Shown piece after piece: positions 1-41,511 of a stretch of 41,511 bases of DNA (position 1 is the first letter of the stretch; every line of letters begins with the position of its first letter). The translations under genes were made by a program, and so were the position numbers. The notes under the pieces are model-generated. The model ran no database searches, was not told the DNA's origin, and saw only the letters and a list, made by a program, of their open reading frames with translations. The DNA lies in IMG/VR virus record IMGVR_UViG_3300022924_000009, positions 1-41,511 of that record, one strand, 5' to 3'. The stretch comes from a virus.

Positions 1-127
1 CTGACGATGCAAAAACACTTAAGACTAAAGAGCAACAGCAACAAGAGTTTTTACAGGCGACAAGTCAGATAAGCCAAGGCGTATTTGATTTATTAGGCTC
101 TCTTTCTAATGCGTTATATCAGTCTCA
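1..127. repeat. Terminal direct repeat, copy 1 (circularity overlap)
   Basis: These 127 bases are identical to positions 41385-41511. The repeat lies inside the tape-measure reading frame, and joining the ends keeps that frame open. An exact overlap of 127 matches a common largest k-mer of short-read assemblers, so it most likely marks a circular contig rather than a physical terminal repeat of the virion DNA. Confidence 0.95.
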
Positions 128-818
128 ATTGAATGATATAAATAACATTTCCAAGCAGAACGATAAGAGATATAGCAAAGAAAAAGATTTAATAGAATCC
201 TCCACCCTTAGTGAGTCAGATAAAAAGGCAAAGCTTGCTATATTGGATAAAAAGAAAGCGGCCCAGGACGAGCAACTAGCAGAGAAGAAAAAGCAGGCTG
301 ATTTAGCGGCAGCTCGTAGGGATAGAGCCATTAAAGTAGCTCAGATTATAGCCAATACAGCCATTGCCGTGCTTGCTCAGCTCTCTATTCCAGGTGCTGG
401 CTTCGGGTTGGCTGCTGCTGCTGCTGCCGTAGGAGCCTTGCAGTTGGCTACATTGCTGGCTACCCCATTACCGTCATACGAGCACGGGGGGTTGGTGCCC
501 GAATCGGGTCCGGCCCGCGTATCAGAGAAAGGAAGGGAACTTGTATTTGAACCAGACGGTACTGTATGGCAAACTCCTGACCAGGAAAGTATCGTACATT
601 TGAATAAAGGCGCCCGCGTATTACCTCACCCCGCTACTGAGCGCTACATGGCCAACCAAACACTATCATCTCAGGTGCTTGCTAATAGCGGAATGGATGT
701 TAATAAAATAAATGCAAACGCTGATAGAAACGCCGACAAGGTAGTGAAAGCAATGGGGCGTAAGGCTCCTATAGTTACCGAAAGAAACGGTATTAAAATT
801 TATAAAACAGCTAGCTAA
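1..818 (+). CDS. Tail tape-measure protein, C-terminal part (gene continues from 41511)
   Basis: This is the 3' end of the gene that starts at 39080; the codon phase matches exactly across the circular junction, giving a protein of about 1,040 residues. The part here has a charged coiled-coil stretch rich in K, E, D and A, then a hydrophobic Ala/Gly-rich segment (IPGAGFGLAAAAAAVGAL), then a globular end with a GGLVPESGPARVSEKGRE motif. That order is typical of tape-measure C-termini in siphoviruses. In this family the protein sets tail length and helps DNA pass the host envelope. The TAA stop is 2 bases before the next tail gene. Size, composition and position between capsid/tail-tube and tail-tip genes make the call firm. 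Confidence 0.9.
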   Translation, partial: DDAKTLKTKEQQQQEFLQATSQISQGVFDLLGSLSNALYQSQLNDINNISKQNDKRYSKEKDLIESSTLSESDKKAKLAILDKKKAAQDEQLAEKKKQADLAAARRDRAIKVAQIIANTAIAVLAQLSIPGAGFGLAAAAAAVGALQLATLLATPLPSYEHGGLVPESGPARVSEKGRELVFEPDGTVWQTPDQESIVHLNKGARVLPHPATERYMANQTLSSQVLANSGMDVNKINANADRNADKVVKAMGRKAPIVTERNGIKIYKTAS

Positions 819-820
819 TT

Positions 821-2872
821 ATGCCAGTATTACCGGATCTTAAATTTGAAATTATATACGATGCTGAGCCATATAGTATAAAGTTTGCTCCCATCGGATG
901 GGACAAGCTTAACAAGGCGGGTGAGCTAGATGATTTTTATTTGACTGTATACGAAAAAATAAACAGTGAGCTCCGGTTTGTTTATGACGGGGCTGACTTA
1001 CTGCGTCGTATTATGTACAGTAAAGGTGCCAACGCAAAGGCGCTGGTGCGTATAAGTAAACGCGATGTAATCACTAATGAATACAAGATAAGGATTAGGC
1101 AGAATGTGGATTTTCAGAAATTCTCCGACATCAACGGAGTGGTTACGGTTGGGTTCCTGGAAAAAAGTGTTACCGCGAACATACGAACCTATTCCGATGT
1201 GCAGTATTCTATTCCTGTTGGGGATAATGCGATAGCTATGAACATTGGCGGCATTGGGGTTGATGAGCTTGTAAGATGGGTTGGCGGGGGTGTTGAAATG
1301 GATGTGGCTGGTACTGGAGATGTATTTGCTCCATCTCTTGACATTATCGAAAACACAACCAGTGACGACATAGTAGAGGTGTTGTCTAATTACAATGAGT
1401 ACACCGGGCCACTATCGGATTTGGATTATCCGGATGACTTTGCTATTAAAAATGTATCATTAAATCCGATCCTTGCTAGGTTTAAAGGTAGCGCACAGGT
1501 TAGATCTGGCGGGGCGTTTCCTCCTTACACAGTAGATTTTTTTATTTATGATACCGATGGCAATAAGTATTATTTAAATGAAAACATTGTACTGGTAGAC
1601 GATCCGGATTCCGATGTTAAGATTGCATATGGAGAGTTCGACATCAATATAACAATGCAGCCAGGTGTCAAGTATACTTTTGTAGTTAATCCACCTCCTG
1701 CGCTAGGATCTCAGTTTTTAGATTCCGTAGATCTATCTATAAGTTACCAAACCTACACCACAGACTATACTGTAAAAGGCTTGCGTGCAATTGACTTATA
1801 CAAGGCCTTACTGGGTAAAATGAATCCAAATTCAAACCTTACTATCAGCGCTCCGGTGCTTGAAAGCGGATTGGGCAACAGGATTGTAATAGCAGGAGGT
1901 GACAATGTCAGAGGTATAGAAGGCGCTGCAATTCAAACCTCTTTCCGTGAGTTCATGGAAACGTTTAAGCCGCAATTGTTTTGCAGCCAGATAATAAATG
2001 AAGATGAGTCAATAAAGCTTGATGTATTTGGAGAAATACAGTACAATAAAGATAAGTTTTGCGGTACACTCGGGACTGTTAAAGATGCAAATTACCAGTC
2101 AATAACAGAAGATTATGCGGGCGGCATAAAGGTAGGGTATCCCGATAATTCATACGATACCAATAACGGTAAAGACGAAACTAATACAGAGGTATACCGG
2201 ACCGTGCAGGACTCGCTGGCTGTAAATACCATAGAATTAATATCTACATACAGGGCCGATCCACGTGGAGTTGACCAGTTGCTTATTCAGTACCGTACAG
2301 ACAAGACTAAGGATAATACAGGCGATAAACAGAATTTCCAATTTGTAATTAATGAAGAGCCAAACGAAGAGGACGGTCTGTACCATCTCACGGGTCCTGA
2401 AGCGTTCAAAGAAGTAACCGGTACCAGCGCACTGGGTAGAATATACAATTTGGAATTAGCTCCAATATTTATGTTCTTAAGAAACAGCGCGCGTATAGCT
2501 GTTCAGTTTGCTATTGAGAAAATAGGAACTGTAAACTTTCAAAGCTCTAAAAAGAATGCAGAGTTAAGGATGGTTAAATTCGATGACACAGTAATATCTG
2601 AAAAAATGTCAGTAAGCTATGACCAAATGAACCCGCCGCTTTACCTGCCGATCAAATGCACATTTACAGCCATAATGACCGATGATAAGTATGATGCGAT
2701 AATAGGAAGTGTCACATCTAGAGGCGGTTATATTACTTATGTGGATAGAGGATTAACGATTAAGGCGTTTTTAGTGGCTTATTCGTATAATTTAACTCAA
2801 AATAACATCAAAGAATTTACGGTATATTTGCACCCCAAAACAGATTTAACTAAATTGTTCAACCTAAAATAA
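821..2872 (+). CDS. Tail-associated structural protein (distal tail / tail hub candidate)
   Basis: The 683-residue protein is encoded 2 bases after the tape-measure stop, where siphoviruses place the distal tail and hub proteins. I see no catalytic motif. It is rich in beta-prone segments with short Asp/Asn/Gly turns, as expected for a virion beta protein, and has no signal peptide or membrane segment. The N-terminal part (about residues 1-130) looks like a compact domain, followed by a long middle region and a C-terminal beta region. The structural role is inferred from position and composition; the precise identity (Dit-like, Tal-like or a Bacteroidota-specific hub) cannot be decided by eye. 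Confidence 0.65.
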   Translation: MPVLPDLKFEIIYDAEPYSIKFAPIGWDKLNKAGELDDFYLTVYEKINSELRFVYDGADLLRRIMYSKGANAKALVRISKRDVITNEYKIRIRQNVDFQKFSDINGVVTVGFLEKSVTANIRTYSDVQYSIPVGDNAIAMNIGGIGVDELVRWVGGGVEMDVAGTGDVFAPSLDIIENTTSDDIVEVLSNYNEYTGPLSDLDYPDDFAIKNVSLNPILARFKGSAQVRSGGAFPPYTVDFFIYDTDGNKYYLNENIVLVDDPDSDVKIAYGEFDINITMQPGVKYTFVVNPPPALGSQFLDSVDLSISYQTYTTDYTVKGLRAIDLYKALLGKMNPNSNLTISAPVLESGLGNRIVIAGGDNVRGIEGAAIQTSFREFMETFKPQLFCSQIINEDESIKLDVFGEIQYNKDKFCGTLGTVKDANYQSITEDYAGGIKVGYPDNSYDTNNGKDETNTEVYRTVQDSLAVNTIELISTYRADPRGVDQLLIQYRTDKTKDNTGDKQNFQFVINEEPNEEDGLYHLTGPEAFKEVTGTSALGRIYNLELAPIFMFLRNSARIAVQFAIEKIGTVNFQSSKKNAELRMVKFDDTVISEKMSVSYDQMNPPLYLPIKCTFTAIMTDDKYDAIIGSVTSRGGYITYVDRGLTIKAFLVAYSYNLTQNNIKEFTVYLHPKTDLTKLFNLK

Positions 2873-2888
2873 ACTTCACTCTTAGTAT

Positions 2889-4673
2889 ATGTTTGAAATA
2901 AATCCACTTAATCCCCTTAAAATGGTTCCGGTCCTTGAGTGGGATACAGAAATGTACCAGACTATACCATTTGATAAGGGATTGCAGGAGGAGCAAACAA
3001 GATTAGAATATTCTGATCCTAAGAAATACTATCAAAAGTTCATATTAAAGGATGACATACGCATACAAATACTTTCTACATATACCGATCTTTACGCAGA
3101 GGTAAGAAAGTGCTGCGATGACAGTCCAGGGTGCACGCCTGAAGTCGTACAGGAGCCTGAAGTCGTAGATACAATGTCTGAAATTACAGGTAATAATAGC
3201 ACGTGTTTTGAACTTGTTATTGACTGTCTGCCGCTTGGTGTTGGCAAATTCGATTTGCACGTTTTTTATACAGATGAAAACGAAGTACTACAGGAGTGGG
3301 TTTCTGAACCGTTTCAGACCGCAAATGAGTGGCCTAAAACAAGGTGCATAGAATACACGGACAGCCGTAATGATGGCTTTATTTTTCAGCATAAAATAAA
3401 CGATACAAATCCATTCGTTGGGTTAATCAGAGTAGAATCTGACATCATAGGATTTAAACCTTCCTCTATTGATGAAATTTATGCCGATCAAGTTCACAAT
3501 GTAACAGTAGTGAATGGTGTAGCGTTCAGGCAATTTGATTTTGTAGCTGGTGGTGATGGTGAAACTATACCAGATTACCGTCTTGATCAAATAAACAGGA
3601 TTATGCTCCTTAATCAGGTTAAATACGATGGGGAATATTATACCAAATCAGAAGGCGCTCAGTGGGAGGAAGTTTCCAGGAATCCAGGCGAACGGTTCAG
3701 TGTTCAAAAAATATCTATTACAGAGTCTTTTAATAATTTCCAATATCAATTATCTACATCAGGCATAGGTGGGGAAACCATGGCAATACAGGATACACTG
3801 AGGTTTATTGATAACAACACAGGCAGCATAGTTGTCAATAACAAATTTAAAAAATACACCCTGCACAGGTACATATCAATTTACAATGCTGCCGGTGCAA
3901 GCTTTATAATTACCGCGCAGGCTACGTCAGTTGACGGAATTGGAGACATGCCTTTGCAGAGTTTTACAATAGAAGGAGAGACCATACGTCATTGGCGTTT
4001 GGAGTGGCCCTTTGACCGACCTAAAACATATACAATCACATGGCCTGCAGGCATTGTGCTTACTATTTTTGTGGGTTACGAATATCAAGATAAAGTCTTC
4101 ACTGGCGGAAGTGGCACGGCTGTAACTGGCGGCAGAATTAGATCTGTAGCTGCGTATCACGGCACCCCTGAGGAATTTGAACTTGATTTTGATACCGATA
4201 CCGGACTGGGTATTGTCGGAGGACCTTATGAAAAATGTGCAGTGTGCGACGGTCAACATGGTACGCCAGATCTAAGGGACAAGATGCTGATCGGTACAGA
4301 TGGGTTAACTGATCTTGTTGATAAGCCTGTAAACACTACAGGCGGCTCATGGTTCAAACAAATACTGTTGAATAACTTGCCTATATTTTCTTTAAAAATG
4401 TTTGGCGCACATCTTTCTGGTACTCCTGCTACGATTCAATCGCCATTTATACCTCTTGCTGCAAATGACGTCACTTCGGTAGATGGTAAAGGATACTCTG
4501 CTGACGATCAATATAGGATGGGTAAGGCGGTAGATTCTGAGCCCTCACTTGGTAGAACCAGTAAGATAGGTGGTACAAACGGAGATGGCACCAATGCTCC
4601 AGGTGTAGCGCTTGCAAACTTTAACGTTCAAGGCAAGTATTATAGAATTATTTTCTGGAAACAGATCGCATAA
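2889..4673 (+). CDS. Tail tip / minor tail structural protein
   Basis: The 594-residue protein lies in the tail module between a hub-like protein and a fibre. The N-terminus holds several cysteines in a short stretch (near residues 77-85: CC, then C after five residues), and another CxxC (CAVCDG) occurs near residue 452. These could bind metal or form a disulfide in the virion. The rest is beta-rich with aromatic residues and no catalytic signature, signal peptide or membrane segment. I do not recognise a named family. Its place before the fibre gene suggests a baseplate or adhesin-attachment component, but that is inference. Confidence 0.6.
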   Translation: MFEINPLNPLKMVPVLEWDTEMYQTIPFDKGLQEEQTRLEYSDPKKYYQKFILKDDIRIQILSTYTDLYAEVRKCCDDSPGCTPEVVQEPEVVDTMSEITGNNSTCFELVIDCLPLGVGKFDLHVFYTDENEVLQEWVSEPFQTANEWPKTRCIEYTDSRNDGFIFQHKINDTNPFVGLIRVESDIIGFKPSSIDEIYADQVHNVTVVNGVAFRQFDFVAGGDGETIPDYRLDQINRIMLLNQVKYDGEYYTKSEGAQWEEVSRNPGERFSVQKISITESFNNFQYQLSTSGIGGETMAIQDTLRFIDNNTGSIVVNNKFKKYTLHRYISIYNAAGASFIITAQATSVDGIGDMPLQSFTIEGETIRHWRLEWPFDRPKTYTITWPAGIVLTIFVGYEYQDKVFTGGSGTAVTGGRIRSVAAYHGTPEEFELDFDTDTGLGIVGGPYEKCAVCDGQHGTPDLRDKMLIGTDGLTDLVDKPVNTTGGSWFKQILLNNLPIFSLKMFGAHLSGTPATIQSPFIPLAANDVTSVDGKGYSADDQYRMGKAVDSEPSLGRTSKIGGTNGDGTNAPGVALANFNVQGKYYRIIFWKQIA

Positions 4674-4707
4674 AGCCGGTAGTAAAAATAGATAGCACAA
4701 AATTATT

Positions 4708-7245
4708 ATGACATTAACCGAACTTGTAATTGAAAAAATAAGAGCACTAAGGAGTGGTGTAGCCATTTTGATTAGTGGTAAATTTCGCTATGACGTTACC
4801 AATACTTTCGACAACCCCCGCGACATACCGGACATGGAGACGGTTCAGAATCTTATCGAAGAGAGTGGAGGCGGTGTAGATACAGCCAGACTTGACCCTG
4901 TAACGCCAGGCCTTATTGACGGGCAAAGCAGGACAGAAAAATTACTTGACGAAGTTAAGACGTGGGAAAATGACTCCTACGCCAACGGCACAGACATTGC
5001 AGATAAAGACTTATTGCTTGCTGGCACCCCTGGCGATTGGGTAGATGGTCATTTTACTGGTAGCACGCTTACCTCGGAGCCTGGGCAATGGTTTCCCGGG
5101 AAAGATTTAACTGAAAATGCGTGGTATATGCATTTTTGTGTTACCGAAAATAGCTGGTATCGCAGCCCCCTTACTCAAGGACTGATAGACGCTTATACAA
5201 AATCGGAAGCCGATGCAAATTTCTTGCAAGTTGACGGGGGTAACGACATGACCGGCCCTGTCAATGTGAATAACCAGGAGTTAAGAAAGGTTCAAAACAT
5301 AAAAGACTCCGCACTTGTTTCAGCAATAGAGATCAGCACACTATCCAGGCACTTTAAAGATATTGCCGGGAATGTTGTTGCGTCCATTACAAGTATTATA
5401 AACGGGTGGACACTTATAAATACAGACGGTTGGGGCGGAAGCTTTACAGTTAACAGTAATACGGCAAACCGTACTTATCCTATGCAAGATAAGAACTATA
5501 CGGCTGTTGCTGATACGGCTGATATTGCTGCCGCAATCACTACTTTAAAGGGGGGGGTGCCATCTCCTGGTGACACTCTTAACAAACTTTACAATCTCAT
5601 TATTGATCAAGGAACTTTCGTAGGAGGTTTCGATGCGAGCTTTGGAGCATTGCCAACAACTGGTAGTGGAACAAGCGGAGCAATAGACAAAGGCGATTAC
5701 TGGAAAGTAACGGTGGCCGGAACCATCACAGGCTTATCGCCTAATGCCGATTTAAAACCGGGGGATGTGTTGTACGCTGCTATTTCAGGGGCTTCTGTTG
5801 CTGCCGACTTTTTCGCTATTCAAGGCAACATAGACCAAGCGACAAGTTCAGTATTGGGTATTGTAAAATTATATTCCAATCTATCAGCAAGCAATACAGA
5901 CGGCTCTGTAACTCAGGCGGCAATGGTTACAGCCTTGTCAGCTTATGCAACTAAAACAGGTGCTGAAACACTGACCAATAAAACACTAACCTCGCCTATT
6001 ATAAACGTCGGTAGTGATGCTACAGGTGATATTTACTTCAGAGATTCAGGAGCGCTATTACAAAGGCTTGCGGCGGGGGCCGCAAATACCGTTCTTTCTA
6101 TTGCTTCTGGACTTCCATCTTGGCAAACCATAGCCTCTTTGTTGGGTTTTACCCCTGCCAAATCAATGACAGTAACAGCTGTCAAAACTGCAAACTACAC
6201 CGCAGCACCTGAAGAGATAGTAAGAGTTGATTCTACAGCGGGCAATATCACTATTACTTTACCTACGGCACCAGCTGACAAAACAAAAGTAACGATATTG
6301 CAAGTAGTTAAAGGCACAGGCTTTTCTGTGACGGCTCAGTGTGCTGGTTCCGATGTATTGAATAGGCCAACAGGTGCAACAAGTACAACGATAACATTAT
6401 TAGCTGAGGCTAAAACATTTGAATACAAAGCTTCTGATTCTACATGGTCTATTACTTCTTCGAATCACGCATTAAGTCAATTAGATTTGAGATTTGAAGC
6501 CCTTGCTAATAAGGCAACCGATTTTACGACAAAAAATAATACATTATATCCAAGCGTTCAAGCTGTAGAAGACAGGTTAAACCAAATAACAAACCCTATA
6601 TTTTTCGATGATTTCTATAATATTAATTTATGGAGGAATACAGGCATTAATGCTGGAGGACCGATTGGAGCAGTTGAAACTACAGGAGAAAGAGGTGTAA
6701 CGGCATTAACTACAGGAACTAGTGCATCCGGCTCAGGTTCAATTAGTCGTACTTCTAATACTACTAATACTACTTTATTAGGTCTATATGCTTTGGAATT
6801 TGGAGCAAAGGCTAGAATCGATAATCTATCAACATCAACAAATGAATACCTTGTATTTATTGGATTCTGTAGTGTGGCAAATCTTATAACAGGCAATGCT
6901 GTTGGATTTTATTACGACAGAGCGACGGATGGTGATTTTTGGACAGTTTATACAAGAAACGGGGGCGTTACTACTAAAACGGTAACATCAATTCCAATAA
7001 CCATAAACACTCAATACAAATTTAAATGCGTAATTAATGCTGCCGGTACTTCTGTTCAATTCTATATAGCCACTAGCGCAACGGGTGCATATACTCTAGT
7101 TGCTACACATACAACCAATATCCCTAATTCTAGCAATTCTATTTCGCCTACAATATTTAATACAAAGACAGTAGGAACAACAGCAAGACTTTTATATCTT
7201 GATTACTGGTATGATTTTGCAATAATGGTAAATAGAACAGTATGA
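4708..7245 (+). CDS. Tail fibre protein with lectin-like C-terminus
   Basis: The 845-residue protein shows typical fibre features. A YTKSEADANFLQVDGG-type motif near residue 170 leads into a DMTGPVNVN segment, common at fibre attachment and repeat regions. Central parts are low-complexity and Thr/Ala/Ser/Asn-rich (TKTGAETLTNKTLTSPI). The last 200 or so residues (from about 630) form a predicted beta sandwich with alternating Gly/Ser/Thr and aromatic residues, resembling concanavalin A/laminin G-like carbohydrate-binding folds. A 4-base overlap (ATGA) couples it to the next small gene. The role, host-surface binding, is inferred from these family features and the tail-module position. Confidence 0.75.
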   Translation: MTLTELVIEKIRALRSGVAILISGKFRYDVTNTFDNPRDIPDMETVQNLIEESGGGVDTARLDPVTPGLIDGQSRTEKLLDEVKTWENDSYANGTDIADKDLLLAGTPGDWVDGHFTGSTLTSEPGQWFPGKDLTENAWYMHFCVTENSWYRSPLTQGLIDAYTKSEADANFLQVDGGNDMTGPVNVNNQELRKVQNIKDSALVSAIEISTLSRHFKDIAGNVVASITSIINGWTLINTDGWGGSFTVNSNTANRTYPMQDKNYTAVADTADIAAAITTLKGGVPSPGDTLNKLYNLIIDQGTFVGGFDASFGALPTTGSGTSGAIDKGDYWKVTVAGTITGLSPNADLKPGDVLYAAISGASVAADFFAIQGNIDQATSSVLGIVKLYSNLSASNTDGSVTQAAMVTALSAYATKTGAETLTNKTLTSPIINVGSDATGDIYFRDSGALLQRLAAGAANTVLSIASGLPSWQTIASLLGFTPAKSMTVTAVKTANYTAAPEEIVRVDSTAGNITITLPTAPADKTKVTILQVVKGTGFSVTAQCAGSDVLNRPTGATSTTITLLAEAKTFEYKASDSTWSITSSNHALSQLDLRFEALANKATDFTTKNNTLYPSVQAVEDRLNQITNPIFFDDFYNINLWRNTGINAGGPIGAVETTGERGVTALTTGTSASGSGSISRTSNTTNTTLLGLYALEFGAKARIDNLSTSTNEYLVFIGFCSVANLITGNAVGFYYDRATDGDFWTVYTRNGGVTTKTVTSIPITINTQYKFKCVINAAGTSVQFYIATSATGAYTLVATHTTNIPNSSNSISPTIFNTKTVGTTARLLYLDYWYDFAIMVNRTV

Positions 7246-7448
7246 TAACAACAAGCGAAATATTACACTTGGAATCTGGAAGAGTGTTTGTGTGCAAAGG
7301 CTTTGAAATAACGCCGAACACTAAAGAGTTTACAGCTTTTCAAAATTCAACACCCGAAAGAATTATATTGAATAAAAATATAGTTTTTGATCGGATGTAC
7401 GCCCCTTCTATAGTCATAGAAGAAGGTGAATCCGATATTACAACGTAA
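7242..7448 (+). CDS. Small hypothetical protein in the tail fibre module
   Basis: The 68-residue ORF starts in a 4-base ATGA overlap with the fibre stop, which suggests translational coupling. The product is mixed charged and hydrophobic with no signal peptide, membrane segment or recognised motif, and ends in an acidic tail. Tight packing between fibre genes supports a real gene, perhaps a fibre chaperone or small accessory protein, but the sequence alone does not show a function. Confidence 0.55.
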   Translation: MITTSEILHLESGRVFVCKGFEITPNTKEFTAFQNSTPERIILNKNIVFDRMYAPSIVIEEGESDITT

Positions 7449-7467
7449 ACAAAACCAATTTATAACA

Positions 7468-8424
7468 ATGAAAAAGTTTATTTTATTATCACTACTATTA
7501 TTAAGTTCTGTATTTTGTAACGGACAAACTTTCACAGATTATTGGCTATTGCCTACTAATATAAAGGTTTGCGATTATGATGGTACTACAGCTTCGTATA
7601 AATTTATATCGGAGACCTTACATGCTGATACGATGCAAATGGGATACCCGTTTATAGATGGGTATGGCTATTTAACATCAGGCATGAAGTACTTCAATGA
7701 TCCGACTAGGCCTAATAATGGTATAGTGCCTTACGATTCCTTATTCTATTCTAATACATATAGTACAAATGGGAATGTTGTCTTCCCATTTGTTTATGAT
7801 AAATCACAAAGCGATGCAAGATATAAACCGTTGTCATATATCCCATCTTGGTCAGAAATAACCGGTAAACCTTCTTTGTTTAGCGGCGCCTATGCTGACC
7901 TAACAGGAAAGCCTAGTTTATTTTCTGGCTCTTATTTAGACCTTACTAATAAACCTTCTTTATTTAGTGGGTCATACACTGATTTAACTAATAAGCCAAC
8001 AATACCAACTAATACGAATCAGTTAACCAACGGATCGGGGTTTTTGACTTCGGAAGTAGACGGTAGCGTTACCAATGAAATAGAACTTCCTTCTCAAACA
8101 GGGAATAGTGGCCGCACCCTTCTAACGAATGGCACAAGCGTTAGCTGGGGTAAAAAACAGGAAACATTCTCAGGCACAACTAACGGGTCCGGTAATTATA
8201 CCGTAACATTCGCTAATGCTTATAGTGTAGCTCCAAACATACAAGCCAATATAGTAGGCGGCACCGCATTACAAAGATCAATCATAACCAGTATCACGAC
8301 AACTGGATTTACCGTAATCGTTGTTTCTCAAAACACAAACACCCTTCTAGGAATTATAAACCTTGTTTCATCAACAAGTATTGTTACAGGGGCAAATATA
8401 GACGTACTCATAACTGAAAAATAA
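7468..8424 (+). CDS. Fibre-like protein with an N-terminal Sec signal peptide and repeats
   Basis: I chose the ATG at 7468 over an upstream in-frame ATG at 7426 because it begins a textbook signal peptide (MKKFILLSLLLLSSVFCNGQ) and lies after the stop of the upstream gene at 7448. The 318-residue product has three near-identical 14-residue repeats (PSLFSGxYxDLTxK, about residues 135-176), a TNQLTNGSGF segment common in fibres of Bacteroidota phages, and a Ser/Thr/Gly-rich beta C-terminus resembling fibre tips. A Sec signal on a fibre-like protein is unexpected, because virion proteins assemble in the cytoplasm. It could be secreted by the infected cell, or its N-terminus could have come from a host surface protein. 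The Cys in VFC lacks a canonical lipobox, so type I cleavage is more likely than lipidation. The next gene begins right after the stop. Confidence 0.75.
   Translation: MKKFILLSLLLLSSVFCNGQTFTDYWLLPTNIKVCDYDGTTASYKFISETLHADTMQMGYPFIDGYGYLTSGMKYFNDPTRPNNGIVPYDSLFYSNTYSTNGNVVFPFVYDKSQSDARYKPLSYIPSWSEITGKPSLFSGAYADLTGKPSLFSGSYLDLTNKPSLFSGSYTDLTNKPTIPTNTNQLTNGSGFLTSEVDGSVTNEIELPSQTGNSGRTLLTNGTSVSWGKKQETFSGTTNGSGNYTVTFANAYSVAPNIQANIVGGTALQRSIITSITTTGFTVIVVSQNTNTLLGIINLVSSTSIVTGANIDVLITEK
7870..7995 (+). repeat. Three tandem 42-bp coding repeats
   Basis: Three in-frame 42-bp units (starting at 7870, 7912 and 7954) encode PSLFSG-x-Y-x-DLT-x-K. The copies differ at synonymous and a few variable sites, so the protein repeat is kept while the DNA has drifted. 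Such repeats can extend or shorten a fibre stalk by recombination. Confidence 0.8.
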
Positions 8425-10020
8425 ATGACACTACACACTAACTGGATTAGAAGTTCCGGCACTATGCGTTCCTCAAAGAGTGGGAATTTTAGAGGAGGTA
8501 TTTGGGAGATACAAGCTGCCAATGGTGACGATATTTGGTATCGCGTGCCGTTCTTTCCTAAAAAAGGTAATTTTATAATCATAAAATTAGGTACAACTGT
8601 CACACAGCAGGAAGATGACGAAGTATCCGGGGTAGTGATTTATGGTACATTAGATCAAAATGGCTACGAGTTAATTACCGGATTAGATGAGACTGCCGAG
8701 AACTACATTACCCGTGCTGGTATTACTGAACCTGATAAAAAGGCGGGTTGGAATAACCTCTCCAAAACTCTAAAGATGCAACCTGTTTTATATGATAAGT
8801 TGCATTTAATATATGGTCTTTGCGGGGGGTATTCAGGAGCAAATCAAATATTTAAACGTCTTAATGATGTAAACCCTCAGGCAACATTTCACAACATTGT
8901 CTCAGGTGACTACAATGAGGCAAAGGGAATTACTGGTAATGGATCAAATAAATGGATAGATCCAGGTCTAAATTTAACGGGCTTAGGATTGAGCTACCAA
9001 AACCTGTCCATGGGCTTCTATAGCAGGTCGCAAGAGGCTGCGGGGATACCTATAGGCATGACAGCTGATTCTATTTATATGGCCTTTGGACTAGGTAATA
9101 ACAACGTTGTCACCAACGTAGGATCTAGCCAGCCATGGCACACCCTTGTAGATGGGCACAATTCATTGAGATGTAACGCATCAAACCTGCGTACTTATGT
9201 AGGAGCATACGTGCGGGATCAGTTAGCGGCTCCTTCGGCTACAGCATTGACTGGGGATGTTAGTATCATGACATACGGAGGGGGTAATTATTATACAGGT
9301 GCCTGTTCTTTCTTTTATGTTTCAGACGCTCTAACCGATAGTGAACAAGCGTATTTAGATGCTGCGATTAAAACCTTGCACATTAAATTAGGCAGGAGGG
9401 AGCAAGAAAGAAATGTATTCATTGGGACATCTATTACCAAAGGTACAGCTGCTAGTTCACTGGCTCAGCGATGGAGTACACAGGTGAATGCTGCTATAGG
9501 TGGTTTCGAAGTAAACGTGGGTATTGTTGCCTCTGTATACCAGCAAACTTCACCTGTCGCAAACAGCGCACAGAACAATGGTCATAAAAGACTTGTAGCT
9601 GATATTTTGGGTCAAAATGCAACTCGCGCATTTATAGAATACAATTTAAATGACCTGAGACATAATGATGCACAATTCGATCCTGCTGTTTGGGAGTCTC
9701 AAATGACAGATGATATACAAGCGCTACTTGATTATGGCATGCCTCCTGAAAATATCTGGTTATTCTCTCCTGAATATAACGATCCTACAGGGTTCGCTTC
9801 AGCTGGCGCACCATTTAATGGCGGGTCTGTACTTAGAGAAGAACAATGGACTGACAGCTCATTTAATGTGGCTCAGGCGATGGGTGTTAATTACGGGGAC
9901 TTCTATAATGGAATGAAGGACAACGGAGGTAATTCGTTACTAGATCCAGATAAGATACATCCAAATGACACCGGGATGGGTGTGATGAAAGATATAGCTT
10001 TGGCAGCAGCCCCAGTATAA
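8425..10020 (+). CDS. Tail protein with lectin-like domain and SGNH/GDSL esterase
   Basis: The 531-residue protein has three parts. Residues 1-110 look like a virion attachment region. Residues about 165-320 resemble a concanavalin-like jelly roll, ending in FYVSDALTDSEQAYLDAAI, a segment common before esterase domains. Residues 330-531 are an SGNH hydrolase: GTSIT with the nucleophile at Ser336, YNLND with Asn409, and DKIH with the Asp509/His512 pair. SGNH enzymes remove acyl groups, often acetyl groups from polysaccharides, so this is a candidate capsule or exopolysaccharide deacetylase that aids adsorption. It starts immediately after the previous stop and is followed by a strong terminator, closing the tail module. 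Confidence 0.8.
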   Translation: MTLHTNWIRSSGTMRSSKSGNFRGGIWEIQAANGDDIWYRVPFFPKKGNFIIIKLGTTVTQQEDDEVSGVVIYGTLDQNGYELITGLDETAENYITRAGITEPDKKAGWNNLSKTLKMQPVLYDKLHLIYGLCGGYSGANQIFKRLNDVNPQATFHNIVSGDYNEAKGITGNGSNKWIDPGLNLTGLGLSYQNLSMGFYSRSQEAAGIPIGMTADSIYMAFGLGNNNVVTNVGSSQPWHTLVDGHNSLRCNASNLRTYVGAYVRDQLAAPSATALTGDVSIMTYGGGNYYTGACSFFYVSDALTDSEQAYLDAAIKTLHIKLGRREQERNVFIGTSITKGTAASSLAQRWSTQVNAAIGGFEVNVGIVASVYQQTSPVANSAQNNGHKRLVADILGQNATRAFIEYNLNDLRHNDAQFDPAVWESQMTDDIQALLDYGMPPENIWLFSPEYNDPTGFASAGAPFNGGSVLREEQWTDSSFNVAQAMGVNYGDFYNGMKDNGGNSLLDPDKIHPNDTGMGVMKDIALAAAPV

Positions 10021-10027
10021 CACATTT

Positions 10028-10060
10028 ACCCTCTCTAAAACTTTGGAGAGGGTATTTTTA
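10028..10060 (+). terminator. Rho-independent terminator after the tail module
   Basis: ACCCTCTC pairs with GAGAGGGT (8 bp plus a T-G pair) around a short A/T loop, followed by TATTTTTATTT. It sits 8 bases after the esterase stop and before the lysis genes. Confidence 0.85.
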
Positions 10061-10089
10061 TTTCTATCTTACTAAAAAATAGCAGCACA

Positions 10090-10428
10090 TTGGATATGAT
10101 TAAAATAGCGTTTATTGAAGTATACGACCATGTTTCACGTAAGATCGTTGGTATCTTCAGTACAATAGGAGGATTTATAGGGGCTGTTTTGCCGTCAGCT
10201 GATACGCAGGCGCCAGCTACGCCTCACTTACCGACATGGTCTGACTTCATGGGCATGGTGTTGCATGTACTTTGTTCAGAGGACGCTGTAAAGATGTTTG
10301 TCGGGGCGTGCATCGGTGCCATCATCGGAGCGGTAACATACGTAATCATGTGGCCGGTAAAGCGCTGGCTGTTTAAAAAATATCCGATCAGTGAAAAGCA
10401 TTTGATAAACGATTTGAAAGATGAGTAA
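10090..10428 (+). CDS. Small two-TM membrane protein, holin candidate
   Basis: The 112-residue product has hydrophobic helices near residues 17-36 and 73-95 and a basic, charged C-terminus, and it overlaps the muramidase gene by 8 bases. Two membrane helices and direct coupling to an endolysin fit a holin, which forms lesions in the inner membrane for endolysin release. No family signature is visible. A second candidate lies just downstream (10965-11255), so which one is the holin is undecided. ATG codons occur at 10090 and 10096; the first is given. Confidence 0.6.
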   Translation: MDMIKIAFIEVYDHVSRKIVGIFSTIGGFIGAVLPSADTQAPATPHLPTWSDFMGMVLHVLCSEDAVKMFVGACIGAIIGAVTYVIMWPVKRWLFKKYPISEKHLINDLKDE

Positions 10429-10954
10429 TTACCCCGCCTTTTTCATAGAAGCAATGCCGCATGTGTTTGAACATGAAGGCGGTTATAATGATGTTAAAAA
10501 TGACTTAGGAGGTGCTACGAATTGGGGCGTTTCGCTAAGGTTCTTAAAGGCCATCAATAAAGACGTTGACGGTGACGGTGACGTTGACTATCTGGATGTA
10601 AAAAATCTTTCCAAAGAAAATGCTACTGAAATTTATTTCAATCACTTTTGGAAAAGATACTACGAAAAATTGCCGCGCCGGATCGCCATTAAAATGTTTG
10701 ATACAGAAATCAATACTGATAAAGCTGAGTTGTTCCTTCAAAGGGCGCTTGTATTACTGGGCTCTAAAATTACAGTGGATAAGATGATAGGTCTTGTCAC
10801 ATTATTGGAAGTGAAAAAATATACAGATCAGGCCGTACTTGATGCTTATACAGCCTCTCAAAAAGCGTATTACGATGCAATCATAAAAGCAAAACCGGAT
10901 CAAGAAAAATTCCGTAAAGGCTGGTACAATCGGGCAGAATGGCAACCAAAATAA
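10421..10954 (+). CDS. Endolysin, GH108 N-acetylmuramidase
   Basis: The 177-residue protein has the GH108 catalytic motif EHEGGYNDVKNDLGGATNWG, with Glu19 as the expected catalytic acid and the usual GGATNWG continuation. Residues 48-60 hold an Asp/Gly-rich calcium-loop-like insert (DVDGDGDVDYLDV), seen in many GH108 members. The C-terminal part (about residues 90-177), ending KGWYNRAEW, matches the PG_binding_3 domain that normally follows. There is no signal peptide, so release should depend on a holin. It cleaves the glycan backbone of peptidoglycan at lysis. It lies between two small membrane proteins and just upstream of spanin-like genes. Confidence 0.9.
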   Translation: MSNYPAFFIEAMPHVFEHEGGYNDVKNDLGGATNWGVSLRFLKAINKDVDGDGDVDYLDVKNLSKENATEIYFNHFWKRYYEKLPRRIAIKMFDTEINTDKAELFLQRALVLLGSKITVDKMIGLVTLLEVKKYTDQAVLDAYTASQKAYYDAIIKAKPDQEKFRKGWYNRAEWQPK

Positions 10955-10964
10955 ATACCAAATT

Positions 10965-11255
10965 ATGAAAATAACCCGCAAACAATTAGCTGAACGAATC
11001 AAGGCCCCTACAACTCCTTTCTGGGAGTCGGTATCACGCAAATGTAAAAGGCTTGCCCTTACTTGCGCGGGTGCTGGTGCGATGATCATAACAGGGTTAA
11101 AGACATCATTAGGCCTTGATATTACGATTCCGTATGCTGGTGTAATGTCTATTGTTGCAGGGTATATTGCGGCAGTTGGTATAGCTGCCGGGGTTGCAGG
11201 GTATATTATTTCTAACTTAACGGTTGCCGATCCGGAGGAACTAAAACACTCGTAA
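10965..11255 (+). CDS. Small membrane protein, second holin-like candidate
   Basis: The 96-residue product has a basic N-terminus and two hydrophobic stretches (about residues 30-50 and 56-84, Gly/Ala-rich), then a short acidic tail (DPEELKHS). It begins 10 bases after the muramidase stop and ends 1 base before the next gene. Size, topology and lysis-cassette location fit a holin or antiholin; pairs of small membrane proteins of this kind are common around phage endolysins. No diagnostic family motif is visible. Confidence 0.6.
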   Translation: MKITRKQLAERIKAPTTPFWESVSRKCKRLALTCAGAGAMIITGLKTSLGLDITIPYAGVMSIVAGYIAAVGIAAGVAGYIISNLTVADPEELKHS

Positions 11256-11256
11256 A

Positions 11257-11649
11257 ATGAGCAGAAACATAGAACTATCATTCAAAACATTCATCCTGCT
11301 TGTTGTGGCCTGCGCTGTTACCGGCTTGTTTGTTGGTGGATTAGGACATTATTACGGTGGATCTGAAACAGTGTCCAGCAAAAAAGAAGCTGTGGAGTAT
11401 GCAAAGACCATTACTTCCGATTCAGTAAGCCGGATTTACCTTGATCAAGTGATTAAGAAAGAAGCGGCAGCGGCTAAATTCCACGCATCCAGGGCCGACA
11501 AAGCAGAGGCGCTACTGAGAACTGAGCGGTTGAGTTTTGATAGCTTGCTTAAGGCTTCACGCATCAAATCACGCCCGGTAGTAAACAAGCAGGATTATAT
11601 CAATGCTGATCAATGGATATTGGATTACAATAAAACGTTAAAACGATGA
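11257..11649 (+). CDS. Membrane-anchored coiled-coil protein (inner-membrane spanin-like)
   Basis: The 130-residue product has one N-terminal membrane helix (about residues 10-32) without an evident cleavage site, then a mostly helical, charged periplasmic stretch (about residues 40-100) and a short polar C-terminus. This is the topology of i-spanins, which work with an outer-membrane partner to fuse the two membranes at the last step of lysis. It overlaps the next gene by 4 bases, and that gene has an export signal, a coiled coil and a C-terminal membrane helix. The function is inferred from topology and position. Confidence 0.55.
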   Translation: MSRNIELSFKTFILLVVACAVTGLFVGGLGHYYGGSETVSSKKEAVEYAKTITSDSVSRIYLDQVIKKEAAAAKFHASRADKAEALLRTERLSFDSLLKASRIKSRPVVNKQDYINADQWILDYNKTLKR

Positions 11650-12167
11650 AAAGATTAGCCTTTCGTTCCCTTTGCGCCTGGCTTATCCTGGCTTTAGTCA
11701 TTGCATTATCTTGCGTTAAATGCGAGGCTCAGACAGCTGCATGTGACTCTATTTTAAAATACAAAACGCCAACTGGATGTATTCGTATATCCATCAGCCA
11801 GGACTTATTTGTAAAACTTTGGGTAGACAGCAAGACTCTTGACACTATACATAATAATCTTGTGGTACTGGAACAGGAAAACGATTCTATCCGGGCCAAA
11901 GAAGAGGAAGTAAGGCGGGAATTGAGAGCCGCAAAAGAAGCACAGGCCGAAGCCATGAAAGCTCAAATAAAAAAGGAATCCTTTGTACAACATTCCTTAG
12001 ATGCCTGCAAGCAATACAACAGCGATATGACTGCTTCAAACGAAAAATTAAGTGTCCAGGTAGGCAAACTTAAACAGCAGCGTAAAGGCGACTTTCTGAT
12101 TGGCGGTGGAATAGGCGTTGCTGTTGCTACTGCTTTTTTTTATTTGTTGGGGGCGGCTTTGCATTAG
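11646..12167 (+). CDS. Exported coiled-coil protein with C-terminal TM, unimolecular-spanin-like
   Basis: The 173-residue product begins with a signal sequence ending ALSC at Cys23, which fits a relaxed lipoprotein pattern although Ala at -3 is not ideal; a Bacteroidota-style AQT site follows at residues 28-30. Residues about 65-145 are strongly helical and charged. Residues 149-173 are a hydrophobic helix (FLIGGGIGVAVATAFFYLLG). An outer-membrane lipid at one end and an inner-membrane helix at the other is the layout of u-spanins such as phage T1 gp11. Alternatively it could be the outer partner of the preceding protein. It is the last gene of the rightward arm, and its stop lies inside a strong hairpin. 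Confidence 0.55.
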   Translation: MKRLAFRSLCAWLILALVIALSCVKCEAQTAACDSILKYKTPTGCIRISISQDLFVKLWVDSKTLDTIHNNLVVLEQENDSIRAKEEEVRRELRAAKEAQAEAMKAQIKKESFVQHSLDACKQYNSDMTASNEKLSVQVGKLKQQRKGDFLIGGGIGVAVATAFFYLLGAALH

Positions 12168-12178
12168 CCGACCCCAAC
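12146..12178. terminator. Long hairpin where the two transcription arms converge
   Basis: GTTGGGG-G-CGGCT pairs with AGCCG-A-CCCCAAC: 12 pairs with one G/A mismatch around a 7-base loop. It covers the stop of the last rightward gene and lies 14 bases beyond the last leftward stop. No U-tract follows it on either strand (a T-run precedes it on +), so it is not a classical intrinsic terminator. It may still block read-through or stabilise both 3' ends. Confidence 0.5.
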
Positions 12179-12192
12179 GTTGCAGCACTGCA

Positions 12193-12390
12193 TTAGCCAC
12201 CCTTAAACTGCCTTATTTTAAACTCGTCCGGCATAACAAGCGCTTCCGCTTCTGATCTTGAAAACCCTAATTTCATGATCAGTCTTTTCTTGTTGTGATT
12301 GGAGTATTTACATTTCAGTATCCGGTTAGCTTCTTTGCAAGTATCAAATACGCTTATTTGGTGTGATGGGTAATACGCTTCTTCCTCCAT
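12193..12390 (-). CDS. Small hypothetical protein, last gene of the leftward arm
   Basis: The 65-residue basic protein has no signal peptide or membrane segment. A helical SRSEAEALVMPDEFKIRQ segment near the C-terminus looks like ordinary soluble protein. It overlaps the upstream gene by 47 bases, more than usual here, so the true start may be internal (the only other in-frame ATG, near 12273, leaves 26 residues). It ends just before the convergence hairpin. Function unknown. Confidence 0.5.
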   Translation of the reverse strand: MEEEAYYPSHQISVFDTCKEANRILKCKYSNHNKKRLIMKLGFSRSEAEALVMPDEFKIRQFKGG

Positions 12391-12694
12391 TTGGTTCTAT
12401 TCTCAATTCGTTGCCACTCTCACTTATCCCTCCAATTTCATATCTGGCCCTGGGTTGATATAATACATTCCTTATTTCTATCATTATACTTACCAACTGT
12501 GCTGACTTTTCTATTATTTCACAAGTGCTTTTCTTGTGATATTTTGACACAAACAAATCGTGCAAAGCATCATTATATTCATCAGCAAGACTTTTGTAAC
12601 CCAAGTTTATAAGCCTGCTTACTAACTTATCTTTGCTTTCTTGAGCATCAATAGAAAGGTATACGCCGTCGTAAGTCTTAGTTGTATTTCCCAT
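12344..12694 (-). CDS. Hypothetical protein, 116 aa
   Basis: I chose the ATG at 12694 (MGNTTKTYDG) over an upstream in-frame ATG at 12748 because it is 8 bases after the preceding stop and uses an 18-bp start context identical to that of the gene at 12899. The product is soluble and largely helical (IDAQESKDKLVSRLINLGY, about residues 14-33) with a Gly/Arg-rich C-terminus. No family recognised. Confidence 0.6.
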   Translation of the reverse strand: MGNTTKTYDGVYLSIDAQESKDKLVSRLINLGYKSLADEYNDALHDLFVSKYHKKSTCEIIEKSAQLVSIMIEIRNVLYQPRARYEIGGISESGNELRIEPNGGRSVLPITPNKRI

Positions 12695-12703
12695 GGGCTT
12701 TTT
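12686..12703. repeat. 18-bp direct repeat at a gene start (second copy 12891-12908)
   Basis: ATTTCCCATGGGCTTTTT occurs identically at 12686-12703 and 12891-12908. On the minus strand each copy contains the start codon of a small gene (12694 and 12899), and the second copy also encodes the C-terminus (SPWEI) of the glycosyltransferase. The shared start context suggests a duplicated gene boundary. Confidence 0.75.
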
Positions 12704-12899
12704 AAAGTCTGTTTTTATGAAATAAAATTCCAAAAGAAATGTAAACATATAAGATGTAGATATCTACTCCCGTATATTTCTTACATCCTTTTATACTTAT
12801 TCCTATTTGCCATGGACCTGAGAAAATCCATGCATCAAGATATATACTTTCGTCAATCCTATTGAATAAATAAACAAGTCGATTCATTAAATTTCCCAT
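12702..12899 (-). CDS. Small hypothetical protein, 65 aa
   Basis: It starts within the 3' end of the glycosyltransferase gene (13-base overlap) and ends 8 bases before the next start, consistent with a packed operon. The product is rich in Ile, Tyr, Phe and Trp; residues 44-58 (VDIYILYVYISFGIL) could be a short membrane segment or buried strands. The identical 18-bp start context with the next gene supports translation. No family recognised, and a spurious ORF is possible. Confidence 0.45.
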   Translation of the reverse strand: MGNLMNRLVYLFNRIDESIYLDAWIFSGPWQIGISIKGCKKYTGVDIYILYVYISFGILFHKNRL

Positions 12900-13621
12900 G
12901 GGCTTTTTTCTGGATAAAGTTCCTGTAATACATTTTTCATTTCTTCATTGAGGCCAAAATCTCCGACACTGAAAAATAGACGATCCTTTATTTTGTCCCT
13001 GATATGAGGCGCTGACATCGGTTCGTCAATCTTGCAATCTGGCTGGAATACTCCTTCTAAATTCAGTGAGTTTGCGTAAAGGCTTTTGACTACATAACCG
13101 TCAGTTGGCTTATTCCAATCGTAACTATCCATTACCTGAATGAATTTGCTTTTATTGTAGATAATAGGGGTATGTGTGTCAAAGTTGTTTTGATGCACTG
13201 TGCCTGCTTTAACCAGTGCATTATGGCAGTTCATAAGAGCACGTTTGTACCGATCATCCCTGCGCTTCTTTGCGCTGTTTAAAAGAGTTCCTTTATAGTA
13301 GTTAGGTAATGATGGGGCATTCAGCTCTTCAAGCAAGAACATGTCGTCATTCATGAAAAAGAAATTTTCGCTAATGCCTGGTTGCTGGCATGCGAACTTA
13401 ACTTTTTCCATGATGCGGCGTTCCTTAGTGAGCTCCATGTTATCCTGATGAGGAATGTGAATTAATGGACTGAAGTCTGAGAAGTCCAGGAAATCAGGCT
13501 TTGAACCTACGATAATAATTGATCCCACTTCGAATAAATGAGTGGCGACGCTTCGCAGCGAATACTTTAATTCATTATTATGCCACGCTGTTTCGGTGCC
13601 GAGTATGTATACTATGTCCAT
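12887..13621 (-). CDS. Stealth-like capsular polysaccharide phosphotransferase / glycosyltransferase
   Basis: The 244-residue protein shows the layout of the Stealth family: an N-terminal DIVYILGT strand (CR1-like), the ELKYSLRSV...VGSIIIVGSKP region (CR2-like), the acidic FFFMNDDMFL motif (Asn91-Asp92-Asp93) and a later DTHTPIIYNKSKF segment (CR3-like). Stealth proteins are hexose- or hexosamine-1-phosphate transferases that build or decorate surface polysaccharides. It is shorter than many full Stealth proteins. It sits 4 bases after a SAM methyltransferase, so the two may jointly modify a glycan: the host surface, to block other phages, or a virion or DNA glycan. The family call rests on motifs; the substrate is unknown. 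Confidence 0.75.
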   Translation of the reverse strand: MDIVYILGTETAWHNNELKYSLRSVATHLFEVGSIIIVGSKPDFLDFSDFSPLIHIPHQDNMELTKERRIMEKVKFACQQPGISENFFFMNDDMFLLEELNAPSLPNYYKGTLLNSAKKRRDDRYKRALMNCHNALVKAGTVHQNNFDTHTPIIYNKSKFIQVMDSYDWNKPTDGYVVKSLYANSLNLEGVFQPDCKIDEPMSAPHIRDKIKDRLFFSVGDFGLNEEMKNVLQELYPEKSPWEI

Positions 13622-13625
13622 TCGA

Positions 13626-14177
13626 TTAGCTAGTTATAATGTTATGAAAGGGACCTACAAACCAAGAGCCATCCTCAAAAATAGCATCCGGTTTTCCAAA
13701 CAATTCGTCTACTGCTTTTTTAACTCCGTATTTTCCGCTGTTATCGTAATCGTGCCCTGAAATGATTTTGCATTTTGGAGACCAAAAAAGAATGTCTCTT
13801 TTTACTGCTTCATAAGAGTGGTCTGCATCTATGTACACAAGATCGACATCTTTTACCGATGAAAATATTGGATCGTCTGAAGATGCCTTAAATTTGAAAA
13901 CACGGGGGTTGCTTCCGAGTAGTTCATCAAATCTTTTTTCAGCGTTCTGGATATCATCCGGATGATATTTACTACCCGCCCAAGTATCTACGCAGTTAAG
14001 GCTGGCAACATTCAGGATGCTTAAGAACATCATGGCGCTTTCTCCGGCATAGCTACCGAGCTCTACTATGTGCAAGGGGTGACCCTTGGTTTTCTCTCCA
14101 ATAGCAAGACAAAAGTCGTGGAATCCCTTCACCATTGAAGGCTTATCGAATCGCATAAGTTTTTTTGTGTAGGTCAT
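13626..14177 (-). CDS. Class I SAM-dependent methyltransferase
   Basis: The 183-residue protein has the Rossmann methyltransferase signature: motif I VELGSYAGES at residues 38-47, the acidic second strand NCVDTWAG, and VDLVYIDADHSYEAVKRDI, typical of Methyltransf_24/O-methyltransferases that act on sugars and small molecules. There is no target-recognition domain or DPPY/NPPF motif as in DNA methylases, so DNA is an unlikely substrate. It overlaps the preceding small ORF by 4 bases and is followed 4 bases later by a Stealth-like transferase, pointing to glycan modification. Function from motifs; substrate inferred from context. Confidence 0.8.
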   Translation of the reverse strand: MTYTKKLMRFDKPSMVKGFHDFCLAIGEKTKGHPLHIVELGSYAGESAMMFLSILNVASLNCVDTWAGSKYHPDDIQNAEKRFDELLGSNPRVFKFKASSDDPIFSSVKDVDLVYIDADHSYEAVKRDILFWSPKCKIISGHDYDNSGKYGVKKAVDELFGKPDAIFEDGSWFVGPFHNIITS

Positions 14178-14254
14178 GAACGTGGTTTATTTAATTTAAT
14201 TAATTCTTCGTGAATACCGTTAAGTATAAACACTGTTACAATGAACGTATCCAT
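14174..14254 (-). CDS. Possible 26-aa leader peptide coupled to the methyltransferase
   Basis: A short frame starts 4 bases after the preceding DUF551 stop and ends in a 4-base ATGA-type overlap with the methyltransferase start. The peptide has a hydrophobic first half (MDTFIVTVFILNG) and a charged second half. Position suggests translational coupling, but the length gives little statistical support. Confidence 0.3.
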   Translation of the reverse strand: MDTFIVTVFILNGIHEELIKLNKPRS

Positions 14255-14258
14255 AGGT

Positions 14259-14831
14259 TTATTTTTTATCAGGTGAATTAGGTAATGGCATCCAGTGGGT
14301 GATGTACTTATTATGATCAATCCAGTTATCAATTTTGTAAAAAGTAACAGCCTGATATTTAAATCCAAATTGTTTAACACAAACAAGCATAGCGGCATCA
14401 TTATCAGGCAAACGATCCTCCACACTTATCCACTTTTTCACCTCCTGCCTGGATTCAAGTTCCTGGATCCGATCTGTTTTTTCTTTTATGTTTTTCTCAT
14501 ATAGTTTAAGAGTATCGTTATGATATTCTACTTCCTTGTAAAGGGATTCGCATTCCTTTCCCTTCTCAGCTACACAGGCAGAAGCGTACATTTTAGCGAC
14601 TTGATGTACATAGTCTTTGCCCGTGTAATGTTGAAATGTATTAGATGCTGCTTTTCTACACTCCTCTAACGACATCCCCGCCACCTGTTGGGCTTCTATC
14701 TTTTGGCACTCAGTCCTGTATGACTCCATGACGTGAAAAAGGTAGTCATCACTTGCTTCTTGACCATCTCCAAAGGCTCCATTACAAACCCTTTTAAATA
14801 TTTCTCTGTGTGTTTCTGGTTGTTTTCCCAT
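14259..14831 (-). CDS. DUF551 domain protein
   Basis: The 190-residue protein has a helical N-terminal region with several cysteines (about residues 1-80), a coiled-coil stretch (about 95-130) and a C-terminal DUF551 domain: KKWISVEDRLPDNDAAMLVC at its start and YITHWMPLP at its end. DUF551 is widespread in phages and prophages of Gram-negative hosts, with unknown function. A second DUF551 protein with a different N-terminus is at 15400-15816, so the domain has been reused in this operon. I prefer this frame over an overlapping one (14174-14425) because of the domain. Confidence 0.8.
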   Translation of the reverse strand: MGKQPETHREIFKRVCNGAFGDGQEASDDYLFHVMESYRTECQKIEAQQVAGMSLEECRKAASNTFQHYTGKDYVHQVAKMYASACVAEKGKECESLYKEVEYHNDTLKLYEKNIKEKTDRIQELESRQEVKKWISVEDRLPDNDAAMLVCVKQFGFKYQAVTFYKIDNWIDHNKYITHWMPLPNSPDKK

Positions 14832-14838
14832 GGTCTAA

Positions 14839-15087
14839 TTAAATAAGTCTATCGTGAATTGAAAATTCTCTGGGTAAAAGTCTGCTTAGTAATCCAAAAA
14901 AGCCTTCAAACTCTTTTATCTTTTCATCCTTTACCTTCATCTGTGATTCCATTTGTTGAATATATTCCAGTGCTTTATAGTACTTACTAATTTTGCCGTT
15001 TTTAGTAGAGCCTAATAATTGTTTTAAGGCTTCATAATTTGCTTTTTGTTCTTCGGCTTTTCTGCGAGAAAATGTATCGTATACCAT
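14839..15087 (-). CDS. Small coiled-coil hypothetical protein
   Basis: The 82-residue basic product is mostly helical: SRRKAEEQKANYEALKQLLG near the N-terminus and a second Lys/Glu/Met-rich helix (about residues 40-62). It starts 2 bases after the XRE regulator stop and ends 7 bases before the DUF551 gene. No signal peptide or membrane segment. Function unknown. Confidence 0.6.
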   Translation of the reverse strand: MVYDTFSRRKAEEQKANYEALKQLLGSTKNGKISKYYKALEYIQQMESQMKVKDEKIKEFEGFFGLLSRLLPREFSIHDRLI

Positions 15088-15089
15088 TA

Positions 15090-15407
15090 TTACAATTTTA
15101 CCGGTTTAACAGTTAATACTTCCTTGACCTTTACTTTCACTATCCTCTTTTTAGTGATCTTTTCTTTAAGCTTCAATTCCTGCAAAGGAGGAAAGAATTC
15201 AGATAGCTCAACCTTGTAAAGGCAAGCAAGCGTATACAAGTAAGCTAATCTTAATGAGTGTCGCCTTTTTTCTACGTTTATATATGAAGCCCTAGAAAGC
15301 CCCAATATTTGAGCCACATACTCCTGCTTAACATTGTTTTTTAATCTAAAATGCTTTGCTCTTTCGTGAACAAATGCCATTATGTAATCTTCGTTATCTT
15401 TATCCAT
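15090..15407 (-). CDS. XRE-type helix-turn-helix regulator
   Basis: The 105-residue protein has a Cro/CI-like HTH at residues about 16-66. KQEYVAQILGLSRASYINVE is the recognition region and matches the XRE pattern (Q..VA..LG.SR...-E). The C-terminus (about residues 75-105) is unusually rich in alternating Lys and Val. It overlaps the upstream DUF551 gene by 8 bases. It is the clearest transcription factor in the genome and a candidate to bind the inverted repeat at 18467-18571. It could equally act on host genes. No integrase is present, so it need not be a lysogeny repressor. Confidence 0.8.
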   Translation of the reverse strand: MDKDNEDYIMAFVHERAKHFRLKNNVKQEYVAQILGLSRASYINVEKRRHSLRLAYLYTLACLYKVELSEFFPPLQELKLKEKITKKRIVKVKVKEVLTVKPVKL

Positions 15408-15816
15408 TTTGAGGAGGGTTAGGGATGGCTGGGATTAACATCCAGTGAGTAATATTGTCCATTTTATACTGAAATAGTTCATGCTCAAAAGGAATTTCAT
15501 GCGCTGTAAAGCCAAACCTTCCTTTACTAAAATAGGCTGTCAATACTTGATCTCCATCTGATACATAATATTTGTCTAAGCAAAATTGATCAGCTACATA
15601 TTCGTATTCCGGCAACCTCTCATCAACTGATATCCACTTATGATTGAGTATACCCACCTCTTGCTCATGGAACATTTTTAAAGACTTATACTTAATTGCT
15701 GATACTAAGTCGTTTTGCTCTCCAATTAACTCTATAAGCTCTTTTAATGTCTTTGGAGGGGTATTCATCGAGGACACTTCTTCATCCTCTATTTCTTTGA
15801 GTGTCTTTCTTTCCAT
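15400..15816 (-). CDS. DUF551 domain protein, second copy
   Basis: The 138-residue protein has a DUF551 domain over about residues 59-132 (HKWISVDERLPEYEY at its start, NITHWMLIPAIP at its end) behind an acidic helical N-terminus of its own. It overlaps the XRE gene by 8 bases and ends close to it, so both are probably co-translated. Compared with the DUF551 protein at 14259-14831, only the C-terminal domain is shared. Function unknown. Confidence 0.75.
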   Translation of the reverse strand: MERKTLKEIEDEEVSSMNTPPKTLKELIELIGEQNDLVSAIKYKSLKMFHEQEVGILNHKWISVDERLPEYEYVADQFCLDKYYVSDGDQVLTAYFSKGRFGFTAHEIPFEHELFQYKMDNITHWMLIPAIPNPPQNG

Positions 15817-15825
15817 AATGGGTAG

Positions 15826-16002
15826 TTATTTAGTTTGAAGATATCTTTCTTGCATTTTGTTATCATCACAGCTTACAACAAAAGCAATGATAAGTATTGC
15901 AACCAAGAAACCTAAAAACATCCATTTTATAAGATCAGCTAATGACTCGTTTTCGTTTTTCATACTCGGCACATTCTCGGGGGTGTTAGTTGTTTCGCTC
16001 AT
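15826..16002 (-). CDS. 58-aa single-TM protein
   Basis: An ATG at 16002 opens a 58-codon frame. The product has an acidic polar N-terminus (about 25 residues), one hydrophobic helix (KWMFLGFLVAILIIAFVVS, residues 26-44) and a short charged C-terminus starting CDD. It fits in the gap between neighbouring genes (5 bases after the upstream stop, 9 before the DUF551 start), which supports a real gene. The lack of a basic N-terminus argues against a lipoprotein. Function unknown; small membrane proteins of early phage operons often act in superinfection exclusion, which is only a guess here. Confidence 0.6.
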   Translation of the reverse strand: MSETTNTPENVPSMKNENESLADLIKWMFLGFLVAILIIAFVVSCDDNKMQERYLQTK

Positions 16003-16007
16003 GGGGG

Positions 16008-16169
16008 TTAGTTATTTATCTCGTAATAGAATTTTTCTGGACTTGCATTTTGTCCGGTTTCTTGTTCTACCAGATCAGCAACGTATTCGTAAAGATCCTG
16101 GGTTGAAATTGTCATGGTTTTTAAAACGCCCGGTTCTTCTTCGGTATAGTACTCTACATATATTGCCAT
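16008..16169 (-). CDS. 53-aa acidic hypothetical protein
   Basis: A 53-codon frame from the ATG at 16169 fills the gap between two packed genes (1 base after the preceding stop, 5 before the next start). The product is acidic and soluble, with clusters of Glu and Tyr (YVEYYTEEEPG) and a helical middle (STQDLYEYVADLVEQETG). No motif recognised. Support is the frame, composition and tight spacing. Confidence 0.55.
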   Translation of the reverse strand: MAIYVEYYTEEEPGVLKTMTISTQDLYEYVADLVEQETGQNASPEKFYYEINN

Positions 16170-16170
16170 A

Positions 16171-16410
16171 CTACTCTTTGTTTTTACTTTCAGTGATTGA
16201 TATTTTTACCTCTGCCCACCGGTTGAAATAACCTAATTGAACATGACAAACAAGTGTTTTACCTGTTTCGCATTTTACTTTTACACCATTTCTTGATAAA
16301 GAAAATATACCGAGTGATTTATATGTACGTCCGTTTTTCATACATATAAATTCGGTTCCTTCAGGGTATTCTTTTTGAGCTCTTGCCAAAATGGCTTGCG
16401 ATCTATCCAT
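16171..16410 (-). CDS. 79-aa hypothetical protein
   Basis: The basic product has a helical N-terminus (MDRSQAILARAQKEYPEGTE) and a beta-rich remainder with a repeated Lys/Val pattern, resembling a small SH3-like or OB-like barrel, though no family can be named. It starts 4 bases after the stop of the neighbouring gene and ends 1 base before the next start. Function unknown. Confidence 0.6.
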   Translation of the reverse strand: MDRSQAILARAQKEYPEGTEFICMKNGRTYKSLGIFSLSRNGVKVKCETGKTLVCHVQLGYFNRWAEVKISITESKNKE

Positions 16411-16414
16411 AACT

Positions 16415-16786
16415 TTATTTTTTAACCACCGCCCAGCCGATCGACAGGATTTGTTCTACACTGTATTGAGCGAAGGGTACGAGGATGCCGATAGAGCGGA
16501 GGTAATCAACCGTATTTGAATGCAGTGTGTTTATATTGTCCGGAAGGAATTCTTTAACAGGAACTCCTAAATTTAAAATATGGAATTCACTCACGTATCC
16601 TTCACACCCTATTGCTGTAATTAACTCTTCATCCGTCAGGCTGTCAATACTGCGGAGTTGTAAGCAGTCTATCCAATCCAGACCTCTATATCCAACAGCC
16701 TTTACAGATGCATATTTTACATCTATCATGCCTACATCCTGCCCCCAGTACTGTACCGCAAATCTTTCAAAGTCTTGTCTGTTCAT
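16415..16786 (-). CDS. 123-aa hypothetical protein
   Basis: A soluble, acidic protein with mixed helix and strand and several aromatic residues; no catalytic motif, signal peptide or membrane segment. It overlaps the preceding coiled-coil gene by 4 bases (ATGA), indicating translational coupling, and is followed 4 bases later by the next gene. Function unknown. Confidence 0.65.
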   Translation of the reverse strand: MNRQDFERFAVQYWGQDVGMIDVKYASVKAVGYRGLDWIDCLQLRSIDSLTDEELITAIGCEGYVSEFHILNLGVPVKEFLPDNINTLHSNTVDYLRSIGILVPFAQYSVEQILSIGWAVVKK

Positions 16787-16974
16787 TGTATTGCTTGTTT
16801 GAATTGATTCATTTCATCCAGAATTATCTTTGCTGCATAATTTTTTTTCGCCCATTCCACAAGTAAACTATATACCTTCTCTCTGTAGGCTTTAGCTTCT
16901 TTGAGTTCTTCAGTGAGGCGGGTGATTTCTTCCTGTAAAGTATCGGTATATTTTCTACTCTTTCCAGAAAGCAT
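16783..16974 (-). CDS. 63-aa coiled-coil protein
   Basis: The product is almost entirely amphipathic helix (residues 10-60, with DTLQEEITRLTEELKEAKAY forming clear heptads), so it probably forms a dimeric coiled coil. It is coupled by a 4-base overlap to the 123-aa gene that follows; the two may interact. The 84 bases upstream (16975-17058) hold no gene I can support. Confidence 0.55.
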   Translation of the reverse strand: MLSGKSRKYTDTLQEEITRLTEELKEAKAYREKVYSLLVEWAKKNYAAKIILDEMNQFKQAIQ

Positions 16975-17058
16975 TCCACCTGAATAAATAGTTTGATGTT
17001 CTAAGTTTAAATGCGGATTATCTGAAAGTTTTAAATGTGTTTTTTCTTCTGGTAGTTT

Positions 17059-17310
17059 CTAAGAATTATAATTTTCAATATCTTCTTCTTGATGCTTTGT
17101 ATATTCCCTATGCCACTCAGTAAAAGAAGCATCACCAGCAAGTCCGGAAAGCCCAGGCAAAACCGAACCCTTGCCATCTACCTCAAACCGTCTGCCATTA
17201 ATAAAGCTTTCGTTTTCCACCTTGGTGAAAATATTCACATAAGCCAAGGCTCTCTGATCGGATACACCATCCTGCTCGAGCATTTTTAATAATTCTTGTC
17301 TGTGATCCAT
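17059..17310 (-). CDS. 83-aa hypothetical protein
   Basis: The product has a helical N-terminus (about residues 1-30), a Gly-rich centre (GKGSVLPGLSGLAGD) and an acidic helical C-terminus. It is soluble, with no recognised motif. It is preceded by 44 non-coding bases and followed by an 84-base gap. Function unknown. Confidence 0.6.
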   Translation of the reverse strand: MDHRQELLKMLEQDGVSDQRALAYVNIFTKVENESFINGRRFEVDGKGSVLPGLSGLAGDASFTEWHREYTKHQEEDIENYNS

Positions 17311-17354
17311 AACTAATTGAATTTAATGTAAGTGTAAAGCCGGGGCTATTGCAA

Positions 17355-17522
17355 TCAATTGGCGTTAATGTACATGTATGCTGACCCTGCGACTAGAGCC
17401 GTTGCAAGCAATGATACGATTATTAATATAGGCCAAGGTAGCGCGTGCTTACTCATCATGCTGATGGCTATTAAAATAACTACCAAGGCTATTCCTATTA
17501 GTTGATACTCAAAAAGACTCAT
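17355..17522 (-). CDS. 55-aa two-TM protein
   Basis: An ATG at 17522 opens a 55-codon frame whose product is nearly all membrane: helices at about residues 8-23 (IGIALVVILIAISMM) and 30-50 (PWPILIIVSLLATALVAG), joined by a short loop. It overlaps the preceding small membrane gene by 14 bases. Length and hydrophobicity are unlikely by chance. Function unknown. Confidence 0.55.
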   Translation of the reverse strand: MSLFEYQLIGIALVVILIAISMMSKHALPWPILIIVSLLATALVAGSAYMYINAN

Positions 17523-17616
17523 AAATAATTCTTGTTAATTGTGAAAAAGTTAACATTAAAATTATAGCACCGCATACAAATCCTATTGCTGCAATGATGT
17601 AGTAGAATATCTTCAT
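17509..17616 (-). CDS. 35-aa single-TM peptide
   Basis: A short frame from the ATG at 17616, 2 bases after the lipoprotein stop, encodes one hydrophobic helix (FYYIIAAIGFVCGAIILMLTF) with short polar ends. It overlaps the next membrane-protein gene by 14 bases. The run of coupled small membrane genes favours a real product, but the size leaves doubt. Confidence 0.4.
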   Translation of the reverse strand: MKIFYYIIAAIGFVCGAIILMLTFSQLTRIIYESF

Positions 17617-17618
17617 AA

Positions 17619-18014
17619 TTAAAACCCTTTATAGTAAGCCATACCATTATACTTTACTTCGTTGTCTACTTCAGTAATTTTATCAAATTTAGCAGTGAAG
17701 TAAACAAACTTGTTGCCGCTGTAGGTGTAAACCTGAGTAGTGCTGCCAGGAGTCAGGAAAGCGACTATAGAAGCCTCTTTGCCTTGCGGAGCTGTTTCCT
17801 GTTTCACATAACCTGAATCACTTGCATGTGATCCTGAGAAAGCATAGGAGCTTACCACTGTGACAGTAGAACCGTAAGCCACTCGTGAAACGCATTTCAC
17901 ATATAGGCTTTTAAATACCGGCGCTGTTGGTTGTGTAGGTGTTGGCGCTTCGTCTTTGGGTTTGCAGCTAATTAAAGAGGCAATAAGTGCGAGTGATAAA
18001 ATTAAGTTTTTCAT
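17619..18014 (-). CDS. Small lipoprotein, superinfection-exclusion candidate
   Basis: The 131-residue product has a clear lipoprotein signal: MKNLILSLALIASLISC with lipobox LISC at residues 14-17, followed by KPKDEAP and a Thr/Pro linker. Lys and acidic residues soon after the Cys recall the surface-export signal of Bacteroidota lipoproteins. The mature part (about 95 residues) is beta-rich with many Ser, Val and Tyr. Early phage lipoproteins in other systems (for example T5 Llp) block receptors against further infection; that role is an analogy, not shown here. It is in the leftward operon near its promoter, so it is probably expressed early. Confidence 0.75.
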   Translation of the reverse strand: MKNLILSLALIASLISCKPKDEAPTPTQPTAPVFKSLYVKCVSRVAYGSTVTVVSSYAFSGSHASDSGYVKQETAPQGKEASIVAFLTPGSTTQVYTYSGNKFVYFTAKFDKITEVDNEVKYNGMAYYKGF

Positions 18015-18049
18015 GTGATTAGTTTTTTTTTTGGTTAATTAATTTGTTG

Positions 18050-18137
18050 TGACTGTGACAGGAGTCGAACCTGCATCATACAACTGGTTTAAGGTTGGCG
18101 TTCCACCTGTATCGTCATACAAGCCTTGCACACAGTC
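18050..18137 (-). other. tRNA-like element (acceptor and T arm) or coding remnant
   Basis: On the minus strand, GACTGTG (18137-18131) pairs perfectly with CACAGTC (18057-18051), directly next to a well-formed T arm (GCAGG, loop TTCGACT, CCTGT), followed by an A as discriminator. These are the right parts in the right order for an 88-nt tRNA. A possible anticodon arm (CAACC, TTAAACC, AGTTG) has one mismatch and a C at position 37, and no normal D arm forms. Conversely, one frame reads as protein with a 13-codon repeat (LYDDTGGTP and LYDAGSTP) ending at 18043, but without an ATG. I cannot decide between a decayed tRNA and a coding remnant. Confidence 0.35.
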
Positions 18138-18171
18138 CACCACTCCCGACAACTGGCGTGAAGCGGAAGTA

Positions 18172-18405
18172 TTACATTACTTTATAATAAGCGTTCCAAT
18201 AATCATCCATTGTTACAATGGATGCTACTCCTATTAATTCATCTTTTATAGAATCTACTATTTCGCCTGCTTGCCCGCATTCGCTAATCCTTAATACTAG
18301 TTTATCGTCATTATTTGCTATTTCCTTAGCATGAGCAAAATTGTCGGCGTATATCTCTACTTCCGAATTAACTACTAATACTTTTTTGCAGATGCTGTTT
18401 TTCAT
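18172..18405 (-). CDS. 77-aa hypothetical protein, first gene of the leftward arm
   Basis: The in-frame ATG at 18477 lies on the -33 promoter element, so the ATG at 18405 (MKNSICKKVLVV), about 33 bases after the predicted transcription start, is the likely start. The product is soluble and acidic with alternating strands and helices (NFAHAKEIANNDDKLVLRIS). No family recognised. As the promoter-proximal gene it is probably among the first proteins made. A repeat-containing frame continues beyond its stop in another phase (18043-18171), so an ancestral frameshift is possible. Confidence 0.6.
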   Translation of the reverse strand: MKNSICKKVLVVNSEVEIYADNFAHAKEIANNDDKLVLRISECGQAGEIVDSIKDELIGVASIVTMDDYWNAYYKVM

Positions 18406-18444
18406 TTCGTCAGTTGTTTTGTATCCGCTTAGTTGCTGATGATG

Positions 18445-18481
18445 TAAATATACGACTACTTTTGATAATAGATACAAAAAG
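18445..18481 (-). promoter_or_regulatory. Leftward promoter, Bacteroidota type
   Basis: Read on the minus strand: CTTTTTG (18481-18475), a 22-base spacer, then TATATTTA (18452-18445), one base from the TAnnTTTG -7 consensus. The -33 element is inside the left arm of the 29-bp inverted repeat. Transcription should start near 18438, about 33 bases before the ATG at 18405. Confidence 0.65.
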
Positions 18482-18571
18482 TATTAAATATTTTTCACAC
18501 TATATTAATCGCATTGCAAATCAGGTGCTTATAAATAGTTATAAAAATATTTAATACTTTTTGTATCTATT
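18467..18571. promoter_or_regulatory. 29-bp perfect inverted repeat in the divergent control region
   Basis: The left arm (18467-18495) and right arm (18543-18571) are exact reverse complements, separated by 47 bases. Each arm is AT-rich (core GTATTAAATATTTTT) and contains the -33 element of the promoter facing away from the centre, so the two promoters are mirror images with nearly the same spacing (21 and 22 bases). This could be a paired operator or a shared upstream element that balances the two arms. A regulator is not shown; the XRE protein at 15090 is one candidate. Confidence 0.8.
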
Positions 18572-18592
18572 TCGAATTTTTACGTATATTTG
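18558..18592 (+). promoter_or_regulatory. Rightward promoter, Bacteroidota type
   Basis: TTTTTG at 18558-18563, a 21-base spacer, then TATATTTG at 18585-18592, a full match to TAnnTTTG. Transcription should start near 18598, so the first product is the structured RNA and tRNA, followed by the early genes. Confidence 0.75.
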
Positions 18593-18597
18593 TTCAT

Positions 18598-18998
18598 GGC
18601 TAAGGCGTCCCACGGGAAACGATAACCCATAATGAGGTGGCGCAGTTTGCTACTCACCACCTCAGCAGCAAGAAAGCGCAGAAGGCCTTTCGCTATAAGT
18701 TGGAATTTCAAGAGGGTGCCACACACGCTTTGTGATTTTGACTTATAGCAGCGAAATTGAACTACTCCCGCACCTGTTGACAAGACACGGATAGCGTAAT
18801 ACGGATTTATGCTATTGCAGTGAATCCGGCTGTGAAATTCAGCATGCAGAAGGGAGTAGTTCAAGGGAATAAAAATGCGAGAGCGTCCGGCAGGTCCGGC
18901 CTCGCAAAACATTAAGCGCTCAACGATCAGCTCTAATCCGGGTTATCTGGCACCGGGTTCGCTTAATCCTCTGCCGTGTATCCTGGTTGCGGCAGAAT
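18598..18998 (+). ncRNA. Large structured non-coding RNA, about 400 nt, ending at the tRNA
   Basis: No rightward ORF of note occurs here, but long helices follow one another: 18633-18640/18657-18664 (8 bp), 18692-18700/18741-18749 (9 bp), 18757-18769/18852-18864 (13 bp, perfect) enclosing three hairpins that each have a 7-nt loop (18773-18790, 18791-18815 with 9 pairs, 18829-18843), 18876-18881/18901-18906 with an inner CCGG stem, 18911-18918/18960-18967 (8 bp) and 18970-18976/18990-18996 (7 bp). A consensus promoter lies just upstream and a tRNA 3 bases downstream. Large ornate phage RNAs such as GOLLD and ROOL are known beside tRNA genes; whether this belongs to such a family cannot be judged by eye. 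Exact ends are inferred. Confidence 0.65.
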
Positions 18999-18999
18999 G

Positions 19000-19072
19000 G
19001 GGGCTTTAGCTCAGTAGGAAGAGCATCGCACTCATAATGCGACGGTGCATGGTTCGAATCCATGAGGGCCCA
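19000..19072 (+). tRNA. tRNA with CAT anticodon (Met, or Ile if modified)
   Basis: The cloverleaf is clear: D arm GCTC/GAGC with an AGTAGGAA loop; anticodon arm TCGCA/TGCGA with loop CTCATAA (anticodon CAT at 19033-19035); a 5-base variable loop; T arm CATGG/CCATG with loop TTCGAAT; acceptor 3' strand AGGGCCC at 19065-19071. If position 1 is 19000, T8 and A9 are kept but the acceptor has one G/G mismatch; starting at 19001 it pairs fully with wobbles but lacks one linker base. A G-C first pair and no GGG/CCC anticodon stem argue against an initiator. CCA is not encoded. It directly follows the structured RNA and is probably processed from the same transcript. Confidence 0.85.
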
Positions 19073-19098
19073 CAAAATTAATTAACTAATACAACAAC

Positions 19099-19338
19099 AT
19101 GGATAAAGATTTAAAAATACGCTGGAAAGCAATGTGTGACAAGATCAAGGATAGCGGTATGACCAAAACGCACATCCGATCTAAAATAAATGTAGGGCGT
19201 AATGCTCTGCCTTTATACACACAGAAGGCAAAGGGGCACCCTAAGTATCCAAATTATGTTACCGAAAATGTAACAAAGAAACTTGAAAAGTTTTTCACCA
19301 CCCTAAGCAGCGGCAGCGATGAATCCAGCAAAAAATAA
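19099..19338 (+). CDS. 79-aa basic protein, possible small DNA-binding regulator
   Basis: It is the first protein gene of the rightward arm, 26 bases after the tRNA. The product is basic; GMTKTHIRSKINVGRNALPLY (residues about 20-40) looks like a helix-turn-helix, followed by a Lys-rich helix and a Ser-rich tail. It overlaps the next gene by 20 bases. An early transcription factor or nucleic-acid-binding role is inferred from size, charge and place, not from a named family. Confidence 0.6.
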   Translation: MDKDLKIRWKAMCDKIKDSGMTKTHIRSKINVGRNALPLYTQKAKGHPKYPNYVTENVTKKLEKFFTTLSSGSDESSKK

Positions 19339-19630
19339 GATCAAAGCAAAAGACGCAGCCGCCATGCTGAGTTGGCAAGAGCGATGGGAGCTCAGAGTGG
19401 AGTTTGAATCTGACCGGCAAAGTTCCCCATTAAGCTGGAAAAAATGGCTTAATAATACTCACTTAGATATAACAGCAAAGGGAGCCAGGGCCACACTGCT
19501 TGAAGGTGCTATACTGTGGGCTCCATCTAAAAAAGGCCATGATTACTGGCAAAAGAAATTCGACAAATATTTAAACATTCACTTAAACGAACTAAGAACT
19601 GATGAACTCAGCCACCCTAATAACTTCTAA
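19319..19630 (+). CDS. 103-aa hypothetical early protein
   Basis: A soluble helical protein with many Trp and Lys residues (LSWQERWELRVEFESDR at about residues 17-33; a second Trp-rich segment near 40-45). It overlaps both neighbours (20 and 29 bases), consistent with coupled translation in the early operon. No recognised domain. Confidence 0.6.
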   Translation: MNPAKNKIKAKDAAAMLSWQERWELRVEFESDRQSSPLSWKKWLNNTHLDITAKGARATLLEGAILWAPSKKGHDYWQKKFDKYLNIHLNELRTDELSHPNNF

Positions 19631-20522
19631 CGAAATGCCTGCCTGGGTGACATCCCGAAGAACCGCTTTTTATCTTACCCTTTCAGCTATCATCGTGCTA
19701 TTCCCTAATTTCTTTTACATGATGTATAAGATCGGTGGAGATATGCCTATACATGGTCTCAGACTCACTCAGGCGCTTATAGCCGGAGTGTACGTGTCTG
19801 GCAGTATTGCCTACTTTACTTTAAGAGGTGAGACTCGCATAGCTTATGCATTTGCGATATTTGAAATGTTCATCAGCTTTTTCTATTACTGGAACAGGTT
19901 AATGTTTGACGACGCCGGCAATTGGCACATGAACTGGTACATTATACCGGCTTGCTTAATTGCCATGTTTTTGCCATGGTCTGTTAAAAATTATGCGAGT
20001 GTAGTGAGGAAGCCGTCAACAGTTGAAACCGAAGCCCCTACCCTTCATAAAGATAATAAAAGTGTTATTGATAATATAGTAAGCGAAAAAGCTTTTGATC
20101 AGTTGAATCAGTTGGTGTCTATGCTTAAGGAGGGTGAAAAAATAAATGATAATATCTCACAAGGATTTAATAATAGGAACTATACACGTAGTCCTGAAGA
20201 CATCAATATCATTGATAAGCTCTATACAGAAAAAGAAGAGCTACGAGAGCAACATGAAAACCTTAAGGAAAATTATAATATACTTTACGACAAGGTTAAC
20301 TTACTGGAAAAAGAAAAAAATGGAGATGTTGTAATTATAGATTCTAAACTTGTAAAAGCAGAGCAAGAAATACAGCGATTGGAGTCAGAAAAAGAATGGT
20401 ATCGTAGCATCATTGAAGAGTACAACATCGGTAAAGGTAAAGAGAAGGTAAGTCCGATATTCAAAGACACTACCGCCGAAGAAAAAGAAATGTATACCAT
20501 AGATCCCACTAAAGAAGTATAG
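19602..20522 (+). CDS. Four-TM membrane protein with coiled-coil C-terminus
   Basis: The 306-residue product has four hydrophobic helices (about residues 22-44, 53-74, 79-97 and 111-131), then a polar linker and a long coiled coil (about 205-280, with EKEELREQHENLKENYNILY). The N-terminus is probably cytoplasmic, which would put the coiled coil in the cytoplasm. It ends 2 bases before the exonuclease gene. I recognise no family. An early membrane anchor for replication or host takeover, or an exclusion protein, would fit the position; all of these are inference. Confidence 0.65.
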   Translation: MNSATLITSNEMPAWVTSRRTAFYLTLSAIIVLFPNFFYMMYKIGGDMPIHGLRLTQALIAGVYVSGSIAYFTLRGETRIAYAFAIFEMFISFFYYWNRLMFDDAGNWHMNWYIIPACLIAMFLPWSVKNYASVVRKPSTVETEAPTLHKDNKSVIDNIVSEKAFDQLNQLVSMLKEGEKINDNISQGFNNRNYTRSPEDINIIDKLYTEKEELREQHENLKENYNILYDKVNLLEKEKNGDVVIIDSKLVKAEQEIQRLESEKEWYRSIIEEYNIGKGKEKVSPIFKDTTAEEKEMYTIDPTKEV

Positions 20523-20524
20523 CC

Positions 20525-21427
20525 ATGACCCACGACCAAGCCCTTGAATTAATACAGCAGCTTAAGCCCGAAAAGTTACTTAAACTCATCAACAGTCAGG
20601 AGAACCCGAAGCCGATTGTTTTCTTTGATCTGGAAACGGGTGCTGAAAAACCGGATGATTGCGTGGATCCTACCAAAGCAAAAATTTGCTCCATCTCTGT
20701 AATAAAACTACACCTTGACGGGAAGCTTGAGCTAAAGCACAAAATCGTAAACCCCGGCATTGTTATGTGCGATGAAGTGATTGAGATTCACGGCATCACA
20801 AATGAAATAGCCAAAGCCGAACCTACATTTGATAAGTACGCCAAAGGGTTTGCCGCTTTCATTTCTGATTGTGATTTTGCAGGATTCAGCAGTAACAAGT
20901 TCGATAAGCCTATACTTGCCCGTGAGTTACATGCTGCCGGAGTGGATTACGAATCCATCTTTAACAGCGCAAGGTTTATTGACGTTAGAAATATCTATCA
21001 TCACTTTAACCGTCGCCGCCTGCAAGATGCCGCTATGCGATACCTGCAAAAGACCATGAGCGACGCGCATACATCGGCTTACGATTCACTCATTACACTC
21101 GAAGTGATGGAAGCCATGCTGTGGGAACATGAAACGGAGATACCTAAAGATTTGGCCGACATTGAAATTATTTTGGTAGATAATCCTCCTGTTGATTTAT
21201 TCGGCAAGGTAGTTTTAAATAAAGACAGAGAGCCATGTTTCAGCTTCGGCAAACACAAAGGCAAAACAGTTGAATCTGTAATAGGTCCAGGTGGTGAAGA
21301 CGTAGGATATTATGCATGGATGTGCAAAAGTGATTTCCACCCCTTCACCCTGAAAGTAGTTAGCGATTTGAATAATTCATTTAGAAGGCCGAAGACGCCA
21401 TCAGAGGAGGCTAAATCTGATGCGTGA
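20525..21427 (+). CDS. DnaQ-like 3'-5' exonuclease with C-terminal DUF3820-like domain
   Basis: The 300-residue protein has all the DEDDh exonuclease motifs: FDLETG (Asp35, Glu37), IHGIT (88-92), GFSSNKFD (Asp127) and AHTSAYD (His182, Asp187). A short C-terminal module follows (about residues 236-265): FSFGKHKGKTVESVI...GYYAWM, resembling the DUF3820-type segment found in other phage and bacterial exonucleases. It probably acts on DNA during replication or recombination, as proofreading partner, nick-processing enzyme or degrader of host DNA. No polymerase gene is visible, so it would work with a host polymerase. It overlaps the next small gene by 8 bases. Confidence 0.88.
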   Translation: MTHDQALELIQQLKPEKLLKLINSQENPKPIVFFDLETGAEKPDDCVDPTKAKICSISVIKLHLDGKLELKHKIVNPGIVMCDEVIEIHGITNEIAKAEPTFDKYAKGFAAFISDCDFAGFSSNKFDKPILARELHAAGVDYESIFNSARFIDVRNIYHHFNRRRLQDAAMRYLQKTMSDAHTSAYDSLITLEVMEAMLWEHETEIPKDLADIEIILVDNPPVDLFGKVVLNKDREPCFSFGKHKGKTVESVIGPGGEDVGYYAWMCKSDFHPFTLKVVSDLNNSFRRPKTPSEEAKSDA

Positions 21428-21734
21428 TATAACAAAAGCTCACTGGAATGAGCACGGAAATATAAAAAAATCAGCATACAAAGATCTTGATGGACACGAT
21501 CAAATATATGCATGGTTACGCAACTTTGATAAATCAAACGCCTATAAACCCTGTCTGACGTTGGGAGCGCCTAGGGCACGACTTATAACTAATTACCTGA
21601 CAAAAGTTTTAGGGGTTGATGTAAAAGGAATAAAAATGCCTGAACAAACAGCAATAGTATATCAGGATTTTAATTTATTTAAAACGTATGTTAACCACAT
21701 ATGGAAAGAAGGCATACTGAATAGAATGAGTTAA
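21420..21734 (+). CDS. 104-aa hypothetical protein
   Basis: A basic soluble product with no recognised motif; the middle (TLGAPRARLITNYLTKVLG) is helical. It overlaps the exonuclease stop by 8 bases and precedes the SSB-like gene after a 75-base gap, so it belongs to the replication operon. Function unknown. Confidence 0.6.
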   Translation: MRDITKAHWNEHGNIKKSAYKDLDGHDQIYAWLRNFDKSNAYKPCLTLGAPRARLITNYLTKVLGVDVKGIKMPEQTAIVYQDFNLFKTYVNHIWKEGILNRMS

Positions 21735-21809
21735 GGTAACCGGCAACCTGCAAAAGCGGAATAAGCACCTGAAGGCATGAGAACCGGATGGAATAATAAA
21801 AAAAGAAAA

Positions 21810-22544
21810 ATGGAAAGAGGAACAACAAGTGCAGACAATTTTCAAGGCGTAACGTATCTGAAATTTGCAAAAGGAAAGTTTTCTGAAACAGCAACAGCCG
21901 AAACGGAGGGCGCAGTATCAAGAGTGATCGAAAAAGGAGACAACAAAGGGAAAACCGTTTGGGAGCTTTTTCACGGATCGGTAACAGGTCGATTACTTGC
22001 TATCAACACAAGCGTTGGCAAGTACGGTAGAGTATGGACATTTAAAATTGACGTGTCCACGCCAAACAAACCAAAGACTTATCTTTTCCAAACTCAAGCG
22101 TCGTACGGAATCGGAAGAGAAATTTTAAGCCGTCTTAAGAATGCTGATTTATCCATGGACATGAAATTCCAAGGATACTACATCGAAAAAGACAACAAAG
22201 AAGGGGTAACTATTTACCAGCCGTCGGCATCAAAAGCCAAGGGAACACCGGCAGGTAACGACCTCACCAAGGTAGGACAATTCTACAAAAAAGATGGTGA
22301 GCAATTGCCAAAATGGAAAGAAGTTCCTTTTGAAGGAAAAACCCTTTACGACAAAACAGAGGAAACAAACTTTTTAATCGCAATGATTGACAAGGATTTG
22401 AAACCTCATTTACAGGATCAAGGATCTACTGTAAGAGACGCGGCACCGGCTCAAGGTTCTACAGCAGACGCAGGAACAACAGCAGCGCCTACTACGTTCG
22501 CAGCATCCTCCGACAACGCAACAGCAGACGACCTGCCCTTCTAA
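21810..22544 (+). CDS. Single-stranded-DNA-binding-like protein with SSB-type tail
   Basis: I chose the ATG at 21810 (MERGTTSADN), preceded by an A-rich stretch typical of Bacteroidota starts, over an upstream in-frame ATG at 21777. The 244-residue product has a beta-rich basic body (about residues 12-190), then a disordered Ala/Thr/Gln/Gly linker, and ends DDLPF, the acidic tip with which SSB proteins recruit replication and repair partners. I do not see a canonical bacterial SSB OB-fold signature, so this is probably a diverged phage SSB. It lies between exonuclease and ATPase genes and is followed by a strong terminator. Confidence 0.7.
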   Translation: MERGTTSADNFQGVTYLKFAKGKFSETATAETEGAVSRVIEKGDNKGKTVWELFHGSVTGRLLAINTSVGKYGRVWTFKIDVSTPNKPKTYLFQTQASYGIGREILSRLKNADLSMDMKFQGYYIEKDNKEGVTIYQPSASKAKGTPAGNDLTKVGQFYKKDGEQLPKWKEVPFEGKTLYDKTEETNFLIAMIDKDLKPHLQDQGSTVRDAAPAQGSTADAGTTAAPTTFAASSDNATADDLPF

Positions 22545-22547
22545 AAC

Positions 22548-22582
22548 AATAACCCCCGACAATTAAGCCGGGGGTTATTTTT
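22548..22582 (+). terminator. Rho-independent terminator after the SSB-like gene
   Basis: AATAACCCCCG pairs with CGGGGGTTATT (11 bp) around a 10-base loop, ending in a T-run (TTATTTTTC). It begins 3 bases after the stop, so it probably sets SSB-like protein levels apart from the downstream genes. Confidence 0.9.
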
Positions 22583-22613
22583 CACTCACTTAATAGCCGC
22601 ACGGCTTCATATC

Positions 22614-23891
22614 ATGAGAATCGAAACACTAACTATAAAAAATTTCAAAAACATAGACCATAAGGATATCAATCTGAAAGGTCGAACTATGTGGCTTATC
22701 GGTCCGAATAACATCGGCAAAAGCTCCATCATACAGGCAGCACTCGGCATCATGCCAGAGGAACCTTTGAAAGAAGGTGAAAGCAAAGGTGATGTTGTAA
22801 TCGTTCTGAGTGATAAGTCCGGCATTGCTTACACCTGCACTTTTAAATTCAGCAAGAAGTCGCAAAAGCCAACGCTTACTATTGCCGACTCGACAGGTGC
22901 GGTACAGAAGGCCCCGGTAACGCTGTTTAATGAACTGTTTAACGTTACCGACTTTGATATTGACGGTTGGCTTAAGTTGAGCGGAACAAAGCAGGTAGAA
23001 GCCATTAAGAACCTTATTGGCGTGGATTGGGAGGAGGTTGATGAGGAGTACGCTAAAAAGTTTAAGGAAAGGACTGATAAGAACAGGGATCTTGAAAAAG
23101 TTTTAGGCAAACTCACCGACACCGTATACAAAAAAGATTTGCCTGTTAAACCTGAAGATATTAGCATTATACAGGCTAAATTCTCTGAAGTTTCAAAACA
23201 CAATGAAACTGTTTTGAGGGGTGAGACTACAAAAGAGTCACATCTATCAGAAATAAAGGAAAGAGAGGCTAATATATCTGAATTTGAAAGACAAATAAAA
23301 AACTTTCAAGACTCAATAGAAACGTCTAAAAAGCTAATTTCAGATGCTGAGGCCAAGGTGATAGCGATTGACCAATGGCTTAAACTAAATCCTAAAAAAC
23401 AAATAGAAGATGTTCAGGCGGAATACGATGCAGCAGTAGAAAGGAATCTAGACATTGAGAGAAACAACGGCGTAAAAGCTTTGAAAGACGAAGCCGACGG
23501 CATCAGCCTTGAACTAAACGACATCGAAAAACGCCTAAGCGACATCAAGGATCTTAAGGTTAATCAATTCAGAGAAGCACAGGACAAGGGATTGATACCT
23601 GTTAAAGGCTTGAGCCTTGACTACGAAGAAAACATTTTAAGACTTGACGGCTTACCGTTAAATTCCGAACAGATCAACACCGCACGACGTATCACTGTAG
23701 GCCTTGAAATACAAGCGGCGTTAATGTCAGCAGGCCAGGTCCGCATCGCTAAATTCGACGCTTCTTTAGTTGATTCTAAGAATACAGCTGAGATCATTGC
23801 ATGGGCCAAAGAAAAGGACATTCAATTGTTTATTGAATGTGTGGCAAGGGATCACACTAGCCTTACTATTGAAGTTGTGGAGGAGGAGTAA
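22614..23891 (+). CDS. SbcC/RecF-type AAA ATPase
   Basis: The 425-residue protein has Walker A GPNNIGKS at residues 30-37 after an IKNFKNI strand, as in RecF/SbcC/RecN proteins; a long central coiled coil (about 195-320); and a C-terminal LNSEQINTARRITVGLEIQAAL segment where the ABC-type signature sits. The expected Walker B is weak: RIAKFDAS replaces hydrophobic-Asp-Glu, with Ala where the catalytic Glu belongs. Such ATPases organise DNA ends in recombination or repair. A 12-bp palindrome (AGCCG-CA-CGGCT, 22595-22606) lies just before the gene, after the SSB terminator, and may be regulatory. Confidence 0.8.
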   Translation: MRIETLTIKNFKNIDHKDINLKGRTMWLIGPNNIGKSSIIQAALGIMPEEPLKEGESKGDVVIVLSDKSGIAYTCTFKFSKKSQKPTLTIADSTGAVQKAPVTLFNELFNVTDFDIDGWLKLSGTKQVEAIKNLIGVDWEEVDEEYAKKFKERTDKNRDLEKVLGKLTDTVYKKDLPVKPEDISIIQAKFSEVSKHNETVLRGETTKESHLSEIKEREANISEFERQIKNFQDSIETSKKLISDAEAKVIAIDQWLKLNPKKQIEDVQAEYDAAVERNLDIERNNGVKALKDEADGISLELNDIEKRLSDIKDLKVNQFREAQDKGLIPVKGLSLDYEENILRLDGLPLNSEQINTARRITVGLEIQAALMSAGQVRIAKFDASLVDSKNTAEIIAWAKEKDIQLFIECVARDHTSLTIEVVEEE

Positions 23892-23893
23892 TT

Positions 23894-24085
23894 ATGTGGC
23901 ATTTATTATTATTGATACCCATCTTTTCATATTTGATTTTGTTTTTTATAGCTAGATTTTACTTTAAAAAATGGAATCAAAAGGCTTGCGAACATCACCA
24001 TGAAGGCAAAAGCCCTCAATGCACGTGGTGTGGTAAACAGTCAGAATATTGGGATAAAAGAGATAAAGAGTACAGGGGATGGTAG
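23894..24085 (+). CDS. 63-aa membrane protein with metal-binding-like tail
   Basis: The product has one N-terminal membrane helix (about residues 2-22) and a hydrophilic C-terminus with a Cys/His cluster: C32-EHHH and C42-x2-C45. That could bind zinc. It starts 2 bases after the ATPase stop and overlaps the next gene by 7 bases. No family recognised; the pairing with replication genes may hint at membrane attachment. Confidence 0.55.
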   Translation: MWHLLLLIPIFSYLILFFIARFYFKKWNQKACEHHHEGKSPQCTWCGKQSEYWDKRDKEYRGW

Positions 24086-24369
24086 ATAATAAATTCTTCA
24101 ATAGCGTGGTAAAATGGATAGTCGCAAACTGCGGCTATTCATTTCTCACCGCTCCATCTAACGAACTGATCTATTACAAAGATGAGCACGGAGTAAAAAG
24201 AGCAATGACTTATCATGGTGCGCCTAATGATGTCACCTTTATGGATGCCGTCAAAAAATACGTTAATTGGCGGATTACACAGGTAGAAAATTATCCTGAA
24301 GTAACGTTTAGTAAAGATTTCAAGAGATTTAAAATAAACTTAATTGAGAGTAGTTATGAAAGAGTTTAA
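24079..24369 (+). CDS. 96-aa hypothetical protein
   Basis: A soluble basic protein with aromatic-rich segments (FFNSVVKWIVANCGYSF near the N-terminus) and a Lys-rich C-terminus. It overlaps the gene before by 7 bases and the gene after by 14. No catalytic signature, signal peptide or membrane segment. Function unknown. Confidence 0.6.
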   Translation: MVDNKFFNSVVKWIVANCGYSFLTAPSNELIYYKDEHGVKRAMTYHGAPNDVTFMDAVKKYVNWRITQVENYPEVTFSKDFKRFKINLIESSYERV

Positions 24370-24712
24370 AGAAGGAGATACAATAAAAATTATTGGTGAC
24401 AGTAACAACCACTGTATACCAATCGGTTCAGAATTAGTTCTTGATTGTAAAAGCGGAGTCAATTCCTTTTTTATTAAAAATGAATTAGGAAATTTTAGAA
24501 TTGTATTAAATTGGGATTTTATACACATTGAAAGTATACTAACAGACGAAGCCGACATCAACGCAGAAATCCAAGCCGTCCTTGATCCAAATAGACACCA
24601 ATCATTAACGGAATTTAATCGTGTGAGTTCTTATGGGGGTGGTGGATATTTGAATGCTCAATTCAGTAAGCCATCGCAACAGATTGACTTAAATACTAAA
24701 GACTTGGATTAA
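24356..24712 (+). CDS. 118-aa hypothetical protein
   Basis: An ATG at 24356 (MKEFKEGDTIKI) is preferred over 24344, giving a 14-base overlap with the previous gene. The N-terminal half is beta-rich (GDTIKIIGDSNNHCIPIG, then SELVLDCKSGVNSFFI), like a small SH3- or KOW-like barrel; the C-terminal half is acidic then Ser/Gly-rich. Its last base is the first of the helicase start codon. No named family. Confidence 0.55.
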   Translation: MKEFKEGDTIKIIGDSNNHCIPIGSELVLDCKSGVNSFFIKNELGNFRIVLNWDFIHIESILTDEADINAEIQAVLDPNRHQSLTEFNRVSSYGGGGYLNAQFSKPSQQIDLNTKDLD

Positions 24713-26094
24713 TGTTCACCCTATTCCCAGATCAAATAGAAATTGAAAACCTCGTGCTTAGTTATTTTGCACAAAGTTTGAGGCGTGTGCTGATGGTGAG
24801 CCCTACCGGCAGCGGAAAGACGGTGACATTTTGTGATATTGTAAGTAAAGCTATTGCTAAAGGTAAGCGCGTGCTGGTGCTTTGCCATAGGGATGAACTT
24901 ATAACTAGCGCAAAAGAAAAACTAAATGAGTTCGGCATTTTCCCGCATCTGATCATTGCAAAAAGCATAGACAATCCGGCAGCGCTTTGCAGTGTGGCAT
25001 CTGTGAGCACATTGCGCAAACGTAATTTACTTACTTACGACCTAGTTGTAATTGACGAAGCGCACAGGTGTGATTTTGATAAAATAATAGATCAATTGGT
25101 CTCGCTGTGTAATCCATACATACTTGGTGTTACCGCTTCACCGGTCAGAACAGGTGCACAGCGTTGCTTGTCCACTATTTATGAAGCCATGGCAGAGGTA
25201 GCTACCATCAAACAACTGATAAGCAACAAACGCCTTACACGCGCGCGCCACTTCTCACCTAAAAAAGATTTCTCTAAAATTAAGATTACCGGTAATGATT
25301 ACGATTTGCATGCGATCAGTGACGCTTTCAATAAAGCTGAAATGTACGACGGCATGATTGATAAATATCGTGAGTTCGCAGAAGGAACCAAAACTATTAT
25401 ATTTAACAGCAATGTAGAGAATTCATTGATCACCCGTGATAAATTCAGAGAGGAAGGCTACGAATGTGAACACATTGATGGGAACACACCCGGATGGAAG
25501 CGCAGGGATATACTTAAGGACCTTAAGCATAAACCTAATTTCATCGTAACCAATTGTGACATTTTAACAACCGGATTTGATGAAAAAACTTTAACCACTG
25601 TACTTGTGAATAGAGCTACATTAAGCCTTGCGCTGTGGCTTCAGATGTGCGGCAGAGGCGCAAGAGCATTGGAGGGCAAGGAACATTTCAACATTGTTGA
25701 CATGGGGGCTAATGCATGGAGGCATTTGCCGTGGCACTTTGACCGCAAATGGAGCCTTAAGAAGAAGCCAAAAGGTAAAAGCGATGGTGTGACAGGTTTA
25801 AAGGTTTGCAAGGCTTGTCAGGCCTTAAATTCATCGTCAGCGCGTAAATGCTGTGAGTGCGGGACCGAACTCACCAACCCTGTGGAAAAAATGCTTAAGA
25901 ATGGCGAGTTCATGGAAATCACATCCGAAATGGAGCGCGGTGTAGAAGCGTATTTCGACAAAAGCAAGGCTAGCTTTAAAGAGCTGCATAAGTACGCCAA
26001 ACAAAAGGGATATTCACCTGGTTGGGCCAAAGTTCAGTATGATTTGCAGCAAAAGGCGAAGGAGGCTGAACCATTCAGCAGGGGCGCCAAGTAG
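24712..26094 (+). CDS. SF2 DEAD/DEAH helicase (RadD/SSL2-like) with zinc ribbon
   Basis: The 460-residue protein has the superfamily 2 set: Walker A PTGSGKT (31-37), DEAH (Asp115-His118), TAS (141-143), and a C-terminal QMCGRGAR motif VI. A zinc ribbon (CKAC...CCEC, about residues 365-385) follows, then a basic helical tail. The layout matches RadD/SSL2-type helicases common in phage replication modules. It unwinds or remodels DNA or branched structures in an ATP-driven way; the exact substrate is not shown. It sits between the ATPase and the primase-helicase. Confidence 0.88.
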   Translation: MFTLFPDQIEIENLVLSYFAQSLRRVLMVSPTGSGKTVTFCDIVSKAIAKGKRVLVLCHRDELITSAKEKLNEFGIFPHLIIAKSIDNPAALCSVASVSTLRKRNLLTYDLVVIDEAHRCDFDKIIDQLVSLCNPYILGVTASPVRTGAQRCLSTIYEAMAEVATIKQLISNKRLTRARHFSPKKDFSKIKITGNDYDLHAISDAFNKAEMYDGMIDKYREFAEGTKTIIFNSNVENSLITRDKFREEGYECEHIDGNTPGWKRRDILKDLKHKPNFIVTNCDILTTGFDEKTLTTVLVNRATLSLALWLQMCGRGARALEGKEHFNIVDMGANAWRHLPWHFDRKWSLKKKPKGKSDGVTGLKVCKACQALNSSSARKCCECGTELTNPVEKMLKNGEFMEITSEMERGVEAYFDKSKASFKELHKYAKQKGYSPGWAKVQYDLQQKAKEAEPFSRGAK

Positions 26095-26131
26095 GGCAAC
26101 CCAATAATAACCACCACTTAAATTAATTCTG

Positions 26132-26515
26132 ATGCCAGACGTTATAATAGCCGATTTAGTTGTACAAACCAACTGCGATAAATACGAAGAAAACCAAAAG
26201 TGGCTTAATTCGCTTACCACCCGATATAAGGCACAGGCAAAGCAGGAAGGTAAAATTTTAAAGCGTGATACTGTGCTACTTGAATCCATGTGCATTATTT
26301 CTATGGATTTAGAAGTGCTTAATCCTTATATTGAATCTCGCATCCTATCCCAACTGGGATACAAAAAAGGCGCCTACAAGACCGCAAAACTCACGCACTC
26401 CGTACAAGTCATTGAGATATTAAATGTCCGATCTACAAGATCGGCTTTTGAAGAAATAATACTACGCAAATTATATTATGGCACTCACCCCACAAGAGCA
26501 AATAAAAGTAGATAG
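26132..26515 (+). CDS. 127-aa hypothetical protein
   Basis: A soluble basic product, largely helical (NQKWLNSLTTRYKAQAKQEG at about residues 22-41), with no recognised motif. It overlaps the HNH-like gene by 38 bases. Its place between helicase and nuclease-like genes suggests a DNA-related role, which is only inference. Confidence 0.6.
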   Translation: MPDVIIADLVVQTNCDKYEENQKWLNSLTTRYKAQAKQEGKILKRDTVLLESMCIISMDLEVLNPYIESRILSQLGYKKGAYKTAKLTHSVQVIEILNVRSTRSAFEEIILRKLYYGTHPTRANKSR

Positions 26516-26948
26516 CGGACTTTGCAAAATAAGATATTGCAGAAAATCGCACCTTAAAAAGCAAGTATTTTGCAGCAAGCACAAGCATGAGCGATTTAAA
26601 GAAGTAAATCCAATTGCTTACCATTACAATTTCACCAAGTCAAATGCCAAAAGAAGGAAAAGACCATTTACATTGACGATGGAGTATTTTAAGCAATGGT
26701 GCATAGACAACAACTACATAGAGCTGAAAGGCCGGTATAAAGACTCCATGACAATCGATTGCGATAAGGAGGAACTTGGATATGCTGATGGCAATATACA
26801 AATAATGTCAAACAGCAGTAACCTAAAAAAGCGATGGGTGAAGTGGAGACAGCAGCAGGATATAGAAGTACCAGACGACTACGTTCCACCACCGCCAGAG
26901 CCAGAGCAGCATCAGAAACAAGAAATAGAAGAGGAATTACCATTTTAA
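26478..26948 (+). CDS. HNH-like zinc-finger nuclease protein with SSB-like tail
   Basis: The 156-residue protein has Cys/His pairs (CKIRYC at 16-21, CSKHKH at 32-37), a basic middle, and MTIDCDKEELGYADGNIQIM...NSSNLKKR (about 90-118), which follows the pattern of HNH and endonuclease VII-type enzymes (D....GY..GNI.....N.NL.K). The usual His-Asn-His residues are only partly recognisable. The C-terminus is Pro/Glu-rich and ends EEELPF, like the SSB tip of the protein at 21810. Likely a nuclease or junction-resolving factor in recombination; function inferred. Confidence 0.65.
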   Translation: MALTPQEQIKVDSGLCKIRYCRKSHLKKQVFCSKHKHERFKEVNPIAYHYNFTKSNAKRRKRPFTLTMEYFKQWCIDNNYIELKGRYKDSMTIDCDKEELGYADGNIQIMSNSSNLKKRWVKWRQQQDIEVPDDYVPPPPEPEQHQKQEIEEELPF

Positions 26949-26972
26949 CGTGGCCACGCCCACACACGACAC

Positions 26973-29207
26973 ATGAGCGAAATATCATTCTTTAGAAACA
27001 TTTACCACAACGATGAAGGCGACCTCACTACTATACAAGAGTTCCTTGATAAGATCAAATACGGAGTATGGAAAGCAGAGGCGGCAAAGATAGCGGCTAC
27101 TGAAGACATTGACGAGCGGTCAGAACTTAAAAAGCACACGTTGCCTTACGTCACTATATCGGGCAGGTTCGGCAGGAGAAAAAAGGATGATTTAATAAAA
27201 CACTCCGGATTCATCTGCATTGACTTTGATAAGCTTGAAAACGTGGAAGCCAGTTTCAATAAGCTTAAAAACGATCCTTATACTTTTGCCATCTTCCGAT
27301 CGGTCAGCGGCAAGGGCCTTGCCTTGATCGTTAAAATAGACGGCAGGAAGCATTTGGATGCTTACCTGGGCCTTGAAACGTATTACGCCAACAAGTACCA
27401 GGAGATAACTGATCGCAGCTGTAAAGACACTACTAGGCCTAGATTTGTCAGCTACGACCCTGCACTACATCATGAGCCAAATAGTGAGAAATTCACCGCC
27501 TACTTACCCAAAACAGAAACACAAAAGAAATTACCCAGCGTTATTACCGGGCGTAATGACATGGAATTCCTCCTTTCTCAAATCAAGGATAATGGCATAG
27601 ACTTAACCGGCGGTATTTACTTCAGGTACTTGGAAATAGGATTTGCCCTGGCTCATGAATACAGGGAGTCAGGCCGGGAGTATTTCCATTTCATTGCCTC
27701 CTACAGTAATAAATACAATACAGAGGTATGTGACAAACAGTATGACAAGTGTTTGAAGGCAGGAGGCGACGGGGTAACCATTGCAACGCTTCTTTACCAT
27801 GCAAAAAATGCCGGGCTGCAAATCATGTCCCCAGAAACAAAGGAAATCAACACCATTGCCTTGATGGGCCGGAATGCCGGTAGAAGCCTTCAGGATACTA
27901 TAGACCTGCTGAAGGAAATTCACGACATCAGCCCGGAGCGATCGACCGAATTAGTGGGTAAGGTATACAGCTCTGACAAGATCAATGCAGAAAGTAAATT
28001 ATCCACTATTGAAGCCCTTGAGATATTCATACGGGACAACTACACCATCAAACGTAATGAGATTACCCGCTTCATTCAAAACGATGGAATTGACATTGAT
28101 ACCGTATTCATGAACTCGGTATATTTCAGGGCCAGAAAAGAAATTGACGACAAAATCAGGTTTGAGGAAATAGAAAGACTCGTTTATAGTGATCACACAA
28201 AGGATTTCAACCCGATCAAAGAATATTTCCAGGCTATTCCGGAAGATAACCGGACCATAAGCGAAATCATATCAAGTGGTTTTATTAAGCAACTAGCTGA
28301 CTCTATTGAAGTTGACACAGGAGAGGCACACACAGGAAACATTTCATACAAGTACCATTTTATTACTAAATGGATGGTGGGAATAATAGCATCAGTATAT
28401 GGTGAGCACTCGGTGCTTACCCTGGTACTGACCGGAGGGATAGGGACAGGTAAAACTGAATTCTTCCGGAGGCTCCTACCACCTGGTTTAAAACCATACT
28501 ATGCGGAAAGTAAACTTGAAGCCGGGAAAGATGATGAAATACTTATGACTCAGAAACTTATCATTATGGATGATGAGTTTGGGGGTAAAAACAAGCTGGA
28601 ATCAAAACGTTTTAAGGAATTAACCTCTAAGGAGGCCTTTACGCTGCGTGAACCGTACGGACGTAAGAATATTACCCTAAAGAGGCTTTGTGTGCTCTGT
28701 GGCACCTCAAACGTTGAAATGATCCTTTCTGATCCATCAGGTAACAGGCGTATTATCCCAATGAATATTATTTCTATTGATCACGAAAAATACAATGCCG
28801 TTTCAAAGGTGGATCTATTCAATGAAGCGTTCAGGCTGTACCAGTTGGGGTATAACTTCAGGCTTTCCCGTGAGGACATCAACAGCCTCAACGAGCAAAC
28901 GGGGCAATTCGAGCAAAGCAGGAGTGAAAAGGAGCTTTTGGAGTATTACTGCAAGGTTCCAAAGGGATCAGGGTATGAGAATACTGAATTTATACCGCTG
29001 GCTGTGCTTGTGGCCCGGATCAACAAAGTATCTGGATCTAATATTTACGTTCAAAAGATGGGTGAGGAAATGAAGCATGCTGGGTTTAAAAGGGTCAGAA
29101 GGCGTGAAGGAGGGAAACAAGTGTGGGGGTATGATGTCATTTGGTCAACGGAGGCAAAACAGGACGAAACCGATAGATTGGGTCCCTCGTTGTTCTCTCA
29201 GGGGTGA
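26973..29207 (+). CDS. Primase-helicase: VirE N-terminal, PriCT and VirE/SF3 helicase domains
   Basis: The 744-residue protein follows the Bacteroidota VirE-type order. An N-terminal BT4734/VirE_N-like region (about 1-190) with GFICIDFDKL and GKGLALIVK resembles archaeo-eukaryotic primase/RepA-like active sites. A PriCT-like linker (about 200-290) follows. The C-terminal virulence-associated E helicase has Walker A GGIGTGKT (488-495), Walker B LIIMDDE (529-535), CGTSN and GNRRIIPM. It should prime and unwind at the phage origin. An iteron array begins within its last codons (the TGA is part of the first TGAGACCA), strong context for an initiator function. Confidence 0.88.
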   Translation: MSEISFFRNIYHNDEGDLTTIQEFLDKIKYGVWKAEAAKIAATEDIDERSELKKHTLPYVTISGRFGRRKKDDLIKHSGFICIDFDKLENVEASFNKLKNDPYTFAIFRSVSGKGLALIVKIDGRKHLDAYLGLETYYANKYQEITDRSCKDTTRPRFVSYDPALHHEPNSEKFTAYLPKTETQKKLPSVITGRNDMEFLLSQIKDNGIDLTGGIYFRYLEIGFALAHEYRESGREYFHFIASYSNKYNTEVCDKQYDKCLKAGGDGVTIATLLYHAKNAGLQIMSPETKEINTIALMGRNAGRSLQDTIDLLKEIHDISPERSTELVGKVYSSDKINAESKLSTIEALEIFIRDNYTIKRNEITRFIQNDGIDIDTVFMNSVYFRARKEIDDKIRFEEIERLVYSDHTKDFNPIKEYFQAIPEDNRTISEIISSGFIKQLADSIEVDTGEAHTGNISYKYHFITKWMVGIIASVYGEHSVLTLVLTGGIGTGKTEFFRRLLPPGLKPYYAESKLEAGKDDEILMTQKLIIMDDEFGGKNKLESKRFKELTSKEAFTLREPYGRKNITLKRLCVLCGTSNVEMILSDPSGNRRIIPMNIISIDHEKYNAVSKVDLFNEAFRLYQLGYNFRLSREDINSLNEQTGQFEQSRSEKELLEYYCKVPKGSGYENTEFIPLAVLVARINKVSGSNIYVQKMGEEMKHAGFKRVRRREGGKQVWGYDVIWSTEAKQDETDRLGPSLFSQG

Positions 29208-29522
29208 GACCACTGAGACCAGACTGAGACCAGCAAGCGATTTTGCTGGTCTCACCTAAAAATCCAAAATCAAAAACAATAAAGCGTTAACTACTAATAA
29301 TATATATATTAAAGAATATATATATTATTATATAATAGAGAGGGTGAGACCACTGAGACCAGCAGATTGATACAATTTAGTTTAGATTTCAATATTGTTT
29401 ACACAAAAATAAATTTTAACAGTACCTTAAAAATAGAAATAAGTTGAGGCCAAAACTCACTTTGCTGGTCTCACCCTTACTCAGTTGAAAATCAATAAAT
29501 TAACCTTAAAACGCTGAGACCA
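29205..29522. repeat. Iteron array, candidate replication origin
   Basis: Eight copies of TGAGACCA or its complement lie in about 320 non-coding bases: direct at 29205, 29214, 29225, 29345, 29354 and 29515; inverted at 29247 and 29466. A 20-bp block (GGTGAGACCACTGAGACCAG) occurs at 29203 and 29343. The copies at 29225 and 29247 form a 12-bp hairpin stem (TGAGACCAGCAA/TTGCTGGTCTCA). Between the two groups is a very AT-rich palindrome. Repeats around an AT-rich core, directly after a primase-helicase gene, are the classic layout of an iteron-type origin. No ORF is evident. Confidence 0.8.
29295..29330. repeat. AT-only inverted repeat, DNA-unwinding candidate
   Basis: TAATAATATATATATT (29295-29310) and its exact complement (29315-29330) form a 16-bp palindrome around AAAG. 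Only A and T occur in the arms. In an origin this would be the easiest place to melt, or extrude as a cruciform. Confidence 0.8.
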
Positions 29523-29529
29523 GCAACCT

Positions 29530-30006
29530 ATGAAAACAAAATACCCTCTTCGTTGGGACCTTTCCGAGTCCACCTCAACCACCTCTTGCAAATCTGAGCT
29601 TCATCTTCAGTCGATGCTCGTCCAATGGTTTTACACTTCATACCCTGAGTTTAGGATTTGTACTATTACGGGAATAAGGACATCAGCACAGCAAAAGAAA
29701 CAAGATGAGCAAAAGACAGAACCACTCAGAACGTTGTTATTCCATAACCTGAATAATCCCAAAAGCGTAGTAGAGGGAGCCAAGCTATCCAGTTGTGGGG
29801 TAGTGAAGGGTCGGCAGGACATGACGCTATACGTTCCACGGGGGCAATACCACGGCCTATGCATTGAGTTGAAGGATTTAGGTGAGAGGCTTAAGCCCGA
29901 ACAGATAGAGGTTGCTGAAATGCTCATTAAGCAAGGTTATTGCTATGAGTGGGTTGACAACCTAAATGATGCAAAACAATTAATAATTGATTATCTTGCC
30001 TTATAA
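29530..30006 (+). CDS. VRR-NUC domain nuclease
   Basis: The 158-residue protein carries the VRR-NUC form of the PD-(D/E)xK fold: SELHLQSMLVQWF (an early Glu), GVVKGRQDMTLYVPRGQYHG (catalytic Asp in RQD), CIELKDL (ExK) and LKPEQIEVAEMLIKQGY, the typical last helix. In phages such nucleases process DNA junctions or flaps. It starts 8 bases after the last iteron, so the origin may also influence its expression. Its position before the terminase genes ends the replication module. Confidence 0.85.
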   Translation: MKTKYPLRWDLSESTSTTSCKSELHLQSMLVQWFYTSYPEFRICTITGIRTSAQQKKQDEQKTEPLRTLLFHNLNNPKSVVEGAKLSSCGVVKGRQDMTLYVPRGQYHGLCIELKDLGERLKPEQIEVAEMLIKQGYCYEWVDNLNDAKQLIIDYLAL

Positions 30007-30062
30007 GGGCTATAAAAGTCGTAAATAGTCGTTAATGCAACAGAGTTGCAAAAATAAAAGTT

Positions 30063-30452
30063 ATGCCAGGAGGAAAAGGAAATATTAAGCCGTCAGACAA
30101 TCCTAAGCCATTTAAAAAGGGTGAGAACGGCGGGGGTTACCCAAAGGGAGTGCCGAACACACGTACAAGGCTTAAGCGTCTGCTTGCCATGGTTCAAGAG
30201 AATCAGCATCCTATCACAGGCGAAGTTGAGGATATGAGCCTTGCTGAACAAATGGATGCAGCCATGGTATTGAAGGCGTTGAGCGGTGATGTAAAAGCTT
30301 ATGAACAGATAATCAGCAGGATAGAGGGCAAAATGAAAGACTCCATTGAGTTCAAGAACAATACGCCTAATAAACCTGTAGATTTAAGTGGTTTATCAGA
30401 GGAAGAACTGAGGACCATGCAGGAAATCCAAAAGAAAATTAAAGGTGATTGA
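30063..30452 (+). CDS. Terminase small-subunit-like protein (DUF5681-type N-terminus)
   Basis: The 129-residue protein has a Lys/Gly/Asn-rich N-terminus (KPFKKGENGGGYPKG, like DUF5681) and a helical remainder (about residues 35-125) ending in a Lys-rich tail. It overlaps the large terminase by 8 bases. Small terminase proteins recognise phage DNA for packaging; the call rests on size, the N-terminal motif and the neighbour. A 6-bp stem with AGA loop (30036-30050) lies in the short gap upstream. Confidence 0.7.
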   Translation: MPGGKGNIKPSDNPKPFKKGENGGGYPKGVPNTRTRLKRLLAMVQENQHPITGEVEDMSLAEQMDAAMVLKALSGDVKAYEQIISRIEGKMKDSIEFKNNTPNKPVDLSGLSEEELRTMQEIQKKIKGD

Positions 30453-31863
30453 TATTTATAGTGCCGAACTTGCACGCAGAAACTTGCTAGACTTCACTAT
30501 AAGTACTATGCCTGCCTTTCATGCCGGTTGGTTCCATAAGAAGTACTACGAAAAGCTGAATGATTTTGCTAATGGCAAGATTAAAAAGCTTATGGTGTTT
30601 GTGCCGCCTCAGCATGGAAAGTCTGAAGGAAGCACCAGGCGATTGCCTGCGTTCTTAATTGGAAAGAATCCAAATAAGCGTATTGCTATTACTAGTTACT
30701 CAGCAAGCAAGGCAAGAAAGTTCAACCGGGAGATACAAAGAATTATAGATGATGAGCCATACAAGGCCATATTTCCTAAAATACAGCTGTCTAATGGATC
30801 GGATGGGTATGCCAGGACCTTCGATGAGTTTGAGATAGTTGGGGGCGTTGGCAGTGTTAAGACGGTAGGTGTAGGGGGTCCTTTGACAGGTGAGCCTGTA
30901 GATATTCTCATCATGGATGATATTTACAAGGATTGGAGTGAAGCCCAATCTGATGTGATCAGGGCGAGTAAACAGGACTGGTACGATTCAGTAGCTGATA
31001 CTCGGTTGCATAATGGGAGTCAGCAGCTGCTTGTTTTCACTCGTTGGCATGAGTATGATTTAGCAGGATACCTCCTAAGCAAGGAACCGGAAGAATGGGA
31101 GGTAATATTATACCAAGCACTCAAAGTGGGTGACCCGACAGAGGACGATCCGCGTGAACATGGCGAGGCTTTGTATCCTGAAAAACACAGTGCGGAAAAG
31201 CTTGAGGCTACACGTAAACGTAATGAGCATAATTTTGAGGGTCTTTATCAGCAGAACCCGAAACCTAAAGCAGGTTTATTGTTTCCTATTGATGAACTCG
31301 GTTATTTTGATCCAAAGACAAATAAGGCGCTTGAGGATCCAGACTATACGTTTGTGTGTGCTGATCCTGCAAACGAGGGCGGCGATGATTTCGCAGGTGG
31401 TGTATTTAAGTTAATTGGAGATAAGATATACCTAACTGATGTCATTTACAATACAGAGGGTGCCGATCACAACGAGAAAGCGCTTGCAGACATGGTACTC
31501 AGTTGCAATGCCAAAACTGTTGCTGTAGAGTCTACATTTGGGTGGAAAGAGACAGCTAACAGGGTAAGAGATGAAGTGTGGCGTAGAGGGTACAAGGGTG
31601 ACTTCAGGCAGTTAAAGCCAAGACAGAGCAAGCATTCAAGGATTTTAAACCGCTCATCCTTCATAAGAAATAACTTTGTATTCAGATCAGACTGGCAGGA
31701 ACACCCACAATACGCTAAATTTATGCGAAACCTGACATCTTACCTCAAGATCCAAGAGAATGGCAGAGGAAATAAGCATGATGACGCACCAGACTTGTGC
31801 GAAATGGCCGGTAGTTATTATGAGAAAAATTTCTCACATTTGTGGGGATTTACAGATAAATAA
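30445..31863 (+). CDS. Terminase large subunit (packaging ATPase and nuclease)
   Basis: The 472-residue protein has an ATPase domain with a Walker A-like PPQHGKS (54-60), Walker B DILIMDD (153-159) and FTRWHE; and a C-terminal RNase H-like nuclease with CADPA (Asp307), VEST (Glu362) and KHDDAPD (Asp446/447). This fits the gp17-like large terminase family. It pumps DNA into the prohead and cuts it. The start codon is GTG at 30445, overlapping the small subunit by 8 bases. Confidence 0.93.
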   Translation: MIDIYSAELARRNLLDFTISTMPAFHAGWFHKKYYEKLNDFANGKIKKLMVFVPPQHGKSEGSTRRLPAFLIGKNPNKRIAITSYSASKARKFNREIQRIIDDEPYKAIFPKIQLSNGSDGYARTFDEFEIVGGVGSVKTVGVGGPLTGEPVDILIMDDIYKDWSEAQSDVIRASKQDWYDSVADTRLHNGSQQLLVFTRWHEYDLAGYLLSKEPEEWEVILYQALKVGDPTEDDPREHGEALYPEKHSAEKLEATRKRNEHNFEGLYQQNPKPKAGLLFPIDELGYFDPKTNKALEDPDYTFVCADPANEGGDDFAGGVFKLIGDKIYLTDVIYNTEGADHNEKALADMVLSCNAKTVAVESTFGWKETANRVRDEVWRRGYKGDFRQLKPRQSKHSRILNRSSFIRNNFVFRSDWQEHPQYAKFMRNLTSYLKIQENGRGNKHDDAPDLCEMAGSYYEKNFSHLWGFTDK

Positions 31864-31877
31864 TTGATATTTAGCTT

Positions 31878-32117
31878 ATGAGATGGCTGTCAAAGATACC
31901 ACCGAAAGAAAAGGATGTTAGGACATTGGTTAAGTTCGCCTGGTTACCGGTGGTAATAGGAGATGTGACTATATGGTTTGAGCGTTACCATGTATTGCAG
32001 TCATATGAGTTTAAAGAGGTAACCGTATACTTAGGAGGCAACTCAGTGCCGCCTGTAAAATGCAAAACATATAAATGGGTTTCAGTTTCTAAACGATTGA
32101 TTGATGCAGAAATTTAA
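31878..32117 (+). CDS. 79-aa hypothetical protein between terminase and portal
   Basis: A basic small product with several Trp residues and short strands (TLVKFAWLPVVIGDVTIWFE, about residues 16-35). It overlaps the portal start by 14 bases. It has no signal peptide or recognised motif. Small genes here in Bacteroidota siphophages are common but mostly uncharacterised. Confidence 0.6.
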   Translation: MRWLSKIPPKEKDVRTLVKFAWLPVVIGDVTIWFERYHVLQSYEFKEVTVYLGGNSVPPVKCKTYKWVSVSKRLIDAEI

Positions 32118-33651
32118 TACCAAAGGATGGACCGGAATGAGTGAGGTGCCTGAAAAGGTATTTATAGAAGCTGTAGGCGACAAGCCATTTAATTATGAGT
32201 ATTCAGAAGTAGAGCCAGCGCACTCAAGGTTGTCCGATATTTTGGAGGGCGCACACAGTAGACAAAACTTCATTAATCTTTTTTATTGTCTGCCTGAGAT
32301 TTTTGCACCGGTAAATGAGATCGCATGGAGAGTAGCTGATGCTACATTTGTTTTAAAGAGGACCTTAGACGATGCAACAGACTGGAAAGATAAAGATTTT
32401 AACAGGTTATTCACGAAGCCTAATCCATTCATGGATATTAAACAATTTGTTTATCAGTCTGTATGTTATGAATACCTAACTGGTTTATCGCTTCAGTTCT
32501 TCAATAAGCCGTCTACTCTAGCAAACGATTACAAAAACATATTGTCATGGAGCAACCTACCATCTCAAAAAATAACAATAGACAAAGATTCGGCTGTTGA
32601 CGTTTATACAGCTACCGAGTTGAGCGATGTAATAAAAGGGTATAGATTAGGATCAAGAAAATTTGAAACACAAAATGTACTGCCGTTGATACAAATGGAT
32701 TTATCATACGGCATGGAGGTTGACAAATACAAGTCACCGCTTCATGGTGCATCAATGGCAATAGGTAATTTAATACCAGTATATGAGGCAAGAGGAGTAA
32801 TATATATTAAGCGTGGTGCGCTTGGATTTATAGTATCTAAAAAGAAAGATGATAGCGGTACAGCTCCATTATCTCCTGAAGAAAAAGAGGAAATACAAAG
32901 AGAGACTCAGCGTACATACGGATTAAGTAAAGGTAAAAATCAAATGGGTTATACATCTGTACCAGTTGATTTTATTAAGACATCCATGAGTATCGATGAG
33001 CTTAAACCGTTTGACGAAACGCTTGCCGATGCTGTGGCTATATATGCGGCCTTAAGAGTTCCAAGGCACTTGGTGCCTTCAAAAGATTCAAGTACATTCT
33101 CTAATGCTGACGCTGATTTGAAATCATTTTATAACAGTGTAGTGATACCGTTAGCTAAGCGTTATGCGTTGGCGTGGAGTAACTACATGAATATACCTAA
33201 TCGCTATATAGATGCCGATTTTTCTCACGTACCTATACTACAAGAGAACTTAAAGGAAAAGGCTGACACATTGGCAATAAATACAACTACCGCTATGACT
33301 CAGTACTCAAGTGGTATGATTACGAAGAATGAAAGAAACACGCTTGCTGGTGCTAGTCCTCTTCCTGATGGTGGAACTTACGTAAATGATGGAACAGGTA
33401 AGGAGCCCTTAGCAATTAAAATAGGCGTGGGTGGTGTCCAGTCCATAGAGGCGATACTTGCAAATAGTCTTATTGATCCATTAGCTAAGATAAATTCATT
33501 AGTTATCATATTTGGAATAGACGAACAGGACGCCAAAAAAATGGTAGATCCTAGCGGAAAACTTCAAAAACAAACAGAGCAAAATGCAAACCCAGGCACC
33601 ACACCCCAAAGTACAGGAGCTGCGCAAGAAAGCCCAGCTAATCAATTATAG
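32104..33651 (+). CDS. Portal protein
   Basis: The 515-residue protein is placed between terminase and protease genes. Residues about 50-120 resemble HK97-type portals (a helical entry region then a KPNPFMDIKQFVYQSV segment), with a long middle beta region, a conserved-looking RVPRHLVPSKDSSTFSNADADL stretch (about 320-342) and a Gln/Asn/Pro-rich C-terminus. I use the ATG at 32104; a TTG lies directly before it and another ATG 11 codons on. The portal is the dodecameric DNA gate of the capsid. Its last 68 bases overlap the protease gene in another frame. Confidence 0.85.
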   Translation: MQKFNTKGWTGMSEVPEKVFIEAVGDKPFNYEYSEVEPAHSRLSDILEGAHSRQNFINLFYCLPEIFAPVNEIAWRVADATFVLKRTLDDATDWKDKDFNRLFTKPNPFMDIKQFVYQSVCYEYLTGLSLQFFNKPSTLANDYKNILSWSNLPSQKITIDKDSAVDVYTATELSDVIKGYRLGSRKFETQNVLPLIQMDLSYGMEVDKYKSPLHGASMAIGNLIPVYEARGVIYIKRGALGFIVSKKKDDSGTAPLSPEEKEEIQRETQRTYGLSKGKNQMGYTSVPVDFIKTSMSIDELKPFDETLADAVAIYAALRVPRHLVPSKDSSTFSNADADLKSFYNSVVIPLAKRYALAWSNYMNIPNRYIDADFSHVPILQENLKEKADTLAINTTTAMTQYSSGMITKNERNTLAGASPLPDGGTYVNDGTGKEPLAIKIGVGGVQSIEAILANSLIDPLAKINSLVIIFGIDEQDAKKMVDPSGKLQKQTEQNANPGTTPQSTGAAQESPANQL

Positions 33652-34339
33652 ACAGACCGACGAGCTGTCAATTGATACCACCAATGAGCGAGTGCTTAAG
33701 GGGTATCTTGCTGTATTTAACAATAAGGATTATTCCGGAGAAAAGTTTATTAAGGGAACTTTCGCTAAATCAATAAAGGAAAGAGGTCCCGATTCCCTTG
33801 CCAAAGCCAAAATATTATTCCTGAATCAGCACAAGCAAAGCCAGCCGTTGGCTCAATTTGCTATTCTAAAGGAGGATGATTACGGTTTATATTTTGAGAG
33901 CAAACCGTTAGATAATGTGGATTGGGCCAATGACGTACTTACTCAGGTAAAGTCTGGTACGCTTAATCAATTGAGCGTTGGTTTCTTGCCGGTGTGGGAT
34001 AAAGCTTATTACGATGAGACAGATGACTCTATTGTATTTGCTGAGTCAATGCTTTTTGAGGGATCAGTAGTAACATTTGGGGATAATCCGGAAACTCATT
34101 TTGTAAAAAGTTTGGCAGAAGATGCAACTTTGTTGCAAGAAACAGAAAATTTCGTAAATTCGTTACCACAATCAACACAGATAGAGGCACGTAAACTGTT
34201 TCAAATCTATAAGACACTTGGTGACCATGAGCCGTTTAAAGCCTGTCTCGATGAGATTAAGGCAGCACTCAAGGAGGCAAAGCCGTCAGAAGTGAAGCAA
34301 AAAGGTATTGACTATCAATATTTATTAACTCATTTATAA
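33584..34339 (+). CDS. HK97-type prohead protease (S78)
   Basis: The 251-residue protein has the S78 features: NERVLKGYLAVFN strand, a His in LFLNQHKQ (His83) and the Ser in LNQLSVGF (Ser131), expected to form the catalytic pair. It cleaves capsid precursors during head maturation. The homologous part begins near residue 27, just after the portal stop, but no other ATG exists there, so the 68-base overlap with the portal appears real. The capsid gene starts 18 bases after its stop. Confidence 0.88.
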   Translation: MQTQAPHPKVQELRKKAQLINYRQTDELSIDTTNERVLKGYLAVFNNKDYSGEKFIKGTFAKSIKERGPDSLAKAKILFLNQHKQSQPLAQFAILKEDDYGLYFESKPLDNVDWANDVLTQVKSGTLNQLSVGFLPVWDKAYYDETDDSIVFAESMLFEGSVVTFGDNPETHFVKSLAEDATLLQETENFVNSLPQSTQIEARKLFQIYKTLGDHEPFKACLDEIKAALKEAKPSEVKQKGIDYQYLLTHL

Positions 34340-34357
34340 CCACTAATCCCCATTATC

Positions 34358-35626
34358 ATGGACGAAAAAGAAGAATTGCTATTGAAGATTAAAGCAGTAG
34401 CAAAAGAAGAGGCCACAAAACATGGCTTCATGAATGAAGAGGCAGTCACTAAAGCATTCGATAAAAGAATGGAAGGACTCGACCTTGAGAAATTGAAATC
34501 TTTTGACGGTGAAGCGACAGCCTTAACCATCAAAAATATCGCTGCCGAATTGGAGAAATTGAAAAACAGAAAAACAGAGATGCCATCTAGGATTGACGCA
34601 AACGTTTTGAAAGAAATGTTTCAAAAGTCGATGGAGGCTACTCCTGAATTATCTAGCTTTTTGAGTGCAAAAAGAAAAGACTCTGAGATTGAAATCTTCA
34701 GCACAAAGGCTGCTGCTATCATGACCACTCAAAACACTATTAACGAAAACAATTATCCTCTTGAGATGATTGAAAGCGTTAATATGATTGACGAAGTAGT
34801 TAAGAAGCGTAGAGGTTACGATTTCATCTTTGATGTTGCCGACCGTGTTGTCCTTTCTGAGATAGAAAAATACACAACCTGGGAGGAAGAGGGTTCTGAG
34901 CAAGGCGCTTTTGCGGTTGTTGCCGAAGGTGGTTTAAAACCCTTGGTGTCTACTGCCTTGGTAAGAAACTATGCAACAGCTAAAAAAGTGGCTGGCAAAA
35001 TGGTAATTACTGAAGAGTTTGCAAAGTGGAGAAAAAAAGCGTGGGCTGTTATTCAGCAATTGCTGAATGATAAATTAATGAGAGACTACAAGGCATTAGC
35101 TTTGGCCGACCTTATTACCGCTGCTGCTTCCTACACTGGTACATCTTTGGATGATACTATCGTAGCACCTAACGACATTGATGCAATCGGTGCAGTGGCT
35201 GCTCAAATCCAAGCGCTTGACTTTACGCCAGACGTTTTGATTATCAACCCTGCCGACCTTTGGAGAATTAAATTATCTAAAGAAACAACAGGAGGTTATT
35301 TGTACCTAGACATCCAGGGCCGTACAGGCGAGTCTTTGTTAGGTTACAACGTTGTTGTAAGCACTCGCCAACCTGTTGGTACAGCCATCTTAGGTGAGTC
35401 TAAGCTGTTTAAAATTGAAGAAGAAAACGTAACAGTTCGTCTAGGTTATGGTATCGAGTATACTACTTCCGGAGGAAACGTAACGTCAGTATCTTCTGAT
35501 TTTGACACAAACCGTTTGCGCTTGATTATGGAGCTTTTCTACAAAGCTTATATCCCAACCGCTTACACTGGATCGTTTGTAAGCTTCGACTTTACAACAG
35601 TAAAGGCTGCATTGCTTAAGCCATAA
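34358..35626 (+). CDS. Major capsid protein, HK97 fold
   Basis: The 422-residue protein has a helical, charged N-terminal region (about residues 1-105, scaffold-like delta domain), expected to be removed by the upstream protease, and then the HK97-type capsid domain. VLIINPADLWRIKLSKETTGGYLY and GYNVVVSTRQPVGTAILGE resemble the family's conserved strands. This protein forms the icosahedral shell. A 10-bp hairpin follows its stop, as often seen after highly expressed capsid genes. Confidence 0.9.
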   Translation: MDEKEELLLKIKAVAKEEATKHGFMNEEAVTKAFDKRMEGLDLEKLKSFDGEATALTIKNIAAELEKLKNRKTEMPSRIDANVLKEMFQKSMEATPELSSFLSAKRKDSEIEIFSTKAAAIMTTQNTINENNYPLEMIESVNMIDEVVKKRRGYDFIFDVADRVVLSEIEKYTTWEEEGSEQGAFAVVAEGGLKPLVSTALVRNYATAKKVAGKMVITEEFAKWRKKAWAVIQQLLNDKLMRDYKALALADLITAAASYTGTSLDDTIVAPNDIDAIGAVAAQIQALDFTPDVLIINPADLWRIKLSKETTGGYLYLDIQGRTGESLLGYNVVVSTRQPVGTAILGESKLFKIEEENVTVRLGYGIEYTTSGGNVTSVSSDFDTNRLRLIMELFYKAYIPTAYTGSFVSFDFTTVKAALLKP

Positions 35627-35631
35627 TTTAA

Positions 35632-35662
35632 ATCGGAGTCTTGCTAATGGTGAGACTCCGAT
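35632..35662 (+). terminator. 10-bp hairpin after the capsid gene (no U-tract)
   Basis: ATCGGAGTCT pairs with AGACTCCGAT around an 11-base loop, 6 bases after the capsid stop. No T-run follows (AATTAAAG), so it is probably a partial terminator or mRNA-stabilising structure that raises capsid message over the connector genes. Confidence 0.6.
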
Positions 35663-35716
35663 AATTAAAGTAAGGCTAAAAAGAAAATAAACTTATCATT
35701 ATAAAAAAATACAATC

Positions 35717-35944
35717 GTGCAAGAAACAACTAAAGAAACAATTGGAAAGCTAGACGAGGGGCTAGTTAGACCAAACGACGACGTAACAGTGTATACTACT
35801 AAGGTTCTTAAATCACTTTATAAAGTAGGTACACCTGTCGTTCTTCATAGCTTTCAGGCTAAGAAGTGGATCGAATCAGGTAAAGCAGTAGCTGAAGAAA
35901 AAGACGCAGCAAAAGAACCAATCATTGACTTAGGGTCTGACTAG
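35717..35944 (+). CDS. 75-aa small head-completion-type protein
   Basis: The frame begins with GTG at 35717 after an A-rich run. The product has a beta-like core (VTVYTTKVLKSLYKVGTPVVL, then KKWIESGKAVA) and an acidic C-terminus. Location after the capsid gene and 2 bases before a connector gene supports a head protein, possibly joining or decorating the capsid. No named family is certain. Confidence 0.55.
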   Translation: MQETTKETIGKLDEGLVRPNDDVTVYTTKVLKSLYKVGTPVVLHSFQAKKWIESGKAVAEEKDAAKEPIIDLGSD

Positions 35945-35946
35945 TC

Positions 35947-36474
35947 ATGCCTTTACCACTGATAGACCATACATATTTTAGCTCGGAGTTGGCAGTTGGT
36001 TCGCTATCTCAGGAGGAAATTTTTGCTAATTTTAACGCCTTTATATTGAAGTACGAACGGAAGTTTTTGTACAAAATACTAGGTCAAACATTGGCAGATG
36101 AGTTCCTTGTTGAGATGGCAAAGCCAGAGGTTGACATCATTCAGAAGTGGAAAGATTTGCGGGCAAAGCTCGTTAATCCTATTGCTAAAGAATCCCCGAT
36201 AGCCAATTATGTATGGTTTTATTATGTGAGGGATTTAATCACTCAGCAAACAGGTACAGGTAACGCATCACCTACCAATGAGAATTCTATCTTAGTGAAC
36301 CCTATAGATAAAACCACACGTGCATGGAATGAAATGGTTTCACTGAACTATAGTTTTTATGATTGGATTTCAGGAACTGATGGTGTATATGGTGAATTGC
36401 CATACACTTTTGGAAGGTGCCATATGGGCCGCAGGAATGAATTATATGTCAGGTTAAATACTCTAAATGTTTAG
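35947..36474 (+). CDS. Head-tail connector (gp6-like) candidate
   Basis: The 175-residue product has an N-terminal PLPLIDHTYFSSELA-type segment, a helical middle (FILKYERKFLYKILGQTLADEFL), and conserved-looking aromatics. In siphophages this place holds the first connector ring below the portal. The call rests on gene order and length; the fold is not proven. It overlaps the next gene by 8 bases. Confidence 0.6.
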   Translation: MPLPLIDHTYFSSELAVGSLSQEEIFANFNAFILKYERKFLYKILGQTLADEFLVEMAKPEVDIIQKWKDLRAKLVNPIAKESPIANYVWFYYVRDLITQQTGTGNASPTNENSILVNPIDKTTRAWNEMVSLNYSFYDWISGTDGVYGELPYTFGRCHMGRRNELYVRLNTLNV

Positions 36475-37024
36475 TATGGACAATGTTGTGGATGAGTTTC
36501 GTAAGATAGTGGCGGCTGTGAGTGCAGAGATGTTACCGCAGTTACAAGCTTACGATCCATTAATATCGGCAGTCCATTACGAACATGGTCACCCTATTGA
36601 AGTTATAAACAAGATGGGTGCAAAGGATAAACTACCAACAGAGCGTTTTAATAAATACCCATTGATCGCTTTGTTTGAAGATTTTCCAGAAAAAGATGGT
36701 GTAGTTAGTTTGCATTTAATCATAGCCAGGGCCACTAAGCCCACTTATGATGCCCCGAAGAGGTATGAATTAAATTTTAATCCTGTGCTTACGCCTGTAT
36801 TTGACAGTCTCATGAAGCAAATATCTTACAGTACCTTTTTTAAGGAATACAGTGAGAGAACGATTGAAAGGCAAAAGATAAACCGTGTATCATGGGGTAA
36901 AGAGGGTCTTTTTGGTAGTCAAGGCAATATATTTAACGACTACATAGATTGTATAGAGGTAAGGGATCTCTCATTGAGGCTGGCAGAGCCTACTTGTACA
37001 TTAAGCAAAAAACTTAAATTTTAA
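36467..37024 (+). CDS. Neck / tail terminator-type protein
   Basis: The 185-residue product has mixed helix and strand (VVDEFRKIVAAVSAEML helix; RFNKYPLIALFEDFPEK; VSLHLIIARATKP). It comes between the connector and the tail-tube gene, where the neck or tail-terminator protein usually is. ATG codons at 36467 and 36476 are both possible; the first is used (8-base overlap). Function inferred from order. Confidence 0.6.
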   Translation: MFSMDNVVDEFRKIVAAVSAEMLPQLQAYDPLISAVHYEHGHPIEVINKMGAKDKLPTERFNKYPLIALFEDFPEKDGVVSLHLIIARATKPTYDAPKRYELNFNPVLTPVFDSLMKQISYSTFFKEYSERTIERQKINRVSWGKEGLFGSQGNIFNDYIDCIEVRDLSLRLAEPTCTLSKKLKF

Positions 37025-37039
37025 ACCAACATTAAAAAT

Positions 37040-37954
37040 ATGAAAATAGGAGCTATTAACTGCGGTACAAACGCAAAAAATACAGGCTGGGGAAAATGTG
37101 CCTTTGATCTGGGATATGCAAGAAAGTTCTTCAAACTAACGGATGAAGATCAAGTGTTCACTCAGGCCGATTATGACGACTGGGAAAATGTGTTAAGGGA
37201 TTTAATTCTTGCCGGTAAGGCTCAAAGAATGTATCCTTATCCAAACTGGGAGGCCATCACTGACAACTCAGGAGAACGTTCATTCAATACACTGGGCTAC
37301 GGTCGTTTGACGCCAGGTGCTAAGACGTTCAACGATTGGACATTCGATTACTTGGATGGCGCGCACTGTGCTTACGAAGCATTAGCTTCTCATGACGGTC
37401 CAGGTTCATTCCTTGTGATAGACTCCAATGGCAGAACATGGGCACAGAAGGTTGACGGTGGATTCAAAGGAATTCCTATGGATCAAATTACTCTTGATCT
37501 TAAACTTGCTGACGGTACAGCAAATACAAAGTATGCTGTCAGATTCATTGTTGATCCGATGGTATTGAGAGATTCATTACTTGTACTTGAGAAAATTGAC
37601 GGTTTCAATCCGTTGACTTTGCAAGGTTTGCAAGATGTGGATATAGAAGTAGCTGCCGGTGGTACAACTACAGCGCCTAAAGTTACTGTGACTACTGGTT
37701 GCGGTAACACAGATATGGGCGTGTTGTTCCCTGCTGCAATGCTTGTATTGGGCAACTGGAAAGGCGTATTGATCTCAAACGGGACTACAGTTTCAGCTAC
37801 TTCAGTGACATACAATGCCACTACAGGAGTATTTACAGTAACTTTCTCAGGTCCTGTGGCATCTGTATCTCTTGCGCCTGCTGCAACGCTTGCGGCTGCC
37901 GGAATTGATGGTTTTGAGTCCAATGTGCTTAAACCAGTTGTTGCTGGTTCTTAA
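37040..37954 (+). CDS. Major tail tube protein with Ig-like C-terminal domain
   Basis: The 304-residue product is beta-rich. The last 95 or so residues (about 210-304) have the Gly/Thr/Val pattern of an Ig-like domain (TVSATSVTYNATTGVFTVTF), a frequent addition on tube proteins. It is followed by a strong terminator, consistent with high expression, and then by tail assembly genes and the tape measure. No other gene in the genome fits the tube better. Confidence 0.75.
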   Translation: MKIGAINCGTNAKNTGWGKCAFDLGYARKFFKLTDEDQVFTQADYDDWENVLRDLILAGKAQRMYPYPNWEAITDNSGERSFNTLGYGRLTPGAKTFNDWTFDYLDGAHCAYEALASHDGPGSFLVIDSNGRTWAQKVDGGFKGIPMDQITLDLKLADGTANTKYAVRFIVDPMVLRDSLLVLEKIDGFNPLTLQGLQDVDIEVAAGGTTTAPKVTVTTGCGNTDMGVLFPAAMLVLGNWKGVLISNGTTVSATSVTYNATTGVFTVTFSGPVASVSLAPAATLAAAGIDGFESNVLKPVVAGS

Positions 37955-37975
37955 TCAGAATTGGTACTTGATAGT

Positions 37976-38007
37976 AAAAAGCCCTCCTATCAATGGGAGG
38001 GCTTTTT
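37976..38007 (+). terminator. Rho-independent terminator after the tail tube gene
   Basis: AAAAAGCCCTCC pairs with GGGAGGGCTTTTT around a short loop, with a T-run built into the stem's 3' end. It starts 22 bases after the stop and is A/T-flanked on both sides, so it could work for either strand. Confidence 0.9.
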
Positions 38008-38024
38008 AATTTACATGTATAACT

Positions 38025-38480
38025 ATGCCCACCATTGACGACGTACTCAAGAATTTCCAAAGCCTTAATTTAGAGGCTGAGGTGCCTCGTATTGTGGAAA
38101 AATTAAGCGCTGAATTGGTAGATTATAACCTTCATCAGTTGGAAATGGGTATTACAAGCGATGGAGTAACGATTTCCCCACGTTATAAAAACGCAAAATA
38201 TGCGGCTTTTAAGCAGGAACTAGACCCGAGGGCGGGGTATGGAGTGCCGAATTTGAAGCTTTCAGGGGATTTTTATGCCGGTTTCTTTGTTCAATTACAA
38301 GGAATAGTTTTTACTTTTGGCTCAAGAGATAGCAAAAGCTCCCTATTAGAGGGAATTTATTCCAAAAATGGGGGTATATTTGGGCTTACTGCTGACAATA
38401 AAGCAAAGTTTTCCATAGATAATTTTAGGCCCGAATTATTCAGTTACATAAATTCAAAAACAGGGTTACCCAAAATATGA
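38025..38480 (+). CDS. Tail completion / virion morphogenesis-type protein
   Basis: The 151-residue product has helical N-terminal part (about residues 1-42) and a segment (LKLSGDFYAGFFVQ, then SKNGGIFGLTADNKAKF) resembling gp10-like or virion morphogenesis proteins of siphophages. It overlaps the next gene by 4 bases. Located between the tube terminator and the assembly-chaperone candidate. Assignment is tentative. Confidence 0.55.
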   Translation: MPTIDDVLKNFQSLNLEAEVPRIVEKLSAELVDYNLHQLEMGITSDGVTISPRYKNAKYAAFKQELDPRAGYGVPNLKLSGDFYAGFFVQLQGIVFTFGSRDSKSSLLEGIYSKNGGIFGLTADNKAKFSIDNFRPELFSYINSKTGLPKI

Positions 38481-39076
38481 CAGAAGAAACTCGGTTATTA
38501 ACATTACTTCCGGCTCCGATCGCTACTAATTGTAGGGAGCTAAGCATAAGCGATTTTATAGATATAATCTGTGAAGAGCGTGAAACTCCTGAGAAGTGGA
38601 CCGAAATTTTTGACGAATATTTGTTTCTTACCAGGGGCAATGCAAACAATGCTTTATTAGAATTGAAGAAACAGGCGGTAATGTTTCAGAATATGTTTAA
38701 TTTAATAAACATAATGATAGAAATGGTTGCTCTTGATCAGTCATTACCTGGGTATATAGAGCTTAATGATTCACTTCGTAAGTTCACACGCATAATAGCA
38801 AAAGGTAAAATAGATCAGGACGAATTGCAAAGGCATATGAATGTTCGCACATCTTACGCTGAAAAATTACGTGAGAAGATGGCTGAAATTACAGCGCTCG
38901 AAACCGATGGCAGTACTAAAGAAAGTACTCGCAAAGATTGGAGTAAACAAATTTCAATGCTTGCAAAGTATCAAGGGTATAGAATGGATAATGTGAGTGT
39001 GAGTGATTACTGCGCGGCTCTCAATAATTTCAAAGAAGATAATAAGCCTAAAAAGGGTTTCAAATATAACAACTAA
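38477..39076 (+). CDS. Tail assembly chaperone candidate
   Basis: The 199-residue protein is helical and charged, with SISDFIDIICEERETPEKW near the N-terminus, and it lies immediately before the tape-measure gene, where tail assembly chaperones normally sit. I see no second overlapping frame that would mark the usual programmed frameshift, so either the chaperone is a single protein here or the role differs. It ends 3 bases before the tape-measure ATG. Confidence 0.55.
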   Translation: MTEETRLLTLLPAPIATNCRELSISDFIDIICEERETPEKWTEIFDEYLFLTRGNANNALLELKKQAVMFQNMFNLINIMIEMVALDQSLPGYIELNDSLRKFTRIIAKGKIDQDELQRHMNVRTSYAEKLREKMAEITALETDGSTKESTRKDWSKQISMLAKYQGYRMDNVSVSDYCAALNNFKEDNKPKKGFKYNN

Positions 39077-39079
39077 ACC

Positions 39080-41511
39080 ATGGCAAACAAAGGCACCATA
39101 GACGAGATCGTTGACCCTAAGGCGTTCGCTCAGTTAGAGAAGCTTAACGGTGCCTTTATTGATGTGCGCGGTCAGCTCATAGGATTGATAAAGGATGCAA
39201 AGGGTTTCAGCGATGCTATAGGGGATTCAAAGTCTATAAAAGAGTTTGAGAATAACATCAAAAAATCAAATGCCGCTATTGATCAAATGGCGGTTGCTGC
39301 TGAGCGTACCAAAAAAACGGCAGTAGATGCAGAGACGCAAAAGCAAAAGGCTATAGAGGCAACGCTAAAGAAATTTGAAAAAGAATCTAAAGCCATTATA
39401 GAAGTTGAGCAAGCAGAAATAAACAGAGCTAAAACTGAAAAAGCAGTACAGGAGCTACAGAAAAAGGGGATCACTCAAAGCGCTGAAGTAGTAAAGGGAT
39501 TAGTTGAGCAAAAACTCAAGCTAAGTGAATTGAGTGCGCAGGAAAAGCAATTAAACAAAGATTTTGCTGCCGGTATAATCAATAATCAGCAATACACCAC
39601 TAGCATGACGGCCTTGAACTTAGAGGCTGGTAAGATAAAGGCTACAATGCAGGCCGAGGCCTCTGCCGTTAATCAATTGACTAAAGCAGAGAACGCTCAG
39701 GGCGGTAGCGTGAACCAACTCAGTGCTCAGCTAAACACGCTGAGGGCGTCATATAATTCACTCACTAAGGCAGAACGTGAAAACTCTCAAATAGGTGGAG
39801 TAATTATAAAAGATATTCAGAAGCTTGATAAAGAACTTAAGGCTGTTGATGCTACGCAAGGTGTATTCACCCGTAACGTGGGTAATTACTCCTCTGCGCT
39901 CAGTGGATTGCCTGGACCTATAGGAGGAGCTGTAAGTAGTATACAAAATTTCAGCGCTGCTTTATTCGCCAACCCTATCGCTATTGTAGTAGGGGCTCTA
40001 TACGGATTATACGAGGCATTTAAATTAAATGATGATGCGAGCAATAGAATTGCTGGTACTTTCAGGGGCCTTAAAAATGTAGTAGGTAATCTTTCCAATG
40101 AAATAGTTGACTTATTTAGCGGTCTTAACGAGGGTTTGTCTACCAGTAATGACGAAGTTGAAAAGTCAGGGGGAATATTCTCAAGCGTATTTGGTAGTAT
40201 CAAAGATACAGTAGGCGGCGTACTCGGTCAATTTGTAGATACCAATAAAACAGTAGCAAGGACTATTTTGGATATAATACCAGGTGGAGAAAAAATAAAA
40301 TCAATATACAAAGATGCTAAGGAATCTATACTAGGCGTAAAGGATGCTGTGATTGAAACGGTTGATGCTGGTGTAGCTTATGAGGTGATGCTTGACGACA
40401 TAGAGCAGCGTCAAAAGACATTCGATGTTGTTGTGTCCGATTTAAATTTAAATATTCAGAGACAAGCTACTATTGTAGCCGACGCCACCAAAGAATTTAA
40501 AGTAAGATTAACGGCTTTAGATGAAGAAAGCGCTTTACAAGCAAAAATAACAGGCGGCAAACTGGCCCTTATTGATTCAGAAATTAAAGCAAATAAAAAA
40601 CTAGCTCAGACTCTTGCCGCAGGTGGCACTCAGCGAGAGGAAATAGATTTTAAAATATTAGAATTACAGGCTAAAAGAAACGCAGCCTTACAAGAACAGG
40701 AGGCCCTTGAAACTACCAACGCTAAAAAGAGAGCTAAGTTTATTAAGGGTGAGGAGGCTGAAAGAGCAGCGGCAAACAAAAAAATCATTGACGATGAATA
40801 CAATTTGCAACGCCAGCGTATCGAAATACAACGCGATGGATTTAAAGCGGTAGCTGATAACTCAGCCCTCTCTCTTGAGGTTCGTCTTGCTGCTGAACAG
40901 TCGTACTATGACCGTCAGGCCTCTCTATTGAGTTTGTCACTTGCTCACGACCTTAAAGAGGTTGACTTAAGCAACACTAAGCGTATACAACTGAATGAAA
41001 AATTCAAAGCTGATACTGAAAAGAATGAAGCCGAGAGGGTAAAAAATATAAACAAAATCGCACTTGACTCTTACCGTCAGGCAGAGGATGAGTTTAGTAA
41101 ATCATTAAGTCGTAAAGAAAAATTAAGACTTGAGGGATTGCGTAATGATTTATTCGACATCGAAGCAGCACGAGACAGAGAACTTGCTGCTGTTGTAGGA
41201 AATTCTCAAGCTGCAAAAGATGAGCGTATAGCTATCGAAAGAAGATATACGCTTCTTTACATCGATGAACAAATAAAGCAAGCTGAGGCTGCAATAAAAG
41301 CTAGTGAAGCGGCAGGCCTAAAGGTTAATGAACAAGAGGCCCAACTGCAAGCGCTGCGAAGAAAAAGAAACGAAGCGGGCCTTGCTGACGATGCAAAAAC
41401 ACTTAAGACTAAAGAGCAACAGCAACAAGAGTTTTTACAGGCGACAAGTCAGATAAGCCAAGGCGTATTTGATTTATTAGGCTCTCTTTCTAATGCGTTA
41501 TATCAGTCTCA
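39080..41511 (+). CDS. Tail tape-measure protein, N-terminal part (continues at position 128)
   Basis: From the ATG at 39080 the frame is open to the window end and continues in phase after the 127-base overlap. Residues 1-260 are Lys/Glu/Ala-rich coiled coil (KKSNAAIDQMAVAAERTKK). A hydrophobic region at about 270-315 (SALSGLPGPIGGAVSSIQ, then NPIAIVVGALYGLYEAF) is the likely membrane-active part. Long helices follow (about 440-810). These are standard features of siphovirus tape measures. Full length about 1,040 residues; by the known ruler rule (about 1.5 angstrom per residue) it predicts a tail near 150 nm. Confidence 0.92.
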   Translation, partial: MANKGTIDEIVDPKAFAQLEKLNGAFIDVRGQLIGLIKDAKGFSDAIGDSKSIKEFENNIKKSNAAIDQMAVAAERTKKTAVDAETQKQKAIEATLKKFEKESKAIIEVEQAEINRAKTEKAVQELQKKGITQSAEVVKGLVEQKLKLSELSAQEKQLNKDFAAGIINNQQYTTSMTALNLEAGKIKATMQAEASAVNQLTKAENAQGGSVNQLSAQLNTLRASYNSLTKAERENSQIGGVIIKDIQKLDKELKAVDATQGVFTRNVGNYSSALSGLPGPIGGAVSSIQNFSAALFANPIAIVVGALYGLYEAFKLNDDASNRIAGTFRGLKNVVGNLSNEIVDLFSGLNEGLSTSNDEVEKSGGIFSSVFGSIKDTVGGVLGQFVDTNKTVARTILDIIPGGEKIKSIYKDAKESILGVKDAVIETVDAGVAYEVMLDDIEQRQKTFDVVVSDLNLNIQRQATIVADATKEFKVRLTALDEESALQAKITGGKLALIDSEIKANKKLAQTLAAGGTQREEIDFKILELQAKRNAALQEQEALETTNAKKRAKFIKGEEAERAAANKKIIDDEYNLQRQRIEIQRDGFKAVADNSALSLEVRLAAEQSYYDRQASLLSLSLAHDLKEVDLSNTKRIQLNEKFKADTEKNEAERVKNINKIALDSYRQAEDEFSKSLSRKEKLRLEGLRNDLFDIEAARDRELAAVVGNSQAAKDERIAIERRYTLLYIDEQIKQAEAAIKASEAAGLKVNEQEAQLQALRRKRNEAGLADDAKTLKTKEQQQQEFLQATSQISQGVFDLLGSLSNALYQS
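41385..41511. repeat. Terminal direct repeat, copy 2 (circularity overlap)
   Basis: Identical to positions 1-127. One copy should be removed to give the circular genome. Confidence 0.95.

Follow-up and report, generated by a model that had tools for sequence, protein, structure and literature searches.

A candidate structured RNA of about 400 nucleotides directly ahead of a tRNA at the start of a replication-gene operon in a phage contig

The contig and its divergent promoter region

The window analyzed here is the whole 41,511-base virus record IMGVR_UViG_3300022924_000009. It carries terminase, portal, capsid, and endolysin genes together with a primase that has a BT4734-like domain and whose nearest counterparts belong to phages of Cellulophaga, Nonlabens, and Flavobacterium, which identifies it as a tailed phage that infects Bacteroidota. 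Leftward genes occupy 12.3-18.5 kb and rightward ones begin at 19.1 kb; the candidate structured RNA region described below lies in between. The first protein gene of the rightward operon (19099-19338, + strand, 79 aa) shows weak similarity (31% over 35 aa, E = 0.01) to the gene that opens the matching operon in related phages.

Some further features of the window deserve mention. On the leftward strand, 12887-14177 contains a Stealth CR2-like stretch in a protein (a weak match, below the curated cut-off), with a methyltransferase adjacent; the two are possibly cargo for the modification of surface sugars. The noncoding stretch 29202-29526, behind the primase gene, holds GGTGAGACCA / TGAGACCAGCAA motifs that recur in either orientation, along with an AT-rich palindrome of 16 bp, and strongly folding intergenic DNA occurs at apparently the same place in the related phages L006, L007, L080, L131, and L174. 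This stretch is likely the replication origin. At the right end of the contig (39080-41509) an open frame runs off, at the left end (1-818) a coding stretch begins, and direct joining of the two ends leaves the frames in disagreement; the contig is perhaps permuted and not quite complete.

The initial annotation placed a consensus promoter directly upstream of the RNA, and this promoter is indeed present as TTTG-N21-TATATTTG at 18560-18592 on the + strand, in agreement with the Bacteroidota promoter consensus (PMC7366714), which we used for the matching. The same pattern is matched three times in the contig, with 0.95 matches expected by chance. The usual distance from promoter to start brings the probable transcript start to about 18596-18600, with the promoter 3-7 nt upstream of it. 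An inverted-repeat search also identified a perfect 29-bp repeat, assigned to no strand (18467-18571, with arms at 18467-18495 and 18543-18571), that puts a -33-like TTTTTG into each of two divergent promoters. The leftward promoter of this pair has TATATTTA at the position occupied by TATATTTG in the rightward one, and the repeat may be an operator common to both divergent operons. No terminator-like site was found in 18400-19400, and inspection by eye gave no further promoter from the tRNA up to 19099, where the first gene begins. The gene order suggests that the rightward transcript is an early one.

Fold of the RNA region and the adjoining tRNA

The stretch 18596-18999 had been described as a region of at least nine helices free of protein genes, and both parts of this description are borne out. 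Its sole long ORF encodes 110 aa on the - strand, alongside short ORFs on the + strand, and these would be the substance of any unrecognized or decayed protein gene at this place. The codon score of the 110-aa ORF (-0.10) falls in the range of spurious antisense ORFs, unlike that of the genes of this phage (0.08 to 0.23), and the ORF has no match in Pfam or PHROGs, which makes a protein gene very improbable.

Comparison of the folding energy with that of shuffled sequence had been set beforehand as a test of the RNA, and the energy is clearly lower than that of the shuffles. The + strand of 18596-19000 folds at -152.2 kcal/mol vs a shuffle mean of -121.8 (sd 6.2), which gives z = -4.89 with 0 of 100 shuffles as low; when the tRNA is included, z is -4.98 and the cloverleaf is retained. 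The region is the energy minimum among the 405-nt windows on both strands of the 41.5-kb contig. A lower shuffle z at this window size is found only at the neighboring window 18301, which includes the 29-bp inverted repeat and extends over the initial ~110 nt of the RNA. In windows of 200 nt the region does not stand out (best z = -3.64), and several other intergenic regions are as low or lower, so the folding signal is that of the whole ~400-nt unit. The - strand of the region also folds well (-139.1 kcal/mol, z = -4.2, vs -152.2 kcal/mol and z = -4.9 for the + strand), as inverted repeats would do whatever their purpose. From the predicted energies and the lack of a coding signal, 18596-18999 on the + strand appears to be a good candidate for a real, well-formed structured RNA of about 400 nt that is an orphan in the data searched.

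The predicted fold contains 12 helices of at least 4 pairs, with a mean pair probability of at least 0.9 in the outer stems of P1, P2, H1, H2, H3, H4, H5, and the last hairpin, all on the + strand. Two long-range closing stems, P1 (18603-18607/18960-18964, pair probability 0.95, and 18610-18615/18953-18957) and P2 (18621-18628/18940-18947, mean pair probability 1.00), tie the 5' end of the RNA to its 3' end (18603-18628 with 18940-18964). Hairpin H1 (18633-18664) has an 8-bp outer stem, UGAGGUGG/CCACCUCA, with a mean pair probability of 0.98, and is followed by H2 (18672-18691; GAAAG/CUUUC plus GC/GC; 0.95) and the long hairpin H3 (18692-18749, z = -5.0), which comprises 16 consecutive pairs (18692-18707/18734-18749). 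Four of the pairs in H3 are G-U pairs that turn into mismatches in the opposite-strand RNA, leaving an unbroken helix in the + strand RNA only, and these four pairs favor selection on the + strand RNA.

Domain H4 (18757-18864) is built from a perfect 13-bp stem around two or three hairpins, and the slightly larger stretch 18755-18866 gives z = -6.4. The stem itself (18757-18769/18852-18864) is as first reported, with a mean pair probability of 0.97. The three hairpins with 7-nt loops that were assigned to its interior are only partly reproduced: the 9-pair one is outcompeted and the other two are weak, with probabilities of about 0.5 and 0.64. The 9-pair hairpin (18791-18799/18807-18815, loop UACGGAU) overlaps a competing helix at 18802-18809/18821-18828, which has a probability of 0.97, and forcing the hairpin to form costs 2.9 kcal/mol. 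Its loop bases CGGAU (18802-18806) are complementary to AUCCG (18824-18828), and it is possible for the 9-pair hairpin and this pairing to coexist only as an H-type pseudoknot, which on paper would consist of S1 of 9 bp, a loop of 2 nt, S2 of 5 bp, and a loop of 8 nt. Hairpin H5 (18876-18906, UGCGAG/CUCGCA, mean pair probability 0.96) and the last hairpin (18970-18996, 9 pairs, 0.95) complete the fold. A scan for complementarity between unpaired loops, as a hint of self-assembly, gave nothing beyond one 5-nt match and the possible pseudoknot.

A tRNA on the + strand follows 3-4 nt after the last hairpin, whose end is at 18996; this tRNA starts at 19000 according to Rfam (19000-19072, RF00005, 60.3 bits) or at 19001 according to ARAGORN (19001-19073). 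This confirms the initial placement of a tRNA with a CAT anticodon 3 bases past the last helix. The tRNA has no encoded CCA and is somewhat irregular, with a G.G mismatch in the acceptor if it starts at 19000, base 8 missing if it starts at 19001, and a G in place of the usual pyrimidine before the T stem. It could be decaying, or could be retained as a processing signal. Two more pairs, formed with leader bases (18998-18999 with 19073-19074), can lengthen the acceptor, an extension that might hinder RNase P.

Searches for homologues and comparison with related phages

The families proposed for a covariance search were GOLLD, ROOL, OLE, raiA, group I intron, and tmRNA, and the Rfam scan matched none of them, the tRNA being the only family found; relaxed thresholds (E up to 5) added only weak matches at chance level. 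The models of GOLLD and ROOL do not match at the gathering score or at E up to 5, no Rfam model match was obtained for OLE, raiA, group I or II introns, tmRNA, or RNase P RNA, and ARAGORN gave no tmRNA. The proposal of a divergent GOLLD/ROOL-type RNA or a new RNA class thus holds in part: a structured RNA linked to a tRNA where the replication operon starts is supported by the folding statistics, the promoter, and the missing coding signal; membership in GOLLD or ROOL is rejected by Rfam.

DNA similarity searches of 50,697 phage records and 72,556 plasmids returned matches to the tRNA only, and with the tRNA left out nothing significant appeared in phages. A 20-base exact pattern of the RNA had 0 matches in IMG/VR, where 16- and 17-base patterns hit 22 loci, 0 of them with further similarity or a fitting covariance score; a pattern search with the tRNA led to two contigs, both unrelated. 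The records and genomes behind 43 related loci contained short chance matches only, the best of which, in L093, falls in a long ORF. A covariance model of H3-H4, which is weak as this single sequence was its only source, had no hits in some 2 Mb of loci, nor in Bacteroidota genome samples of 395, 398, 180, and 180. BLAST with the full RNA against Bacteroidota samples of 396 and 395 genomes gave one 27-nt match at chance level. Since no homologue was found in these limited searches, no helix is backed by compensatory changes. A new RNA class is neither shown nor refuted by these searches.

The nearest records by primase (L006, L007, L080, and L030, about 50% identity) have the helicase in common with the contig, two of them also the gene at 21777 and one the exonuclease, and no tRNA is present in the parts of them that were seen. 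In the related phage G002, the matching operon opens with a small gene weakly similar to the contig's first gene (19099-19338); upstream of it are a promoter-like site and a short leader of ordinary folding (z = -1.05), with no tRNA at this place. A structured leader of different sequence was not seen at the same place in the related phages. Judged by this one well-placed relative, the module of RNA and tRNA looks lineage-specific, gained or kept only here, and the short ordinary leader of G002, which has no tRNA, makes the module look like added cargo rather than a required leader.

Possible roles of the RNA

A common transcript, the direct RNA-tRNA junction, and a fold that is complete in itself suggest a precursor that is cut into a free RNA, a tRNA, and an mRNA. 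A transcript started at the promoter at 18560-18592 would cover the RNA, the tRNA, and the operon of replication genes. RNase P would then cut at the 5' end of the tRNA and free the RNA with a 3' end near 18999, while processing behind the tRNA would release the tRNA and the mRNA. The freed RNA, which we infer to be stable, would fold with its 5' and 3' parts joined by long-range stems around a several-armed junction and would act in trans at an early stage of infection, with a host component or the RNA itself as binding partner. What is generally known of RNase P makes release by tRNA processing reasonable, and a tRNA directly behind the RNA offers a standard cleavage site. The computed features of the locus that speak for a noncoding RNA are the more stable + strand, the long-range stems, the promoter upstream, and the lack of a terminator and of a coding signal. 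We give about an even chance to a structured phage RNA of ~400 nt that is freed from the tRNA by RNase P and acts in trans early in infection.

The same position, directly behind the promoter of a long operon and with no terminator before the first gene, would also suit a cis-acting leader that binds RNA polymerase from the nascent transcript and suppresses pausing or termination in a put-like manner, or that tunes operon expression. The put elements of HK022 are likewise structured elements directly behind early phage promoters, and their action is protein-free (PMC9378689). However, put RNAs are about 70 nt long with two stem-loops and no tRNA behind them (PMC9378689), while the RNA here is nearly six times longer and is separated from the genes by a tRNA that must be excised; the comparison fits in position but not in size and architecture. 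G002, moreover, drives a similar operon from its short, ordinary leader. We consider a cis-acting leader fairly unlikely, though it is the chief competitor of the trans-acting RNA.

Less likely again is a long tRNA leader without function, trimmed from the precursor, whose hairpins merely protect it or block ribosomes, or an antisense sponge derived from such a leader. The direct junction with the tRNA agrees with this explanation, as does the fact that the searches of phage, plasmid, IMG/VR, and Bacteroidota genomes showed no conservation, but a closed fold of 400 nt would be unneeded and the folding exceeds both the shuffles and the genome background. Quite improbable, in our view, is an element acting at the DNA level, in which inverted repeats bind proteins or serve in replication and give rise to the RNA fold only incidentally. 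Both strands do fold better than shuffles, and a perfect 29-bp inverted repeat is found in the neighboring divergent promoter region; yet the G-U pairs of the + strand, the long-range nesting, and the + strand bias point to RNA, and the repeats at 29202-29526, behind the primase gene, are a better origin candidate.

For the trans-acting RNA, GOLLD and ROOL set a precedent as large structured RNAs near tRNAs in phages (PMC12286853). The contig offers a setting of the GOLLD type in its phage origin (terminase, portal, and capsid genes) and the tRNA at 19000, and GOLLD env-38 lies downstream of a Met-tRNA (PMC12286853). However, GOLLD is often over 800 nt, while the RNA here is about 400 nt, lies upstream of its tRNA, and has no match to the GOLLD model. 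GOLLD assembles into a 14-chain cage. ROOL, similarly, is a structured phage or prophage RNA near tRNA islands without a known protein partner (PMC12286853). ROOL forms homo-oligomeric assemblies through kissing loops. The RNA here has no covariance-model match and stands beside a single tRNA instead of an island; the complementarity scan gave no evidence of ROOL loop-loop contacts, only the one 5-nt loop match. Another big phage RNA without a protein gene, the large noncoding transcript of ICP1, has been likened in length to GOLLD and ROOL by those who described it, but it is about 800 nt, lies before the lysis genes, and comes from a phage without tRNAs (PMC7567579).

The likeness to GOLLD and ROOL thus survives only as an analogy of setting. 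By this analogy, the RNA might represent a new ornate class in Bacteroidota phages, with a tRNA-linked precursor that releases it as infection begins, a closed multi-arm fold, and a possible pseudoknot, that would assemble or bind a host machine as GOLLD and ROOL may do, an extension that we put forward tentatively and regard as rather unlikely. The role of the RNA, if it is real, may nonetheless be minor, since GOLLD, the precedent known best, was dispensable in a Lactobacillus prophage, according to work cited in PMC7567579.

GOLLD, ROOL, and other large structured phage RNAs are without known function, although some assemble into RNA cages. Deletion, probing, and imaging would be simpler with a smaller RNA like this one, which is linked to a tRNA and preceded by a recognizable promoter in a 41-kb phage. 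If the trans-acting RNA proposed here is real, GOLLD/ROOL-like RNAs would reach the phages of Bacteroidota; if the element is a leader instead, it would offer a candidate for RNA-only control in Bacteroidota, a group in which such elements are, to our knowledge, little studied.
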